Part shown: positions 1-64,000 of the stretch, in pieces
Numbering within the stretch: position 1 is the first letter of the stretch
How the letters are laid out: every line of letters starts with the position of its first letter
Assembly (NCBI GenBank): GCA_014764515.1
Contig: JACXWD010000001.1
Coordinates: 1 to 64,000 of the forward strand
Direction of reading: 5' to 3'
Source: Candidatus Polarisedimenticola svalbardensis
GTDB lineage: Bacteria; Acidobacteriota; Polarisedimenticolia; Polarisedimenticolales; Polarisedimenticolaceae
DNA length: 64,000 nucleotides
Notes under the pieces: model-generated
What the model was told of the DNA's origin: nothing
The model's input: only the letters and a program-made list of their open reading frames with translations
The model's database searches: none
Made by a program: the position numbers and the translations under genes

Positions 1-103
1 AACACGCCCACCACGGCCCAAAGAAAAACGCCGGCCAGGAAAAACCGCTCTTCAGCTTGGCGAGCGTAGGACTTTTCTTTACCAGAACATCATATGTAGG
101 CAT
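1..103 (-). CDS. DUF2628-like small membrane protein, N-terminal fragment (cut by window edge)
   Basis: On the minus strand an ATG at 103 follows a strong AGGAGGT ribosome binding site and opens a frame that runs off the left edge, so only about 34 residues are visible. The fragment begins MPTYDVLVKKSPTLAKLKSG and continues into FSWPAFFFGPWWA. The aromatic, Pro/Gly-rich entry into a membrane segment is typical of DUF2628 family proteins (FSWPAFFFGPFWALYRK-like). These are small inner membrane proteins of unknown function. The rest of the gene lies outside the window, so no domain boundary or length check is possible. Confidence 0.6.
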   Translation of the reverse strand, partial: MPTYDVLVKKSPTLAKLKSGFSWPAFFFGPWWAC

Positions 104-197
104 TTGCGACCTCCTGCTGGCTCCTCATTCCGTTCTTGAGGATTTTATCACCTTCAGTTCACAGGACTACAGATCGCGATTCACTGAGCCACCATGA

Positions 198-396
198 GGA
201 TTTCCCCCTCGCGCCTACGGCACCAATATCGAAGGCGCCTGGGATCAGGTAATGACCGCCGTCAAGCTCTGCCACGAAACCGCTCACAAAATGGGAGCTC
301 GAGGATCTGTTCGACAATGCGGATGGGGACACGGGTCAATCGTGATCAGACGATGGGTTACAAGGTGAAGAGTGTTGAGAGGAAGTTGGGGCAAGC
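198..396 (+). pseudogene. frameshifted remnant of an MTH1187/YqgV (DUF77) thiamine-binding-type protein
   Basis: Two adjacent frames together rebuild the C-terminal part of a small MTH1187/YqgV family protein (PF01910). In the frame starting at 213 the translation reads AYGTNIEGAWDQVMTAVK, then LCHETAHKMGA, which matches the family motif GT.xEGxWdxVm..ikxcHe.. . After about position 298 the match moves to another frame, giving RICSTMRMGTRVNRDQTM and then KVKSVERKLG, the usual family C-terminus. One frame therefore has to shift by one base near 297-300. An in-frame TGA lies at 195-197 and no intact N-terminal half is visible. I call it a decayed gene fragment and not a working 95-residue protein. 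Confidence 0.6.
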
Positions 397-626
397 GATT
401 CACGGCACCTTCGACATCACGAACTCTTGCTGGCTTACATCAACTATTGAGATCTCACTGTATCTGACGTCAGACGTCTAGCAGTGCCCGTGGTACGGGA
501 TACGGCCAGAGGGCAAAAGACAATGCTGCTGTGGAGATATTAACAAACCAAAACCGATTGCTCTGGAGTCGCAAAAGCACCAGTCAAGAACATATCCCTA
601 AATTGAGGCTTGAAGAACACGCATAG
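397..626. other. non-coding stretch, nothing recognised
   Basis: No convincing gene, RNA or repeat is visible between the MTH1187-like remnant and the stop codon of the next minus-strand gene. Base composition is visibly AT-richer than the core genes further right. Confidence 0.5.
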
Positions 627-1067
627 CTAGTCAGATTCCAGGTTCTCGACGGTTTGCTGCCTTTTTCCAAGCAGAGATTGTATTGTCCGAAGGTTAAACA
701 GAATGATCCGCCCAAATGGCAGTCCTAATACTAAATCTCTATCAAGAGTAAGGTGACGAGAACCGAATTGGAGCACTACCGAGCCTTCACGCCGCGCTTC
801 TAATCTATCTTGCAACTGAGCGATTTCATCTCGAAACGGACTTCCAGCTACGCTGTCATCGATCGCTGACAATTCAGCATCTACTGATTCCAAATCCGTG
901 AGTAACTGAACTCCATCTTCCTGGAACTGCTCGCGACGCGCGAGTAATACTTGTCGGCGAGATTCATATCGAATCACTTCTTCAAGCTGCTCACGCTGCT
1001 GCTTCAGGAGCTGAATTCGCTCTTTTTCGCTATCTGCTTTCTCGATCAGTTTTTGTATGTCAGGCAC
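627..1067 (-). CDS. coiled-coil protein with lost N-terminal membrane segments (probably 5' truncated)
   Basis: The frame encodes 146 residues from a GTG at 1067. The first 70 or so are Glu/Gln/Arg-rich and should form a coiled coil; the end (LVLGLPFGRIILFNLRTIQS) is more hydrophobic. No family is recognised. The same frame stays open upstream to about 1228 without any ATG, GTG or TTG and encodes two hydrophobic segments, near 1178-1225 and a clear one near 1100-1178 (YVVWFGLASAIIAPIGLSLL). This points to an original membrane-anchored coiled-coil protein whose start was removed when the MITE-like element at 1229 inserted. It may now be a pseudogene, or translation may start inside at 1067. 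Confidence 0.45.
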   Translation of the reverse strand: MPDIQKLIEKADSEKERIQLLKQQREQLEEVIRYESRRQVLLARREQFQEDGVQLLTDLESVDAELSAIDDSVAGSPFRDEIAQLQDRLEARREGSVVLQFGSRHLTLDRDLVLGLPFGRIILFNLRTIQSLLGKRQQTVENLESD

Positions 1068-1228
1068 AGCAGAGAGGCGCTTGAGCGTATCGTCACTGCC
1101 AAGAGTGAACGCAAGGGTCAGCAGCGAAAGGCCAATTGGGGCGATGATTGCTGAGGCGAGGCCGAACCAAACAACATAGCTCGTGTCCTCAGTTGCCTTG
1201 AAGCCAAGCCATACAACACCAGCAAGTG

Positions 1229-1319
1229 TGAGGTGACCCCCTAAAACTGACCCTCCTCCTGGACATAGTTTAGTAAACTATTCCAGTATTCAGTGGGCCA
1301 GTTTTAGGGGGGCACCTCA
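1229..1319. mobile_element. MITE-like 91-bp element with IS3-type ends
   Basis: The two ends are 24-bp inverted repeats: TGAGGTGACCCCCTAAAACT at 1229 and its reverse complement ending at 1319 (TGAGGTGCCCCCCTAAAACT read inward). They match at 22 of 24 positions. The element starts TG and ends CA, as IS3-family insertion sequences do. There is no room for a transposase, so this is either a MITE or an internally deleted IS mobilised in trans. The centre holds a second small palindrome (TAGTTTAGTAAACTA). I see no clear target duplication. It sits where the neighbouring minus-strand gene loses its start. Confidence 0.65.
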
Positions 1320-1524
1320 GTCACTCGAGGGGTCGACATAGTTTGTTCCATCAGGCACTGAGTATCGACGAATAAAACTGCTTTCAGTCCATAATCAATG
1401 CTAACTCAGTTTAGTGTAATGTTAAAGCTCTAGCGAAATTAGCCAATAGATTCCAATTCGCATGTGCAAAGTCAAGCCACCTATCCTTGCAATAATATTT
1501 TGATTCACACTCAGCTGTCGCGAA
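1320..1524. other. non-coding stretch, nothing recognised
   Basis: AT-rich spacer between the MITE-like element and the end of the carboxylase operon. I see no gene, tRNA or convincing terminator hairpin in it. Confidence 0.5.
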
Positions 1525-2109
1525 TCAATTGACCACGAGCAAAACATCCCCCGCCCTAATCTCCCGGCCATCTTCAGCCCTTAGCTCTACCACCTCCGCC
1601 TTGTCCGGCAGATCGGGGCCGCCGTACAGGATCGGGTTGAAGGTCTTCATGACCTCTACTAAACCTATTGTGTGTCCGAGGTGAATGGTTTCACCCTTTT
1701 TCACAAATGGTTCGGCGTCGGGTGCTGGGCGGGCGTAGAAGACGCCGTCCGTTGGAGATGTAATTGCGTGGCAACCGGGTGGGAGTTGGTCGCCGGGCTT
1801 GGATTTGGGCTGTTGGGATTTTTTCGGATCGGAAAGGTCCGTTCCGATCGGTTCCAGGGTGAAGAGAAGCTCACCGTACTCCACCGCTGCAGAGCGGTCA
1901 CGGTCGGTGTCGGCGGAGATTCGGCCGGAAACGCCGTCGGGGATCTGGAGGGTGAAGGTTCGGGTCTGGCAGCGGATCTTGCCGATAGTGGCCTGGGAGG
2001 ACAGGAGGGAACGGTCCTTTGGATGAGCTGACCAGATGCCGACTTTGGGAGAGAGGATTTCGGTCTTTCCGTCATCGGTAGTTCTTGTCAGGGCTGTGAG
2101 GGTTTCCAT
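1525..2109 (-). CDS. biotin carboxyl carrier subunit of acyl-CoA carboxylase
   Basis: This 194-residue protein carries the biotin that moves carboxyl groups between the biotin carboxylase and carboxyltransferase encoded just upstream. The C-terminal 80 residues form a biotinyl/lipoyl domain with the motif EVMKTF, where Lys155 would be biotinylated, preceded by the usual [15 protein letters not shown] turn. The N-terminal half is a variable region with a Pro/Lys/Ser-rich linker. I chose the ATG at 2109 because it lies one base after the carboxyltransferase stop; a longer frame upstream is only overlap with that gene. It is the last gene of a three-gene minus-strand operon. Confidence 0.88.
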
Positions 2110-2110
2110 C

Positions 2111-3838
2111 TCACTCCCCTTCCAGCACGGCCAGGTCGTGGAGTGACCATATGCGTGGGTTCTTGATGCGGCGGTAGCCGATGGACTGGTAGGACATCTC
2201 CATGGCCGCTTCGAGATAGAGGCGGAGCTCACCGGCCTCTATGACTTCATCGACGTCCATCTGGGAGGCGGCTTTCACAGGGTCCATGTCGGCGGTGATG
2301 CGGCTTTCGACGGAGTCCATGCCGGACTGGATTTTCTTTCGGTCTTCTTCGTTGGCGGCCTGGATGTTGAAATCGTCGTCCAGCTTGGTGTTGAACGCGC
2401 CGATCGCCAGTGTGCGGCCTTCCATGACTGCCAGTCTGGTAAACGGCGTCGCCAACTGCAGGATCGGATTGTACGGATGTCCCGCCATGGCGTAGTACCC
2501 GGCGCCGGACGCTTTCCTGAGGAGCACCGTGAACATCGGGACCGTGTTCGTTGAGTTGGTGTAGATCAGCGAGGATCCGTACCCCAGGAGGCCGAGCTCT
2601 TCCGCCTCCGGACCGATGTCGAACCCGGAGATGTCCTGGAGCCAGATCAGCGGGATGCCGTCGTCGTTGCAGGCTCGGCTGAACTGGGAGATCTTGGCGA
2701 TGCCCTCACGATAGAGGATGCCGCCGGGGCGTTTCTGCTTCCGGTGGTTGGGATGGTCGGTAAAACTTGGGTTGTTGGCGATCAGGCCGGCGTACAGGCC
2801 GCCGATCCGGCCGATGCCACAGACCATCTCTTTGCCGACGTTCGGTGCGAACTCCTGGAACAGGGAGTGGTCCAGGATCCGCGCCAGGACCTGTTTCACG
2901 TCGTAGGCGATACGGTGGTCCGTTGGGAACAGGCCGTTCAGTTCGGTCGGGTCATAGGCCGGTGGGGCCGCTTCCGCGCCGTACCTGTAGTAGTCGCAGG
3001 CCGGGCTGGGGAGGCGTTTGAGTTCGTCCCGGATCCGATCCAGCAGCTCTTCGTCTCCCGGGACCCGGTGGTCGGCGCACCTTGAGAGGTGGACGTGGAC
3101 GTCCGGGCCGCCGATGGACAGGGAGGTGATATGCCGTGACTTGGCCCCCTTCACCAGGGCCGCTCCGGCGATCACCATGTACGCCTGCTCCGTCATGTAG
3201 ACCACGTCGCTGATCAGCGGCATGTAGCCGCCGCCTGCGATGCAGTCGCCATGGACCCCGGCTATCTGTGGGACCCCGGCGGCGGACAGCTCGGAGTTCA
3301 TCCGGAAGATGGCGCCTGCCCCTGTACGCCCTGGGAAGGTGTGGGACTGTTCCGGCAGGTACAGCCCGGAGCAGTCCACCAGATAGACCACCGGCAGCCG
3401 CAGGCGCAGGGCGACTTCCTGGGCGCGCTGGATCTTCTCCGGCGTCAGCGGCCACCAGGAGCCTGAAGCCACCGTGTTGTCGTTGGCGATCACCACCGTC
3501 CAGCGGCCGTGGATCCGTATGAAGGCGGTCACCACCCCGGCGCCGGGAGAAGTTCTTTCTTCTTTTCCGAATGTGCGGCCGTGGTTCACCAGGGTGCCGA
3601 TCGGGAGGATCGGGCTGTCGTCGTCCTTCAGGCGGTCGATCCGGTCCCAGGTCGGCAGCTTGCCCTTCTCTTTCACCCGGGCTTCGTATTTCGGCCCCCA
3701 GCCGGCTCGCACTGCCGCCCGCTTTTCCCTAAGGGCGTGGTTGAGCTTCTCGTTCCCCGCCAGCTGGTTGTCCCAGGCTTCCCCGGGGAGGAATGTTTCG
3801 CGGGAGTCGCCCAGCGGTTCCAGGATCACTTTCGCCAC
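2111..3838 (-). CDS. acyl-CoA carboxylase carboxyltransferase subunit
   Basis: A 575-residue PF01039 carboxyltransferase with N- and C-terminal crotonase-like halves in one chain. It transfers CO2 from carboxybiotin to an acyl-CoA. Oxyanion-type Gly-rich turns are visible (IAGGGYMPL about residue 200; [10 protein letters not shown] in the second half), and the ending [10 protein letters not shown]-like region precedes a short tail. The length and layout resemble glutaconyl-CoA decarboxylase alpha and propionyl/methylcrotonyl-CoA carboxylase beta chains. Start is a GTG at 3838, four bases after the accC stop. The acyl substrate cannot be told from sequence; a propionyl- or branched-chain-CoA enzyme is as likely as acetyl-CoA carboxylase. 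Confidence 0.85.
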
Positions 3839-3841
3839 GGT

Positions 3842-5191
3842 CTAACCCTCCAGCAGGCCGGAGCCGGCCAGCCAGTCCACGTCGTATTCACCCTTGCGGA
3901 ACACCGGGTGGTTCAGGATGCTGCGTTGCAGGTCGATGGTGGTATGGACGCCATCGACTTCCATGGAGTCCAGTGCTTTCACAGCCCCGTCCAGGGCCTG
4001 GTTACGGTCTTTGCCGTGGACGATCAGTTTCCCCACCATCGAGTCGTAATGGGGCGGGATGCGGTAGCCCTCCCGGATCGCCGAGTCCCACCGCACGCCG
4101 TCGCCGGTTGGTGGTTTGAACTTCGTGATCGTTCCCGGGTCCGGACGGAAGTTGTCCTGCGGGTTCTCGGCGTTGATCCTGAGTTCCACCGCATGTCCGT
4201 TGAAGCTGATGTCGGACTGCTTGTGCTCGAGATGATGGCCGGCGGCGATCAGGAGCTGTTGCCGGACGATGTCGATGCCGGTGATCATCTCCGAGACCGG
4301 GTGTTCCACCTGAAGCCGGGTGTTCAGCTCCATGAAATACAGTTCGCCGTCAGGAGCTCTGAGGAACTCCACCGTGCCGGCGTTGCGGTAACCCAGGGAA
4401 GCAACCGCTGTTGCTACCTTGGTTCCGAAGGAGTCCCTCAGTTTGGATGGGATCACCGGTGACGGCGACTCTTCCACCAGCTTCTGATGGTTGCGCTGCA
4501 CCGAGCATTCCCGCTCGCCCAGGTGGATGCCGTTGCCGAAGCTGTCGCACAGGATCTGGAATTCGATATGACGGCCGCCGGTAACGAATTTTTCCAGGTA
4601 CAGCCCCGGGTTGCCGAACGCTTTTCCCGATTCAAGGGTCGCTTCGGAGAATCCCTTCCTGAACGATTTCTCGTCCGTGGCCATGCGCATCCCCCGGCCG
4701 CCGCCTCCTGCGGTTGCCTTGAGGAGCACCGGGAAGCCGATCTTCATCGCCAGGGCCAGCCCTTCTTCTACCGTGGACAGGATGCCGCTGGAGCCGGGGA
4801 TCGTCGGCAGTCCGGCGTTGGCGATAGTCATCTTCGCCTCCGCCTTGTCCCCCATCCTGCGAATGGCGTCCGGGCCGGGTCCGATGAACGTCAACCCCTG
4901 CTGTTCGCAGCGGGCTGCAAAACCGGGGTTCTCCGCCAGGAAGCCGTAGCCCGGGTGGATCGCCTGGCAGCCGGTCTGTTCCGCCGCCTGCAGGATCGCC
5001 CCTGCGTCCAGGTAGGAATCGGAGGCTCTCGCCGGACCGATACAGACCGTCTCCGCCGCCTCGTCCAGCCACGGGCCGTCCCGGTCCGCCTCGGAGCAAA
5101 CCGCCACCGGCAGAGCGCCCAGTTCGCGGCAACCCCGCATGATCCGGAGAGCGATCTCTCCCCGATTGGCCACCAGCACTTTTCGGAACAC
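3842..5191 (-). CDS. accC: biotin carboxylase subunit of acyl-CoA carboxylase
   Basis: A 449-residue ATP-grasp enzyme that carboxylates biotin using ATP and bicarbonate. It starts FRKVLVANRGEIALRIMRGC, the classic biotin carboxylase N-terminus. Further on are the ATP-binding Gly-rich loop GGGGRGMR (about residue 160), the ECSVQRNHQKLVEESPSP segment and the ELNTRLQVEHPVSEMITGID catalytic stretch. Its length equals the free-standing bacterial AccC. Start is a GTG at 5191, preceded by AGGAGG. It heads the operon accC - carboxyltransferase - biotin carrier and diverges from the aminotransferase at 5282, leaving a 90-bp shared promoter region. Confidence 0.93.
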   Translation of the reverse strand: MFRKVLVANRGEIALRIMRGCRELGALPVAVCSEADRDGPWLDEAAETVCIGPARASDSYLDAGAILQAAEQTGCQAIHPGYGFLAENPGFAARCEQQGLTFIGPGPDAIRRMGDKAEAKMTIANAGLPTIPGSSGILSTVEEGLALAMKIGFPVLLKATAGGGGRGMRMATDEKSFRKGFSEATLESGKAFGNPGLYLEKFVTGGRHIEFQILCDSFGNGIHLGERECSVQRNHQKLVEESPSPVIPSKLRDSFGTKVATAVASLGYRNAGTVEFLRAPDGELYFMELNTRLQVEHPVSEMITGIDIVRQQLLIAAGHHLEHKQSDISFNGHAVELRINAENPQDNFRPDPGTITKFKPPTGDGVRWDSAIREGYRIPPHYDSMVGKLIVHGKDRNQALDGAVKALDSMEVDGVHTTIDLQRSILNHPVFRKGEYDVDWLAGSGLLEG

Positions 5192-5281
5192 CTGGAGTCC
5201 TCCTGGATCGACGATGGGAAGAAGAAATATACCTTACTATCGGCTACACTGGACGGTCCTTACCACAGGAGGTGCCACGCC

Positions 5282-6487
5282 ATGCCGACCACCCGGAAAC
5301 TCTCCCAACGCGCCAGTGACCTGCCCGCTTCTCCCATCCGGCGCCTGGCCCCTTACGCCGTGGCCGCCCGGGCCGCCGGCAAGAAGGTCTACAGCCTGAA
5401 CATCGGCCAGCCGGACATCCGGACCCCCGGGGAGATCCTGGACCGGCTCAAGACCTACGAAGACGTCAACATCCCGTACGGCCCCTCCCAGGGAACGCCG
5501 GAGTTCCTGGAGACGTTGCAGTCGTATTACCGCTCCTGCGGCCTCGAGGTGGGGATCGAGGACCTGTTCGTCACCACCGGCGGCTCCGAGGCGATCCTGT
5601 TCGTCCTGGGGATCATCGCCGACCCCGGTGACGAGATCCTGGTGTTCGAGCCGTACTACACCAACTACAGCGGGTTCGCCGCCATGCTCGGCGTGGTGCC
5701 GGTACCAGTCACCACCCCGGCAGACCAGGGTTACCATCTGCCGGATCGCAGCGAGATCGAATCGAAGATCGGGAACCGCACCCGGGCGATCATGCTGTGC
5801 TCCCCCAACAACCCTACCGGCACCGTCTACACCGACCAGGAGCTGGAGCTGCTGGCCGACCTCTGCAAGAAGCATGACCTCTACCTGGTGGCCGACGAGG
5901 TCTACCGGGAGTTCACCTACGACGGCCTGAAGCATCGCTCGGCCCTGACCCTTCCCGGCATGGAAGACCGGACCATCGTGGTGGACTCCCTGTCCAAGAG
6001 GATCTCGGTCTGCGGCCTGAGGATCGGCAACATCGTCTGCCGCAACAAGGAACTGATGGCGGCGATTCTCAAGGCGGGGCAGGCCAGGCTCTGCCCGCCG
6101 ACCCTGGGTCAGCACCTGGGCGCCGGCCTCATGGACGTGCCGGCCTCCTACATGACCGAAGTCATCGCCGAGTACGAAGGGCGGCGGGACCTGGTGTTCG
6201 ACGCCCTCTCCGCCATTCCCGGCGTCGGCCTCAGGAAGCCGGAAGGAGCGTTCTATGTCTGCGCCGGCTTCCCGGTAGATGACGCCGACCGCTTCGCCCA
6301 GTACATGCTGGAGGAGTTCGATCATGGCGGCGAAACGGTGATGATGGCGCCGGCTGAAGGGTTCTACGCCACCCCCGGCCTGGGGCGGGACGAGGCCCGG
6401 ATCGCCTACGTGTTGAACAGGGACGATCTCACCGGCGCCATGAAGGCGCTGGCCGAGGGACTCAAGGTTTACCCGGGGCGAACCTGA
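5282..6487 (+). CDS. class I/II pyridoxal-phosphate aminotransferase
   Basis: A 401-residue fold-type I aminotransferase, likely aspartate aminotransferase-like. It shows SLNIGQPDIRTP at the N-terminus, NNPTG at about 176-180, the Asp/Tyr pair of ADEVYREF near 205-211, and the Schiff-base lysine Lys239 in SLSKRISVCGLRIG; an Arg for the substrate carboxylate follows near the C-terminus. The frame is open far upstream, but AGGAGGTG seven bases before the ATG at 5282 and the family N-terminus fix the start. It diverges from accC and its last 26 bases overlap the convergent VanZ-like gene. The substrate is not certain from sequence. Confidence 0.88.
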   Translation: MPTTRKLSQRASDLPASPIRRLAPYAVAARAAGKKVYSLNIGQPDIRTPGEILDRLKTYEDVNIPYGPSQGTPEFLETLQSYYRSCGLEVGIEDLFVTTGGSEAILFVLGIIADPGDEILVFEPYYTNYSGFAAMLGVVPVPVTTPADQGYHLPDRSEIESKIGNRTRAIMLCSPNNPTGTVYTDQELELLADLCKKHDLYLVADEVYREFTYDGLKHRSALTLPGMEDRTIVVDSLSKRISVCGLRIGNIVCRNKELMAAILKAGQARLCPPTLGQHLGAGLMDVPASYMTEVIAEYEGRRDLVFDALSAIPGVGLRKPEGAFYVCAGFPVDDADRFAQYMLEEFDHGGETVMMAPAEGFYATPGLGRDEARIAYVLNRDDLTGAMKALAEGLKVYPGRT

Positions 6488-6839
6488 CCCAGGCCGCCAG
6501 CAGCAGAACCGCCAGCAGCGCACCGCCTGTATCGGCGGCGAAATCGGCCGGGTCCCGGACCCTGCCGTAGACGAACCCCTGGTGGATCTCGTCCAGCCCG
6601 CCGTAGCTTACCGTGGCGGCCACCGCCGCCAGCGTAGGCAACCACCGCATGCCGGCCGGCATCCCACCGTGGAACGCCCGCAGGAACAGCAACCCCAGGA
6701 AGGTGTAAGCCGCCAGGTGCATCACCTTGTCGGAAATCAGGTCCACCGAGGGCAGGTCGTCGGTGGAAGAGGCCAGGTAAAGCAGCGCCATGAACGCTAC
6801 TAGCGGTAACCAGAGGTGGAGGAGACGGGCCGGCTTCAA
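6462..6839 (-). CDS. VanZ-like family membrane protein
   Basis: About 125 residues with four predicted membrane segments. It ends with the VanZ-like signature DEIHQGFVYGRVRDPADF, followed by a last hydrophobic helix. VanZ-like proteins are small integral membrane proteins of unclear role; the name comes from a teicoplanin resistance gene, but most members have no proven function. I use a TTG at 6839 that overlaps the TGA of the preceding gene; a longer frame upstream runs antisense-like through that gene and has no VanZ similarity. The 3' end overlaps the aminotransferase tail-to-tail. Confidence 0.75.
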   Translation of the reverse strand: MKPARLLHLWLPLVAFMALLYLASSTDDLPSVDLISDKVMHLAAYTFLGLLFLRAFHGGMPAGMRWLPTLAAVAATVSYGGLDEIHQGFVYGRVRDPADFAADTGGALLAVLLLAAWVRFAPGKP

Positions 6840-7012
6840 CTGGGAAACGGGGACATGAGCCAGGCCAGGGCCAGAACCCCTCCCACCATGGCGATCCAGA
6901 TGATACCGCCGAATTTCAGCTGTTCCTTGCGGTCGCTTTTGAGCAGCATGGCGAAAAACACCGATACCAGCGTGGAGTACAACAGCAGGTGCAGGAAATG
7001 GCTCTTCACCAC
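6836..7012 (-). CDS. small membrane protein next to DUF6677
   Basis: A 58-residue protein with two hydrophobic segments (FLHLLLYSTLVSVFFAMLL and IIWIAMVGGVLALAWLMS) joined by a short basic loop KSDRKEQLK. Start is one of two tandem GTG codons (7012 or 7009) overlapping the TGA of the upstream DUF6677-like gene, which suggests coupled translation. No family is recognised with confidence. Position between DUF6677 and VanZ-like genes marks a small envelope-protein operon. Confidence 0.6.
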   Translation of the reverse strand: MVKSHFLHLLLYSTLVSVFFAMLLKSDRKEQLKFGGIIWIAMVGGVLALAWLMSPFPS

Positions 7013-7491
7013 TTGCGTCCTCGTCCGATGTCCCAGACATCGAACAGCAGCAGCAGGTTGAAGATTCCTGCGGTCCACAGGTAGGCGGTGCCGTAGATCG
7101 ACAGGCCGGAACTGGCCCTGGCGCGCTGGATCGCTACACGCTGGATCCTGTCCGGATGGGTGCCCTGCTTCGGAATGGTCAGGGCGCTCTCGCCGTAAAC
7201 GAATTTCCTTGCGATGAAATCCGCCGGACCGACGCCGATGTTGGCGATGACCTGCAGGCTGGTCAGGAACGGCTGGGCCGGGTCCCGAAGGGCCAGCTTG
7301 CCCTGGTGAGACAGTCCCAGCCACAGCGATCCGAACACCAGCCCTGCAAACAGCAGGCCCCGGCCGGTCCGCCGCAGCAGGACATGGCCCAGACCGGGCA
7401 CCAGCCAGGCGAGAAAGATTACAAGAGCCAGCCTGCGGTTATCCGGCGCTTCCGGTCCTGCGGTGCCTTTGTTCTCTTCCTGACGGGCCAT
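7006..7491 (-). CDS. DUF6677-like multi-pass membrane protein
   Basis: A 161-residue protein with about four membrane segments. The motif LAWLVPGLGHVLLRRTGRGL near residue 28-47 and the ending LLLLFDVWDIGRGRK match the DUF6677 family layout (TM2-like LxxLxPGxGxxxxGR). Function is unknown. It lies 8 bases downstream of rplI on the same strand and overlaps the next small membrane gene, so it is probably co-transcribed with the rpsF-rpsR-rplI ribosomal operon. Confidence 0.65.
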   Translation of the reverse strand: MARQEENKGTAGPEAPDNRRLALVIFLAWLVPGLGHVLLRRTGRGLLFAGLVFGSLWLGLSHQGKLALRDPAQPFLTSLQVIANIGVGPADFIARKFVYGESALTIPKQGTHPDRIQRVAIQRARASSGLSIYGTAYLWTAGIFNLLLLFDVWDIGRGRKW

Positions 7492-7498
7492 GCCGCTC

Positions 7499-7957
7499 CT
7501 ATTCGCCCTCTGCAGCGGTCACGTTCACGGTTACATCACCGACCACCGACTTGTGGAGTTTGACGTGCACGGTAAACGTGCCCAGCGTCTTGATCGGGTC
7601 GTCGATGACGATCTTCCGCCGGTCCACTTCGATGCCCTTGGCGTGGAGCAGCTCGGCGATCTCGATATTGGTCACGGAACCGTAAAGAGTATCTCCCTCG
7701 CCGGACTTCTTCGCCACGGTCAGGGAGACCGCTTCCAGCTTGGAGGCGAATTCCCTGGCGGCTTCGATTTCCTTGGAGTCCCGGGCCTCCCAGATGCGGC
7801 GGCGCTGTTCCAGCACCTTCATGTTGCCCGGTGTGGCGGGCAGGGCGTAATCCTTCGGGAACAAGAAGTTCCGGGCGTACCCGGCGGCCACGTTGACCAC
7901 GTCTCCCCGCTCGCCCAGGTTGTCCATATCCTGACAAAGCACAACTTTCACAGACAT
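7499..7957 (-). CDS. rplI: 50S ribosomal protein L9
   Basis: 152 residues, the usual L9 length. The N-terminal rRNA-binding domain contains LGERGDVVNVAAGYARNFLFP, the L9 signature. A central helix (EQRRRIWEARDSKEIEAARE) links it to the C-terminal globular domain ending with KLHKSVVGDVTVNV. It is encoded directly after rpsR in the operon rpsF-rpsR-rplI. Confidence 0.97.
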   Translation of the reverse strand: MSVKVVLCQDMDNLGERGDVVNVAAGYARNFLFPKDYALPATPGNMKVLEQRRRIWEARDSKEIEAAREFASKLEAVSLTVAKKSGEGDTLYGSVTNIEIAELLHAKGIEVDRRKIVIDDPIKTLGTFTVHVKLHKSVVGDVTVNVTAAEGE

Positions 7958-7973
7958 GTTCTCGCCTCCCCGG

Positions 7974-8282
7974 TCAGTCGCAGGTGAATGGCAGCAGCGC
8001 GATCATCCGCGCCCGCTTGATCGCCCGCATCAGCTCGCGCTGGTGCTTGGCGCAGTTGCCGGAGATCCGCCGGGGCAGGATCTTGGAACGCTCGGGTGTG
8101 TAGTTCTGCAAGGTCTTGAGATCCTTGTAGTCGATGTAGACCGCCTTGTTCTCACAGAACTTGCAATATTTCCGCCGCCGGAACAGGAACCGCTTGCGGC
8201 CTCCGAACCGGTTGCCTGACGGACGTCCGCCTCGGTCGCCGCCGCCGCCGCCGCCGCCGCCTCCGCCACCATAATCACCCAT
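7974..8282 (-). CDS. rpsR: 30S ribosomal protein S18 with poly-Gly N-terminus
   Basis: The last 75 residues are a normal S18 ([43 protein letters not shown]). The preceding N-terminus is MGDY followed by a run of 11 Gly and an Arg/Gly-rich stretch, which is unusual. I use the ATG at 8282, which overlaps the rpsF stop by 8 bases and has GGTGAGG upstream; a start at 8294 is possible. The poly-Gly is encoded by eight consecutive GCC triplets on the plus strand. Confidence 0.93.
8238..8261. repeat. GCC trinucleotide repeat inside rpsR
   Basis: Eight perfect GCC units on the plus strand encode the poly-Gly run near the N-terminus of S18. Such triplet tracts can change length by slippage without breaking the frame. 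Confidence 0.85.
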
Positions 8283-8904
8283 TTTTTTCCTCACCTTCCG
8301 TCACGGCTTCCGCCGATGCGTCTTCAGTGGCGGCCTCGGTCGGTTCGACTTCAGCCGTTTCCACCACTTCCGCTACTTCGGGCACTTCGGGCACTTCGGC
8401 CACTTCCGTGACCTCGGGGGCCTCGGGGGCCTCGGCGCCTTCGGCAGCTTCTTCGCCTTCCGCCGTCGCCTCTTCAACTGCAGGGGCTGCAGCAGCAGCA
8501 GCAGCAGCCGCTATAGCATCTTCCTCGGCTTTTTTAGCGTCTTCGATTTCCCGACGGGCGTTTTCGGCCTTCTCTTCGATGAGCCGGACCGCCTCTTTCT
8601 TGGCGTCTTCCGCCCAGACCTTTTCAAGGGCGACTGTCATGACCCGCAGGACCTTGTCGGACAGGCGCAGACGCCGCTCTACTTCCTGGGGGGCGTCGCT
8701 GCCTGAATCGTACAGCAGGCGGGTGTAGACACCGTCTTCGGTTTTCTTGATCGGGTAGGCCAGCCGGCGGCGGCCCATGCGGTCGTTGATGTGCAACTGA
8801 CCGTCCCGCTCGGTAATGATGGATACCATGCCGTCGATCAGAGTCTTCTCGTCGGACTCCGGCATCTCGGGCGTGGTGATGATGATGGATTCGTAGGTCT
8901 TCAA
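8275..8904 (-). CDS. rpsF: 30S ribosomal protein S6 with long acidic C-terminal tail
   Basis: The first 105 residues are a standard S6 ([33 protein letters not shown]). The family normally stops near 95-130 residues, but this protein reaches 209. The extra part starts with a charged helix ([20 protein letters not shown]), then a poly-Ala run and a Glu/Pro/Val/Thr repeat ([17 protein letters not shown]) ending very acidic. Start is a TTG at 8904 with GAGGAGG 8 bases upstream; an ATG further upstream gives no S6 similarity. The gene opens the operon with rpsR and rplI; ssb is absent from its common place between rpsF and rpsR. Confidence 0.93.
8489..8506. repeat. GCA trinucleotide repeat inside the rpsF extension
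   Basis: Six GCA units on the plus strand, flanked by near-copies, encode the poly-Ala run that links the S6 charged helix to its acidic tail. Confidence 0.8.
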
Positions 8905-8979
8905 GGCCTGCACCTCCTCGCGGCGGTTCGCCCCCGGACATGGCCGGGAGCAAGGGGTGTCGTCAAACAAATTGTTGTA

Positions 8980-8995
8980 CTGCAACTAGTTGCAG
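8980..8995. promoter_or_regulatory. 16-bp perfect palindrome upstream of rpsF
   Basis: CTGCAACTAGTTGCAG is a perfect dyad, 76 bases upstream of the rpsF TTG start, in the gap between hppA and rpsF. The position suits an operator or a leader structure controlling the rpsF-rpsR-rplI operon. No regulator is implied by sequence alone. Confidence 0.4.
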
Positions 8996-9033
8996 GAATT
9001 ACGCCTTGGCGCAATCCCTGCAAGATACCATCC

Positions 9034-9049
9034 GGCGCCGGCAGGCGCC
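9034..9049 (-). terminator. GC-rich hairpin after hppA
   Basis: GGCGCC arms with a 4-base loop lie 13 bases past the hppA stop. There is no U-run after it, so it may be a weak terminator, a mRNA 3' stabiliser or chance. Confidence 0.3.
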
Positions 9050-9061
9050 AGCCATTGCGGA

Positions 9062-11125
9062 TCAGAGACTCAGGAGCGGCGCGATCACCAGGCTGACCAC
9101 GGACATCAGCTTGATCAGGATGTTCATGGACGGCCCGGAGGTGTCCTTGAAAGGATCGCCGACGGTGTCGCCGACCACGGCGGCCTTGTGGGCCTCGGTG
9201 CCTTTCTGCTCACCTTCGACCTTACCCTGCTCAATGTCTTTCTTGGCGTTGTCCCATGCTCCGCCGGCGTTGGACATCATCAGGGCCAGGAGGACGCCGG
9301 TGACGGTGGCGCCTGCCAGCATGCCGCCCAGGGCGGAGGCGCCCAGGGAGAAGCCGACCACAACCGGTGCGATCACCGCTGTCAGGCCAGGGAGGATCAT
9401 CTGCTTCAGGGCGGAGGCGGTGGAGATGGAAACGCAGCGCTCCGCATCCGGCTTCACCCCAGGCTTGCCTTCCAGCAGACCGGGGATCTCACGGAACTGG
9501 CGGCGGATCTCCTCCACCATCTGTTCGGCAGCCTTGCCGACGGCGGTCATGGTCAGGGCGCCGATGAAGAACGGCAGCGCGCCGCCGATGAACAGGCCGA
9601 TGACCACCTTGGGATCGGTGAGGATGATATTGAGTTCCTGGCCCAGGTTGACGCTTACCGTCTGGGTGAACGCCGAGAACAACGCCAGGGCGGTCAGGGC
9701 GGCGGAGCCGATGGCGAAACCTTTGCCGATGGCGGCGGTGGTGTTCCCCAGGGCGTCCAGACTGTCGGTGATCTTCCGCACGTCCGGCCCCAGGCCGGCC
9801 ATCTCGGAGATACCGCCGGCGTTGTCGGCGATCGGTCCGTAGGCGTCTACCGACATGGTGATGCCGACGGTTGCCAGCATGGCCACGGCGGCGATGCCGA
9901 TACCGTACAGGCCGGCTGCCCAGTTGCTGACGTAGATGCCGACGCAGATCGCCAGCACCGGGAGGGCGGTGGATTCCAGGCCGACCGCCAGGCCGGTGAT
10001 GATGTTGGTGGCCGGGCCGGTTTTGCTGGCCAGGCCGATCCGGCGAACCGGTCCGGCGGCTGTGTAGTACTCGGTGATCAGGCCGATGATGATGCCGACC
10101 AGGGTGCCCAGGAGCACGGCGTACCAGATCCTGCCGCTGACCAGTCCGCTGTTGATCACGAACCAGGCGGCGGCCAGGAACAGGCCGGCGGCGATGAATG
10201 TGGAGTACCGCAGCGCGGAGGCCGGGTTGATCGACTTGAGGACCCGCATGGAGAGAATGCCCAGGAACGAGCAGACCAGGCCGACGGCGGCCAGCATGAT
10301 CGGCAGGGAGGTCAGGAACGCCTTGACGGTAACGCCGGCGGCGGATCCGCCTGCAGAGAGCTGGTTGAAGGCGCCGCCGCCTATCGCCAGGGTGGCGGCG
10401 ATGGCGATAGTGGCGATGATGGAGCCGACATACGATTCGAAGATGTCGGCGCCCATCCCGGCCACGTCACCGACGTTGTCGCCGACGTTGTCGGCGATGA
10501 CACCCGGGTTACGGGGATCATCTTCAGGAATACCGGCCTCCACCTTGCCCACCAGATCGGCGCCGACGTCGGCGGCCTTGGTGTAGATCCCGCCGCCTAC
10601 ACGGGCGAACAGTGCGATGGACGAGGCGCCCATTGCGAAGCCGCTGATGGAGGACAGGGCTGCAAAGTCACCTTCGCCGAACAGCACCATGTAAGCCACG
10701 GCGACGCCTATGAGGCCGAGGGAGGCAACCGCCACCCCCATGACCGAACCACCGTTGAACGCCAGAAGCAGCGCTGCGCCCTGGCCCTTGTCCTTGGCGG
10801 CGGCGGTGGTCCGGACGTTGGCCCTGGTTGCCGCTTTCATGCCGGAGAATCCGGCCATGATGGAGCAGGCTGCGCCGGCCACGAACGCCACGGCGGTGGC
10901 GGTCGCCAGTTTCCACGCCAGGAGGCCTGCCACCACGATGATGAAGATCACCAGGATGGAGTACTCCTTCCGGAGGAACGCCATGGCGCCGTCGTGGATC
11001 TGGTCGGAGATTTCCTGCATGCGGGCGTTGCCGGCCGGCTGTTTGACGAGTCGCCAGTAAATGAAACCGGCGAACAGAAGTCCGAACAGTCCGATGTACG
11101 GGCTGTACGTGAGAATGTTTTCCAT
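9062..11125 (-). CDS. hppA: membrane-bound K+-dependent pyrophosphatase (H+ or Na+ pump)
   Basis: 687 residues with about 16 membrane helices. The protein couples PPi hydrolysis to ion pumping across the inner membrane. Substrate-binding acidic motifs are visible, such as [20 protein letters not shown] and the DNAGGISEM region. In the segment [20 protein letters not shown] the residues Ala and Gly stand where K+-independent enzymes have Lys and Thr, so K+ dependence is expected from established family rules. Whether it moves H+ or Na+ cannot be told safely by eye. Start is the ATG at 11125; the frame extends upstream but only into the pth gap. Confidence 0.95.
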
Positions 11126-11159
11126 GACGACAGTCGCTCCTATCCGTATCGCCGAACCT

Positions 11160-11768
11160 TCAGCGGTCCGGGTGAATTTCCTTTTCTTCGGGATCAAGGG
11201 GTGGACGGTTGAACGCGTTCATGGCGGCGGCGACGCCGTTTGTCAGAATCGCCTGCACCGCACCGGCTCCCCGGTCGATGAAACCGTCGAGCCTCCCCCC
11301 CTCCTCCCGGTCAAACTCCGAAAGAACGTAATCTGCCAGGTCGAGATCGCCACGACCGGCTCCCTGCACACCGAGCCGGACCCTGGGGAAGGCGTCTGTT
11401 CCCAGCTCCTCCACCAGGGATCGAACCCCGTTGTGTCCGCCGGCGCTACCCTGCGGGCGAACACGGATCCTGCCGTAAGGCAGGTTCACATCGTCGTACA
11501 CGACGATGATATTTTCGGCCTCAACCTCCCGATCAGCGGCCAGTCTTGCGGCCGTCATACCCGAGCGGTTCATGAACGTCGCCGGCTTGGCCAGGATCGG
11601 CCCTCCACCGGGAACCTCGGCCACCCAGGCCAGGAACTCGCGGGAGGGATGTTCGGGGAAACGGACGCCGGCTTCTGCAGCCAGACGATCCGTCACCATG
11701 AACCCGATGTTGTGCCGGGTGCCGGCGTAGACGGCTCCCGGATTCCCCAGTCCAAGGACGATTTTCAC
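11160..11768 (-). CDS. pth: peptidyl-tRNA hydrolase
   Basis: 202 residues. It cleaves the ester of peptidyl-tRNAs released from stalled ribosomes. It has [20 protein letters not shown] with the catalytic His20, [11 protein letters not shown], the [24 protein letters not shown] loop spread over about residues 91-115, and RVRLGVQG. It is encoded 11 bases after rplY, the common rplY-pth pair. Confidence 0.96.
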
Positions 11769-11779
11769 CTTCAGTCGGC

Positions 11780-12457
11780 TCAGGATTCTTCCTTCTTCTC
11801 CTCGCCGTCGGCAGGTGCCTCTTCTCCTTCGGCAACCTCCGCACCTTCCTCGCCTTCCAGAACCTCTTCCTCGACTACCTCTTCCGCACGCTGGTGGGCG
11901 ATGTTCAGGACGGTGGTGTCGTCGGCGATAAGCAGGGTCACGCCTTCAGGCGCCTTCAGGTCGGCGACGGAAGCGTGCTGCCCGACGTGCAACTCGGAAA
12001 CGTCCAGTTCCAGGGCATCGGGGATATCGTTGGGCAGGCACTCGACCTGCACCGACCGGGTGATGACGTCCATGGTGCCGAATTCGAGAGTCACACCGAT
12101 GGACTCACCGATGATCCGGATCGGTATGTCCACGGTAACCTTGGTGTCAAGATCCACCCGGACGAAATCGACATGCACCAGGCGGTCGGTCACCGGGTCG
12201 CGCTGCAGCTCTTTCAGCATGACGGCCCGCTTGGCGTTCTTGTCCCCGGTACCCAGGGAGAGATTGAAGATCGTGTTGAACCCGGTCTCGGACCGCAGGA
12301 TCAACTCGATGTTCCGGGGCTGGACGGCCACGGCGAACGAGTCCTTCGCCATGCCGTAAACGATGCCGGGGATCCGTCCTGCGGCACGCAGCCGTCCGGC
12401 CGGGCCCTTGCCCCGCTCTTCCCGGGGCTGTACTTCAACTACGCTCTTGCTGATCAT
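11780..12457 (-). CDS. rplY: 50S ribosomal protein L25/general stress protein Ctc
   Basis: 225 residues: an N-terminal 5S rRNA-binding L25 domain (GKGPAGRLRAAGRIPGIVYG) followed by the TL5/Ctc C-terminal domain (about 100-190) and an acidic Glu-rich tail. This is the long L25 form common outside Enterobacteria. It lies between prs and pth, a frequent gene order. Confidence 0.94.
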   Translation of the reverse strand: MISKSVVEVQPREERGKGPAGRLRAAGRIPGIVYGMAKDSFAVAVQPRNIELILRSETGFNTIFNLSLGTGDKNAKRAVMLKELQRDPVTDRLVHVDFVRVDLDTKVTVDIPIRIIGESIGVTLEFGTMDVITRSVQVECLPNDIPDALELDVSELHVGQHASVADLKAPEGVTLLIADDTTVLNIAHQRAEEVVEEEVLEGEEGAEVAEGEEAPADGEEKKEES

Positions 12458-12490
12458 GGTTATCGTGTCCCTTCATGTTCTCGTACAAAT

Positions 12491-13435
12491 CTACTGGACA
12501 AACAGCGAACTCACGGAGGAGTTGCTATGGATACGGGCAATCGCTTCTCCCAGCAACCCGGCCACCGGTAATACGGTGATTTTCGGGTAGGCCAGCTTCT
12601 CGGGGCTCAGTGGGATGGTGTCGGTAACCACCACCCGGTCCAGGTCCATTTTGGAGAGCCGCTCCATGGCCGGCCCGGACAGCACGGCGTGGGTAAAGCA
12701 GGCCACCACCGATACGGCCCCTTTTTCCTTCAGGGCCCGGACGCTGCCCATCATGGTGCCGCCGGTGTCGATGATGTCGTCCACGATGATGCAGGTGCGG
12801 CCGTCCACGTCACCGATGACATTCATGGTTTCGGCCACGTTGGCCTCCACCCGACGTTTGTCGATGATCGCAAGTTCGGCGCCGAGGCGCTTGGCGTGGA
12901 ACCGGGCCCGCTCCACGCCGCCGGCGTCGGGGCTGACCACGGTAATGTTTTGGTATTCCTGCTGCTCCAGCCAGTCCAGTACCACCGGCGCGGCGAACAG
13001 GTGGTCCACCGGCACGTCGAAGAAACCCTGGATCGCAGGTGCGTGCAGATCCATGGTAAGGATTCTATGGAACCCTGCGGCGGTAATCAGGTCGGCCACC
13101 AGCTTGGCGGTAATCGGGACCCGGGGCTGGTCCTTGCGGTCCTGCCGGGCGTAACCGTAGTACGGGATCACCGCGGTGACCCGGTCGGCGGAGGCGCGTT
13201 TGAAGGCGTCGGCCGCAACCAGCAGCTCCATAAGGTTTTCGTTGGCCGGGCTGCAGGTCGGCTGGATGATGAAAACGTCGGTCCCCCGCACGTTCTCCTT
13301 GATGTGGCAATAGATCTCCCCGTCGCTGAACCGCCGCAGGGTCCAGTTCCCCATGGGGAGGCGCAGGTATTCGCAGATCGCATCCGCAAGCTTCGGGTTG
13401 CCGTTTCCCGAGAAGACCTTCAACTCACTTTTCAT
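12491..13435 (-). CDS. prs: ribose-phosphate pyrophosphokinase
   Basis: 314 residues. It makes PRPP from ribose 5-phosphate and ATP for nucleotide, His and Trp synthesis. Signature regions are FSGNGNPKLADAICEYL at the N-terminus, DLHAPAIQGFFDVPVDHLFA (metal and substrate loop near 130-150), and the PRPP-binding stretch IIVDDIIDTGGTM. Start is the ATG at 13435. tRNA-Gln and spoVG follow upstream on the same strand. Confidence 0.97.
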   Translation of the reverse strand: MKSELKVFSGNGNPKLADAICEYLRLPMGNWTLRRFSDGEIYCHIKENVRGTDVFIIQPTCSPANENLMELLVAADAFKRASADRVTAVIPYYGYARQDRKDQPRVPITAKLVADLITAAGFHRILTMDLHAPAIQGFFDVPVDHLFAAPVVLDWLEQQEYQNITVVSPDAGGVERARFHAKRLGAELAIIDKRRVEANVAETMNVIGDVDGRTCIIVDDIIDTGGTMMGSVRALKEKGAVSVVACFTHAVLSGPAMERLSKMDLDRVVVTDTIPLSPEKLAYPKITVLPVAGLLGEAIARIHSNSSVSSLFVQ

Positions 13436-13468
13436 GATTTTTGCTCGAGTCAGGCGCCGTGCGCCCGA

Positions 13469-13543
13469 TGGCTGGGGCGGAAGGATTCGAACCTTCGAAT
13501 GCTGCCTCCAAAGGGCAGTGCCTTACCGCTTGGCGACGCCCCA
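13469..13543 (-). tRNA. tRNA-Gln (anticodon TTG)
   Basis: On the minus strand the 75-nt sequence starts TGGGGCGTCGCCAAGCGGTA and ends CGCCCCAGCCA. The 7-bp acceptor stem pairs perfectly, the anticodon arm is CTGCC-CTTTGGA-GGCAG (anticodon TTG), the T arm contains GGTTCGAATCC, and CCA is encoded. It lies between spoVG and prs. Confidence 0.95.
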
Positions 13544-13554
13544 GTATGGCGGGC

Positions 13555-13932
13555 CTAAGGCCAGGTTTGTTCTCCGCCTTCCAGCAGGTTGCCCCGTTTC
13601 CCCGATTCCTCCTGATCCATTTCCGTTCCATTTTCAGAATCGAGTTCCCGGATCTGGGAGCCCGAGTCCAAGCCTGATTCCGCAAGCACCTCGTTGTATC
13701 TCTCGATGATCTTCTCTTCGATCATCCTTCTCGTCTCGTTGTTGAGCGGGTGGGCGATGTCCCGGAACGTACCGTTCTTCCTCTTCTTGCTGGGCATCGA
13801 GACGAACAGGCCATTGACCCCGTCGATGATTTTGATGTCGCTGACGACAAAGCAGTCATCGATGATGATGGAGACGAAAGCTTTGAGCTTCTCCTCCTCA
13901 ACGGGGAAAACCCTGATCTGGGTGATGTCCAT
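13555..13932 (-). CDS. spoVG: SpoVG family RNA/DNA-binding regulator
   Basis: 125 residues. The first 85 are a clear SpoVG: MDITQIRVFPVEEEKLKAFV, IIDDCFVVSDIKIIDG, GLFVSMPSKKRKNGTFRDIA and HPLNNETRRMIEEKI. SpoVG proteins bind nucleic acids and influence septation and regulation in Firmicutes and spirochaetes. The last 40 residues are an acidic tail beyond the usual length of about 95. Its start overlaps the 3' end of ispE by 35 bases, so the two are probably co-transcribed. Confidence 0.92.
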   Translation of the reverse strand: MDITQIRVFPVEEEKLKAFVSIIIDDCFVVSDIKIIDGVNGLFVSMPSKKRKNGTFRDIAHPLNNETRRMIEEKIIERYNEVLAESGLDSGSQIRELDSENGTEMDQEESGKRGNLLEGGEQTWP

Positions 13933-14797
13933 GCGCCACCGTCCTCGTCCTGAACAGTTCCCAATGCCGGAACAGGCCGGACAGCTTCTCTCCGGCCCGA
14001 ATCATCCCGTCCTGATCTTCAAACACACCAAATACGGTGGAGCCGCTGCCGCTGAGCATGGCGTGTCTGGCGCCGTGCTCCAGCAGGCTGTCCCGGAACA
14101 ACCGCAACTCCGGCCACCCGGCAAAAACGACCGGTTCCAGATCATTGATCGCGAAACCGAAGTCCTTGTTTCCCGGCAGTTTAAGTGCCCGAAGTGCGCT
14201 CAAATTAACACCATTCGCAGGGAGTGTCAAATAGGCCGAGAGCCTGTCATAAACCTGGGCGGTCGAGATGGATACAGGCGGAAACCCAAGCAATAAAGGG
14301 ACTTCTCCTGCAAACGGCAGCGGCTCGACCTGCTCTCCCCGTCCGGTGCAAAGGGCGGTGCCGCCGGAGAGGAAGAACGGCACGTCGGAACCCAGTTCGG
14401 CGGCGATCTCGGCCAATTCAGCCGGACCCGGGTCCAGGGACCAGGCCCGGGCCAGCCCCAGGAGCGCACCGGCGGCGTCCGAACTTCCGCCTCCCAGCCC
14501 TCCCCCGGCGGGGATCCGCTTTTCAAGATGGATGGCAGCACCCGGTGTCCCGATCCCGGCCCGGTCCGCCAGGGCCCGGGCGGCCCGGATCACCAGGTTG
14601 GTTTCATCCACGGGAATCCCGGGGCTGTCACAGGTCAGGGCGAGGGTGTCCGCCTCCCGAATCGTCAGGGTGTCCCACAGGTCAATGGCCTGAAGTACGG
14701 TGGCGAGTTCGTGGAACTCGTCCTCCCGCTTCCCCAGGATCCGCAGGGACCAGTTGATCTTGCCGGGGCAGTGTACGGAAATCTCCGGCCCACTCAT
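13898..14797 (-). CDS. ispE: 4-diphosphocytidyl-2-C-methyl-D-erythritol kinase
   Basis: 299 residues, a GHMP kinase of the MEP isoprenoid pathway. It has CPGKINWSLRILGKR at the N-terminus, the ATP-binding P-loop-like IPAGGGLGGGSSDAAGAL near residue 95-112, and the C-terminal GHMP motif MLSGSGSTVFGVF. It overlaps both the LolB-like gene upstream (4 bases) and spoVG downstream. The isoprenoid theme continues at ispA (43.3 kb). Confidence 0.94.
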   Translation of the reverse strand: MSGPEISVHCPGKINWSLRILGKREDEFHELATVLQAIDLWDTLTIREADTLALTCDSPGIPVDETNLVIRAARALADRAGIGTPGAAIHLEKRIPAGGGLGGGSSDAAGALLGLARAWSLDPGPAELAEIAAELGSDVPFFLSGGTALCTGRGEQVEPLPFAGEVPLLLGFPPVSISTAQVYDRLSAYLTLPANGVNLSALRALKLPGNKDFGFAINDLEPVVFAGWPELRLFRDSLLEHGARHAMLSGSGSTVFGVFEDQDGMIRAGEKLSGLFRHWELFRTRTVAHGHHPDQGFPR

Positions 14798-15423
14798 TGC
14801 AGGAGCCCCTCCCCGCCGCCTTCCAGCAGATCGGCCAGCGGCCGCACATCCAGTCCGTCCGGCGGCCGGCCTGTTCCGATGTCGGCGGTTCGCTCAGGCG
14901 ACAGGGTCCGGACCGTAAGGCGGGTCAGCTCCAGGAGTGCGTCTCCCGAACCGACGTGAAGCCGGATCGGCAGGCGGTCTGATGCGGTGGCGTCCCGGCG
15001 CCAGACGGTGAGTCCCGGCGGGCGCGTTCCACCAGTCAACGCCGAGACCGTCTCTTCCAGTGTCATGGAAACGCCCAGCACAGGAGAAAGCTCAAGGCCG
15101 GCAGCCTCACCGGCGAAGGCGATCTTGTCCTGAACCAGGGAAACCGCCAACAGGCCGTAACCACCGTCTACCGCCAGGCGGGTTCCGCCCATGGGGCCGA
15201 ACACCTCCACGTGGAGCCGGTCCGGTGGAACGGCCCAGACCCAGGCCCGGAAGCGGGTGGTCTCCCCGTCGGCGATTGTGAATCGGCCCTGGTACAGGGC
15301 GGACCAGGAGTGTCCTTCAGGGATGGCGCCGGTACCGGCTCCCCTGCCGGCGCATGCAACCAAGAGCAGGCAGAGCAGAGCCGGGAACGCCAGGCGCAGC
15401 GCAAGCCGGCCCGGGGAAGTCAT
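14794..15423 (-). CDS. LolB-like outer membrane lipoprotein
   Basis: 209 residues with a signal peptide ending in the lipobox LLLVACAG (lipid-modified Cys about 24). The body looks like a LolB/DUF4292-type beta-sandwich: an early YQGRFTIADGETTRFRAWVW strand pair, then GPMGGTRLAVDGG. LolB inserts lipoproteins into the outer membrane. The assignment leans partly on context: lolB-ispE-prs is the gene order in gammaproteobacteria, and here the order is the same, with spoVG and tRNA-Gln inserted. Confidence 0.6.
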   Translation of the reverse strand: MTSPGRLALRLAFPALLCLLLVACAGRGAGTGAIPEGHSWSALYQGRFTIADGETTRFRAWVWAVPPDRLHVEVFGPMGGTRLAVDGGYGLLAVSLVQDKIAFAGEAAGLELSPVLGVSMTLEETVSALTGGTRPPGLTVWRRDATASDRLPIRLHVGSGDALLELTRLTVRTLSPERTADIGTGRPPDGLDVRPLADLLEGGGEGLLQ

Positions 15424-17384
15424 GGCGTGTCGCTGCCCCCGTTACCCTGCAGTGCGGCGATCTTGGCCTGCAGTTCTTTCTGGCTGGCCGGGTCGGCCTT
15501 GAGGGCGGAGCGATACGAGGCCAGGGCCGATTCGGCCAGGCCCAGTTTTTCGTAGAGGTCCCCGAGGTGTTCCAGGATCACAGGGTCGCCGGGAATGGCG
15601 GCAACGGCCCGCTCCAGCGGATCCCGGGCCTCTTCGTAGGATCCCATGCGGAAGTGGGCCCAGCCCAGGGAGTCCAGGTAGGCGGCGTTCCAGGGATCGA
15701 GCTTCACGGCCCGCTGGATGAATCCGAGAGCCTCGGGAAGGCGGATATTCCGGTCGGCCATGGAATATCCCAGATGGTTCAGCGCCGCGTGGAACTCCGG
15801 GTCGAGGCGGATCGCCTCCAGCAGCTCCTTCTCCATCTGGCGGAAATTTTCCAGCCGTTCCAGGTACTGGCCCAGACGGTAGCGGGCCACCGGGTTGCCC
15901 GGCTCTTCGTCTCTCCAGTCCTTGAGGACCTCTTCTCCCCCATCCGGATCCCCACCCCGGTACAGGGCGTCGGCGGCGATGGGCCAGACCGTATTCCCCA
16001 TGTACCGGGCTGCATCGTTGAACTGCTTCCGGGCCCGGGTGGTGTCGCCCTGGGCGGCACGGATCTCCGCTTCCAGTCTCACGCCGGCGCCGTTCCCCGC
16101 AGCTCGCTTGAGACGCTGGGAAAACTCGAGGGCCTCGTCATAATCTTCGATGACCAGTGCAACCCGGCCGGCAAGTGCAAGCGCATCGATGGACGCCGGA
16201 TTTTCAAGGGTGGCCAATGTTTCCCGGGCTCGTTCCGGCTCACCTCTTGACAGCCAGAGGAAGACCATGCTCTGCCGCAGACCATCCCGGCGGGCCGCCT
16301 CGGTGGCGTCGTCGGTCAGGAGCAGAAGGGCCCGCTCGTAAGCCGCTATCGCCTCAAGATCCCGTGCCTGAACCGCCAGCATCTCTCCCAGCAGGGCCTG
16401 GACGCCATGGTGTGCCGGGAACTCCTCCGCCAGCCCTGTGGCCAGTTCCACCGCTTCGGCGCTTCGGCCCAGGGTGTGGTAAACGGTAGCCAACTGGTAA
16501 CGGAGCATCGGGTCGGCGCCGGCCAGGTCGATGGCCATCTCCATCTGCTTTCCCGCTTCTTCCGGACGGCCGACCCTGAGAAGGGCCTCACCGTACAGCG
16601 CCCTCAGGCTGCCGACCTGGGGACGGACGGCCAGTAGAGGTTCGGCGCGATCAATGAATAGAAGCCAGGCGTTGCGGCTGCGCACCAGGTTGTCCAGAAG
16701 GCTGACGGCGTCACGGAACCCGACGCCTCCTTCGTCCAGGCCGGCGGTCTCCCGCAGGAACCGGACGACCTCTTCGATCGCTTCTTCATCCCGGTCGGCG
16801 TGCATAAGGACGTTGGCCAGCAGGCGGAGCGCTTCGGCGTCCCCTTCCTGCCTTGCGACGAACCGGCGGGCCGCTTCGATGGCGCCGTCGGCATCGCCGG
16901 CCCTGAGCCTGAAAGTGGCCAGGAGCCGGAACGATTCCGGATCGGCCTCCGGCTGCAGGATCAGGCGGTCGTAGATGGTAATCGCCTCGGCCAGTGCGCC
17001 GTCGGCAGACCTGCCGCCAAGAATCCGGGCGGTCAGAATCTCGGCCAGAATTTCCAGGGAGCCGACATGATCCGGATCGGCCTTGAGGGACTGGCGTACC
17101 AGGCGCTCGGCCTGCTGCTGCTGACCCATGAGCATCAACAGGGAGGCGGCTTCCGTTTTGAGATCGCTGGACGTCGGGTCCAGCTTCACCGCCTCGTTGA
17201 TCTCCCGCACCGCCTGTCCGACCTGGCCCTGCCGCGCCACGTACAACGCCTTCATCATGTGGTAGTAGGCGTCGCCCTGCCGGGCTACATCCGGCTCGAG
17301 TTCATCGGCCCCTGCGGCCGGCGTCAAGACCAGAGCGGCCAGGATGAGGGCCGAAAACAGCCGGTGCTTCCTGTTCAATCTCAA
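15420..17384 (-). CDS. TPR-repeat periplasmic protein
   Basis: 654 residues with a signal peptide (FSALILAALVLTPAAGA) followed by a nearly continuous array of tetratricopeptide repeats. Examples are VGQAVREINEAVKLDPTSSD, EAGKQMEMAIDLAGADPM and the best-preserved last copies FRQMEKELLEAIRLDPEF, EALGFIQRAVKLDPWN, EARDPLERAVAAIPGDP. TPR proteins serve as assembly scaffolds. Its 3' end overlaps the LolB-like gene by 4 bases and its 5' end the S41 gene by 4, so it may act with them in outer-membrane lipoprotein or cell-wall work. The partner is not known. Confidence 0.85.
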   Translation of the reverse strand: MRLNRKHRLFSALILAALVLTPAAGADELEPDVARQGDAYYHMMKALYVARQGQVGQAVREINEAVKLDPTSSDLKTEAASLLMLMGQQQQAERLVRQSLKADPDHVGSLEILAEILTARILGGRSADGALAEAITIYDRLILQPEADPESFRLLATFRLRAGDADGAIEAARRFVARQEGDAEALRLLANVLMHADRDEEAIEEVVRFLRETAGLDEGGVGFRDAVSLLDNLVRSRNAWLLFIDRAEPLLAVRPQVGSLRALYGEALLRVGRPEEAGKQMEMAIDLAGADPMLRYQLATVYHTLGRSAEAVELATGLAEEFPAHHGVQALLGEMLAVQARDLEAIAAYERALLLLTDDATEAARRDGLRQSMVFLWLSRGEPERARETLATLENPASIDALALAGRVALVIEDYDEALEFSQRLKRAAGNGAGVRLEAEIRAAQGDTTRARKQFNDAARYMGNTVWPIAADALYRGGDPDGGEEVLKDWRDEEPGNPVARYRLGQYLERLENFRQMEKELLEAIRLDPEFHAALNHLGYSMADRNIRLPEALGFIQRAVKLDPWNAAYLDSLGWAHFRMGSYEEARDPLERAVAAIPGDPVILEHLGDLYEKLGLAESALASYRSALKADPASQKELQAKIAALQGNGGSDTP

Positions 17385-18532
17385 CGGATCAGCACCAGTT
17401 TTTGAATCACCTTCTGCATCTGGTCCTCCAGACGGTCGGAGTAGGTTCTGCCCTCCGGCCTGACCTCAACGTCCGGGACCACTCCGTCCCCACCCCAGGA
17501 TTCACCGGAGGCAAGGCGCCATTCTTTCGCCGCCACCAGAACACCGGCGCCGTTGGGCAGCTCGAACAGCTCCGCCTCCGAGCCCATACCGTATGTTTCT
17601 TCGCCGTAAATCTGTACGGCCCCGGCGACCTGCAGCAGCCGGGCGAACCCTTCCGCCGCTCCGGCGGTGGCCCCGTTCACCAGCAGCGTGATCGACCCGT
17701 TCCAGGCCGGACCCACGGTTGGGATATCCACCGTCTCCAGAACCTCCCCATCCCGGTCCACCAGCCTGAACGCCGCTCCGGAGTGGAACAGGGCGGCGAA
17801 CGGCTGCAGGTCCCGAGGCGAACCTTCGGCTACGTTCCGAAGATCGATCAACAGTCCTTCGATCCCCCGTTCCCTGTAGCCATCCAGTTCCTGAACCAGT
17901 TTGTCGGTATCCAGACGGGTCAGGTCCTGCAGTTCCAGCACCAGCACCCCGTCCTTTTCGTGCAAACGGTACGGCAGCTGCCGGCGGGCCTTGCGGTCCA
18001 GGGTCAGATCTTCACGGGAGAACCCGGTGCTGGGGTGGATGATCTGCATCCGCACCGATGTTCCCGCCGGCCCTCTCAGGAGACGGAGCGCCTGGTCCAG
18101 GGAGAAGTCCCTGAGCAGTTCATCCCCGATCACCCGGATCTGGTCGCCGGCGATCAGTCCGGCGTCTTCGGCGGGAGAACCTGGATCCACTCCGACGATC
18201 TGGAGGGCGCCATACCCTTTGAGCACTGTCAGGCCCGGTCCGGCGGAGAGATCGGCGCCCTGCTCTTTCCAGGCGGTAAGTTCACCTGGAGAGAGATAGG
18301 CGGCGTGAGGGTCCAGCCCCCTGAGCATCCCTTCGTACGCCCCGGCCATGAGGTTGTCCGCCTCAACCGGATCGACGTAGTTTTCCATGATCAGGGACAG
18401 GACTTCCGAGAACACCACGACCTGCCGGTACGAGCTGTCGGTGGCCCCTACCCTGAAAAACAGGCCGGATCCCACCAGGGTCGCAACCAGCACCGCCGAA
18501 ACCAGCAGGGCCGCCAAGCTGAACTTTTTCAT
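17381..18532 (-). CDS. catalytically dead S41 (C-terminal processing) protease homologue with PDZ domain
   Basis: 383 residues: a signal anchor, an N-terminal helical part (EVLSLIMENYVDPVEADNL), a PDZ domain (about 85-180; VGVDPGSPAEDAGLIAGDQI) and an S41 core ending GGDGVVPDVEV. In active CTP proteases the nucleophile sits in SASASE and the base Lys 25 residues later in TFGKG. Here the matching segments read ATAGAAE and TYGMG, so Ser is Gly291 and Lys is Met316, with the 25-residue spacing kept. It should not cleave peptides but may still bind C-termini. I use the ATG at 18532 (GGAGAAAAG upstream). Confidence 0.85.
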   Translation of the reverse strand: MKKFSLAALLVSAVLVATLVGSGLFFRVGATDSSYRQVVVFSEVLSLIMENYVDPVEADNLMAGAYEGMLRGLDPHAAYLSPGELTAWKEQGADLSAGPGLTVLKGYGALQIVGVDPGSPAEDAGLIAGDQIRVIGDELLRDFSLDQALRLLRGPAGTSVRMQIIHPSTGFSREDLTLDRKARRQLPYRLHEKDGVLVLELQDLTRLDTDKLVQELDGYRERGIEGLLIDLRNVAEGSPRDLQPFAALFHSGAAFRLVDRDGEVLETVDIPTVGPAWNGSITLLVNGATAGAAEGFARLLQVAGAVQIYGEETYGMGSEAELFELPNGAGVLVAAKEWRLASGESWGGDGVVPDVEVRPEGRTYSDRLEDQMQKVIQKLVLIR

Positions 18533-18610
18533 CTTTTCTCCGCCGTTATTCTCATTCCCCACAGGTAAAAAGTTACACGGACCCTACGGAAGGTGCAAGC
18601 GGATCGGTAA

Positions 18611-19741
18611 TTATCGGAACCAGGGCGCCGGATCGATGGCCTTGCCGTTTTCCCGCAGTTCGAAATAAAGGAAGGGCCCCTTGAGGGATCCGGTTTCCCC
18701 CACCTGGCCGATGACCTGGCCCCGGAGCACCTTCTCACCCTTCTCTACCAGCAGGACCGAGGCGTGACTGTAGATCGACACCAGGCGGTCGCCGTGATCC
18801 AGGATCGCCGTCAGGCCATACCCCCTCAGCCATGCGGCGTAGACCACCGTGCCGTCGAAAATGCCGGTTATCCGCCTGCCCTGGTCCGCCTCGATATCCA
18901 GGCCGGGGTGGGGAACCCTGGTCTTGAACCTGGGATGGACGATCTCCCCGAACCGTTCGGTGATGGCGCCGTCTACCGGCAGATCCAGAAGGCCGCGGAA
19001 GGTGTGCATATCCACGACCGCAAGCTGATCGGTGGCCAGATCCTCCACCAGGTTGGTGAGTTCGCCTGCCGCTTCTTCCAGTTCGCCAAGGGCCGATTTG
19101 CGAACATTGCTGTCCTTCCGGAGCCTGGTCAGGAAGCTGCTGCGATCTCGCCGGCCTGAGACCAGCCGGTTGCGGGCCCTTTGCGCCTCGGTCCGAACAG
19201 CCTGCTGCCGCTCCCGTTCGGTGACCAGGATCGCCTGCTCGCTGCGCAGCCGTTCGGCGTCGGTGCGATACTCACGGATCACCTTGGCATCCCGCTCGCT
19301 GAGAAACGACGCGTAGCGCAGACCTTCGAGAAACGCTTCCACGTCACCGCTGATCATGGAGCGGCGGAAACTGTTTCCCGGTCCCTGCTTGTACATCTCC
19401 CGCACCCGGAACGACAGGTAGGTTTCCCGATTGGCCTGAATCGTCGCAAGGTCGGCGGCCACCGCTTCCCGAGCCTCGATCTGCTCTTCCAGTTCGCCCA
19501 TCCGGATGCCGGTCTGCTGCAACTGGGCTTCCCGAAGGGTGATCTCGGCGTCGATCCGGGACAGTTGCCCCAGAACACCCCGCTCCCGGGCCTGCAACCG
19601 GTCCAGTTCCCCCTGCAGTCGTACGATGTGCCGTTCAACCGCCCGCAGCCGGGTCTCACGATCCGGGGCGCGTTCCTGCCCTGCCGCCGGAACAAGCAGG
19701 CCCGGCAGGACCAGCGCCAGGATCAGGCTGGGGATTCTCAC
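18611..19741 (-). CDS. EnvC-like murein hydrolase activator (degenerate LytM domain)
   Basis: 376 residues: signal peptide, long coiled coil (about 30-235) and a C-terminal LytM/M23 domain (256-376). The first metal motif HPGLD is present, but the final HLHFE-type motif is FLYFELREN, as in E. coli EnvC, whose LytM domain activates amidases and is not itself an enzyme. The ending GKAIDPAPWF is also EnvC-like. EnvC normally works with FtsEX at the septum; ftsE and ftsX are not in this window. The neighbour downstream is an S41 homologue, a usual companion. Confidence 0.85.
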   Translation of the reverse strand: MRIPSLILALVLPGLLVPAAGQERAPDRETRLRAVERHIVRLQGELDRLQARERGVLGQLSRIDAEITLREAQLQQTGIRMGELEEQIEAREAVAADLATIQANRETYLSFRVREMYKQGPGNSFRRSMISGDVEAFLEGLRYASFLSERDAKVIREYRTDAERLRSEQAILVTERERQQAVRTEAQRARNRLVSGRRDRSSFLTRLRKDSNVRKSALGELEEAAGELTNLVEDLATDQLAVVDMHTFRGLLDLPVDGAITERFGEIVHPRFKTRVPHPGLDIEADQGRRITGIFDGTVVYAAWLRGYGLTAILDHGDRLVSIYSHASVLLVEKGEKVLRGQVIGQVGETGSLKGPFLYFELRENGKAIDPAPWFR

Positions 19742-21966
19742 AGCAGCGGCTTGCCGTCCAGATCTTCGGGAGGGTTCAGGCCGAGGAGCTTCATCACCGT
19801 CGGCATGACGTCCAGCATCCCCGGCTCCTCGGTGTTGATCTCCCGGTTGATGAAGAAAATCCCCTTTACAAGGGTCGGATCATTGGAGCAGTGGTCCCCG
19901 GACCAGATCCGGGTATTGTCCTCGACGATGTCAGGCGGAACACCGCCCAGGGTGGTCTGCCACGAGACCCTGTAATTCAGGTTGTTCCCGACCCGGATGT
20001 CGGGGACCAGGTCGGTGTTGATCTCACCCGGGTACATGTCCTCCCGGAACCAGACGTCGGTGACCGGGCTGACACCGGTGGCCGGGTCCACCAGGCTCTT
20101 GAGCCCGTCCCGGATCTCCTCCCGCACCCGGTTGTACTCCGGCCCGGCCATGACCGTGCCGTACCGTTCCCGCCCTACGAGGTTGATGTAGATCGAACCC
20201 AGGCCCAGGGCGTACGCCTTCGTGTTCTGCCAGTCTACGTTGGTGAACAGGTCGCCCTGATCGAACAGTTTTTCCAGGGTGGCCGGGTCTTCGTCCTGGC
20301 CCTTGAGGGTCATGTAACCGTTGCGCACCAGCCAGGTGTTGTAGTTCACACCGCGGCGGAACGACGAGAAACCATGGTCCGACAACACCATGAACACCGC
20401 ATCCTCGCCGGCGAGCTTGCGGGCCTTGCCGACCAGGTCGTCCATGCGCTGGTACGCCTTGAGCATGTGCGGCGCCATGCGGGCCGCCTCCTCGGCGTCA
20501 TAGAGCGGATGGCCCGGATCCATGTGCCGCCAGAAGATGTGGCCGATGCGGTCGGTGAAGTAGAAGATCTGGACGTACAGGTCGGCGTCGTCGTCTCCCA
20601 TCAACCCTTCCATGATCTCCTCGTACTTGGCAACGGTGGAGTCCATGTCCTCGAGGAACAGGGTGTCGCCGCCGACGCCGGAGGTAGGCGACCAGGTGTC
20701 CAGCGCCCAGCCGATGGTCTTGTACAGGCCGAAACGATCGGCGATCTCTTCCGAGTACTCCGGCGGCCAGGCAAAGGCGACCGGATGGCAGTCGGGATGG
20801 AAATTCACCGGCGAGGCATAGAGCTGGATTTCAGGCGACAGGGCCAGCAGCTTGAACCGCACGATCCCCTTTAGGGGCGCAATTTTATCCACCACCGGAT
20901 TCACCGGGAAATCAACCTCGTACCACTCGGACCATTCGTCCACGGTCAGGGTGCGGGTCTGCCCCGACAGGGTCAGGGTCAGGTCGGTGTCGGAGGCCGA
21001 CAGCTCCATCGGCACATCGATCCGCCGGGGCACGCCGGCGTCGTCCAGTTCCTGGCGGACCTGGCGCTTGCGCTTGTTCCGTTCCTTGCGATCCTCGATG
21101 CCGACTACCGCCCGGTTTACGGCATATTCGTAGAACGGCTTGTTGCTCGGTCCGATGAGCCGGGTCTTGATAGATCCCCGTTTCGCCGGCAGCTTCACCA
21201 GTTCCAGGCTGAACTCGTTGTTGTCGATGCGGTAGGACGGATCCGAGGTGTAGTACGACGGCGTTCCTATCCTGCCCCGCATATCCGGAACCCCCAGGCC
21301 CGACAGCATGGTGCCGCCGTCCATCGGTTCCGCCGGGAAGGTTGCAGGAACCCGGATGACATGGGCCTTGAGGCCGGCGTCGGTGGCCAGCTGCCAGAAA
21401 GTAGCCCCATTACGGTTGTTGACGGCGTCGGGGACCTCCACAGGCAGGTATTCGGCCAGGTAGGACGAGGCCGGGATCCCGGCGGCGAGACCGAGGACCA
21501 GGGCGGCTGCCACCCGGTACTTCCACTTCATCTTTTTGAGGAGGAGGGAGAGGAGCATGATCAGGACGAAAACCAGGCCGGCAATGATCGCCCCCAGAAC
21601 CGGCCCGTTGTTCTCCCCGAACATCAGCTTCTTGCGCCTCTCCTCATTAAGAGCGAAGCTCGGCGTGTAATCCCCGGGGTCGCGCTTGAGGAAGTCGAAG
21701 ATCTCCGTCCTCCCCGGGTTCAGACCGGTGGCGAAGGTGGACCAGGACACCGGGGTCTGGGGCGGGTTGGTGGGAAGCAGGGGTGCGTAGGTGCCCTCAT
21801 CCCTCAAGGCCGACAGGTTGGGAAGACGGCCGGCGTCCATCCAGTCCTGCACCAGGCCGGCGTCGGCGCCGTCAAAACCGATGATGACCACCTTGGGCTT
21901 GTCCTGGGCGAACAAAACGGATGCGGCGAACAGAACAAGCAGGACACCTATCAGCTTGCGGATCAT
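19738..21966 (-). CDS. alkaline phosphatase superfamily type I phosphodiesterase/nucleotide pyrophosphatase
   Basis: 742 residues with a signal peptide (LIGVLLVLFAASVLFA). The catalytic fold is clear: IGFDGADAGLVQDWMDAGRL, TNPPQTPVSWSTFATGLNPG with the likely nucleophile Ser/Thr, then the metal residues in VLSDHGFSSFRRGVNYN and HCSNDPTLVKGIFF. Two extra hydrophobic helices (near residues 120-170) interrupt the early part, so the enzyme may be membrane-anchored facing the periplasm. The ATG at 21966 with a GGGGAAAG site is better than the upstream frame. The stop overlaps the EnvC-like start (ATGA). The substrate is unknown. Confidence 0.82.
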   Translation of the reverse strand: MIRKLIGVLLVLFAASVLFAQDKPKVVIIGFDGADAGLVQDWMDAGRLPNLSALRDEGTYAPLLPTNPPQTPVSWSTFATGLNPGRTEIFDFLKRDPGDYTPSFALNEERRKKLMFGENNGPVLGAIIAGLVFVLIMLLSLLLKKMKWKYRVAAALVLGLAAGIPASSYLAEYLPVEVPDAVNNRNGATFWQLATDAGLKAHVIRVPATFPAEPMDGGTMLSGLGVPDMRGRIGTPSYYTSDPSYRIDNNEFSLELVKLPAKRGSIKTRLIGPSNKPFYEYAVNRAVVGIEDRKERNKRKRQVRQELDDAGVPRRIDVPMELSASDTDLTLTLSGQTRTLTVDEWSEWYEVDFPVNPVVDKIAPLKGIVRFKLLALSPEIQLYASPVNFHPDCHPVAFAWPPEYSEEIADRFGLYKTIGWALDTWSPTSGVGGDTLFLEDMDSTVAKYEEIMEGLMGDDDADLYVQIFYFTDRIGHIFWRHMDPGHPLYDAEEAARMAPHMLKAYQRMDDLVGKARKLAGEDAVFMVLSDHGFSSFRRGVNYNTWLVRNGYMTLKGQDEDPATLEKLFDQGDLFTNVDWQNTKAYALGLGSIYINLVGRERYGTVMAGPEYNRVREEIRDGLKSLVDPATGVSPVTDVWFREDMYPGEINTDLVPDIRVGNNLNYRVSWQTTLGGVPPDIVEDNTRIWSGDHCSNDPTLVKGIFFINREINTEEPGMLDVMPTVMKLLGLNPPEDLDGKPLL

Positions 21967-22118
21967 ACTTTCCCCTCTCACCTCAACCGGGAGGCGCGGT
22001 AAGAGATTAACACCGTCGATCCGTTCCTTCACGCCGGGGGATTGTGATAACATCCGTCCGGTTCGGGTCGAACCTTCGAAACCTGCATTTTTATTGAAGA
22101 AACGACGGATCGCCGCCT

Positions 22119-23468
22119 GTGAAACTTGCCGCATTGTCAGCCCGGGATTCACTCCCCCACTCGGAAGAGGCGGAGCGTTCGGTTCTGGGTTCAGTCCTGG
22201 TGGACAACAACCAGATCAACAAGGCCCAGGAGATCCTGTCCTGGGAAGCGTTCTACTCCGCCCGTCACCGCAAGATCTTCCAGGCTATCGAACGGCTCAG
22301 CCAGAACGGCACCCCGATGGACCTGGTGACGTTGCGGGACGAACTGGACCGGGCCGGCGACCTGGAGTCCTGCGGCGGCCCGGCCTATATCTCCGATCTT
22401 CTGGACGGCTTCAGCCGCTCGATGAACGTCGAGCATTACGCCAAGATCGTTAAAGAGAAGGCGACCCTGCGGGAACTGATCCAGGTTTCCCAGTGGGTCG
22501 GCCAGTCCGCCCTGGACGGCGAGGGCACGACCGACGAGATCCTTGATGAGGCCGAGAAGAAGATCTTCCAGGTCTCCCAGGGCCGCCTGCGCACCGGGTT
22601 CGTCCACATCAGGGAGTCCGGCGATAAAGCGATCAAGCGCCTCGAGGAACTGACCGAACAGCAGGAGATGATCACCGGGGTTGCTACCGGAATCATGGAA
22701 CTGGACAACATGACGTCCGGTTTCCAGAACACCGATCTCCTGATCCTTGCAGCCCGGCCTTCCATGGGAAAGACCGCGTTTGCACTGAATATCGCCGCCC
22801 ACGCAGCCCTTCGCGCCGACAAGACGGTGGGGATCTTCTCCCTGGAGATGTCCCACGAGCAGCTGTTCACAAGGATGCTGTGCGCCGAGGCGCGGATCGA
22901 CGCCCACCGCCTGCGAACAGGCAGGGTCAACAACGATGACTGGGCCAAGATCATCAAGACGTACCAGACCCTGGCGGAAACGAAGGTCTATATCGACGAC
23001 ACCGCCGGGGTGAACATCGTCGAGCTTAGAGCGAAATCAAGACGGCTGGCCCAGGAGCACGGTCTGGACCTGCTGATTATCGACTACCTGCAGCTCATGG
23101 GCGGCGGCGCACGGTACAGCAGCCGGCAGCAGGAGATCTCCGACATCAGCCGCAGCCTGAAAGGTCTGGCCAAGGAGCTTCATGTTCCGATCCTGGCCCT
23201 GTCCCAGCTTTCAAGAGCCCCGGACCAGCGTTCCGGCGATCACCGGCCCCAGCTTTCCGACTTGCGGGAATCCGGCGCCATCGAGCAGGACGCCGACGTG
23301 GTCATGTTCCTGTTCCGGGAAGAGGTCTACGACAAGGAGGACCCGGACCTGAAAGGGAAGGCCGAACTGATCGTAGGCAAACAGCGTAACGGCGCCATCG
23401 GCAAGATCGACCTGGTGTTCATCAAGGAGCACACCCGCTTCGAGAACATGGAATGGCGCGAAGGCTAA
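22119..23468 (+). CDS. dnaB: replicative DNA helicase
   Basis: 449 residues. The DnaB N-terminal domain (HSEEAERSVLGSVLVDN) is followed by the RecA-like motor. Walker A is ARPSMGKTAFALNIA, Walker B lies in LDLLIIDYLQLM, with HEQLFTRML, ALSQLSRAPDQR and DLRESGAIEQDADVVMFL further on. It unwinds DNA at the replication fork. Start is a GTG at 22119. The 3' end overlaps radA by 16 bases. It diverges from the phosphodiesterase gene. Confidence 0.97.
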   Translation: MKLAALSARDSLPHSEEAERSVLGSVLVDNNQINKAQEILSWEAFYSARHRKIFQAIERLSQNGTPMDLVTLRDELDRAGDLESCGGPAYISDLLDGFSRSMNVEHYAKIVKEKATLRELIQVSQWVGQSALDGEGTTDEILDEAEKKIFQVSQGRLRTGFVHIRESGDKAIKRLEELTEQQEMITGVATGIMELDNMTSGFQNTDLLILAARPSMGKTAFALNIAAHAALRADKTVGIFSLEMSHEQLFTRMLCAEARIDAHRLRTGRVNNDDWAKIIKTYQTLAETKVYIDDTAGVNIVELRAKSRRLAQEHGLDLLIIDYLQLMGGGARYSSRQQEISDISRSLKGLAKELHVPILALSQLSRAPDQRSGDHRPQLSDLRESGAIEQDADVVMFLFREEVYDKEDPDLKGKAELIVGKQRNGAIGKIDLVFIKEHTRFENMEWREG

Positions 23469-24763
23469 CGGTCTTCGAATGCACCGCCTGTGAGTTCCAG
23501 TCCCCCAAGTGGCTGGGACGCTGCCCGGAATGCGGCGCATGGAGCACCCTCGAGGAATCGTCTCCGGACAGGACTAAACCAGCCCCTCCCGGATCCTCCC
23601 GACCGATACCGTTCCCCGAGATCCCCGAAACCGGAGTCGCCCGGCTTTCAACCGGACTTCCGGAACTGGATCGGGTCCTGGGATCGGGACTGGTCCCCGG
23701 CGCGGCGATCCTTCTGGGTGGTGAACCGGGGATCGGCAAGAGCACCATCCTGCTGCAGGCCGCATCGATCCTGGCGTCCAGAGACAACAGCGTCCTGTAC
23801 GTTACCGGCGAAGAATCGGCCACCCAGCTGAGACTGCGAGGCGATCGTCTCAAGGTCACCGAGAAAACACTACTGGTCCTTGAAGAAACCGACGTTGACC
23901 GGATCACGGCAACAGCGAAAGAAACTTCTCCCACACTCCTGATCGTTGACTCGATCCAGGCGGTCTCCTGCTCCGACGTCGCCAGCGTTCCCGGCTCGGT
24001 AGCCCAGGTCCGGGAATCGGCGCAACGCCTGGTCCGCCTGGCCAAGTCCACCAACATGCCGGTGGTCCTCGTCGGCCATGTCACGAAAGAGGGCGGCCTG
24101 GCAGGACCGCGGGCCCTGGAACATGTGGTGGACACGGTGGTGCAGTTCGAAGGCGACCGCCACCATGCCCACAGAATCCTGCGAACCCTGAAGAACCGCT
24201 TCGGACCGTCGGATGAAATCGGCGTTTTCAAAATGACGTCAACAGGACTTCAAGAGGTACCGAATCCGTCGGAGGTGTTCCTCGCCGAACGCCCCGAAAA
24301 CGTTCCCGGCTCCTCCGTTCACGCAGCCATCGAAGGGACACGACCGATCCTGGTTGAGATACAAGCACTGGTCGGCGAACCGATGCAGGGGAACCCGCGA
24401 CGCACCGCATTAGGCATCGACTCTCAAAGACTCGCTCTGATCCTGGCCGTCCTCCAACGCCGTGCCGGCCTGACCCTCTCCGACCGTGACGTCTTCGTCA
24501 ACGTCGCCGGCGGGCTGACCCTGACCGAACCTGCTTCCGATCTCGCCGTCGCCGCAGCCGTGGCATCGTCCTTCCACCGCAAACCGATCCCCCAGGACTG
24601 GGCGCTCATCGGAGAGCTGGGCCTGGCCGGCGAACTGCGATCGGTTTCGAGACTGGATGCAAGGATCAAGGAAGCGGAGCGGCTTGGTTTCAAGCGGGTT
24701 TTGATTCCTGAACGGGCCCAGCATTTGACCGACGCACTGGATCGTTTGTTCAAAGGGGCATGA
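23453..24763 (+). CDS. radA: DNA recombination/repair protein RadA
   Basis: 436 residues. An N-terminal C4 zinc finger (CTAC...CPECGAW), a RecA-like ATPase with Walker A GGEPGIGKST, the RadA-specific KNRFG motif (TLKNRFGPSDEIG) and a C-terminal Lon-like domain (LERPENV... QPLGNPRRTALGI-type layout ending GLAGELR). It takes part in branch migration during recombination. The start overlaps the dnaB 3' end, a common dnaB-radA pairing. Confidence 0.96.
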   Translation: MARRLTVFECTACEFQSPKWLGRCPECGAWSTLEESSPDRTKPAPPGSSRPIPFPEIPETGVARLSTGLPELDRVLGSGLVPGAAILLGGEPGIGKSTILLQAASILASRDNSVLYVTGEESATQLRLRGDRLKVTEKTLLVLEETDVDRITATAKETSPTLLIVDSIQAVSCSDVASVPGSVAQVRESAQRLVRLAKSTNMPVVLVGHVTKEGGLAGPRALEHVVDTVVQFEGDRHHAHRILRTLKNRFGPSDEIGVFKMTSTGLQEVPNPSEVFLAERPENVPGSSVHAAIEGTRPILVEIQALVGEPMQGNPRRTALGIDSQRLALILAVLQRRAGLTLSDRDVFVNVAGGLTLTEPASDLAVAAAVASSFHRKPIPQDWALIGELGLAGELRSVSRLDARIKEAERLGFKRVLIPERAQHLTDALDRLFKGA

Positions 24764-24811
24764 TGATCAGCCGCGTCCCTCGATCTGGCGGCCTCCATTG
24801 AGCCCCATCTT

Positions 24812-24994
24812 GTGGCCGATATCCGTCATGATGGCCTGACGGCGCCGGAGGCGTACACTCTGGATGCGGCCATCCGTTCCTGGGCGGCCGGTGGGGATAC
24901 GGAGGAAGTTGTGGAATCAGCCGCTTCGGCGTACCACCAGTACCAGAAGTGCGGCATGAATGGCGCGCGGAAACTGTTCTGGGGTTCGCCATGA
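24812..24994 (+). CDS. orphan 60-residue protein
   Basis: A GTG at 24812 opens 60 residues (starting ADIRHDGLTAPEAYTLDAAI) that look like a small helical protein, with a Cys near the end. The frame is open upstream to the radA stop. Its TGA overlaps the ATG of the next gene (ATGA), which supports coding. No family is recognised. Confidence 0.45.
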   Translation: MADIRHDGLTAPEAYTLDAAIRSWAAGGDTEEVVESAASAYHQYQKCGMNGARKLFWGSP

Positions 24995-25590
24995 CAGCTG
25001 AACGGGAGGCGACACGAAACCGTCTGACCCGTGAAATCAACTGGTCCAGGATCCCCTCCGACAACACCTTGCTCCGTCTCATCGGACCGGACATCACCTT
25101 GTTCTCAGCGGCGGCCTGGGATGGGTATTACCTCAAATCCGACGACTGTGAAGAAGACAGCCCTCTCGATTGGGTCAGCCGGCTCAGGGTCGGGTTCAAC
25201 AGCTCCATTTCACTACTGCGGCAGGTGTACCATGTCCGCAAGGTCTATGCCGCTCCAAAGCAAGCCGGCCCCGGTGTTCTGCTGCCATGCATCCTGACCA
25301 GAAGTAACGATGAACGCAAGAACGGGCTGGTGGAGAAAGGTTTTGCCGTTCTGTTCGACCCCAGGCGCTACCCGTTGGCACCACTTGACAGGGAGCCGAA
25401 AGGATACGAGCCCGGCACCTTTCTGTTCCGACACTGCAAGGGCAACCTCTTCCTGTTTTACGTCCGCCATGCCAACCGCAGGCCACCGGAAAAGAACAGA
25501 CGAACGGAGATGGAGAAACTGCTGTCACAGGATGAGCCGTACGTGCGATCCATCGACATTTCCCGTCATGTTTTGAGGCGTGAGAATTGA
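24991..25590 (+). CDS. orphan 199-residue protein
   Basis: Start is the ATG at 24991 that overlaps the previous stop. The product is soluble-looking, with charged and aromatic residues (REINWSRIPSDNTLLRLIGP, DYLKSDD-like acidic patch, FRHCKGNLFLFYVRHANRRP). No family or motif is recognised. The stop overlaps a TTG start of the next gene, so the three genes from 24812 to 26147 look translationally coupled. Confidence 0.6.
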   Translation: MTAEREATRNRLTREINWSRIPSDNTLLRLIGPDITLFSAAAWDGYYLKSDDCEEDSPLDWVSRLRVGFNSSISLLRQVYHVRKVYAAPKQAGPGVLLPCILTRSNDERKNGLVEKGFAVLFDPRRYPLAPLDREPKGYEPGTFLFRHCKGNLFLFYVRHANRRPPEKNRRTEMEKLLSQDEPYVRSIDISRHVLRREN

Positions 25591-26147
25591 ACCCCGCTCT
25601 GGATCCAGCCACCGCTTTTGACTACTACGCCTATATCGCCTGGGCGACTGCGGCGCTTTTCATCCTCCATGGTTTCGCCATGGGGAGGTGGCACAAGCCG
25701 TACTGGATGACCGGCATCCCGTTCCTTCAGCGGGAGCATCAATCCAGCACCAGCATTCCGGAGTTTCCCAATGCTGCGCGGATCACCGAGCAGTTCCATC
25801 AAAAAGGCCGGCAGGTCATCCTGTTCCACGACTTCGACATGGATCGCATTGGTTTCAGGGTAAAGATTCCAGGTCCCGGCCTGCACCTTTCGATCCCGAT
25901 GTACCACGGCCTGATCCGGTACGATCGCTATAATCAGCAGATCTTCCTGAAATGCAGTATCGGATGGCTGCCGATCCTTGCCGTAGTTGTCGGAGCGCTA
26001 CTCGCCCGCAGGCCGCCGGAGTTCATTCCTCTTCCGATGCTCCTTTTCGTAACGGTCATGATGGTCGGGTCTCTGGCCTACTCCTATTTCCAGGTTCGAA
26101 AACGGTGCAACAAGCTGATGGAGCTCCTGACCGGAACCGGAAATTAA
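25587..26147 (+). CDS. orphan membrane protein
   Basis: 186 residues from a TTG overlapping the preceding TGA. There is one N-terminal membrane helix (YYAYIAWATAALFILHGFAM) and two near the C-terminus (WLPILAVVVGALLA; LPMLLFVTVMMVGSLAY), with a soluble domain of about 100 residues between them. The pattern resembles small membrane-anchored proteins of unknown role. It ends a coupled trio of orphans after radA. Confidence 0.65.
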   Translation: MNPALDPATAFDYYAYIAWATAALFILHGFAMGRWHKPYWMTGIPFLQREHQSSTSIPEFPNAARITEQFHQKGRQVILFHDFDMDRIGFRVKIPGPGLHLSIPMYHGLIRYDRYNQQIFLKCSIGWLPILAVVVGALLARRPPEFIPLPMLLFVTVMMVGSLAYSYFQVRKRCNKLMELLTGTGN

Positions 26148-26228
26148 AACCGGCTCTCGCGGGTAACACCTGGTGAAACCAGCGAATCACCTACAGTCGT
26201 GTACTACACCCACGCCCCACCTGAAGGC

Positions 26229-26234
26229 TATAAT
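26229..26234 (+). promoter_or_regulatory. perfect -10 box (TATAAT) upstream of the EcsC-family gene
   Basis: TATAAT lies 39 bases upstream of the GTG at 26273 in a 125-bp gap. No good TTGACA-like -35 is seen at the right distance. Confidence 0.4.
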
Positions 26235-26272
26235 GAGGGACGCGCGGACAACGCAAGGATAGAAGGAACTGA

Positions 26273-26875
26273 GTGAAAACCGACGTAGCCACTCCGGACA
26301 ATGTTGTCGACAAGATCACATCTGCGTTGATGCAGGTGGTCAGCAAGATCCCCGGATCGGACGAAACGGAGGACGCTTCTCCGGATGCCAAGTCCCGATC
26401 ACTGATCCTCAAGGCCAGCTGCAAGGCGGCCACCGTTTCCGGGTCCCTGGCCCTGCCGCCGGGGCCTCTGGGCATGCTGACCATCCTCCCCGACCTGCTG
26501 GCGATCTGGAACATCCAGCGCCAGCTGGTGGCGGACATTGCGGCGGTATACGGCAAGGCGGCCATCCTTGAACGGCAGCAGATGATCTACTGCCTGTTCA
26601 AACATGCCGCCGGCCAGGTGGTTCGGGACGTGGCGGTCCGGGTGGGAGAAAGGTTCCTGATCCGGGAGGCGACTCTCAAGGGGTTGCAGCAGGTACTCAG
26701 AAGGATCGGCGTCTCCATCTCCCAGCGGGCGGCAGGCAAGGCCCTGTCCCGGTGGCTGCCGGTGATCGGCGCCGTCGGCATCGGCGGGTACGCGTTCTAC
26801 GACACCAGCCAGGTCGGCAAGACCTCCATGGCGTTCTTCTCCAGGGAGATCGTCATCGAGGTGCCTGAAGCGTGA
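26273..26875 (+). CDS. EcsC family protein
   Basis: 200 residues matching the EcsC family (PF12787): an amphipathic/hydrophobic core with LPPGPLGMLTILPDLLAIWN near 60-80, QRQLVADIAAVYGK, and a Gly-rich membrane-like end (WLPVIGAVGIGGYAFYDTSQ). EcsC is encoded with an ABC transporter in Bacillus; its molecular role is unclear. GTG start; the 3' end overlaps the hydrolase start by 4 bases. Confidence 0.75.
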   Translation: MKTDVATPDNVVDKITSALMQVVSKIPGSDETEDASPDAKSRSLILKASCKAATVSGSLALPPGPLGMLTILPDLLAIWNIQRQLVADIAAVYGKAAILERQQMIYCLFKHAAGQVVRDVAVRVGERFLIREATLKGLQQVLRRIGVSISQRAAGKALSRWLPVIGAVGIGGYAFYDTSQVGKTSMAFFSREIVIEVPEA

Positions 26876-27735
26876 GCCTGTACCTCCTGATCATCCCGGT
26901 ATTGCTCCTGCTCTGGTTCGTTCTGGACCGGCTGGTGTCGAAGCATTACCGGCCGAAAGATACGAAACACACTTTTGACCCCGGCAAGTTCGGGATACCG
27001 TTTGAAACGGTCCGGTTCGACACTGCCGACGGCGGCAACTTGAGCGGTTGGTGGATCCCGGGGAAACAGGATGGTCCCGTATTGATCCTGGTTCACGGCT
27101 GGGAGAACAACGCCGGGCGGCTGATCCGGTTCATTCGGGAGTTTCACCCTCTGGGCTACAACCTGCTGGCCTTCGATGCCCGCTCCCACGGCGACAGCAG
27201 CTTCACCGCGAAGACCACCGTCTGGAGCTATACCGAGGACACCCTGGCGGCCATCCGGTACGTGCGTGAACGGAACGGGAACGATTCCCGGATCGGGCTG
27301 GTCGGCTTTTCCATCGGCGGCGGAGCGGCCATCAATGCTGCCGCCCACAGCGCCGGCATCCGTACCGTACTCACCGTCGGCGCCGTCGCTCATCCCCTGG
27401 AAGTGATGCGACTGACCTTCGACCGCAAAGGTGTGCCGTACATCCCGCTGGTCTGGATCTTCTTCAGGTACCTGGAGCTGCGCTACAACATCCGGTTCAA
27501 CAGGATCGCGCCGGTACGGCATATCGGCAAGGTACCGGCGCCTGTGTTTCTCATCCACGGTGAGGACGACCGTATCGTCCTGCCGGACCAGAGCCGCAAG
27601 CTCATGGACGCCGGCAATCAGGACCTGGTTCGCATCTGGATCGCACCAGGCCTGGCCCACGGCGAGTGGGACAATCTCCCGCTGTTCTGGGAGCGGGTCC
27701 TGCAGTATCTGGACGAAACGATTCCCGTCACCTGA
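26872..27735 (+). CDS. membrane-anchored alpha/beta hydrolase
   Basis: 287 residues. An N-terminal membrane helix (YLLIIPVLLLLWFVLD) precedes an alpha/beta hydrolase fold. The oxyanion region is VHGWENN, the nucleophile elbow GFSIGGG with Ser147, the acid likely Asp233 in HGEDDRIV, and the base His263 in LAHGEW. The layout suits a serine hydrolase acting on the membrane or periplasmic face. Substrate unknown. GTG start overlapping the EcsC-family stop. Confidence 0.85.
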   Translation: MSLYLLIIPVLLLLWFVLDRLVSKHYRPKDTKHTFDPGKFGIPFETVRFDTADGGNLSGWWIPGKQDGPVLILVHGWENNAGRLIRFIREFHPLGYNLLAFDARSHGDSSFTAKTTVWSYTEDTLAAIRYVRERNGNDSRIGLVGFSIGGGAAINAAAHSAGIRTVLTVGAVAHPLEVMRLTFDRKGVPYIPLVWIFFRYLELRYNIRFNRIAPVRHIGKVPAPVFLIHGEDDRIVLPDQSRKLMDAGNQDLVRIWIAPGLAHGEWDNLPLFWERVLQYLDETIPVT

Positions 27736-27783
27736 CCGTCCGGGGTATCATCTCCCGAATCCCCACCTTTAACGGAGGACGAC

Positions 27784-28269
27784 ATGAACAGATTTTTGCG
27801 GTATTCCGCGATTGCATTGGCTCTATTTTCCATAGTCGGGTGTTGTTCGCTTCCGGATACGGCGTTGACCGAAGAAGACAAGGCGACCCTGACCTCCATG
27901 ATCGACGATGGCCTGGAACACATGCGCGCCAGGGACTTCGCAGCCTGGACCGCCAACTTCGCCGAAGATGCCGTCCTCATGCCGCCTAACGGCCCCACCG
28001 TCACCGGCCCCGCCGCCCTGCAGGCCTGGGCCGAGGCGATGCCAGGCTGGGAGGATGCGACCTGGCCCAACGTGATGATCTCCGGTGAAGGGAACATGGC
28101 CTACGGCTCCAGCGACTACACCCTGAAACTGGAAGGGATGCCTGAAGACCGGGGCAAACAGCTCGTGGTGTTCCGCCGCAAGGAAGGTGGCGAGTGGAAG
28201 GCCGTCGCCGTCAGTTTCAATTCGGACCTGCCGATCCAGATCCCTGCCATGATGCCGGTGGAGGAATAG
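27784..28269 (+). CDS. SnoaL/DUF4440-like lipoprotein
   Basis: 161 residues with a lipoprotein signal (ALALFSIVGCC, lipid-modified Cys about 20). The mature part resembles the NTF2-like SnoaL/DUF4440 fold: LDHMRARDFAAWTANFAEDA-like helix, then VLMPPNGPTVTGPAALQAWA. These folds bind small molecules or act as structural modules; no catalytic residue is evident. Good RBS GGAGG before the ATG. Confidence 0.75.
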   Translation: MNRFLRYSAIALALFSIVGCCSLPDTALTEEDKATLTSMIDDGLEHMRARDFAAWTANFAEDAVLMPPNGPTVTGPAALQAWAEAMPGWEDATWPNVMISGEGNMAYGSSDYTLKLEGMPEDRGKQLVVFRRKEGGEWKAVAVSFNSDLPIQIPAMMPVEE

Positions 28270-28276
28270 ATCACCC

Positions 28277-28570
28277 ATGAAGAAACTTTTGATCTTGCTG
28301 CTGGCTGCGGTCCTTCTCTGGTCCTGCGGTTCCCCGGCTCCAGAACCGGAACCGGCCGAGGCGCCGGCTGCCGGTGAGATGCCGGATATCGTTCTGGCGG
28401 AACTGGTGGATCCGGAAGCGAAGTTTTCACCTCTGCGTTACCTGGACAGCGGCCTCATCACCCTGAATGACCGCTGCCCGGTGCGGGAGTTCCCCCTCAA
28501 CCTGAAGACCGAAGAAGGGTTCCTGCTGTTCTCCGGCCCGGAGACACTGGCGTCGTACCAGGACAGTTAA
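28277..28570 (+). CDS. small lipoprotein with a CPV motif
   Basis: 97 residues. The signal ends in LLWSCGS (lipid-modified Cys about 17), followed by a Pro/Glu-rich linker. The C-terminal 45 residues contain LNDRCPVREFPLN and GFLLFSGPETLASY, faintly like YHS-type metal-binding snippets, but this is a weak likeness. It lies 7 bases after the SnoaL-like lipoprotein and its TAA shares an A with the next ATG. Confidence 0.65.
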   Translation: MKKLLILLLAAVLLWSCGSPAPEPEPAEAPAAGEMPDIVLAELVDPEAKFSPLRYLDSGLITLNDRCPVREFPLNLKTEEGFLLFSGPETLASYQDS

Positions 28571-29322
28571 TGGAAACACAGGACTGGGACAGCATCGCCG
28601 GCGAATTTTCCGACCGGGTGTTTCAGATCACCGATCATGACACCGACGGCGTCATCCTCAGCACCGCCCAACGTCTCGGATCGACCCTTAAGCATGCCGG
28701 TGATTTCGGATGCGGCGCCGGGGCGGTCACCCGGTTGCTGGCAGGTCATTTCGGGAAGGTGACCGGCCTGGACCAGTCCGCCGGACTGGTTCGGGAAGCG
28801 GAACAGGCGACGGCGGCGGACAACGTGGAGTACGTCCATGCCGACCTGGCCCGTCCCAAACCTCTCGGATTCCGATTCGACGTATCGTTCTGCGTCAACG
28901 TCCTGATCAACCGCAATCACGACGTCCGGGAAAAGATCGCCCGGAACGTGGCGGCTCATACCAAACGGGGAGGGCCGGCGGTGTTCGTGGTGCCGTCCCT
29001 GGAGTCCACGCTGAGAACGTACCAGACCGTGGTGGACTGCCAGGTGCGAGGCGGCATCGGCCGGAGCGCCGCAGTCCGGTCTGCCAACCGCCAGGCCGGC
29101 GAGGAGATCGAGTCGGTCGTCGACGGCATCGTTTCGGTAGGCGACTCCCCAACCAAGCATTTCCTGTCCGACGAGCTGGAGGCGTTCCTGGCTGAAGCCG
29201 GGTTCGACGTCCAGTCCATGGTGCGGGTGCAGTTTCCGTGGAACCAGGAGATCGACAACCCGCCGCGCAGCCTGGGCCCGCCGACGCCCTGGGACTGGCT
29301 GGCGGAGTGTCGCAGGAGATAG
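28570..29322 (+). CDS. class I SAM-dependent methyltransferase
   Basis: 250 residues. The SAM-binding motif I is DFGCGAGAVTRLLAG (about 44-58), with Asp of LDQSAGL (motif II), ADLARPKPLG and FDVSFCVNVLINR following. Substrate unknown. Its ATG overlaps the lipoprotein stop. About 125 bases separate it from the next gene. Confidence 0.85.
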   Translation: METQDWDSIAGEFSDRVFQITDHDTDGVILSTAQRLGSTLKHAGDFGCGAGAVTRLLAGHFGKVTGLDQSAGLVREAEQATAADNVEYVHADLARPKPLGFRFDVSFCVNVLINRNHDVREKIARNVAAHTKRGGPAVFVVPSLESTLRTYQTVVDCQVRGGIGRSAAVRSANRQAGEEIESVVDGIVSVGDSPTKHFLSDELEAFLAEAGFDVQSMVRVQFPWNQEIDNPPRSLGPPTPWDWLAECRRR

Positions 29323-29361
29323 TGATGTGCCAAATCCCTTGAATTTCGGGCGTCGGGGACC

Positions 29362-29383
29362 GATATTTGATCCGGGAAATATC
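29362..29383. promoter_or_regulatory. inverted repeat upstream of the redox cassette
   Basis: GATATTT and AAATATC are perfect 7-bp arms spaced by 8 bases, 66 bases before the PAS-like gene. A weak TTGAAT (29339) and TATTTG (29364) pair with 19-bp spacing overlaps it, so it could be an operator. This is pattern only. Confidence 0.35.
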
Positions 29384-29448
29384 CCTATCAATTCATCCGG
29401 GTTGATGGCAAAATATCTGGAACTTTTTGGAATCTTGAGGATACGTGC

Positions 29449-29970
29449 ATGCGTAGAGTCTGCGGCTGGTGCAAAGACAATCTGGACCCGGAACTGGGAC
29501 ACGAAGCGGATGCACCGGTCACCCACGGCATTTGCTCATCGTGCGCCCTAAAGATCACCACCGGCACATCCCGTTCGGCCCGGGAGATGCTGGACCTGGT
29601 GGAGGAGCCGGTTTTCCTCCTTGGCGAGGACGGTGTGCTCCACGCCGTCAACCGCAGCGGCTGCCGGCTGGTAGGCAAGGATGCTGACAGTATCGCCGAT
29701 CAACTGCTGGGGGATGTGTTCGAATGCGTCAACGCCGGGCTTCCCGGCGGCTGCGGTGCGAGCATCCACTGCAGCATGTGCACCATGCGAACCACCCTGC
29801 TTGAAACGCTGAAAACCGGAAAAGGAACCTCCTGTCTTCCGGCAACCAAGAACATCAACGCACCGGATGGCGAGCGGGAAGTGCACTTCCTCATTTCCAC
29901 GGAGAAGGTGGACGGGAAGATCCTGATGCGGATTGAAGCTGTGGAACCGGCGGAGCAGGCCAACAACTGA
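29449..29970 (+). CDS. Cys-rich PAS-like sensor protein
   Basis: 173 residues. The N-terminus has a C4 zinc-knuckle pattern (Cys5, Cys8, Cys29, Cys32: CGWC ... ICSSC). Residues about 45-165 look like a PAS domain (EMLDLVEEPVFLLGEDGVLH, then the GKILMRIEAVE end). A second cysteine set is embedded in it: Cys93, Cys102, Cys108, Cys111 and Cys129 (ECVNAGLPGGCGASIHCSMC). This combination occurs in small PAS proteins of anaerobes and suggests a metal- or thiol-based redox sensor, though no output domain is visible. TGATG overlap with the selenoprotein start. Confidence 0.8.
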   Translation: MRRVCGWCKDNLDPELGHEADAPVTHGICSSCALKITTGTSRSAREMLDLVEEPVFLLGEDGVLHAVNRSGCRLVGKDADSIADQLLGDVFECVNAGLPGGCGASIHCSMCTMRTTLLETLKTGKGTSCLPATKNINAPDGEREVHFLISTEKVDGKILMRIEAVEPAEQANN

Positions 29971-30497
29971 TGGCTTACATACCATATCTCGACGAAGAAG
30001 AGATCCCAGAAGACTGCCGGGTTCCGGACTCGGACCACATTCTGCGGGTCCATGGCGTCAACGGCCCGGTCATGAAACAGCACTACGACCTGTACCGTGT
30101 CCTGATGTACGGAAAATCTCCGCTGACCCGGATCCAGCGTGAGATGGTGGCGGTGACGGTTTCCGCCGTCAACGAATGCCACTACTGACTGCACCATCAC
30201 GGGGCGGGGCTCCGCAGGTTACTGACGGCAAAGAAGGTTCCCGAGAGCAGGCAGGACCGGCTCCTCCTGGACCTTGGCTCCGATCACGCCCTGGCCGACA
30301 TCGATGCCGTCAATCATGCCATACTGGATTACGCACGGAAACTGACCCGCACCCCGGCCGCCATGGGGCCGGAAGATGTTGAGCTCCTCAAGGGACACGG
30401 CCTCAGCGACAGGGCGATTCACGATCTGTGCGCCGTCACCTCGTACTTTGCTTTCGTGAACCGCATCGCCGACGGCCTGGGTGTTGAGCTGGAGTGA
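29970..30497 (+). CDS. AhpD-like selenoprotein (in-frame UGA read as selenocysteine)
   Basis: An apparent 72-residue gene stops at TGA (30186-30188), but the same frame continues for 102 more codons and completes a textbook AhpD-like/peroxidase-related protein of 175 residues. Before the TGA: EMVAVTVSAVNECHY; after it: LHHHGAGLRRLL, then RTPAAMGPEDVELLKGHGLS, DRAIHDLCAVTSYFAFVNRI and DGLGVELE. Family members have CxxC followed by HH; here it is Cys70-His-Tyr-Sec73. A SECIS-like hairpin lies just downstream. The likely role is thiol-dependent reduction of hydroperoxides or a related thiol oxidoreductase. It overlaps the PAS-like gene (1 base) and the BP74-like gene (GTGA). Confidence 0.88.
30193..30219 (+). 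promoter_or_regulatory. bacterial SECIS-like hairpin
   Basis: Upper stem CGGGGC (30200-30205) pairs with GCTCCG (30209-30214, one G-U) around a GGG triloop; a lower stem ACC/GGT (30193-30195 with 30217-30219) closes an AUCA/CA internal loop. The apical loop begins 18 bases after the UGA and contains G, which fits the usual bacterial SECIS distance and loop rules. Confidence 0.65.
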
Positions 30498-30931
30498 TCT
30501 TGAAACGGTCGACGATCCTGAAGCTTGCGATGGTCCCGATGGTCGCCTGCCTCCTGTTCTGCAGCAGCAACAACTCCCCCACCGCTCCACCTCAACGCTC
30601 CTTCCTGTTCGCCATGCGGGGTATCCCGGACGCCGAAGGCCGGTTCGTTGCCGTGACCTCCAACCCACAGCTGCTTGCCGTTCTGGAAGGCCAGCTCGCT
30701 CTACCGGAAGCGCAGCGCAACCTCCACATCAACGGCCCGGTCGATTCCGGCAACGGCGGCCACAACCTGGGCTGGTCCTGGCATTTCGAGCCCGGCCAAT
30801 GGGAACTGGTGGAGATCAGCATCGAACTGTGCGATGGCCGGCCACAAAACGTGGAGGACGACGTGGACAAGTGGATCGCAGATGTAGGCACGTTCTGCCC
30901 CTGGGCGTCGTATGTCGCAGCGGAGCTTTAA
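30494..30931 (+). CDS. BP74-like domain lipoprotein
   Basis: 145 residues from a GTG overlapping the selenoprotein stop; a TTG at 30500 is an alternative. A signal ends in LLFCSS, a likely lipobox. The mature part matches the BP74-related domain known from Dictyostelium and scattered bacteria: FVAVTSNPQLLAVLEGQLAL, HNLGWSWHFEPGQW, ELCDGRPQNVEDDVDKW and FCPWASYV. The role in bacteria is unknown. Coupling to the selenoprotein hints at a shared stress task. Confidence 0.7.
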   Translation: MILKRSTILKLAMVPMVACLLFCSSNNSPTAPPQRSFLFAMRGIPDAEGRFVAVTSNPQLLAVLEGQLALPEAQRNLHINGPVDSGNGGHNLGWSWHFEPGQWELVEISIELCDGRPQNVEDDVDKWIADVGTFCPWASYVAAEL

Positions 30932-30967
30932 TGACGATCAAGTTGAAGACGGAAACGCTGAACGGAT

Positions 30968-32113
30968 CTAGATCGGGTAGCCGTCGTCCCGGCGGTCCAG
31001 CATCTGCATCTGCCGTTCCCACTGGTTCTTCATGATCAGCAGGAGCCGGAAGGTCATGTCCACTTCCTTCCGGGTCGGGCTGCGCCAGTCCTTCTCTACC
31101 CGCTGCAGTTCGGACCAGCGACTGCTGTCGCTGTACAGCTTGGTGGACAACGACCAGCGGCCGTCTCTCCCCTGCTGGGAGTAGACCCAGTCGATGTGGT
31201 TCATCAGCAACGGGTAGCGGTTGACCAGCCCGAGCCTGGCGAACATCTCCAGGTTCATCAGCATCTCGTCCACATGGCCGTTCGTCTGGTAGTGTTCCAG
31301 CGGGTGGAACTTGATGCCGTGGCCCTTGAGGAACGACCCTTTGGCGGTCCGGATCAGGCCCAGGCCGGGGGCCAGGTTCTGGTAGGTCGGGGACATGACG
31401 TAGTCATAGATCTTCTTGAGGCGCATCTTGGCCATTTCGCCGTTCAAGAGCCACGGCGAGCAGGCGAAAAGCCGGGTGAGGTACAGGTCCGGCATGAACG
31501 GGTAGCCTCGATTCCAGACTTCCTGCCGTATCAGAGGGTGGCTGGCGCCGATCTCTTCGGTCGGATTGCGGCTGCCCGGCAGATCCACGAATCCGGAGGT
31601 CAACTCCAGCAGCTCCATGATGGCGATCCTGGCGCGGTTGTCGTCGTAGCCGGTGCGGGTCAGCAGCTCCAGGGCCAGGATCCGGAAGAACCAGCGGAAG
31701 TATTTTTCCTGCCGCGGGTCGGCCTTCACTTCCTTGGTGAACTCGAAGAACTCCATGTCCTTCTTCTGGGTCAGGTAGGTGCGCAACAGCTTGGCCGCCA
31801 GCTTCACCGGTGCGGTTTCCCGGTTCCAGCCGTACTCCAGGAGCATGTGCATACCGTGCTCCATGCTGACATGGTCCTTTTTTGTTTCACCGGCATGGAT
31901 CCGGTTGCCCCAGGTGCCGTTCTTTTTCTGGGCCTTCACCAGCTTCAACGCCGGCTCGTACTCCAGCATGTCCTGCCGGGCTTTCTGGACGTCCAGGTTT
32001 TCCCGGCCCAGTTCCAGCAGTTCGGTTAGCACCCGGTACCGGATCGCAGGACTGCCGTTTTCCAGCAGCCATGGCATCGGGTCGGATCGCAGGGAGGATT
32101 TCCAGTCGGTCAT
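30968..32113 (-). CDS. conserved protein with alpha/alpha-toroid-like repeats
   Basis: 381 residues. Helical repeats with the turn motifs KKNGTWGN and [10 protein letters not shown] resemble the QW-type turns of prenyltransferase/squalene-cyclase toroids. The typical DCTAE or DXDD catalytic acids are not evident, so I do not call an enzyme. Other landmarks are [20 protein letters not shown] (N-terminus) and [19 protein letters not shown]. The start overlaps the carA stop by 4 bases, but a functional link with carbamoyl phosphate synthesis is not implied. Confidence 0.65.
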
Positions 32114-33231
32114 CGGCTCGCCTCCGCAACCATGGACCGGAACCTGTGGAACAGGCCCATGGAGTCGTGGGGACCCGGAGAAGCCTCCGGGTGGTACTGC
32201 ACCGCCATCAGGCGGGACTCGGGCAGGACAAACCCCTCACAGGTCTTGTCGTTGAGGTTGACATGGGTCACCTCCGAACCTTCGGGAAGGGTGTCCGGGT
32301 CCACGGCATAGCCGTGGTTCTGGGATGTGATCTCCACCTTGCGGGTGGAAAGGTCCATCACCGGGTGGTTTCCTCCCCGGTGACCGAATTTCAGCTTGAA
32401 GGTTTTCCCGCCCAGGGCCAGGGCGGCGATCTGGTGCCCCAGACAGATGCCGAACATCGGCTTGCGGCCGATCAGATTCCGCACCGTGTCGATGGCGTAC
32501 GCCGGCACCTCCGGGTCGCCAGGGCCGTTGGAAAGGAAGATGCCGTCGGGCTCAAGGGCCAGGGCTTCTTCGGCGGTGCAGGACGCCGGCACCACCGTAA
32601 CGTCGAAGCCTGACTCCACCAGCAGGTTCAGGATGTTCCGCTTCGCGCCGAAATCGAACGCTACGCATTTCGGCCGGTTCCCGGCACCGGGCCGCTCGCC
32701 GGTCCGCCAGCGTTCCGGGCGAGTGCTATCCCAGTCTTTCCCGGCCGGTGAGGTTACATCCGCAACCAGGTCCACGTCTTTCAGCATCGGTGACGAGCGG
32801 GCCTTCCGCACCAGGGACTCCACATTCCGATCGATGGAAGACAGAACCCCCCGCATGGCGCCGGCGGTCCGGATATGTTTCGTGATCGCCCGCGTGTCCA
32901 CCTCGGATATTCCCGGGACGGCGTTGTTGCTCAGGTACAGGTGCAGGCTCTGGGTCGCCCGCCAGCTGGAAGGCGTCTCGCTGACCTCCCGGACCACCAG
33001 CCCGCCGGCCTGGGGCCGGGACGATTCGCAATCCTCGGCATTGGTGCCGCAGTTGCCGATTTCCGGATAGGTCATCACCACGATCTGGCCCCGGTAGGAC
33101 GGGTCGGTGAGAATCTCCTGATAGCCGGTCATGGAGGTGTTGAACACAATCTCCCCGGACTGCTCGCCACGGGCGCCGAAAGCACGTCCCCGGAACACAC
33201 GGCCGTCTTCAAGAGCGAGGATCGCTTCCAC
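32110..33231 (-). CDS. carA: carbamoyl-phosphate synthase small subunit
   Basis: 373 residues. The N-terminal CarA domain ([40 protein letters not shown]) is followed by a class I glutaminase: the nucleophile Cys in [16 protein letters not shown] and the His-Glu pair in [15 protein letters not shown]. It supplies ammonia to CarB for arginine and pyrimidine synthesis. carB is not in the window. Confidence 0.95.
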
Positions 33232-33236
33232 GTCGC

Positions 33237-34085
33237 CTACTCCGGTTCCACGGCCGCAGCCTTCAGGCGGCCCTTCTCTTCAACCAGTCTGCCTACCGGC
33301 AGGACCGGGTCATGTTCGAAAACCAGGCGCCAGTCATTGCGGGCCGCTTCGGCAAGGAGAGCTTTCTTGGTAGCCAGGGTTGCCAGCGGCTCCAGGTCGT
33401 ACCCCATGATGTAGGGCGCCCTGACATGGCTGGCGGTAGGGACCAGGTCGGCCAGGTACGCGAAGGTGCCTCCTCCTGCCCGTACCAGCGGCACCTGCAT
33501 ATGGGGCGTATGCCCCGGCGCCAGCCTGAGCCTGATGCAGCGGGTCAGGGCGGTGTCGCCATTGACCAGCCGGACCTGTTTATCGGACAGCAGAGGTTCA
33601 TAATTCTCCGCCATGTACGAAGCCCTTGTCCGCTCGTTCCCGGAGCGGGCCAGTTCCAGTTCCCCCTGCTGCATCACATAGACCGCATTGGGGAAGGCGG
33701 CCACGGCGTCGCTGCCGTTCTTCCGGACCGTATTGCCTCCGGCATGATCGAAGTGCAGATGGGAGCAGACCACCATGTCGATGTCCGGCGGGGTCAGGCC
33801 GGCCGGTTTCAGCCAGTCTTCCGCCGGCGAAGTCTCGAGAGCGAAGATGTCACGCTCCTTGGCGTCCCATTTTTCCCCGGCGCCGGTGTCGATGAGAATC
33901 TTGCGATCCCCATCCTCAACCAGGAGAACGTTCATGGCCAGCAGGATGCGGTTGCGGTCGTCGGCCTTGTGCTCCCGCTCCCACAGCGGCTTGGGAACAA
34001 CCCCGAACATCGCCCCGCCGTCCAGGCGCAGGGACCCGGTGGGCAGCACCGTCAGCCTCACATCGTCGAATTCGAATCGGAGCAA
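33237..34085 (-). CDS. MBL-fold metallohydrolase
   Basis: 282 residues with the metallo-beta-lactamase motif [10 protein letters not shown] (His109, His111, Asp113, His114), [10 protein letters not shown] before it and [12 protein letters not shown] (third His) after it. Substrate unknown; such stand-alone MBL proteins are often hydrolases of lactones, glyoxalase-like or phosphodiester substrates. It is 5 bases upstream of carA and has a good promoter of its own at 34142-34170. Confidence 0.86.
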
Positions 34086-34141
34086 GTCCGGATCACTCCC
34101 CGGCCGCCAGGGAATTGGCGGCGGCCTGCGCAGAATCGCGT

Positions 34142-34170
34142 ATGATACAGAAACCGTCGCAGATATTCAA
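34142..34170 (-). promoter_or_regulatory. sigma70-like promoter for MBL hydrolase-carA
   Basis: On the minus strand TTGAAT and TATCAT are separated by 17 bp (the -10 matches the consensus at 5 of 6 positions). It lies 57 bases upstream of the hydrolase start. Confidence 0.6.
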
Positions 34171-34218
34171 GTTCTTTGTAATTAAACACTTAGGAACTGT
34201 CCCTACGGGCCTCCTTCG

Positions 34219-34247
34219 TTGACACCTATAGACCCCTGTGTTATTTT
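34219..34247 (+). promoter_or_regulatory. sigma70-like promoter for tRNA-Val-thrS
   Basis: A perfect TTGACA is followed after 17 bp by TATTTT, 22 bases upstream of tRNA-Val. It likely drives the tRNA and the translation-gene operon behind it. Confidence 0.65.
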
Positions 34248-34269
34248 CCCCGGTCGTTCGTACACGTTC

Positions 34270-34344
34270 AGGCGCGTAGCTCAGTGGTAGAGCGCTACCT
34301 TGACATGGTAGAAGTCGGCGGTTCGAAACCGCCCGCGCCTACCA
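34270..34344 (+). tRNA. tRNA-Val (anticodon GAC)
   Basis: 75 nt with a perfect 7-bp acceptor stem (AGGCGCG with CGCGCCT), the anticodon arm CTACC-TTGACAT-GGTAG (anticodon GAC), a normal T loop (GGTTCGAAACC) and encoded CCA. It ends 35 bases before the thrS start. Confidence 0.96.
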
Positions 34345-34379
34345 GCGTTGCATCCCGCAGCGGCCGGGTTGGTATTGCT

Positions 34380-36305
34380 ATGACTTCACAAGCGGAAACA
34401 TTGAGAGTCACCCTGCCTGACGGCACCGAGAAATCGGTGGCCGCAGGGACCACTCCGATGGAAATCGCCGAAGGGATCGGGGCCGGCCTGGCCCGGGCAT
34501 CCGTCGCCGCCCGCGTGGACGGCGAACTCCAGGATCTGACCCGACCGCTCACTGCCGACTGCAACCTGGCGATCGTCACAAAGCGGGATGAAGAGGCGCT
34601 CGAAGTCCTGCGGCACTCCACAGCCCACGCCACTGCCCAGGCAGTGCAGGAACTGTTCCCCGGAACCCGGATCGCCCAGGGGCCGGTCATCGACAACGGC
34701 TTCTACTACGATTTCGACCGTGAGGAACCGTTCACCGACAAGGATCTGGCTGCCATCGAGACGAAGGTCAAGGAGATCCGGAAGCGGAATCTGACCATCG
34801 AGCGGATGGAACTGCCCCGTGACGAGGCGATCCGGTTCTTTGAAAAGGAAGAGGAGCCGTACAAGGTTTATTTCGCCACCACCAAAGGGGGCGAAACCGT
34901 CACCATCTACCGCCAGGGCGAGTGGACCGACTTCTGCCTCGGGCCGCACCTGCCGTCCACCGGGCGCCTGGGAGTGTTCAAGCTGCTGTCGGTGGCCGGG
35001 GCGTACTGGCTGGGCGACGAAAAGAACAAGATGCTCCAGCGGATCTACGGAACCGCCTTTTTCGACAAGAAGGAGCTGAAGGAACACCTGGCCCTTCTGG
35101 AAGAGGCCCGCAAGCGGGATCACCGCAAGCTGGGCAAGGAACTGAAGCTGTTCTCCTTCCACCCGGAGGCCCCTGCCAGTCCGTTCTTCCACCCCAAAGG
35201 GGCCAGCCTGTACAACCGGCTGGTGGACTACGTCCGCGAACTGTACGCCGTCTACGGCTACGACGAGGTCATCACACCCCAGATCTTTGACGCCTCCCTT
35301 TGGAAGACATCCGGGCATTACGAGCATTACCGGGACGTCATGTATTTCACCGAGGTGGACGGCCGGGAGTTCGCGGTCAAGCCGATGAACTGCCCTTCCC
35401 ACTGCCTGATGTACGGCGAAGGACGGCACTCCTATCGCCAGTTGCCGGTACGGATGGCCGATTTCGGCCGCCTGCACCGCTACGAACTGTCCGGAGCCAC
35501 CGCCGGCCTGACCCGGGTCCGGACCTTCTGCCAGGACGACGGCCACATCTTCTGTACCGAGGATCAGGTTCAGGAAGAGGTCGAGAACCTGACAAAGATG
35601 TACCTTGAGACCTACGGTGTATTCGGTCTGGACGTTCGGATTTTCCTGTCCACCCGGCCGGAAAAGAAGGCCGGCGACGACGCCTTGTGGGACCAGTCGG
35701 AGGCTGCGCTGAAGGCGGCCCTCGAGGCTCACGACCATCCGTACACGATCAACGAGGGCGACGGCGCGTTCTACGGGCCGAAAATCGACTTCATCGTTCG
35801 GGACGCCCTGAAGCGGGAGCACCAGATCGGCACCATCCAGCTGGATTACATCCTGCCGGAGCGGTTCGCGCTGAAATACATCGATGCCGATAACAGTGAA
35901 AAGCGGCCTGTGATGATCCACCGGGCCATGCTCGGCTCCCTGGAGCGGTTCATCGGCCTCCTGATCGAGCATTGCGGCGGAGCCTTCCCGCTGTGGCTGG
36001 CGCCGGAACAGGTGCGGGTGTTACCGATCACCGACCGCACCATGGACTATGCTGAACAACTCCGAACAAGCATGGCCGCCGCCGGCCTGCGGGTCACCGT
36101 GGACCGCCGCAACGAGAAAATCGGCGCCAAGATCCGGGAAGCCCAGCTGGAAAAGATCCCGTTCATGCTGGTGGTTGGCGACAAGGAGGCCGAATCCGGT
36201 AGTATTACGGTTCGATCCCGGAAGGATGGGGACCTGGGGACCTTCACGCTGGAAGATTTCATCAGGACGACGGTGGAGACTGTCACCGATAGACGGAGCG
36301 AATAA
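34380..36305 (+). CDS. thrS: threonyl-tRNA synthetase
   Basis: 641 residues: an N-terminal TGS domain ([20 protein letters not shown]), the editing domain with [17 protein letters not shown], the class II core ([20 protein letters not shown]; motif 3 [19 protein letters not shown]) and the C-terminal anticodon domain ([14 protein letters not shown]). The ATG at 34380 gives the family N-terminus; the frame is also open through the tRNA. The stop overlaps the rpmI start by one base. Confidence 0.97.
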
Positions 36306-36508
36306 TGCCGAAACTGAAGACACACCGTGGCGCGGCCAAACGATTCAAGTCCACCGCCACCGGGAAGTTCAAACGGGGTAAGGCGTACAAGAGCCATATC
36401 CTGACCAAGAAAACGACCAAGCGGAAACGCGGTCTCGATACGCCGACCCTGATCTCCCCACAGGATCAGAAGAAAGTGCAGCACATGCTGCCCTACGGCA
36501 GCCGGTAA
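36305..36508 (+). CDS. rpmI: 50S ribosomal protein L35
   Basis: 67 residues: [20 protein letters not shown] at the start, then basic residues and the [12 protein letters not shown] block. The ATG shares a base with the thrS stop (TAATG). infC, which normally lies between thrS and rpmI, is missing here. Confidence 0.97.
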
Positions 36509-36582
36509 CCAATACCGGTATTTCGGGAACGGGGATCCCGCCGAGCGGGCTGGATTAAGGTCCGACGGCAAGGAGAAGAGAG

Positions 36583-36945
36583 ATGCCCAGAGTTAGAAGA
36601 GGAAACAAGAGACGGCTCAAGCGCAAAAAGATTCTGCGCAGGGCCAAAGGCTATTACCTGGCCAAGTCCAAGCTGTACCGGATCGCCAAGGAGCAGGTCC
36701 AGCGCTCCCTGGCTTTCGCCTACCGGGATCGCAGGCAGAAGAAGCGCCAGTTCCGCCGGCTGTGGATCGTCAGGATCAACGCCGCCGCACGACTGCACGA
36801 CATCTCGTACTCCAGGCTGATGCACGGTCTGAAGGTCGCCGGAGTGGACCTGGATCGGAAGACACTGGCCGATATCGCCGTGGCCGACCCCAAGGCGTTC
36901 GGACAGATCGTCGGCGCAGCCAACGCCGCCATTGCCGGCGCCTGA
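36583..36945 (+). CDS. rplT: 50S ribosomal protein L20
   Basis: 120 residues, the standard length. [20 protein letters not shown] and [19 protein letters not shown] lead into the globular part ([20 protein letters not shown]). The 74-bp gap after rpmI is GC-rich and could fold; L20 is known to regulate this operon in other bacteria. Confidence 0.97.
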
Positions 36946-36954
36946 CCGGGCGCT

Positions 36955-37980
36955 GTGCTCGACGACCTCCTGAGGATCGAGCGCGAATTCAACCAGGCGC
37001 TTGATGCAGCCGGATTGGATCCGGACGCCGTAGAGGCGATCCGGGTGCGTTTCCTCGGCCGCAAGGCGGAGCTGACCGGCATCATGAAAAAGCTGGGCGC
37101 TCTTTCGAAGGAAGAACGTCCGGCCGCCGGCAAGGCTATCAACGTCCTGAAACAGAAGGTCGCCGCCAGGCTGCAGGAAGCTGCGGACCAGGCCGGCGAG
37201 GCCCAGCGAACCGCCAGCCTGGCCGGCGAACGGGTCGACGTCACGTTGCCGCCCAGGATGCCCTGGACCGGTTCGGTGCACCCGACCACCCACGCGCGGC
37301 GTGAGCTGGAAACGATCTTCCGGGGACTGGGATATTCGGTGGAAAGCGGCCCGGAAGTGGAAGACGACTTCCACAATTTCCAGGCGCTGAACATGCCGCC
37401 GGAGCACCCTGCCCGAGACGGCGCCGATACGTTCTACCTGGACGGCGGCCTGTTGCTCCGGACCCACACCTCGCCGGTGCAGATTCGGACCATGAAGGAT
37501 CGCAAGCCGCCGCTCAAGATGATCTGCCCGGGGCGGGTCTATCGCAGGGACTGGGACGCCACCCACTTGCCGATGTTCCACCAGATCGAGGCGCTGGTCG
37601 TAGACGAGGGGATCACCATGGGTGATCTCAAGGGGACTATGGATGTGGTCTGGAAGCGGTACTTCGGTTCCGAGGTTGAGACCCGGTTGCGCCCGGCCTA
37701 CTTCCCGTTCGTCGAACCGGGTTGCGAGTACGACATCAGCTGCCAGGTCTGCGGCGGCGACGGTTGCCGCATCTGCAAACAGTCAGGCTGGATCGAACTG
37801 GGTGGCGCCGGCATGGTGCACCCGGCAGTGTTCCAGGCGGCCGGCGTCGACCCGGAACGGTATACCGGCTTCGCCTTCGGCCTGGGGATCGACCGCATCG
37901 CCATGATGAAATACGGCATCGACGATCTCCGCTTGCTCATGGAAAACGACACCCGCTTCCTGGGGCAGTTCCCCCTGTAG
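36955..37980 (+). CDS. pheS: phenylalanyl-tRNA synthetase alpha subunit
   Basis: 341 residues from a GTG at 36955. An N-terminal coiled coil precedes the class II core: HPTTHARRELETIFRGLGYS, PVQIRTMKDRKPPLKMICPG, FHQIEALVVDEGITMGDLKG, and motif 3 FAFGLGIDRIAMMKYGIDD. It charges tRNA-Phe together with PheT, whose gene starts 9 bases downstream. Confidence 0.97.
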   Translation: MLDDLLRIEREFNQALDAAGLDPDAVEAIRVRFLGRKAELTGIMKKLGALSKEERPAAGKAINVLKQKVAARLQEAADQAGEAQRTASLAGERVDVTLPPRMPWTGSVHPTTHARRELETIFRGLGYSVESGPEVEDDFHNFQALNMPPEHPARDGADTFYLDGGLLLRTHTSPVQIRTMKDRKPPLKMICPGRVYRRDWDATHLPMFHQIEALVVDEGITMGDLKGTMDVVWKRYFGSEVETRLRPAYFPFVEPGCEYDISCQVCGGDGCRICKQSGWIELGGAGMVHPAVFQAAGVDPERYTGFAFGLGIDRIAMMKYGIDDLRLLMENDTRFLGQFPL

Positions 37981-37989
37981 GAGACAGGA

Positions 37990-40068
37990 ATGCTGGTTTC
38001 ATGCAACTGGCTCCGGGAACTCTGCCCGGTGGACGCCACGCCGGAAAGGCTTGCTGCGGCGCTTACCGCCCGGGGGCTGACGGTGGATGCCGTCGACGCC
38101 GACACCGCGCCCGGGGATGTGGTCCTGGACATCGACATCCCGGCCAACCGGCCGGACTGCCTCGGGCATTTCGGCATCGCACGTGAGGTGGCAGCCGCCT
38201 TCGGCGTCCAGCTCTCCCCTCCCCGGGCGTTGCCGGAGAGCATCGTCCCGTCCGACGAACTTGCCGGCCTGGTATCGGTCACCATCGAAGATCCCGGGCT
38301 GTGCGCCCGGTACACCGCCCGGCTGGTCCGGAGGGTTTCCATCGGCCCGTCCCCTGCACATGTCGCCGACCGCCTGATCGCCTGCGGCCTGAGGCCGATC
38401 AACAACGTGGTGGATATATCCAACATCGTCCTGCTGGAAACCGGACATCCGATCCACACCTTCGACTACCGCCTGGTGAACCAGGGCCGGATCGTGGTCC
38501 GCTGTGCCGGGGAAGCGATGCCGTTCACCACCCTGGACCAGGTGGAACGGAAGCTCACACCGGAGATGCTGGTGATCGCCGACGACCGGCGACCGGTCGC
38601 CCTGGCCGGGGTCATGGGCGGAGCAGACTCCGAAATCGGCAACGACACCACCGACGTCCTGATCGAGGCTGCCTGGTTCGACCCGGTTTCCATCCGGCGG
38701 ACAGCCCGTCGCCTTGGCCTGCCCACCGACGCCAGCCATCGCTTCGAGCGCGGCATGGACAAGGACGGTGTTCTGGCCGCCCAGGGGCTTGCCGTACAAC
38801 TGCTGGAAGAGATCGCCGGAGGCCAGGCGGTGCCGGGCATGATCGATTGCTACCCGGCCCCTGGCGCCCGGGAAACACTGGAACTGCGATATCAGAGAGT
38901 ACAGCGGCTTTTGGGCTACGACCCCGGGGCCGAGGCCATCCACGAGGCGCTGGACGCCCTTCAGCTTGCGCCTCGTGAGGCGGGGGAAGGCCGGGTTGAG
39001 GTACAGGTGCCGTCGTACCGGGTGGACCTGGTGTACGAAGCCGACCTGGTGGAAGAAGTCGCCCGGCATCTCGGCCTGGACCGGCTGCCCTCCACCCTGC
39101 CGCTGACCGTTGCCCCTACCGAAAACGAAACGGTCCATCCCCTGGCGGAGCGAACCCGGAATGTTCTGGCCGGCCTGGGGTTCCAGGAGGCGTTCAACTA
39201 TTCCATGCTGCCGGAAGGGGCGGACGACCGATGGGTTCCCAAGGGGACCCTGCCCGCTCTGGCACTGTCCAACCCGATCGCCGAGCAGCTCGGATTCCTG
39301 CGCCGGTCGATCCTGCCCGGCCTGCTGCAGTCGGCGGACCTGAACCTGAGACGGGGGAACCGGGATCTGCGGCTGTTCGAGATCGGCCGGGTGTTCCTCC
39401 CTGCCGGGGCCGGTGACCAGCGCCCGGACGAGACGTTGCGGGCCGGACTGGCCTGGTCCGGACTGGCGGAGCCGAGACACTGGAGCCGTGACGACCGGCC
39501 GGTGGACATGGTGGACCTGTCCGGAGCGGTGGCAGGAGCGCTGTCCCACCTCCAACCCGGGCTGGCGATCCGGGAAGAACGCTCTGAAACACCTGGATTC
39601 CATCCCGGCCAGGCGACTTCGTTCCGCGGCGCCGACGGCCGTGAACTGGCTACTGCCGGCCGACTCCATCCGGAGCTTCTGGCCCGGTTCGACCTGCCCC
39701 AGGACCTGTTCCTGGCGGAGATCGACCTGGACGCGGTGCTGGCAGCTGCCGGACCCGGGCTCGAATACCAGCCGATCCCGAAAGTGCCTGCAGTTTCGAG
39801 GGATCTGTCCCTGGTCCTGGGCGAAGGGGCCGGGTACCGCCAGGTGGTGGACCTGCTGTCGTCCCGGCCGGCGCCGGCAACCGCCCGTTTCGAAGCGGTG
39901 GACCGCTATGTCGGCTCTCATATCGCAGCGGGTGAAACAGCGCTCACTATCCGTGTTACTCTTGAACCGTACGATCGCACCCTCACCGATGAGGAGACCG
40001 AACGATACCGCCTGGACCTGATTGAGGCCCTGGAATCGTCCGACCTCCCGGTGAAACTCAGGGCCTGA
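37990..40068 (+). CDS. pheT: phenylalanyl-tRNA synthetase beta subunit lacking the OB-fold tRNA-binding domain
   Basis: 692 residues, about 100 shorter than E. coli PheT (795). The N-terminal helix (LVSCNWLRELCPVDATPERL) runs directly into the B1 segment (IDIPANRPDCLGHFGIAREV), so the inserted OB-fold/EMAP domain (about E. coli 40-150) is missing. B3/B4 (SHRFERGMDKD), B5 and the catalytic-like core (FNYSMLPEG) and the C-terminal anticodon-binding FDX domain (IPKVPAVSRDLSLVLGEGAG) are present. Confidence 0.95.
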   Translation: MLVSCNWLRELCPVDATPERLAAALTARGLTVDAVDADTAPGDVVLDIDIPANRPDCLGHFGIAREVAAAFGVQLSPPRALPESIVPSDELAGLVSVTIEDPGLCARYTARLVRRVSIGPSPAHVADRLIACGLRPINNVVDISNIVLLETGHPIHTFDYRLVNQGRIVVRCAGEAMPFTTLDQVERKLTPEMLVIADDRRPVALAGVMGGADSEIGNDTTDVLIEAAWFDPVSIRRTARRLGLPTDASHRFERGMDKDGVLAAQGLAVQLLEEIAGGQAVPGMIDCYPAPGARETLELRYQRVQRLLGYDPGAEAIHEALDALQLAPREAGEGRVEVQVPSYRVDLVYEADLVEEVARHLGLDRLPSTLPLTVAPTENETVHPLAERTRNVLAGLGFQEAFNYSMLPEGADDRWVPKGTLPALALSNPIAEQLGFLRRSILPGLLQSADLNLRRGNRDLRLFEIGRVFLPAGAGDQRPDETLRAGLAWSGLAEPRHWSRDDRPVDMVDLSGAVAGALSHLQPGLAIREERSETPGFHPGQATSFRGADGRELATAGRLHPELLARFDLPQDLFLAEIDLDAVLAAAGPGLEYQPIPKVPAVSRDLSLVLGEGAGYRQVVDLLSSRPAPATARFEAVDRYVGSHIAAGETALTIRVTLEPYDRTLTDEETERYRLDLIEALESSDLPVKLRA

Positions 40069-40092
40069 GCGGCCCGTACGGATTGACACTCG

Positions 40093-40335
40093 ATGAACGC
40101 CAAGATTAAACTATTGGAGGAACGAGTCAGCCAGGCGGTGGATCGGATCCGGACCCTGGCCGATGAACGAACGCTGCTTTGCGGTGAACTGGACCAACAG
40201 AGGGCACAGGCCGCCGAGCTCGAGAAAAACAAGACGACGCTGTCGGGAGAGCTTTCCGGAGAAAACTGGAACCGGAAGGCATCCGAGATCGACGGCATGA
40301 TTGAAGAGGCGATCAGAGCGCTTAAAACCGACTGA
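40093..40335 (+). CDS. ZapB-like coiled-coil protein
   Basis: 80 residues, almost wholly coiled coil (LLEERVSQAVDRIRTLADER, ELDQQRAQAAELEKNKTTLS). Size, composition and position directly before zapA fit the small ZapB-like division proteins found in pheT-zapA operons of several phyla. Sequence alone does not prove homology. Confidence 0.6.
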   Translation: MNAKIKLLEERVSQAVDRIRTLADERTLLCGELDQQRAQAAELEKNKTTLSGELSGENWNRKASEIDGMIEEAIRALKTD

Positions 40336-40378
40336 AACAAAGCAACTGGAACCTGGAAACGGAAGAAGGAGACTCTCG

Positions 40379-40699
40379 TTGGCCGATTCCAAGCTGAATG
40401 ATGCGGGTTCGACGCCGGTTACGATTTTCGGAAGAACGTACCACCTGCGGGGCCACGGCGACCCCGAATACCTTTCTCTGCTCGCCACCCGTGTGGACGA
40501 GAAAATGAGAGAGGTAGCCCGTACTACAGGAACGGCCGATACACTGAAGGTGGCGATCCTGGCAGCCCTGAACCTGGCCGACGACGGCATTCAGGGCCGC
40601 GAGGTCAAAGTGGGCAGGATCTCAGCGGAAGAGCTGACGCGGATCGGTGAAATGACCGCAAGGCTTGACGAGATCCTGGCACCTGATGCCACCGGATGA
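40379..40699 (+). CDS. zapA: cell division protein ZapA
   Basis: 106 residues from a TTG at 40379 with AGAAGGAG upstream. The N-terminal FGRTYHLRGHGDPEYLSLLA and VDEKMREVARTTG are the ZapA signature, followed by the C-terminal helix (EELTRIGEMTARLDEIL). ZapA crosslinks FtsZ filaments. The conserved downstream pair is 6S RNA and rny. Confidence 0.88.
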   Translation: MADSKLNDAGSTPVTIFGRTYHLRGHGDPEYLSLLATRVDEKMREVARTTGTADTLKVAILAALNLADDGIQGREVKVGRISAEELTRIGEMTARLDEILAPDATG

Positions 40700-40708
40700 G
40701 AAACCACG

Positions 40709-40880
40709 GATCCCTGCGGGGTGCGTGATGGATCGTGTCACTTGAGCCTACTTTCGTCCTAGGGGTTCCGAGGCAGTTCCGCGGTGTGCATGCCCTTCGC
40801 TGGGAAGCCTGAAGCGGGCCCGAGGCACCCCACCTGGTGACCCAGGTTCAACCGGTCGGTCCACACGCCCTGCGCGGGGG
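40709..40880 (+). ncRNA. ssrS: 6S RNA
   Basis: About 170 nt between zapA and rny, the standard place for 6S RNA in Deltaproteobacteria and Acidobacteriota. Recognisable pieces are CCCTGCGGGGTGCGTGATGG at the 5' end, GAGCCTACTTTCGTCCTAGG, TGCATGCCCTTCGCTGGGAA and GAAGCCTGAAGCGGGCCCG in the central-bubble arms, ACCTGGTGACCCAGGTTCA, and the closing CACACGCCCTGCGCGGGG that pairs with the 5' end. It binds sigma70 RNA polymerase as a promoter mimic. Exact ends are uncertain by a few bases. Confidence 0.85.
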
Positions 40881-40972
40881 TTTTAATCCCCCATCCTCTG
40901 CAATCTGCCTTATCGACGGCGACCGTCCGTGATGCGCAGCCCCGGCCGCAGGGCTCGTTGGAGATAAAGGCC

Positions 40973-42520
40973 GTGAACATTTGGACCGCCTTCCTCATAC
41001 CATTGGCACTGGGGATCCTTACCGGCGGATTGATCTTCTTCCTCAGTTTGAACGCTTCCAGGCGGCAGGCTGCCGCGGCGGCTGACGAAGCCGAGGGCAT
41101 CCTGGCCGAGGCCCGTGAGCGGGCCATGGAACGGGAGCAGGAGATCCTGGGAGCGGCCCAGGAAAAGGCGATCTCCCTCGAGGACGAACTGGACCGCCGG
41201 GAACAGGAGCTGGACACCCGGGAAACCGGGTTGGACAAGACCAACCTCAAGCTCAAGGACACCCAGGCCGGCCTGGAGCGTGACGGCAGGAAACTGGAGG
41301 ACAAACTCCAGTCCGCCGAATCGGGCCGGGTCCGTGCCCGGGAACTGGAAGAATCGGCAAAATCATCCCATGAGGAAGCGGTCCGGGATCTGGAGCGGGT
41401 GGCCGGCCTTACCGCCGACCAGGCCCGTGAAGAGCTGATGGAGGGCATCAGGGAAGAGGCTCGCCGCAACGGCGCCAGCATCGCCCGGAAGATCGAGGAC
41501 GAGGCCCGGGAAGTTGCCGACCGGGAGGCGGTCGCCATGGTGGTCCGGGCCAGCCAGAAGGTGGACATGCGCCGGTTCGCCCCAACCACCGTGAGCTATG
41601 TGGAGCTCCCGGGGGACGAGATGAAAGGTCGGATCATCGGCCGTGAAGGTCGGAACATCCGGGCCATCGAGAACGCCACCGGCATCGATCTGATTATCGA
41701 CGACACTCCCAACGCCATCCTGATCTCCTCTTTCAACGCCGCCCGCCGGGAGCTTGCCAGGATCGCCATCCAGCGACTGGTGGAGGACGGCAGGATCCAT
41801 CCAGCCAGGATCGAGGAAGTGGTGGAGAAGGTCCGCACCGAATTCGAGGAACTGGTGGAGGAGGCCGGCAACCAGGCCGCCTTCAGCCTGGGAATCTCCG
41901 ACCTGCCGCAGAAACTTGCCAGACGGATCGGTCGGCTGCAGTTCCGAACCTACCACGGCCAGAACCTGCTGCGGCACAGCCTGGAGGTCGCCCTCCTGGC
42001 CGGACACATGGCGGCCCAGATCGGCGCCCAGGTGGACACGGTGCACAGGGCAGGCCTGTTCCACGAAATCGGCGCCGTGGACGATACGGTCACCGGACAC
42101 ACCGCACTGACCTCCAGTGAGCTGGCAGGGAAATTCGGCGAGGCGCCGGAAGTGGTGCACGCCATCCAGGCCCTCCATCCGGACGTGGAGGCGGCCAGCA
42201 TGGAAGCGATGCTCATGAACACAGCCAACCGCATCTCCAACAACCGGCCGGGAGCGAGGAAAGACAACCTGGAGGTGTTTATCGAGCGCCTGACCCGCCT
42301 GGAAGCGATCGCCCTGCGGTATGACGGCGTCAACCAGGCCATCGCCATCAAATCCGGAAAAGAGGTCCGGGTTGTCCTGGACGCGACGGTTGCGGACGAC
42401 AACCAGGCCTACATCCTGGCCGGCGAGATTGCCCGTTCTCTGGAACGTGAACTGGTCTATCCGGGCCAGATCAAGGTATCGGTACTCCGGGAAACCCGCT
42501 CGGTCCACTACGCAGTCTGA
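40973..42520 (+). CDS. rny: ribonuclease Y
   Basis: 515 residues: an N-terminal membrane helix (TAFLIPLALGILTGGLIFFL), a long coiled coil (about 35-165), a KH domain (VELPGDEMKGRIIGREGRNI) and an HD domain (LRHSLEVALLAGHMA, GLFHEIGAVDD). It initiates mRNA decay at the inner membrane. I use the GTG at 40973 with GGAGATAAAG upstream; a TTG at 40958 is the longer option. Confidence 0.95.
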   Translation: MNIWTAFLIPLALGILTGGLIFFLSLNASRRQAAAAADEAEGILAEARERAMEREQEILGAAQEKAISLEDELDRREQELDTRETGLDKTNLKLKDTQAGLERDGRKLEDKLQSAESGRVRARELEESAKSSHEEAVRDLERVAGLTADQAREELMEGIREEARRNGASIARKIEDEAREVADREAVAMVVRASQKVDMRRFAPTTVSYVELPGDEMKGRIIGREGRNIRAIENATGIDLIIDDTPNAILISSFNAARRELARIAIQRLVEDGRIHPARIEEVVEKVRTEFEELVEEAGNQAAFSLGISDLPQKLARRIGRLQFRTYHGQNLLRHSLEVALLAGHMAAQIGAQVDTVHRAGLFHEIGAVDDTVTGHTALTSSELAGKFGEAPEVVHAIQALHPDVEAASMEAMLMNTANRISNNRPGARKDNLEVFIERLTRLEAIALRYDGVNQAIAIKSGKEVRVVLDATVADDNQAYILAGEIARSLERELVYPGQIKVSVLRETRSVHYAV

Positions 42521-42529
42521 GACACAGCC

Positions 42530-43327
42530 ATGCAGATACTGTTCATCGGTGACATCGTCGGGGAGCCGGGTCGAAGAGTGACCCGCAGGGCGCTGAAAAA
42601 GCTGAAGCGCACCACCATGCCCGATCTGGTCATCGCCAACGGCGAGAACGCCGCCGGCGGAGCAGGAATCACCCCGGAGATAGCCGACGAGCTGCTTTCC
42701 GCCGGGATTGATGTCCTCACAGGCGGCAACCATACCTGGGACAAGCGGGAGATCCTGCCGCTTCTGGACCAGGCGGACAACATCCTCCGGCCGGCCAACT
42801 ACCCGGAAGGCACACCCGGTTCCGGTGTCTGCCTCGCCCCTGCCCGCAGCGGCGAGATGGTGGCGGTGGTGAACCTGATGGGCCGGGTGTTCATGGCGTC
42901 GATCGACGACCCGTTCCGGGCGGCCGACCGGATCCTGGAAGAGATCGGCGACGCCGCCTCCACGATCATCGTGGATATGCACGGCGAGGCGACCAGCGAG
43001 AAAATCGCCATGGCCCGCTACCTGGACGGCCGGGTTACTGCGGTCCTGGGCACCCATACCCATGTCCCCACCGCCGACGCCCGCATCCTGCCTGGAGGAA
43101 CCGGCGCGGTAACCGACGTCGGAATGACCGGTCCCATCGATTCGATTATCGGAGTGGAAGCCGGCCTTGTCCTGACCCGGTTCCTGACCCAGCGCCCGGT
43201 CCGTTTCCGCACTGCAGCCGGACAGGCCAGGTTGAACGGCATCCTCATCGAAACCACCGACGACGGCGGCCGGGCCGCACGGATCGAGCGTTACGAATAT
43301 ACGGAGGAAGGCGGAGGGCCGTCATGA
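42530..43327 (+). CDS. ymdB: YmdB family metallophosphoesterase
   Basis: 265 residues of the TIGR00282 family: FIGDIVGEPGRRVTRRALKK, IANGENAAGGAGI, TGGNHTWDKRE, and VLGTHTHVPTADARILPGG with the metal-binding His pair. In Bacillus YmdB hydrolyses cyclic nucleotides and tunes RNase Y. It is directly downstream of rny, as is usual. Confidence 0.92.
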   Translation: MQILFIGDIVGEPGRRVTRRALKKLKRTTMPDLVIANGENAAGGAGITPEIADELLSAGIDVLTGGNHTWDKREILPLLDQADNILRPANYPEGTPGSGVCLAPARSGEMVAVVNLMGRVFMASIDDPFRAADRILEEIGDAASTIIVDMHGEATSEKIAMARYLDGRVTAVLGTHTHVPTADARILPGGTGAVTDVGMTGPIDSIIGVEAGLVLTRFLTQRPVRFRTAAGQARLNGILIETTDDGGRAARIERYEYTEEGGGPS

Positions 43328-44214
43328 ACAATCTCAAGAGCCGGCTTGCCCCTCGCCGGGAGCTCATCGACCGCGAACTGGACCGGCTGCTGACGCCGTC
43401 CGCCTCCCCTGCCGCCACCGTGGAGAAGGCGATGCATTACGCCGTTATGGGAGGGGGCAAACGCTTGAGGCCGATCCTGGCGCTTGAAGCCTGCCTGGCC
43501 TGCGGCGGCGATGACTCTGCCGTGCTTGCGCCGGCGTCCGCCCTTGAAATGATCCACACTTACTCCCTGGTCCACGACGACCTGCCGGCCATGGACGACG
43601 ACGACCTCAGGCGTGGCAGGGCGACCACTCATAAAGTTTACGGCGACGCCATGGCGATCCTGGCCGGTGACGGCCTCCTGACACTGGCGTTCCGGATACT
43701 GGGCTCCCAGCCGGCGGGTGACGGTTTCGCCGTCGCACGCTGCAAGGCGGTGGCACTGATTGCGGAGCGCGCCGGAGTCACCGGGATGGTCGGTGGACAG
43801 GTGGCCGACCTGGAAGCGGAAGGGCGGCCTTTCGATCGGGAACGGCTGGAATGGATTCATCGACACAAAACCGGCGCCCTGCTTCGGGCTTCCGTCGAGC
43901 TGGGAGCGGTCCTTGCCGGAGCAGACGAAACCGGCCTGGGCGCACTGCAGCGGTACGGAGACGGGCTGGGCCTGGCGTTCCAGATCTCGGACGACATCCT
44001 GGACTGCACGGCAACCGCTGCGGACCTGGGAAAGACTCCAGGGAAAGATCGAGAAGCGGGCAAGACCACGTACCCGGCCCTGCTGGGCCTGGACGGCGCC
44101 CGGGCCGAGGCGGACCACCAGGCCGAAATCGCCGTGGCGGCCCTTTCGGATCTGCCCGGCGACACCTCGATCCTGGCCGCTCTGGCCCGCTATACCGTGA
44201 CGAGATCATCCTGA
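43324..44214 (+). CDS. ispA: farnesyl/geranyl diphosphate synthase
   Basis: 296 residues, a trans-prenyl transferase. First Asp-rich motif DDLPAMDDDDLRRGR (about 86-100), second QISDDILDCTAT (about 223-234), and GGGKRLRPILALEA. It condenses IPP units made by the MEP pathway, to which ispE at 13.9 kb belongs. The ATG overlaps the ymdB stop by 4 bases; xseB and dxs, frequent companions, are not here. Confidence 0.94.
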   Translation: MNNLKSRLAPRRELIDRELDRLLTPSASPAATVEKAMHYAVMGGGKRLRPILALEACLACGGDDSAVLAPASALEMIHTYSLVHDDLPAMDDDDLRRGRATTHKVYGDAMAILAGDGLLTLAFRILGSQPAGDGFAVARCKAVALIAERAGVTGMVGGQVADLEAEGRPFDRERLEWIHRHKTGALLRASVELGAVLAGADETGLGALQRYGDGLGLAFQISDDILDCTATAADLGKTPGKDREAGKTTYPALLGLDGARAEADHQAEIAVAALSDLPGDTSILAALARYTVTRSS

Positions 44215-45017
44215 TGGCCCGGCCCCGCCTGGACCAGATCCTGGTGGAGCGTGGGCTGGCGCCGTCCCGCACACGGGCCCAGGCGCTGATCATGGCCGGA
44301 CGGGTCCGCAGCGACGGCATCCGGCTGGAGAAGCCGGGATCGCGGCTGGACCCGGACATCCCCCTGGCGGTGGACCCGGGTGAGCACTACGTCAGCCGGG
44401 GCGGCCTGAAGCTTGCGGGTGCGCTGGCCATGTTCCCCGGCGGTGTTGCCGGACTGACCGGACTGGACGTCGGAGCCTCCACAGGCGGATTCACCCAGGT
44501 CCTGCTGGAGGCCGGGGCCGAACGGGTCATCGCCCTGGACGTCGGACGGGGCCAACTGGACTGGTCCCTCCGGACCGACCCCCGGGTGACTGTGATCGAA
44601 GGGTTCAACGCCCGCCACATGAACCCTTCCGATCTCCCCTTCCCTCCGGACATCGCCGTGATCGACGTTTCGTTTATCTCCCTGACCCTGATCCTTCCGC
44701 CAGTGTTCCGTTGTCTCCCACCTGACGGACAGGTGGTGACCCTGGTCAAGCCCCAGTTCGAGGCCGGCCGCACGAAAGTCGGGAAGGGCGGCATCGTGCG
44801 AGACCCGGCGGTGCACCGGGAAGTGCTGCGGCGCATCGCCGGGTTCGCCGTTCTAAACCGCTGGGGAATCCGATCCGTTGCTGTATCCTCCATCCGTGGA
44901 GCGGAAGGGAACGTGGAATTTTTCATCGGGCTGGCCGCAGGAACCGAAGGTCTGGATCCTGATGCGGTGGAGAGCCTGATAGGCCAGGTGACCGCGACCT
45001 GTGAAGGAGCATCCTGA
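44214..45017 (+). CDS. tlyA: TlyA family rRNA 2'-O-methyltransferase/hemolysin
   Basis: 267 residues: an N-terminal S4 RNA-binding domain (RPRLDQILVERGLAPSRTRA), the SAM-binding FtsJ-like core (GLDVGASTGGFTQVLLEAGA), DVSFISLTLILPPV and LVKPQFEAGRTKVGKGGIVR. It methylates ribosomal RNA in Mycobacterium and relatives; the hemolysin name is historical. The ATG overlaps the ispA stop (TGATG). Confidence 0.9.
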   Translation: MARPRLDQILVERGLAPSRTRAQALIMAGRVRSDGIRLEKPGSRLDPDIPLAVDPGEHYVSRGGLKLAGALAMFPGGVAGLTGLDVGASTGGFTQVLLEAGAERVIALDVGRGQLDWSLRTDPRVTVIEGFNARHMNPSDLPFPPDIAVIDVSFISLTLILPPVFRCLPPDGQVVTLVKPQFEAGRTKVGKGGIVRDPAVHREVLRRIAGFAVLNRWGIRSVAVSSIRGAEGNVEFFIGLAAGTEGLDPDAVESLIGQVTATCEGAS

Positions 45018-45886
45018 TGAACCGCCCGGTCGGCAAGGTGGTTGTGGTGGCCCGCACCGGCTCGGACCGTCCGCTGGAGCTTGCGTCCCGCATCGGCGGC
45101 TGGCTCAAGGAAAGGGGGGTGTCGGTTCAGTTCGATCTGGCCACCAGCACCGCCCTCGGTCTGAGGAACGGCGTCCGGAGAGACGCCATCCCCAAGAAGA
45201 CCGACCTGGTCATCGCCGCCGGCGGTGACGGCACACTGCTCTCCATCGCGCGTTCGGTCTCCCCCCAGGGTATTCCGATCCTGGGAGTCAACATGGGCAG
45301 CATGGGGTTCCTCACCGAACTCCAACCTGACGAACTGCTGCCGAACCTGGACAAGGTCGTCTCCGGTGATTACCGCATCGAGGAACGGGCGACGCTGAGG
45401 GTCCGGCTGATGCACGGCGACCAGGCGTTGAATGAACACATGGCGCTGAACGACGTCGTGGTCACCAAGAGCGCCCTGGCCAGGATGATCGGGCTGGAGC
45501 TCTGGCTCGACCAGAACCGGATGGCGTCCTACACAAGCGACGGCCTGATCCTCGCCACGCCGACTGGATCCACCGCCTACAGCCTGTCCGCCGGCGGGCC
45601 GGTCCTGGACCCGGAGGTGGACGCCTTCGTGGTGACGCCGATCTGCCCCCACAGCATGGCGTACCGGCCCACGGTGATTCCAGGCAACACTTCGATCCAG
45701 GTCGCCCTGAAGGAAGGGACCCATGAAGAGGTCTACGTTACCCTGGACGGCCAGATCGGATTCCCGATCAGCCACCAGGACGTCCTGCACGTCGATCGCC
45801 ACCCGGCGCCGGTGCGGCTCCTGAGGCTGTCGGATCGCAGCTTTTACGAAGTGCTCCGTACCAAGCTGAAATGGGGGGAAAGGTAA
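45017..45886 (+). CDS. nadK: NAD+ kinase
   Basis: 289 residues. The diagnostic GGDGT loop is AAGGDGTLLSIARSV; NMGSMGFLTE, YTSDGLILATPTGSTAYSLS (ATP/NAD binding) and PICPHSMAYRP follow. It makes NADP from NAD. The ATG overlaps the tlyA stop and its own 3' end overlaps the MFS gene. Confidence 0.96.
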   Translation: MNRPVGKVVVVARTGSDRPLELASRIGGWLKERGVSVQFDLATSTALGLRNGVRRDAIPKKTDLVIAAGGDGTLLSIARSVSPQGIPILGVNMGSMGFLTELQPDELLPNLDKVVSGDYRIEERATLRVRLMHGDQALNEHMALNDVVVTKSALARMIGLELWLDQNRMASYTSDGLILATPTGSTAYSLSAGGPVLDPEVDAFVVTPICPHSMAYRPTVIPGNTSIQVALKEGTHEEVYVTLDGQIGFPISHQDVLHVDRHPAPVRLLRLSDRSFYEVLRTKLKWGER

Positions 45887-47178
45887 TCTCCCTCCCTGCC
45901 CAGTCCCCGGCAGTCCGGAAACGGGAAGTTTTCGGCTACTGCATGTTCGATTTCGCCAACTCGTCCTATACGACCCTGATCACCACCGTCGCCTACGCCC
46001 TGTATTTCAAACAGGTCGTCGCCGGAGATGCGGCCAACGGCGACTTTCTGTGGAGCGTCGCCAAATCTTTGGCGATGGTGGTTCTGATCCTGACCTCTCC
46101 GATTTTCGGCGCCCTGGCCGATCACTCGGGGCGGAAAAAAACGTTCCTGCTCCTGACGACCCTGATGACCATCGCAGCCTGCGCCTCCCTGTGGTTCGTC
46201 ACACCAGGCGCCATCACTCTCGGCATCGTTCTTTTCGTGATCGGCAGCGTCGGCTTCGAAGGGGGGTACGTGTTCTACAACGCTTTCCTCCCGGAGGTAT
46301 CCACGCCGAAAACGATTGGTCGTATTTCAGGCTGGAGCTGGGGCACCGGGTTCCTCGGGGGGCTGGCCGCCCTGGTGGTCTGTTCACCGTTCCTCGCGGC
46401 CCAGCTGCGGGACGAGTCCGGACGTCTTGTTCCCGAGGCCGTCGCTTCCTGGCGACTATCGTTCGTGGTCGTAGCCCTGTTTTTCGCCGTATTCGCTATC
46501 CCGGCCTTCATTTTCCTGAGGGAACGGACGGTCCGCCGACCGATGCGACCGTTCGGGCGTTTCGTGAGCGCCGGATTCCGTCGCGTTCGATCGACCATCA
46601 GCCATCTTCGGGAGTACCGCAACATCGCCCGGCTCACGGCATCTTCTTTCTTCTTCTATGGCGCGATCCAGACCATCATCGCGTTCAGCGCCATCTACGC
46701 CCGGGAAACCCTGGGCATGGACATGAAGGAACTGTTGTCCCTCATGATCGTTTCCAACCTGGTGGCTGTCCCCGGGACGCTGTTCGCCGGTTATCTTGCC
46801 GACTGGATCGGCATGAAACGAGCGCTCATGGCAACGCTGCTGTTCTGGTTCGCACTCCTGCTGTTCGGATCGGTCATCACCAGCAAGACACTGTTCTGGT
46901 TCATGGCCGGCGGCGTGGCCATCGGGATGGGAAGCACCCAGGCGATCGCAAGATCGTTCATGGCCCAACTGAGTCCGCCGGACAAGGAATCGGAGTTCTT
47001 CGGGTTCTACATCCTGGCCGGTCAGGCAGGGGCCATATTCTCGCTCCTGCTGTTCGGGGTAGTAGCCAGTTTCATGGGCGGGCAGCGCTGGGCCGTCCTG
47101 GTCACGGCGCCGGCGTTCCTCATCGCAACCTTCCTGGCATCCCGAATAAGGGATGAAACCGACCAGGCAGCCCAATAG
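45871..47178 (+). CDS. MFS transporter, UMF1/Vacuole effluxer Atg22-like family
   Basis: 435 residues, about 12 membrane helices. The opening REVFGYCMFDFANSSYTTLI is diagnostic for the UMF1/Atg22-like MFS family, with SPIFGALADHSGRKKTFLLL as the MFS loop 2-3 motif and YLADWIGMKRALM later. Substrate unknown; Atg22 in yeast exports amino acids. It overlaps nadK by 16 bases. Confidence 0.88.
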   Translation: MGGKVISLPAQSPAVRKREVFGYCMFDFANSSYTTLITTVAYALYFKQVVAGDAANGDFLWSVAKSLAMVVLILTSPIFGALADHSGRKKTFLLLTTLMTIAACASLWFVTPGAITLGIVLFVIGSVGFEGGYVFYNAFLPEVSTPKTIGRISGWSWGTGFLGGLAALVVCSPFLAAQLRDESGRLVPEAVASWRLSFVVVALFFAVFAIPAFIFLRERTVRRPMRPFGRFVSAGFRRVRSTISHLREYRNIARLTASSFFFYGAIQTIIAFSAIYARETLGMDMKELLSLMIVSNLVAVPGTLFAGYLADWIGMKRALMATLLFWFALLLFGSVITSKTLFWFMAGGVAIGMGSTQAIARSFMAQLSPPDKESEFFGFYILAGQAGAIFSLLLFGVVASFMGGQRWAVLVTAPAFLIATFLASRIRDETDQAAQ

Positions 47179-47216
47179 CCCGACTTAACGGCTCAATTCC
47201 CGTCCAGAATTTCCGG

Positions 47217-47244
47217 TTGCCTTCCGGATACCGATACCTATATT
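47217..47244 (+). promoter_or_regulatory. sigma70-like promoter for the XRE regulator
   Basis: TTGCCT and TATATT with 16-bp spacing, 41 bases before the start at 47285. A direct repeat GATACCGATACC lies in the spacer. Confidence 0.45.
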
Positions 47245-47284
47245 CCCTCTAGGTGGAACGGATCCGCCGGGAGCATTGTATCGG

Positions 47285-47812
47285 ATGCAGGATCTCGATA
47301 AAGCAGGCATGGGCAAGAGGATACGGCAGATTCGCTCCCGCGCGGAACTGCGCCAGTGGGAGCTTGCCAAGTTCCTGGGGACCACCCAGTCGGCTGTCCA
47401 CAAGTACGAGCACGGGGTGGTGCCGGAGCCCCGGAGGCTGGTGGAGCTGGCCAGGGTCGGCAATACCAGCATCGAGTGGATACTCACGGGCAACCATTGG
47501 GAGAACGGCTCCTCACAGCAGGAACGGCTCTCCCCCGCCATCCTGGACACCGCCTCGGTGCTGCGGGAGATCCTGGACGGTGATCGTCCGTCGGTGGACG
47601 AAGCCCTGCGCATCGTCAGGGAAGCGGTTCGGGTCATGGGGCCCCTGATCGACTCGTCGCTGGTCCGGGAGCCGGGGGCACTGGCCGCAGCCCTGGCCGA
47701 CCATTCGGAATCGACGCTGAAGCTGCTTGAAGACGCCTACCGTATCCAGAAGGCGGTAACGAAACAGGTCCTTAACGAGGCCGACGACCGGCTCAGGACC
47801 TCCAAGGGCTAG
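47285..47812 (+). CDS. XRE-family transcriptional regulator
   Basis: About 175 residues. The first 60 form a Cro/CI-type helix-turn-helix (KRIRQIRSRAELRQWELAKF, LGTTQSAVHKYEHGVVPEP). The rest is a helical domain of unknown role with a heptad-like end. ATG at 47285 is used; a TTG at 47276 is possible. It overlaps the convergent cupredoxin gene by 4 bases. Confidence 0.8.
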   Translation: MQDLDKAGMGKRIRQIRSRAELRQWELAKFLGTTQSAVHKYEHGVVPEPRRLVELARVGNTSIEWILTGNHWENGSSQQERLSPAILDTASVLREILDGDRPSVDEALRIVREAVRVMGPLIDSSLVREPGALAAALADHSESTLKLLEDAYRIQKAVTKQVLNEADDRLRTSKG

Positions 47813-48213
47813 GAGCCTGCCGCTTCCGGGTCCAGAACCGTCAGGGTCCCTCGCATCTTCGGGCAGCCGTTGCCGCAGGGCCGTCCGCATTTCCAGACGA
47901 ACGTGCCGGCCTTGTCGGCGATGAACTCCACGGTAGTGGTTTTGTCCTGGGGCAGTGCGACTTTCAACCGGTACGCTTTCAACACGAACGAGTGGGGCGA
48001 ATCCCGATTTTCGATGGTCAGGATGACCCGGGTCCCTTTTTTGGCACGGATCGTGTTCGGCGACCAGGACCAGTTGTCGGCGTAAATCTTCATTTCGAGG
48101 ACCGGCGCCTCCGGCGCTGCAGGCGCTTCAGGCGCTTCATCACCGGCTCCGAAGACGAGGGCGCCGGCCGCCAGGATGGATACGATCGCCACTACGACTG
48201 TTTTCTTCATCAT
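47809..48213 (-). CDS. secreted cupredoxin-like protein with variant CuA motif
   Basis: 134 residues with a signal peptide (TVVVAIVSILAAGALVFG) and an Ala/Pro/Glu linker. The mature domain resembles the soluble CuA domain of cytochrome oxidase subunit II: a first ligand His74 (SPHSFVL) and a C-terminal ligand loop C-GRP-C-GNG-C-PK-M (Cys109, Cys113, Cys117, Met120). Canonical CuA is C-x3-C-x3-H-x2-M, so one His is Cys here. It may bind copper differently or work as a copper chaperone. It lies next to lysS and overlaps the XRE regulator tail-to-tail. Confidence 0.75.
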   Translation of the reverse strand: MMKKTVVVAIVSILAAGALVFGAGDEAPEAPAAPEAPVLEMKIYADNWSWSPNTIRAKKGTRVILTIENRDSPHSFVLKAYRLKVALPQDKTTTVEFIADKAGTFVWKCGRPCGNGCPKMRGTLTVLDPEAAGS

Positions 48214-48220
48214 TCACCTA

Positions 48221-49744
48221 TCATCCGGCAGCTTCCGCAAACCGCCCTTTACAAAACCCGGGGCCCAGAATCGCAATGAACGAACCGGCTCTGGGTCCGC
48301 GCGCCTTCCCCAGCAGGGAGAGGTAGATCGCCTGGAACAGCTCGGCAGGAGGCGTTCCTTCGAACTGTTCCGATACATGATAAATCAGATCGTGGATCGC
48401 CGCGCCTTCCATCCCGTCGTTCAACCCGGCGGCCAGCAGGGACAGGAACCGGCGCTGATCTTCCGTGAGACCGGCAGCCTCCTCCGGGAGCCTCTCCTGG
48501 ACCGTGTATTTCTCCTCCTCGGGGGCGAACTCCGCCAGCCAGTGGGAAGCGTACTCCAGCCGGTCGGCGACGGCGGTCCGGGACACGCCGGGATAGCCGG
48601 TGCGTTCCAGGATCTCCATCACCCGGTCCAGGTCGAAGCGGGCGACCTGGGCCACCATAACAAGGTGTTTGTAAGGCACGCCGACAGGCTCGAACCCTGC
48701 AGCCCGGGACAGTTCCATGGCCCGCTCGTCCCGTCCTTTTGCCGTGGCGTCGTCCACCTGGTCCACCAGCTGGGCCAGAGGGCGGCCCGGATCGAACTTG
48801 ATGGTCTTGACCGGCTTGGCCCTCATGACCATGTAGCGCAAGACTTCCGGCGGTACGACCTTCAGCATGTGGCCGATGGAAAGGACATTACCCTTGCTGG
48901 AAGACATGTCGCCCTGACCTTTGAGGCTGATCCACTCGTAGGGAATCGGGTGAGGCGGTTCGTATTCGAAAACCTCCCGGGCGATCCGGATACCGGTGTC
49001 GTAGGAGCCGCCGCGGGTACTGTGGTCCTTGCCGAAAGGCTCCACGGTCACACCGAGGGTGAGCCACCGCGCCGGCCAGTCGATCCTCCACTGCAGCTTG
49101 CCTCCGCCTGCCATGGGCAGGGTTCCTGCAGCGCCGCATTTACACGTGAAGTCGACGGTCTCCTGTCCGCCGTCGAAACCGGTCACCCGTGTGCCGTTCA
49201 TCCGGCCGCAGGCATTACACATCGGAACAAAGGGAGACCAATCGTCGCCCATATCCTTGCCGGTCAGTTCCTTCAGGATGGCTACAATGACGTCTCTTCG
49301 CTGAAGGGCGGTGACGATCCGCTGGTTCATCCGGCCTGATTTATAAAGTTCGTCCGCCCGGACGACATCGACATGCACGTGGAGCTTGCCCAGGGACTCC
49401 AGGAACGGTTCCAGAAAATGGGCGGCATACGATTCATGCTCGCCGCAGGGGCAGGGAATTTCCGACAGCGGCCGCCCCACCAGTGGTGCATAGGTTTCCC
49501 GGTCCAGGAAGGGCGAAACCTTGCGCAGCGGGTCGAAATTATCCGCAACGAAATGAAAGCCGGTGGCAACACCAAGATCGTTGAGGGCCCGGTAAACGGC
49601 ATCGGCAGTGAGGACTTCCCGCATGTTGCCGATGTGGATCTCTCCCGACGGCGAGATCCCGGTGGAGATCACCGGCGGTCTTCCCCCTGCAGCAACCTCG
49701 GACGCAACCGCATCGGCCCAGTGTTGCGTTTTCTGTTCGTTCAT
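48221..49744 (-). CDS. lysS: class I lysyl-tRNA synthetase
   Basis: 507 residues. This is the class I (archaeal/spirochaete-type) enzyme and not the common class II form. It has the HIGH-like motif GEIHIGNMREVL (near 36), the KMSKS-like GDMSSSKGNVLSIGHML, and zinc-type CPCGEHE, CNACGRMNG and CKCG. It charges tRNA-Lys. ATG at 49744 with a GGGGG site. In the literature class I LysRS is scattered among bacteria, which suggests transfer. Confidence 0.94.
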   Translation of the reverse strand: MNEQKTQHWADAVASEVAAGGRPPVISTGISPSGEIHIGNMREVLTADAVYRALNDLGVATGFHFVADNFDPLRKVSPFLDRETYAPLVGRPLSEIPCPCGEHESYAAHFLEPFLESLGKLHVHVDVVRADELYKSGRMNQRIVTALQRRDVIVAILKELTGKDMGDDWSPFVPMCNACGRMNGTRVTGFDGGQETVDFTCKCGAAGTLPMAGGGKLQWRIDWPARWLTLGVTVEPFGKDHSTRGGSYDTGIRIAREVFEYEPPHPIPYEWISLKGQGDMSSSKGNVLSIGHMLKVVPPEVLRYMVMRAKPVKTIKFDPGRPLAQLVDQVDDATAKGRDERAMELSRAAGFEPVGVPYKHLVMVAQVARFDLDRVMEILERTGYPGVSRTAVADRLEYASHWLAEFAPEEEKYTVQERLPEEAAGLTEDQRRFLSLLAAGLNDGMEGAAIHDLIYHVSEQFEGTPPAELFQAIYLSLLGKARGPRAGSFIAILGPGFCKGRFAEAAG

Positions 49745-49879
49745 GGCAGCCCCCTGTCCTATCACGGTTCGCTGCAAGGTACCAGACACCAACTCATGTT
49801 GTCCTGCCGAGGCGGCCTATGATAAAAGAGGGGCGGTGACGAGCACCCGTGATGCATCGAAAAACCGGAGACGAACCAG

Positions 49880-50584
49880 ATGAAGCGAATGAACCTCCGT
49901 GAAGCCGCCGATCGAACACTGCGTTCGGTAACGACGTTGCGAAGGTATCTGCGAAGCGGACGCCTCAAAGCCGAGAAAATCGACGGGCGCTACGGCCCCG
50001 AATACTTCGTGACCGAGCGGGAGCTCAGCGAGGCCGGCCTGCTGTTCGAAGCGGAAAAGCCGATCGGGGAGACGACCGACCTGACGGCCGCCGGCTCCAG
50101 CCTGCCTGTGGCGAGCCTGCCCTATTCCACGGAAACGGTCCCGCTGACCCTGTTCCAGGAGCTCCAGATGAAGCACGAGCAGCTTCTGGTGCAATACGGC
50201 ATGGTTCGCGCCGCCGGAATGCGGGTCATGGAGCTGCAGAACGAAGTTGTGGCCCGTACCGAGGAGGCCCAGGGCCTCAAGGCCCAGATCGCCCTGACCA
50301 GGGCGAAGCTGTTCGACGCCTCCGCTCCCTACCGGACCCAGGCCCGGAAAGCCGAACTGGAACTGAAAGGGAGGCAGCTGGAGATCGACGCCCTCAAGGA
50401 AAAGGTCCGGGGCCTGGAGATGCTCACACGCAACGCCGTCACCACCGAAACCATCGAGCGGCAGTTCACCGATCTACTGGCCCAGGAGGAGAAAGTGGAC
50501 CGGCACGCCCCGGAGACCGGCATCCGGCGGCAGCCGGGTTACACCTTCCGGCGCCCTGTACCGCCGGACCCTGCCGGGCACTGA
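49880..50584 (+). CDS. HTH (MerR/excisionase-like) coiled-coil protein
   Basis: 234 residues. Residues 1-60 look like a winged HTH of the MerR/excisionase type (MNLREAADRTLRSVTTLRRY, GRLKAEKIDGRYGPEYFV). From about 95 to 215 there is a coiled coil (RGLEMLTRNAV end), then a Pro/Arg-rich tail. Such proteins organise DNA or regulate nearby genes. No target is evident. It diverges from lysS. Confidence 0.6.
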   Translation: MKRMNLREAADRTLRSVTTLRRYLRSGRLKAEKIDGRYGPEYFVTERELSEAGLLFEAEKPIGETTDLTAAGSSLPVASLPYSTETVPLTLFQELQMKHEQLLVQYGMVRAAGMRVMELQNEVVARTEEAQGLKAQIALTRAKLFDASAPYRTQARKAELELKGRQLEIDALKEKVRGLEMLTRNAVTTETIERQFTDLLAQEEKVDRHAPETGIRRQPGYTFRRPVPPDPAGH

Positions 50585-50690
50585 TCCTCCCCCTTAACCT
50601 GATGCGAATTCTATTACTTACAACTCTTGCCGATATTCCAGCCCATGCGGACGGTACTCCGCAACACTTTTGGATCAGCACAACGGGTCC

Positions 50691-50721
50691 TTGACTCCCA
50701 ACTGTGAGTCAGGTAGTTTTT
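50691..50721 (+). promoter_or_regulatory. promoter or attenuator-like hairpin before the lipoprotein gene
   Basis: TTGACT (50691) and TAGTTT (50714) have 17-bp spacing; TGACTC/GAGTCA arms (50692-50711) lie inside it and a T5 run follows. It could be a sigma70-like promoter with an operator, or a short terminator/attenuator. Confidence 0.35.
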
Positions 50722-50757
50722 CGTCTTCTTTATGTTTGATTTTGGAGGCACGTCATC

Positions 50758-51555
50758 ATGCGACAGATGATCTGTCTGGCGGTACTGGCACTGTGCCTGA
50801 TTCTGATGTCCTCATGCGACTCGGAACAGCCACAGGAAATAGGCTCCCAGACCATGCAGATTCTGGTGGAAGCGGGCAACGCTTCAGCCGGTGTCTACGA
50901 TACGTGGGAACAGTATTACGACGTTGACAACAACGGCATTCCCGATGAAACCGATCCTGCGGGGACTCTCCTGCCGGAACCGGTCTTTGTCGTCTGTCGC
51001 AGGGCGACCGCGACCGGCGGAGGCGAACTGTTCGGCAGCGGTTCGACGCCGTGGAATTACGCCCTGGAAATCAGTGTGATCCGGGCCGGAACCACGGTCC
51101 ACGAACGCCTGACTACCACCGAGGCGCTGAACGCCACCTTCAACCTGACCCCTTATGCCGAAGGGTTCCTCAACGGCGCGCAGCAGCCGGGAGGCGACTG
51201 CCCCCAGTTCGCCGTATGCAACTTCATCGCCCGGGTGCTGGGCACCCACAGGCTGGTGGTGGACAGCACCTTTCCGACCTGCCCCGGCAGCCCGGGACTG
51301 GGCGAGCCGAGGATGAGCGGTACGCTGGCCAATCCGTTGCCGGCGCCTTTCACCCTCGATCTTGAAAAGGGCGACACCATTCTCGTCAAGGCCCGCAAGA
51401 GCATCACGCCACCTGAAGGTGTGGAGCTGTTCTCCGAACCTGTCCTGCTGGGTTCTGTATTCCTGAACGGCCTGCAGATCCGAAACCTGACCGGAACCAG
51501 TGTCTCCACCTCCGATCAGGCGGCGGGAATCTCGTTCTCCTTCACGGTCAATTGA
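50758..51555 (+). CDS. secreted lipoprotein, unknown
   Basis: 265 residues with a lipoprotein signal (CLAVLALCLILMSSCDS, lipid-modified Cys about 20). A DVDNNGIPDETDP stretch resembles a calcium-binding Asp loop. Several Cys (CRRATA, CPQFAVCNF, CPGSPG) may form disulfides. No family is recognised. 19 bases separate it from the beta-barrel gene, so they may be one operon. Confidence 0.7.
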   Translation: MRQMICLAVLALCLILMSSCDSEQPQEIGSQTMQILVEAGNASAGVYDTWEQYYDVDNNGIPDETDPAGTLLPEPVFVVCRRATATGGGELFGSGSTPWNYALEISVIRAGTTVHERLTTTEALNATFNLTPYAEGFLNGAQQPGGDCPQFAVCNFIARVLGTHRLVVDSTFPTCPGSPGLGEPRMSGTLANPLPAPFTLDLEKGDTILVKARKSITPPEGVELFSEPVLLGSVFLNGLQIRNLTGTSVSTSDQAAGISFSFTVN

Positions 51556-51574
51556 CCGTACGGAACCAGCGAAC

Positions 51575-52834
51575 ATGATCAAGCATACTTCTCGGTCCCG
51601 ATGGAACACTCCCATCCTCTTTGCGGCGGTACTGGCCGTTGCGCTTTTCGGCTTCTCGTCCGCGGTCATGGCCCAGGGCGAGACCGAGCCGGATGAAGAG
51701 TTCAACAAGCTCGGCAAACTGTACGGCGAACTGGAAGGCTGGGCGGTCCAGCCGGCCGGAGCCGATTTCAAGCCGGCCAGCATCCACGACCCCACCAATG
51801 TGGCCAACACGCGGCTCCTGGGGATCGATCCCAGCACCGAGAACCGTTTCCGGGTCCGTGCCGGCTACCGCCTCAAGGACAACATGGGCGAGTTCATGGT
51901 GACCTACACCTCCATGAACGACGCGGAGTCCATGCAGAAGCTCAATCCCGGCGAGTTCATTTACGGCATCCTGTTGACCGGTCAACAGAACGCAGGCGTG
52001 TTCAACGACGGCCTGGCCGACGGCTTCATCGCCAACGCCGGCCTGAAGACCCGGGATTTCCGTATCGATTTCTATCGCGACGCGTTCAAGGGTCACCGCA
52101 TCAGCTCCAAATGGTTCATCGGTTACCGCCGCGTGATCCACGAGCGGAACATGGCAGCCACGTATTTCGCACTGGCGCCGGACGTTCCCAACGTCCTGAA
52201 CCCGATCAGCGGCGTAGCCAGTGAAACCCTCTTCCGGCGGCTGCAGCCCAGAGCCGATACCGCCTTTCAATCAGGGACCTTCAACGGCCGGGGGCTGGAA
52301 ACCGGCATGACCTTCAAGATGAACCTCGGTTCCAGCAAGAAGGTCTGGGCCGAAGCCGACGTTTCCCTTGCTCTGCTCCGGGGCAAGATCGAGAGTGAAT
52401 ACCTTTCCACCACCCACCGCTATATCCTGCGGGACACCGGCGGCAACTTCCTTTACGAACTGGCCCCGCCTTACGATGAATTCGAAGACTTCGACAATCC
52501 CGGCGAAGCGGAACCAACGGCAACGGCGGAGCGGATCCGGCAGCAGAACCTGCGGACCGGCCTGAACGTCCAGAGCGACTCGGGGGCGTCCATGGTCATG
52601 GAGATGGCCGTCAGCCTGCGGTGGCGGGTCTGGAAGAACCTGGATGTGTTCGGAGGCATAAGGCAGAGCTACTACGAGAACGTCGGCGTCGACCTGCGTC
52701 CTCGGAGCGTAACCCCGGCAGGCAACCAGGTCACCGACGGCGTGGACCTGGTGGTGAACCAGAACGACGCTACCCGGGATCTGAAGTCAATCACCTACGA
52801 AGGGATGTTCTTCGGCATCGCCTACACGTACTGA
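51575..52834 (+). CDS. outer membrane beta-barrel-like protein
   Basis: 419 residues with a signal peptide (ILFAAVLAVALFGFSSAVMA). The body alternates polar and hydrophobic residues, with short aromatic-rich strands (RFRVRAGYRLKDNMGEFMVT, MEMAVSLRWRVWKNLDVFGG), and ends IAYTY, an aromatic C-terminus typical of barrels. It is probably a porin-like outer-membrane protein. I use the ATG at 51575. Confidence 0.75.
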   Translation: MIKHTSRSRWNTPILFAAVLAVALFGFSSAVMAQGETEPDEEFNKLGKLYGELEGWAVQPAGADFKPASIHDPTNVANTRLLGIDPSTENRFRVRAGYRLKDNMGEFMVTYTSMNDAESMQKLNPGEFIYGILLTGQQNAGVFNDGLADGFIANAGLKTRDFRIDFYRDAFKGHRISSKWFIGYRRVIHERNMAATYFALAPDVPNVLNPISGVASETLFRRLQPRADTAFQSGTFNGRGLETGMTFKMNLGSSKKVWAEADVSLALLRGKIESEYLSTTHRYILRDTGGNFLYELAPPYDEFEDFDNPGEAEPTATAERIRQQNLRTGLNVQSDSGASMVMEMAVSLRWRVWKNLDVFGGIRQSYYENVGVDLRPRSVTPAGNQVTDGVDLVVNQNDATRDLKSITYEGMFFGIAYTY

Positions 52835-52847
52835 GCCGCTCCAAAAA

Positions 52848-53987
52848 ATGTCTATCCAGGAAAAAACAGTTCTCGAGAAACTGGCGGCGATCCCCTACCC
52901 CGGATATTCCCGGGACATCGTATCGTTCGGCATCGTCCGGTCGGTAACCTGCTCCGACGGCAAGGTTGTGATCCAGCTCGACCTGGGGACAGGCGATCGT
53001 TCGGTCCTGGGTCCTTTACGCGACACCATCAAGGGTGAAGTGTCCGCCATGGATGGTGTGACCGGCGTCGACGTCCGTGTCACCGGCGCCGCCGACGGTC
53101 TCAAGATGGCCGACCCCAACGCCCGGCCCGGAGCCGCCCAGGCAACCGGCCTTGAAAACGAACTGCTCCCCGGGGTTCGCAATGTTATCGCCGTCGCCTC
53201 CGGCAAGGGCGGTGTCGGGAAATCCACCGTCGCGGTGAACCTGGCTATCGCCCTGGCCAAAACCGGCGCCTCCGTCGGCCTTCTGGATGCCGACATCTAT
53301 GGACCGTCGATCCCGATCATGCTCGGCCTGGCCGACCGGAAGCCTGCCGTGGACGGTGCGCGGCAGAAACTGCTCCCATTCGAACGGTACGGCATCCGGT
53401 TCATGTCCCTGGGATTCATGGTGGAAAGGAACTCGCCGGTCATCTGGCGCGGTCCGATGGTCATGAAAGCCCTGGAACAGCTGATGCGGGACGTGGACTG
53501 GGGTGACCTGGACATCCTGGTGCTGGATATGCCGCCGGGAACCGGAGACGCCCAGCTGACCGTGTCCCAGAAGGTCAGCCTGGCCGGTGCGGTTATTGTT
53601 ACCACTCCCCAGGACGTGGCCCTGGCCGATGCCGTCAGAGGCGTGGCGATGTTCCAGAAGGTGGAGGTTCCGATCCTGGGCATCATCGAGAACATGAGTT
53701 TCTTCTGCTGCCCAGGCTGTGGAACACGTACGGAGATATTCGGCCACGGCGGCGGCAAATCCGAATCCGAACGGCAGTCTGTCCCGTTCCTTGGGGAGAT
53801 CCCCCTGGACAGCGCCATTCGGGACGGAGGCGATGCCGGCAGGCCGGTGATCGTGGCCGATCCGGACGGTGCCAACGCCGGGGAATTCCAGTCCATCGCA
53901 GCCAAGATCCTCGATTCTCTCGGAACCGACACGGATCGAGCCGGCGGCGGGATTTTCCAGCGGCTGAAGAAGGGACTGAAGGGCTGA
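52848..53987 (+). CDS. Mrp/NBP35 family iron-sulfur carrier ATPase
   Basis: 379 residues. An N-terminal MIP18/DUF59 domain (1-90) precedes the P-loop ATPase: VASGKGGVGKSTVAVNLA (deviant Walker A), LDADIYGPSIPIM, LVLDMPPGTGDAQLT and FFCCPGCGT, the CxxC that binds a shared Fe-S cluster. It loads Fe-S clusters to target proteins. 13 bases after the barrel gene, likely by chance. Confidence 0.95.
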   Translation: MSIQEKTVLEKLAAIPYPGYSRDIVSFGIVRSVTCSDGKVVIQLDLGTGDRSVLGPLRDTIKGEVSAMDGVTGVDVRVTGAADGLKMADPNARPGAAQATGLENELLPGVRNVIAVASGKGGVGKSTVAVNLAIALAKTGASVGLLDADIYGPSIPIMLGLADRKPAVDGARQKLLPFERYGIRFMSLGFMVERNSPVIWRGPMVMKALEQLMRDVDWGDLDILVLDMPPGTGDAQLTVSQKVSLAGAVIVTTPQDVALADAVRGVAMFQKVEVPILGIIENMSFFCCPGCGTRTEIFGHGGGKSESERQSVPFLGEIPLDSAIRDGGDAGRPVIVADPDGANAGEFQSIAAKILDSLGTDTDRAGGGIFQRLKKGLKG

Positions 53988-54044
53988 TGGCAGGTACCCG
54001 GACCTGACGGTATACTTTTCCGGTTGCGGAAAGGAGTCTATCCG

Positions 54045-54908
54045 GTGAAACCTGGAATCACAGCCCTCGTATGTCTGTCCATCTTCTGCTGCGTCTCTGC
54101 CGTACCTGCGGAAGAGATCACCGACCCTGAACAGATCGTTCGCCAGGCTCTGGGAGCCCATTCCCGCGACACTGTCGGCCAGGTCGCCGCCCTGGCCGAC
54201 CTGATCTGGCCCGAGGGAGAGGCCGACCCGGCGGTGCAGGCGGTGGCCCGGCAACATCTGGTCGGATTCGGGAAGAACGCGTTTCCAGCACTTCGCCGCA
54301 AGGTATCCACGATCCCAATGAAGTATCGCGCCGATCTGGTGAACGTCGCCCGCGAGGCGTACAACCTGGTGATCGGCGGGCGACCACCGGAATACCTGAC
54401 CATCATGTACGAAGCGATATGGTTCGGAGATCGCAACGCCAGGCTCGCCGCCATCCCTGAGATCATCCGCTTCAACTACACCCGGCCGTTGATCCCGCTC
54501 ATGGATGCAGCCGACGAAGACGAACTGCTGGTCCCGGTGGTCATCGAAGCGATGGCCAGCCTGCAGGACGATCGGGCCCGGTTCTGGCTGGGATCGATGG
54601 TCATCGAGCCGGGCCATCCCCACCAGCAGGCAGCCGCCGTCGCGCTGGCGCGGATCGGCAAAAGGGCGCTGGTTCCGTTGAGAGACTGCCTGACCTCGGA
54701 AGACCGTCCGACCCGGGAAAATGCCGCCCGCGCCCTGGCCGTTTCAGCCGGTTCCGCCGAACTGACGTTCCTGTACGACTATCTGGAAGGGTTCCCGGAA
54801 GATGACCCGGCTGTCCTGGACGGTCTTCGCCGTCGTGCCCAGCTCCTGGAACGGGCGCTGCAGCAACTGGATGAAGAGCTGTCCGAGTCCGGCGAGCCTG
54901 AGATCTAG
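54045..54908 (+). CDS. secreted HEAT-like repeat protein
   Basis: 287 residues from a GTG at 54045 with AAAGGAG upstream; a TTG at 54024 lies before that site. Signal peptide (ITALVCLSIFCCVSAVPA), then helical repeats of HEAT type (RARFWLGSMVIEPGHPHQQA, KRALVPLRDCLTSEDRPT, RENAARALAVSAGSAELTFL). It probably binds other proteins in the periplasm. TATACT at 54011 may be a -10. It converges on dapC. Confidence 0.65.
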   Translation: MKPGITALVCLSIFCCVSAVPAEEITDPEQIVRQALGAHSRDTVGQVAALADLIWPEGEADPAVQAVARQHLVGFGKNAFPALRRKVSTIPMKYRADLVNVAREAYNLVIGGRPPEYLTIMYEAIWFGDRNARLAAIPEIIRFNYTRPLIPLMDAADEDELLVPVVIEAMASLQDDRARFWLGSMVIEPGHPHQQAAAVALARIGKRALVPLRDCLTSEDRPTRENAARALAVSAGSAELTFLYDYLEGFPEDDPAVLDGLRRRAQLLERALQQLDEELSESGEPEI

Positions 54909-54912
54909 CCGT

Positions 54913-56043
54913 TCAGCCCCCGAGGACCCGGCCCACCCCGGCAACGCCTGCCACGATGTCGGCGGCGGCGGCGGCGAAAGACAGCCGCAAACAGCCTTCC
55001 CCTCCCGGGCCGAAGGCGACGCCAGGGATTGTGACGACCTGCTCCTGCTCCAGGATCGAAAAGGCGAGCCGCTCCGAATCGGTGCAGCCGCTCACCTGGA
55101 TGAAGAAATAGAATCCGCCGTCAGGCCGCCGGTAGCGGATGCCCGGTAGCTTGCCCAGTTCCCGGTCCATCAGTTCCAGGCCTCGTGCCAACCGTTCCCG
55201 GATCCGGCCGGCGGCCTGGACACCCCCTGGCGCCAGAGCGGCCAGCGCCGCCCCCTGGGAGATCGATGGCGCACAGGTCACCAGATGCTGGTGGACCGCG
55301 GTCAGCGGCTCCACCAGGTCACGGGGAGCGATGGCCCAGCCGATCCTCCAGCCGGTCATGGCGTGGGTCTTGGACAGTCCGGACACCACGATCCCCCCAT
55401 CGGGAGAGAGCTCCGCTGGAGACATGTATGGCTGTTCCCACGCCAGTCCGGAATAGATCTCGTCGGAAATGAACGGAAGACCTCGTTCCCTCAGACCGGC
55501 CAGCAACAGCTCCAGCTGGTCTCGCCGGTGCATGGCGCCGGTGGGATTGGCCGGGGCGTTCAGAATCACGGCACAGGTGTCGGCGGTGATCCCCTCAAGG
55601 ACAACGGCCGCGTCAAGGCGGTACCCGGCCGACGCCTCAAGGGTGTAACGAACCGGTATGCCGCCAAGGAGTTCCACGATGTTCGGGTAGGCCGGATACC
55701 CCGGGTCCGGCACCAGGACCTCCCGCCCCGGCTCCACAAACAGCATCAGCGCCGCAAACAACGCCTCCTGGCTGCCTGCGGTCACCACCACATGTTCCGG
55801 AGACACCGCTTCGCTGCGGCCGGCTGCTATCGCTTCCAGCAGATCCCGGCGCCCGGCAGTCGGGGTATAGCCGGTCCGTCCCTCCCGTACCGATCGCAGA
55901 CCGCCCTCCGCCACCTGTTCCGGTGTAGGCCCTTCCGGTTCCCCCAGCCCCAGGTTCACCGCCCCGGTGGGCGCCGCCTCGAAAATCCTCCGGATCAGCG
56001 TCTTCCTGAACCGGGCCAGCCGGCCGGACGCACGGATGATCAT
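54913..56043 (-). CDS. dapC: PLP aminotransferase, likely succinyl-diaminopimelate aminotransferase
   Basis: 376 residues, fold-type I. LGLGEPEGPTPEQV, GYTPTAGRRDLLEAI, NAPANPTGAMHRRDQ, DEIYSGL and Lys225 in SGLSKTHAMTGWRIGW. The function DapC (N-succinyl-LL-2-amino-6-oxopimelate to LL-SDAP) is inferred from position directly after dapD in a lysine operon; other amino acids are possible. It overlaps dapD by 4 bases. Confidence 0.8.
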   Translation of the reverse strand: MIIRASGRLARFRKTLIRRIFEAAPTGAVNLGLGEPEGPTPEQVAEGGLRSVREGRTGYTPTAGRRDLLEAIAAGRSEAVSPEHVVVTAGSQEALFAALMLFVEPGREVLVPDPGYPAYPNIVELLGGIPVRYTLEASAGYRLDAAVVLEGITADTCAVILNAPANPTGAMHRRDQLELLLAGLRERGLPFISDEIYSGLAWEQPYMSPAELSPDGGIVVSGLSKTHAMTGWRIGWAIAPRDLVEPLTAVHQHLVTCAPSISQGAALAALAPGGVQAAGRIRERLARGLELMDRELGKLPGIRYRRPDGGFYFFIQVSGCTDSERLAFSILEQEQVVTIPGVAFGPGGEGCLRLSFAAAAADIVAGVAGVGRVLGG

Positions 56044-56867
56044 CGCAGTGCGGATTCCAGTTCCGACGAGGCGTCGGTGCGGCCGTCACGGTATTTCACG
56101 ATCACCGGGGCCTGCAGGTGGATGCCGAGTCTGGACGCATACTCACCCTTCGTCGGCCGGGTGCCGGGAACCACAACGGCTCCAGGCGGCACGGAAATGA
56201 CACCGTCGGCGTCGGCCCGGTACACGGTCTCGTTCACCAGGTCATGGATCGGCACCGCACGGGTCACTACGACGCCGGAGGCCAGGACAGCCCCCCGGCC
56301 GATCCGGGCCCCTTCGTAGATACCGCAGTTACCGCCGACGAAGACGTCATCTTCAACGATCACCGGCAGGGCGCCTACCGGCTCCAGCACGCCTCCGACC
56401 TGGGAGGCGGCGGAGAGATGGACACCGGACCCGACCTGGGCGCAGGAGCCGACCAGGGCGTGGCTGTCCACCATGGTTCCTCCGCCTACCCGGGCGCCGA
56501 CGTTGATGTACGCCGGAGGCATCACAACCACCCCGTCTGCCAGGAACGCCCCGCGCCGGACTGTGGTTCCCCCGGGAACGATCCGCACGTTGCGATCGAT
56601 GCCGTTGGGGTTCCATGTAGGGAACGTGTCCCGATCCCGAAAGTGGAAAACCTCGCCACTTCCCATGGGAGCGTTCTCTCCGATCCGGAAGGCATGGAGG
56701 ATCCCTTCTTTCACCCAGGCGTTGACCTTCCAGCCGTCCCCGTCCGGTTCGGCGGCCCGGACCGTGCCGGCTTCCAGTTCCGCCAGCAGACTTTCCACCA
56801 CTTCACGAGGATCGCACGCCTCGCCGGCCACCATCGCCAGAACCTGTCTCTTCAGGTCGGCGCTCAC
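56040..56867 (-). CDS. dapD: tetrahydrodipicolinate N-succinyltransferase
   Basis: 275 residues from a GTG overlapping the dapA stop (GTGA). The N-terminal helical domain is followed by a left-handed beta-helix of hexapeptide repeats (VRIVPGGTTVRRGAFLADGV, INVGARVGGGTMVDSHALVG, FVGGNCGIYEGARIG) and ends RDGRTDASSELESALR. It commits the operon to the succinylase branch of DAP synthesis. Confidence 0.94.
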   Translation of the reverse strand: MSADLKRQVLAMVAGEACDPREVVESLLAELEAGTVRAAEPDGDGWKVNAWVKEGILHAFRIGENAPMGSGEVFHFRDRDTFPTWNPNGIDRNVRIVPGGTTVRRGAFLADGVVVMPPAYINVGARVGGGTMVDSHALVGSCAQVGSGVHLSAASQVGGVLEPVGALPVIVEDDVFVGGNCGIYEGARIGRGAVLASGVVVTRAVPIHDLVNETVYRADADGVISVPPGAVVVPGTRPTKGEYASRLGIHLQAPVIVKYRDGRTDASSELESALR

Positions 56868-57766
56868 CGCACAGCCTCCAGTCCTGCGGCGGCAAGGGCC
56901 TGGCCGAGTACGGAGCGTGTGGCATCTTCCGGCGGACCCAGGGGCGCACGTAGACCACCGCGGCAACGCCCAAGGATTTCCATGGCGGTTTTCACCGGCA
57001 CCGGATTGGTCTCGACGAAATTGGCCCGCATCAGGGGGAGGAGCCGGTAGTGCAGTTCACGTGCAGAGGCGAAATCCCCTTCAAGGGCTGCGGCGACCAT
57101 CCGGGACATCTCCCGGGGCGCCTCGTTGGACACCACCGAAATGATGCCGTCGGCGCCCAGGGCCAGTGTGGGGAGACAGAGCGGATCGTCACCGGACAGC
57201 ACCGCCAGGGAATCGGGCCTGCGATCCAGGATGGTTGCGATCTGTTCCAGGTCGCCGGATGCTTCTTTCACCGCCACCACGCCGGGAAGCTCTGCAAGCT
57301 CCAGGATCAAATCGGCTCCAAGGTTCTGGGCCGTGCGGCCCGGAACGTTGTAGACCACCACCGGCAAGCCGGTAGCCTCGGTCACTGCGCGGTAGTGTTC
57401 CACCATGCCGGACCGGTTCGGCTTGTTGTAGTACGGGGAGACCACCAGCAGGCCATCGGCGCCGGCCGCCTCAACCCGCCGGGCCGCATCCACCGTGCGG
57501 ACCGTGTCGTTGCTGCCGCATCCGGCGATCACCGGAACCCGGCCGTCCACCGCCTCCACCACCGTCCGGACCACCGCCTGGTGTTCCACGTCGGCCAGGG
57601 TCGCCCCTTCGCCGGTGGTCCCTGCAGGAACCAGTCCGTTGATGCCCTGTTCCACCTGCCAGTGCGCCAGTCCGGCCAGCGCTTCGTGGTCCACCTCGCC
57701 ATCTTCCCGGAACGGCGTGACGATGGCGGTCATGGCGCCGCTCCAGCGGCTGTCTGCTGCATGCAT
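56864..57766 (-). CDS. dapA: 4-hydroxy-tetrahydrodipicolinate synthase
   Basis: 300 residues, a TIM-barrel aldolase: AIVTPFREDGEVDHEALAGL, LVPAGTTGEGATL, the Tyr of VVSPYYNKPNRSGMVEH, VYNVPGRTAQNL and the Schiff-base Lys in VVAVKEASGDLEQIA. It condenses pyruvate with aspartate semialdehyde from Asd. It starts 3 bases after dapB. Confidence 0.96.
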   Translation of the reverse strand: MHAADSRWSGAMTAIVTPFREDGEVDHEALAGLAHWQVEQGINGLVPAGTTGEGATLADVEHQAVVRTVVEAVDGRVPVIAGCGSNDTVRTVDAARRVEAAGADGLLVVSPYYNKPNRSGMVEHYRAVTEATGLPVVVYNVPGRTAQNLGADLILELAELPGVVAVKEASGDLEQIATILDRRPDSLAVLSGDDPLCLPTLALGADGIISVVSNEAPREMSRMVAAALEGDFASARELHYRLLPLMRANFVETNPVPVKTAMEILGRCRGGLRAPLGPPEDATRSVLGQALAAAGLEAVR

Positions 57767-57769
57767 CGT

Positions 57770-58528
57770 TCAGGATCCTTTCTCGATCAGGTCCAGCAGT
57801 ACCGGCTGGAAATCAAAAAGGCCGGATCTTCCGGCCAGCCATTCGGCTGCCAGAACGGCGCCCAGGGCCAGGCCATCCCGGTTCCGAAGCCGGTGGCGAA
57901 GTTCCACCTCGTCATGAGGGCTGTCGAACCCGACGGTGTGCATTCCCGGCTCGTTGCCTGCACGAATGCTGGCAACGTGGAGCGCATCTTGCGGCAGTCG
58001 CCCTTCCGGGTTGCCTTCGACTACCCGGGGTGAACGGGGATCGGCTGCGGAGACGATTTCCGCCAGCTTTCTGGCTGTCCCGCTAGGCGCATCGGCCTTG
58101 CCGCGGTGATGGGATTCCAGGATCCAGTCGCCGTAGCCGCCGGCCGCTCCAAACCGTGCCGCCGCATCCCGGACCACCATGAAGAACAGGTTCACACCGA
58201 CGGAGAAATTGGGGGCCACCACTACGGCTACATTCTTTTCCCGGGCCCTGTGATGCAGCCGGGGATCCGGTGTCCATCCGGTAGTGCCACACACCACCGG
58301 GACGCCGGCGGCAACCAGGGCGTCCACGTTCCCAGGGGCTTCGCCGGGCAGTGTGAATTCGAAGGCGACATCGATGCCGGTGAAATCGGCGTTTCCAACC
58401 GCAGGGGCCGACGGCGCTCCCTGTCCCGGCGCAGGGTCCACCACCAGCGCCAGCCGATGCCCCCGTTCCCCGGCCAGCCGCTCCACGGCCTGCCCCATCC
58501 GGCCCCGCCCCACCAATGCATAGTTCAT
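57770..58528 (-). CDS. dapB: 4-hydroxy-tetrahydrodipicolinate reductase
   Basis: 252 residues. NAD(P)-binding VGRGRMGQAVERL, VCGTTGWTPDPRL, APNFSVGVNLFF and the catalytic-region ESHHRGKADAPSGTARKL. The next domain closes with QPVLLDLI. The ATG at 58528 overlaps the lysC stop (ATGA). Confidence 0.95.
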   Translation of the reverse strand: MNYALVGRGRMGQAVERLAGERGHRLALVVDPAPGQGAPSAPAVGNADFTGIDVAFEFTLPGEAPGNVDALVAAGVPVVCGTTGWTPDPRLHHRAREKNVAVVVAPNFSVGVNLFFMVVRDAAARFGAAGGYGDWILESHHRGKADAPSGTARKLAEIVSAADPRSPRVVEGNPEGRLPQDALHVASIRAGNEPGMHTVGFDSPHDEVELRHRLRNRDGLALGAVLAAEWLAGRSGLFDFQPVLLDLIEKGS

Positions 58529-59892
58529 GTCCGGGTCACCTCCTGGAAGAACCGGCGGTGCAAGCGGCTCACCACCGTTTCCAGTCCTGCCTGGGGGAAG
58601 AGTGCATAGACGCTCAAGGCGGCGCCCCCGGCGCCCAGCACCATCGGATGGAGAGCACCCAACTCCCGGCACACCTCCCCGGTAAGGGCGGCGTCGTTTC
58701 TGAGGGCCTCACCTACCGCTGCGACCATCCCGACTCCATCGACCGTACGGACCTTCCCCAGTCGGTCCCAGCGGCCGGCATGGACGGCGGCGGCATCGCT
58801 GTCACGGAACACGGCCACAGCCCCAACGGCCGAAACCTGTATCAGCTCGGGAAGCGGGCCGGGCGGTTCCTGCAGGTCCATGGCCCGGCGCCTGAACAGG
58901 GCGCCTTCCATGCCCCGGTCCGCCTCGAGGAAAACCGCTGTCAGTCCGGTCCTGCTGGCCAGGGAAACGACCCCCAGGCGGGACGGATCCGAGTGCGGGA
59001 GGACGACGGTGCCCTCAAACTCCGGATTCCGTGAGTTCAACACGCGCACCGGTATGCTGGCGGAAACCGCCGGCGACACCGAGGCCGGATGGAGGACCTT
59101 GGCGCCGAAGCTGGCCATCTCCGATGCCTCGGCGAATGAAACCCGGCCCAGGCAGGTCGCATCGGCGGCCAGCCGCGGATCGGCGGTCATCAGTCCGTCC
59201 ACATCGGTCCAGATCTGCAGTTCCTCTGCTCCGCCGGCGGCGCCGATGACGGCGGCAGTGGTATCTCCACCTCCACGGCCCAGGGTTGTGGTCACCCCGC
59301 CTGGCGAGGAACCGACGAAGCCCCCGATCACCGGAACCTGCCCCTTTTCCACCAGGGACAGCACCTCGGTCTTCACCGACCCGGCCATGCGGGCCAGATC
59401 GGGGGTGGCGGAACCATGGCTGCCGTCGGTGATGACGACCTTTCTCGGGTCCACCCAGGTGGCATCGACCCCGGCTCCTTTCAGCGCGGCGGTCAGGAGG
59501 CGGGACGACAGCAGTTCCCCACAGGCCAGCACCGCGTCGGCCGCTCTTGGACTCAGCTCACCCAGTGTGCGTATGGACCGGAGCAGCAGTTTCATCTCGT
59601 CGAACGTATCGGCCAGTACCATTTCCACATCCTGGCGCGAGGCGGCATCGTCAAGGCAAGCGGACGACGCCCAGCGATGCCGGCGTTCGATCCCGGCCAT
59701 GGCCGCCTCCTGGCCGGCCAGATCGTCCCGGCCTGCAGCGGCGGTGGCCGCGAGGAGCAGATCGGTGACACCGCCCAGGGCGGAGACCACCACGACCGGT
59801 CTGCGGTGGCGCGCCGCGGCGACGATGGCGGAGGCCCGCCGGATCCCTTCCGCATCGGCCACCGAGCTGCCGCCGAACTTGAGTACTATCAT
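58525..59892 (-). CDS. lysC: aspartate kinase
   Basis: 455 residues. VLKFGGSSVADAEGIRRASA marks the kinase N-terminus; GGDTTAAVIGAA and DVDGLMTADPRL follow; two C-terminal ACT-like domains (about 300-455) suggest end-product feedback. The ATG at 59892 overlaps the asd stop (ATGA). First step of the operon that feeds dapA. Confidence 0.94.
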   Translation of the reverse strand: MIVLKFGGSSVADAEGIRRASAIVAAARHRRPVVVVSALGGVTDLLLAATAAAGRDDLAGQEAAMAGIERRHRWASSACLDDAASRQDVEMVLADTFDEMKLLLRSIRTLGELSPRAADAVLACGELLSSRLLTAALKGAGVDATWVDPRKVVITDGSHGSATPDLARMAGSVKTEVLSLVEKGQVPVIGGFVGSSPGGVTTTLGRGGGDTTAAVIGAAGGAEELQIWTDVDGLMTADPRLAADATCLGRVSFAEASEMASFGAKVLHPASVSPAVSASIPVRVLNSRNPEFEGTVVLPHSDPSRLGVVSLASRTGLTAVFLEADRGMEGALFRRRAMDLQEPPGPLPELIQVSAVGAVAVFRDSDAAAVHAGRWDRLGKVRTVDGVGMVAAVGEALRNDAALTGEVCRELGALHPMVLGAGGAALSVYALFPQAGLETVVSRLHRRFFQEVTRT

Positions 59893-60971
59893 GAACTCTT
59901 CCGTCCCAGCAGTCCGCGGACCGCCATCAGTTCCCCGTTCAGGAGAGCGGCGCCGGCGGCCCCGCGCTCTGTGTTGTGGGACAACAGGCAGAATCTCAAC
60001 GTGGTCACCGGGCATGGCCGCACCCGCCCGATCACCACCGTCATGCCTTCACCGGTGTCCCGGTCCAGCCGCGGTTGGGGGCGGTCCGGCTGATCCAGCA
60101 CCTGGATCGGTTTCGCCGGGGCGCTGGGGAGGTTCAGCCCTTCGATCTCTCCCCGGTAGCGGTTGAAAGCTTCCACCGCCTGTTGCGGCGTTGCCGCCCG
60201 GTCCAGCCGCACCGATACGGTCTCGAGATGCCCGTCCACCGTCCCGATCCGGTTGCAGTGGGCCGCCACCTTTATCTCCGCCGGTTCAATGCCGCCTGCA
60301 CCGTCCAGACGACCGAGGATCTTCGGGAGCTCCGCCTGGATCTTCTCTTCTTCTCCACGGATGTGAGGGAGAGCGTTGTCTTCCATCTCCTCCCGGCTCG
60401 GCCCGGACAGGCCGGCGCCGGAGAGCGCCTGCAGGGTGGTGACCACCGCCGCCTGCACACCGAACTCCTGGTGCAGCGGCGCCAGGGCGATGGCCAGGCC
60501 GATGACCGAACAGTTCGGATTGGTGACGATGTGTCCGGTACGGCCTGCTGCCGGTTCCCCTGGGAGAAGTTCCAGGTGGGAAGCGTTGACTTCGGGGATC
60601 ACCAGGGGCACACCAGGATCCATACGGTAGGCGGAACTGTTGCTGATGACATGGATACCGGCCCGGGAGAACGACGCCTCCACGTCACGTGCGACGGCGG
60701 AATCAAGGCTCGAGAAAACCAGGTCGCAACCGGCCAGGCTTTCCGGCTCGCAGGGGACGACTTCCATGTCGGCGGCGAAGGCCGGAGGCTGGCCGCCCAG
60801 CGTCCAGTTCACCGCATCCCCGTACCTTCTTCCGATGGACCGCCGGGACGCCGCCAACCGTTCCAGGCGGAACCACGGGTGGTTCTCGAGGCGCCGGACC
60901 AGTCGCTGTCCGACGATGCCGGTGCCGCCCAGGATGCCAACGCTGTACGTCCTAGTTCCCATAGTCCCCAT
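59889..60971 (-). CDS. asd: aspartate-semialdehyde dehydrogenase (archaeal/fungal-type)
   Basis: 360 residues. VGILGGTGIVGQRLVRRLEN (NADP-binding), active-site Cys154 in NPNCSVIGLA and His238 in VAAHCNRIG, SSLDSAVARDVE. The QALSGAGLSGPSREE loop and length fit the fungal/archaeal class and not the common E. coli form. First gene of the lysine operon; the promoter must lie in or before the 27-bp gap to 60999. Confidence 0.94.
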   Translation of the reverse strand: MGTMGTRTYSVGILGGTGIVGQRLVRRLENHPWFRLERLAASRRSIGRRYGDAVNWTLGGQPPAFAADMEVVPCEPESLAGCDLVFSSLDSAVARDVEASFSRAGIHVISNSSAYRMDPGVPLVIPEVNASHLELLPGEPAAGRTGHIVTNPNCSVIGLAIALAPLHQEFGVQAAVVTTLQALSGAGLSGPSREEMEDNALPHIRGEEEKIQAELPKILGRLDGAGGIEPAEIKVAAHCNRIGTVDGHLETVSVRLDRAATPQQAVEAFNRYRGEIEGLNLPSAPAKPIQVLDQPDRPQPRLDRDTGEGMTVVIGRVRPCPVTTLRFCLLSHNTERGAAGAALLNGELMAVRGLLGRKSS

Positions 60972-60998
60972 GTTATACTCTCTGATTCCTGAAGGGAT

Positions 60999-61265
60999 AT
61001 GGTGATATCAGGAATGAGCCGACCGGACAAACAGGGCGTATCCCCGGCCTGCAAAGGGCGGTGCGAGGTGCGTCTGCCCGGCGACGATTTCTTCTGCCTC
61101 CGTTACCAGGTCTGGTACTCCTCCTGGGACTGCGCCGTGAGAACACGGTTCCGAACCGCGCCGGGCTGCGAGAGCTGCGACCAGGGCCGGTTCAATCATC
61201 ATCGTCACAAGGCAGGGGTCTCCCGGGTACGGATCCATTTCGACACCGGGAACGGTGAACCTTGA
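60999..61265 (+). CDS. small Cys-rich protein
   Basis: 88 residues, possibly starting at the ATG at 61014 instead. Cys pattern CKGRC ... C ... C ... CESC with a His cluster at the end (FNHHRHK), which suggests zinc or another metal. No family recognised. Overlaps the phosphatase start (TTGA). It diverges from asd. Confidence 0.6.
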   Translation: MVISGMSRPDKQGVSPACKGRCEVRLPGDDFFCLRYQVWYSSWDCAVRTRFRTAPGCESCDQGRFNHHRHKAGVSRVRIHFDTGNGEP

Positions 61266-61936
61266 GTTCGGTGAAAGGCGTGGTGTTCGATCTGGACGGC
61301 ACGCTGGTCGACTCCTACACCGCCATCACCGACAGCCTGAACCATGCGCGTGCCGGCTGGGACATGCCTGCCCTCCCTGAAAGCGAGGTCCGCCTGCAGG
61401 TTGGGCGGGGCCTGGAAGCGCTGATCGCCGACCTGGTCGGTCCCGGCCGGGTGGAGGAAGGGGTGATTAGGTTTCGGGAGCGTTACGCAGAGGTGTACGC
61501 CTCGGGGACCCGGATCCTGGACGGTGTTGCCGAAACCCTGGAGCAACTGTCCCGTGGCGGCTACCGCATGGCGGTGGCCAGCAACAAGCCGGCCCGTTTC
61601 ACCGGACCGATCCTGGAGCACTTCGGCCTCGCCCTTCTGTTCGACGCGGTGGAAGGACCGGACACCGCCGGAGCCACCAAGCCGGATCCGGAAATGATCC
61701 GGCGATGCCTTCGCGCCATGGACGTCACCAACGACGAGGCGATCTACGTCGGCGACATGGTGCTGGATGTTGAAAGCGGTCAGGCGGCGGACGTCGGAGT
61801 GGTCCTGGTGGCCGGCGGCTCCTCCAGCGTCGAAAATCTCTGCGACACCGGGAGGCCTGTTCTGGATTCGATCCGTCAGCTTCCGAAACTGCTACCTTTG
61901 TGCGGCACTGCATCCGCCCAACCGGAGGTGACCTGA
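61262..61936 (+). CDS. HAD-family phosphatase (phosphoglycolate phosphatase-like)
   Basis: 224 residues, HAD subfamily IA: VVFDLDGTLVDSYTAITDSL (nucleophile Asp), ASNKPARF (motif II Ser), KPDPEMIRRC (Lys) and YVGDMVLDVESGQAAD (motif III/IV). Gph or pyrophosphatase PpaX-like; the substrate is not certain. TTG start overlapping the preceding stop. Confidence 0.88.
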   Translation: MSSVKGVVFDLDGTLVDSYTAITDSLNHARAGWDMPALPESEVRLQVGRGLEALIADLVGPGRVEEGVIRFRERYAEVYASGTRILDGVAETLEQLSRGGYRMAVASNKPARFTGPILEHFGLALLFDAVEGPDTAGATKPDPEMIRRCLRAMDVTNDEAIYVGDMVLDVESGQAADVGVVLVAGGSSSVENLCDTGRPVLDSIRQLPKLLPLCGTASAQPEVT

Positions 61937-62166
61937 TGCCCGGACCCCGTTTTCATCCAGCCCGCCTTCGTGATCTGCTGCTGCTGTTTCTTACGGGATT
62001 ATTCGGAATTCCGGGGACTCTGGTGTTGATCGCCCGGATTGTCAGCCGTAACACGGTGTACACGATCTTTGCGGGCAGCTCCATGACATTCATCCTTGCG
62101 ACCTGCACTACAGCGCTGGTTTGCGGAATAATTTACATCCTGCTGCCCCCACCCTCTTGCAAATAG
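61936..62166 (+). CDS. small two-helix membrane protein
   Basis: 76 residues from an ATG overlapping the phosphatase stop (TGATG). Two hydrophobic helices: LRDLLLLFLTGLFGIPGTLV and FILATCTTALVCGIIYILLP. Function unknown. The 3' end overlaps a promoter candidate for the next gene. Confidence 0.65.
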   Translation: MPGPRFHPARLRDLLLLFLTGLFGIPGTLVLIARIVSRNTVYTIFAGSSMTFILATCTTALVCGIIYILLPPPSCK

Positions 62167-62186
62167 GACCCTTCCCGGCGTATAAG
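62157..62186 (+). promoter_or_regulatory. promoter candidate for the secreted protein at 62232
   Basis: TTGCAA and TATAAG are separated by 18 bp, 46 bases before the GTG at 62232. Confidence 0.45.
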
Positions 62187-62231
62187 AGTGGACGAGGGGT
62201 ATCGCGGGAGCTACCGCAAGGAGGGAAGAAC

Positions 62232-62639
62232 GTGCAACGTACCGTAAGGATCGTACTCGTTCTGCTTCTGGTGTCGCTGTTCGGCAGTGTTTCGCTTATG
62301 GCGGAACAGGATGTCTTTGAATGGCCGCAACTGGCGCCGGAACTCTGGAACGAAAATATGGGACCGATTATCAAGGACCTTGCACTGAACGGGATGACCG
62401 AAAGAGGCCCGATCGAGCCTCCGCCGGTGAGACCCCCCGGCAAGGAATTCAGACCGCTGGGAATGAACCCGGCCCAGATCGTCAACGGCAACTATACGGC
62501 GACGGGTGGAGTCAGCACTCCGGGCAACCTGGACTCTTCTTCGGCCCAGGCGATTCCCGGATCCCGTTCGCGATCGTTCATGAGTGAACATCGTGTAGCG
62601 GAACGCAGCCTGCGGGGGACGATCAAGCGCCTCGGCTGA
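62232..62639 (+). CDS. secreted protein, unknown
   Basis: 135 residues from a GTG at 62232 with AGGAGGG upstream; the longer frame lacks such a site. Signal peptide (IVLVLLLVSLFGSVSLMA), then a Pro/Asn-rich body (PELWNENMGPIIKDLALNGM, EPPPVRPPGKEFRPLGM) and a basic end. No family recognised. Confidence 0.6.
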   Translation: MQRTVRIVLVLLLVSLFGSVSLMAEQDVFEWPQLAPELWNENMGPIIKDLALNGMTERGPIEPPPVRPPGKEFRPLGMNPAQIVNGNYTATGGVSTPGNLDSSSAQAIPGSRSRSFMSEHRVAERSLRGTIKRLG

Positions 62640-62665
62640 CCTGCATCTGATTCGGATACTGTTCA

Positions 62666-62702
62666 ACGGCCCGGTTGCTGAAAGGTTCAGCGGCCGGGCC
62701 GT
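62666..62702 (+). terminator. strong intergenic hairpin between convergent genes
   Basis: ACGGCCCGG (62666-62674) pairs with CCGGGCCGT (62694-62702); inside are two U-G pairs and GCTGAA/TTCAGC, making about 17 bp with an AGG loop. It follows the secreted protein on plus and overlaps the last codons of the minus-strand gene. No clean U-run, so Rho-independent activity is likely but not sure. Confidence 0.55.
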
Positions 62703-64000
62703 ATCATTTGCACCGTTCCCAGCATCCGCTCCCAGCCTTCTCCCGATCCGGCCGCCTGGGGCACAAGGCGGAATCCGCCCCCGGTCTTGGAGCGGAACAG
62801 CCTGGCGCCTCTGCGGTTCCGCCACGCTTCGAGAGCCCGGAAGCGGCCCGGGCGCGGGATCGGCTCCCAGCCGCCGTCAGCCGGGTCGAACGCCGTGAAC
62901 CAGGCCTCGTTTACCCGCTCCAGGATCCCGCACAGCTCCCCTTCCTTGTCGAACATCCGGACCGGGAAGCCGTCACGGGTGCGGAGGGCGTTGACCGGGT
63001 ACCAGCCCACCGGTATTTCGATCCGGAGGCCGGGCACCGAGAGATACCCTTCCATCCAGGGGGTCTCCTTGCGCTGGGATCCGGTCAACCGCTCAAAGGT
63101 GATACCGAACCGTTCCGCTGGATCCAGTGGAGGCGGCGCAGGGGGCCGACCGGCGGTCCTGATCGTGGTCGGCAGCCAGAACAGCGCCTCGGATTGCCGG
63201 CCCTCCAGCATCGGGAACCCGATTTCCAGGGATGTTCCCGGGAACGCCAGGCGGAAAACCAGCCACTCCCCTTCGAAACCGTTCTCCCGCCACCTTGCGG
63301 CGGTGGCGGCGGTGGCGCCGGTACGATCCCGGACCACGTCGAAATCCTGTATCGCCAGCCGCTCACCGGCACGCACACCGGCGGGCAACCGTGTGGAACG
63401 GGGCCATTCCGGGTCAGCGCCGTTCACGCCTGCCACGTAGCCGGCCCGTTCCCAATCCCCGACTACCACCAGGTCACCGTCACGGTCGGTGAACCTGCCA
63501 CGGATCCAGAGCAAACCGCCAGGCACGGCCAGGGTGGCGCCGGGACCGGAATCGGTGCGCATGGCCCGGAGCCCAGGCGGCAGTCCCAGTGAAAATCCTC
63601 GAGCCAGGGCGGTCTGCCACGGGTCCTCCGCCTCACTGCGGTCACCTGGAGGCATCCCCAGGTCGGGAGGAACTGCGCCTGCCGCCATGGACCGTTGCTC
63701 TAGAGGCCAGGCCTCAACGTTAAGCATGGTGCGGCCCAGCACCGCCTGAAGCTCCATCATCAACCCGGGAACCGCCTCCCGGCCCAGGCCGGCGTTTCCA
63801 GGGAGGAGCAGCGCCCCCAGACGGTACGGCCGCTCCGGCACCCTGCGTTCCACCCAGCGTGCCGGATAGTCACCGGACTCCCCTGCGATCGATCCGTCCC
63901 AGACACAGACGGGACGTCCCTCCGCTCCCGGTCGTGCAGGCTTGAAGGAACCGCCTGAAACCGGCGCCGCCAGGGCGGAGGAACTGCAATCCTCCCCGGC
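62687..64000 (-). CDS. unknown protein, start outside window
   Basis: The frame is open from the stop at 62687 to the right edge with no stop, giving 437 codons; the true start is not visible. It is soluble-looking and rich in Pro, Gly and Trp (GLLWIRGRFTDRDGDLVVVG, WFTAFDPADGGWEPIPRPGR). No family is recognised. An ORF start at 63853 (GTG) would be an internal codon. Confidence 0.65.
   Translation of the reverse strand, partial: AGEDCSSSALAAPVSGGSFKPARPGAEGRPVCVWDGSIAGESGDYPARWVERRVPERPYRLGALLLPGNAGLGREAVPGLMMELQAVLGRTMLNVEAWPLEQRSMAAGAVPPDLGMPPGDRSEAEDPWQTALARGFSLGLPPGLRAMRTDSGPGATLAVPGGLLWIRGRFTDRDGDLVVVGDWERAGYVAGVNGADPEWPRSTRLPAGVRAGERLAIQDFDVVRDRTGATAATAARWRENGFEGEWLVFRLAFPGTSLEIGFPMLEGRQSEALFWLPTTIRTAGRPPAPPPLDPAERFGITFERLTGSQRKETPWMEGYLSVPGLRIEIPVGWYPVNALRTRDGFPVRMFDKEGELCGILERVNEAWFTAFDPADGGWEPIPRPGRFRALEAWRNRRGARLFRSKTGGGFRLVPQAAGSGEGWERMLGTVQMIRPGR

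Follow-up and report, generated by a model that had tools for sequence, protein, structure and literature searches.

The gene at positions 29970–30497 of the window (the whole stretch of DNA analysed here, 64,000 nucleotides from Candidatus Polarisedimenticola svalbardensis) is almost certainly a selenoprotein gene that only seems to be broken by a stop codon, because the UGA found there would be read as selenocysteine (Sec). The bacterium's own SelB and tRNA-Sec(UCA), directed by a hairpin, are predicted to decode UGA-73 and thereby produce the complete AhpD-like enzyme, whose active site reads Cys70-His-Tyr-Sec73. The case for Sec insertion is made up of the reading frame, homology that continues past the UGA, the genome's Sec machinery, and selection on the hairpin; there is strong support for insertion at UGA-73 by SelB and tRNA-Sec with the hairpin downstream, about as much as sequence alone can give. 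The reading of the initial annotation is thereby upheld, and the one point to correct is how novel the gene is: it is an additional member of a catalogued selenoprotein family, the CxxU AhpD-like proteins, on record since 2005, and not a system of a new kind.

The features of the locus, all on the forward strand, are as follows:
29449–29970, upstream open reading frame (ORF), 173 aa, Cys-rich, with weak sub-threshold PAS-like matches only
29970–30497, predicted AhpD-like (peroxidase-related, CMD fold) selenoprotein gene, 175 aa with UGA-73 read through, terminal UGA at 30495–30497
30177–30188, active-site codons C70-H71-Y72-U73 (TGC CAC TAC TGA), with the putative Sec codon UGA at 30186–30188
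30193–30219, entire hairpin, its weak lower stem set off by an internal loop (ACC 30193–30195 with GGU 30217–30219); 33-nt fold, −9.7 kcal/mol
30200–30214, upper stem-loop of the candidate bacterial SECIS (bSECIS), CGGGGC 30200–30205 with GCUCCG 30209–30214, loop GGG 30206–30208

Reading frame and homology across the UGA

Translated with genetic code table 11, the ORF that starts at the ATG at 29970 is stopped by the UGA at 30186–30188 after 72 aa, the short stub that the initial annotation expected from a standard gene call. With TGA taken as Sec, a 175-aa frame with C70-H-Y-U73 runs through to the UGA at 30495–30497. The initial annotation had placed the in-frame UGA where AhpD/CMD proteins have the second Cys of CxxC and had taken the codons past it to continue the family to a normal C-terminus; the UGA does align with that Cys, and homology spans it. 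The UGA-spanning protein matches the CMD domain (PF02627) and, in the family search that had been proposed as a check, exceeds the cut-off of the NCBIfam model TIGR01926 ‘peroxidase-related enzyme’ (106.6 vs 81.8 bits) over residues 24–172, with the UGA inside the match. The solved Cys-containing proteins 2pfx, 3c1l, 2oyo, 2prr, and 6k40 also align with the read-through protein across the UGA (for 2pfx, residues 23–169 with an E-value of 8e-25). The AlphaFold model of the read-through protein has a pLDDT of 95, and its top fold matches are 2pfx, 3c1l, 2oyo, and 2prr (TMq 0.82–0.86). Among 34 homologs, E58, C70, Y72, C/U73, H76, H77, and the motif YFAFVNRI are invariant, and the E-x11-C-x2-C/U-x3-H catalytic hairpin within the all-helical CMD fold is present in the window protein as E58, C70, U73, and H77.

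Selenocysteine machinery of the genome

All four genes whose presence the initial annotation had suggested checking are found in the genome that contains the window: selA (484.6 bits), a full-length selB (326 bits), selD (365.8 bits, with an in-frame UGA of its own), and selC, a tRNA-Sec with the anticodon UCA (73.3 bits in Rfam, with ARAGORN in agreement). UGA is recoded in some bacteria, and on such general grounds UGA-73 might be read as a different residue, either because the code has changed throughout the genome (for instance UGA = Trp) or by suppressor read-through. We reject this reading as exceedingly improbable, because UGA serves as a stop nearby (the selenoprotein gene itself and the ORF before it both end in UGA), the alternative letter at the site is Cys and never Trp, and tRNA-Sec(UCA) and SelB are present.

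The same genome holds further in-frame UGA codons. The selD gene (L064; C54, around 14872–15810) itself encodes a selenoprotein (...CAGUASKMG...). Its immediate neighbor on the opposite strand codes for an AhpC/TSA-family protein (PF00578; 102 bits once U is replaced by C) that has an in-frame UGA at the U of GYWUPFC and is likely a peroxiredoxin-like selenoprotein. A second AhpD-like selenoprotein candidate (L098; G000:C11:110–622, reverse strand) has an in-frame UGA in a CGYU site; with C for U, it reaches 86.7 bits against TIGR01926 and 76.0 bits against a YciW-related (seleno)protein model.

A hairpin under selection downstream of the UGA

Published constraints on bSECIS elements specify a loop of 3–9 nt, an upper stem of 4–16 bp, a G in the first two loop positions, a distance of 16–37 nt from the UGA, and a minimum free energy of at most −7.5 (PMC13188914). 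Applied by hand, they all hold for the window's hairpin, which has an upper stem of 6 bp, a GGG loop, a 17-nt spacer between the UGA and the loop (the loop begins at the 18th nucleotide past the UGA), and a folding energy of −9.7 kcal/mol. The proposal in the initial annotation that the hairpin at 30193–30219 fits a bSECIS is thus sustained, and the synonymous sites of the region are under selection, as detailed below. An Rfam scan of the locus gave no SECIS-like match, which is not evidence against a SECIS.

Folding energy was uninformative. The stability of the hairpin does not exceed that of shuffled sequences (z = −0.53 in a 33-nt window), a competing fold beats it in a 50-nt window, and energies under dinucleotide or synonymous shuffles do not separate UGA genes from Cys genes. 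We therefore used a pair-specific, codon-aware test, in which synonymous codons were shuffled according to each gene's own usage, with the hairpin region excluded from the usage table. In 45 of the 65 UGA genes, the five core pairs (+12/+26 to +16/+22) all form, against an expectation of 7.7 ± 2.5, and 53 of the 65 have a stem of 6 bp or more whose 3–7 nt loop lies at +15 to +24, against 13.5 ± 3.1; as the sequences are related, these standard deviations from shuffling understate the uncertainty. Every one of the 53 genes with such a stem has G in the first two loop bases; in the remaining 12 of the 65, the tested position holds no simple stem that long. Among the ten Cys homologs, by contrast, none forms all five core pairs (0.3 expected) and two have a stem of at least 6 bp (1.5 expected).

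The UGA members are mostly 40–60 per cent identical to the window protein and spread over phyla. Among the compensatory changes are those from GGAG/CTCC to GAAG/CTTC in two sequences (L010 and L013) and to GCAG/CTGC in four (L084, L087, L089, and L090). When the partner strand is slid, standard pairs fall from 97 per cent to 36–61 per cent in a set of 28 sequences, which were picked by hand and mostly pair; the unselected counts are those given above for the 65 UGA genes. We regard the codon-aware test on the 65 UGA genes as decisive evidence that the hairpin is not a chance feature and that its stem is kept beyond the needs of the protein by selection at synonymous sites; the homology across the UGA is decisive as well.

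In three sequences (L077, L078, and L041), the SECIS stem is rebuilt at about +12 to +30 past the UGA from another sequence and in another register (CCGGCGC GGUCU GCGUCGG).

Conservation of the UGA and exchange of Sec for Cys

In a scan of GTDB genomes, 42 loci cover the site, and all but one have TGA there (41/42; the exception, L019, has TGT). These loci come from at least nine phyla: Acidobacteriota, Planctomycetota, Gemmatimonadota, Chloroflexota, Calditrichota, Fidelibacterota, Eiseniibacteriota, Synergistota, and SAR324. Once relatives of the window's genome are added, UGA occupies 65 of 75 aligned sites and Cys the other 10, where the 65 include the window's own gene as well as two sequences (L040 and L072) that are the same protein. 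The initial annotation had named close relatives with a real stop and no conserved downstream part as grounds for giving up its reading; the relatives retain both the UGA and the part downstream of it.

The 72-aa stub obtained with table 11 is also what a true stop would yield, either in a nonsense pseudogene or through a sequencing error in an AhpD gene with a Cys codon (TGC or TGT), and MAG assemblies do contain errors. We reject these possibilities, to which we assign hardly any probability, because the same codon is kept as UGA in 64 other sequences across phyla, the downstream hairpin is selected and is missing in Cys homologs, and the Sec machinery is present in the genome. The frame, moreover, has no other stop, and the C-terminal half is strongly conserved.

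In the phylogenetic tree, the clade that holds the window's gene has 37 members, of which 36 have Sec and one has Cys. The Cys protein, L019, falls within this clade, and because some forks of the tree are weakly supported we place it no more finely than that. A second Cys protein (L094_1686) is nested in a Sec subclade, and the remaining Cys proteins fall outside the Sec groups. Neither selA nor a SelB above the cut-off was found in the source genomes of L019 and L094_1686, where the best tRNA-Sec matches are a tRNA-Ser and a tRNA-Leu according to ARAGORN, leaving no recognised tRNA-Sec. The hairpin is broken in both genes. Among 60 relatives, selA is present in all 23 genomes with UGA versions. 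In the scan, 37 UGA-bearing genomes were tested for SelB, which exceeds its cut-off in 34, is fragmentary in two, and is not found in one (L030). Two UGA-bearing MAGs (L030 and L031) are without complete selA and SelB, gaps that probably reflect the incompleteness of these MAGs.

Proposed chemistry of the enzyme

By analogy with the family, Glu58, Cys70, Sec73, and His77 would form the AhpD proton-relay site. The Sec73 selenolate would reduce a hydroperoxide or a similar electrophile, Cys70 would resolve Sec73 as a selenenyl-sulfide, and a thiol partner would re-reduce the latter. The relay residues of Mycobacterium tuberculosis AhpD (Glu118, Cys130, Cys133, and His137) match the spacing of E58, C70, U73, and H77 in the window protein, and Tyr50 of Pseudomonas aeruginosa PA0269, an AhpD-like protein with weak measured reduction of H2O2, corresponds to Tyr72 (PMC3141380). 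Overall similarity of the window protein to these two proteins is low (22 per cent over 149 columns for PA0269). The peroxidase activity of the nearest solved structures, like the function of the TIGR01926 group, is assigned by annotation.

The protein could also be a selenoprotein that acts on another electrophile (e.g. by reductive dehalogenation, as does Bmp8, a debrominase with the AhpD fold) or in thiol-disulfide exchange. The fold matches include Bmp8 (6ohj, TMq 0.76), the function of the TIGR01926 group is, as noted, an annotated one, and no gene for a peroxiredoxin partner is linked to the locus. Yet the closer matches in both sequence and fold are peroxidase-related and AhpD proteins, the geometry of the E-x11-C-x2-U-x3-H relay equals that of AhpD, and H2O2 reduction, if weak, was measured in the AhpD-like PA0269 (PMC3141380). 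We therefore consider a non-peroxidase function unlikely. A more specific conjecture, that the CHYU branch is widespread and almost always Sec-bearing, needs Sec for a non-peroxide reaction (reductive dehalogenation or the reduction of some other electrophile), and reverts to Cys only when a genome loses Sec decoding, appears to us less likely still. Peroxidase chemistry is the reading we favor by analogy.

Genomic neighborhood

The stop codon UGA of the upstream 173-aa ORF shares one base with the ATG of the selenoprotein gene (TGATG). This overlap suggests possible translational coupling in the window's genome only, and no relative of the ORF was found beside the gene at other loci. More generally, no conserved neighbor or operon partner was detected within about 3.5 kb in related loci, many of which are short. 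Directly downstream of the selenoprotein gene, at 30494–30931 on the forward strand, is a gene whose product has a BP74 N-terminal domain (PF23621, E-value 3e-24) and a lipoprotein-like N-terminus. No viral homologs were found.

Relationship to known proteins and significance

A CxxU AhpD-like protein (COG2128) was represented by 27 sequences in the Sargasso Sea set in 2005 (PMC1088965), and AhpD-like 1 and 2 were abundant in an ocean survey of 2008 (GOS set; 299 and 70 sequences; PMC2398784). TIGR01926 with CxxU forms a row in a 2026 table of prokaryotic selenoprotein families (PMC13188914, Table 1). The window protein resembles this family in scoring over the cut-off of the domain model, in having the presumed Sec at the second position of CxxU, and in the bacterial SECIS immediately downstream. 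Nothing fundamental sets it apart: it has CHYU and belongs to a widespread, mostly Sec-bearing clade. With the Cys-containing peroxidase-related and AhpD proteins of known structure (2PFX, 3C1L, 2OYO, 2PRR, and 6K40) it shares the fold and the CxxC active-site hairpin, but these have Cys in place of Sec and are 25–31 per cent identical to it in structural alignment. The window protein has no known link to AhpC. Two further families of CMD/AhpD-domain selenoproteins with CxxU differ from it at the subfamily level. It scores 49.6 bits on NF041238 (AhpD_rel_CFYUT), far under the cut-off of 175, and has no match to NF041047 (GSU3128 family, a distant AhpD homolog) at an E-value of 0.001, and hence belongs to another subfamily than those.

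Recognition of the gene puts right an annotation that would list no more than a stub of 72 residues, and the subgroup with the rebuilt stem (L077, L078, and L041) is a natural set for studies of covariation between SelB and SECIS. More broadly, comparison across the family demonstrates Sec insertion in bacteria cleanly, through selection on the hairpin beyond the needs of the protein and through reversion to Cys that goes together with the loss of the Sec machinery.
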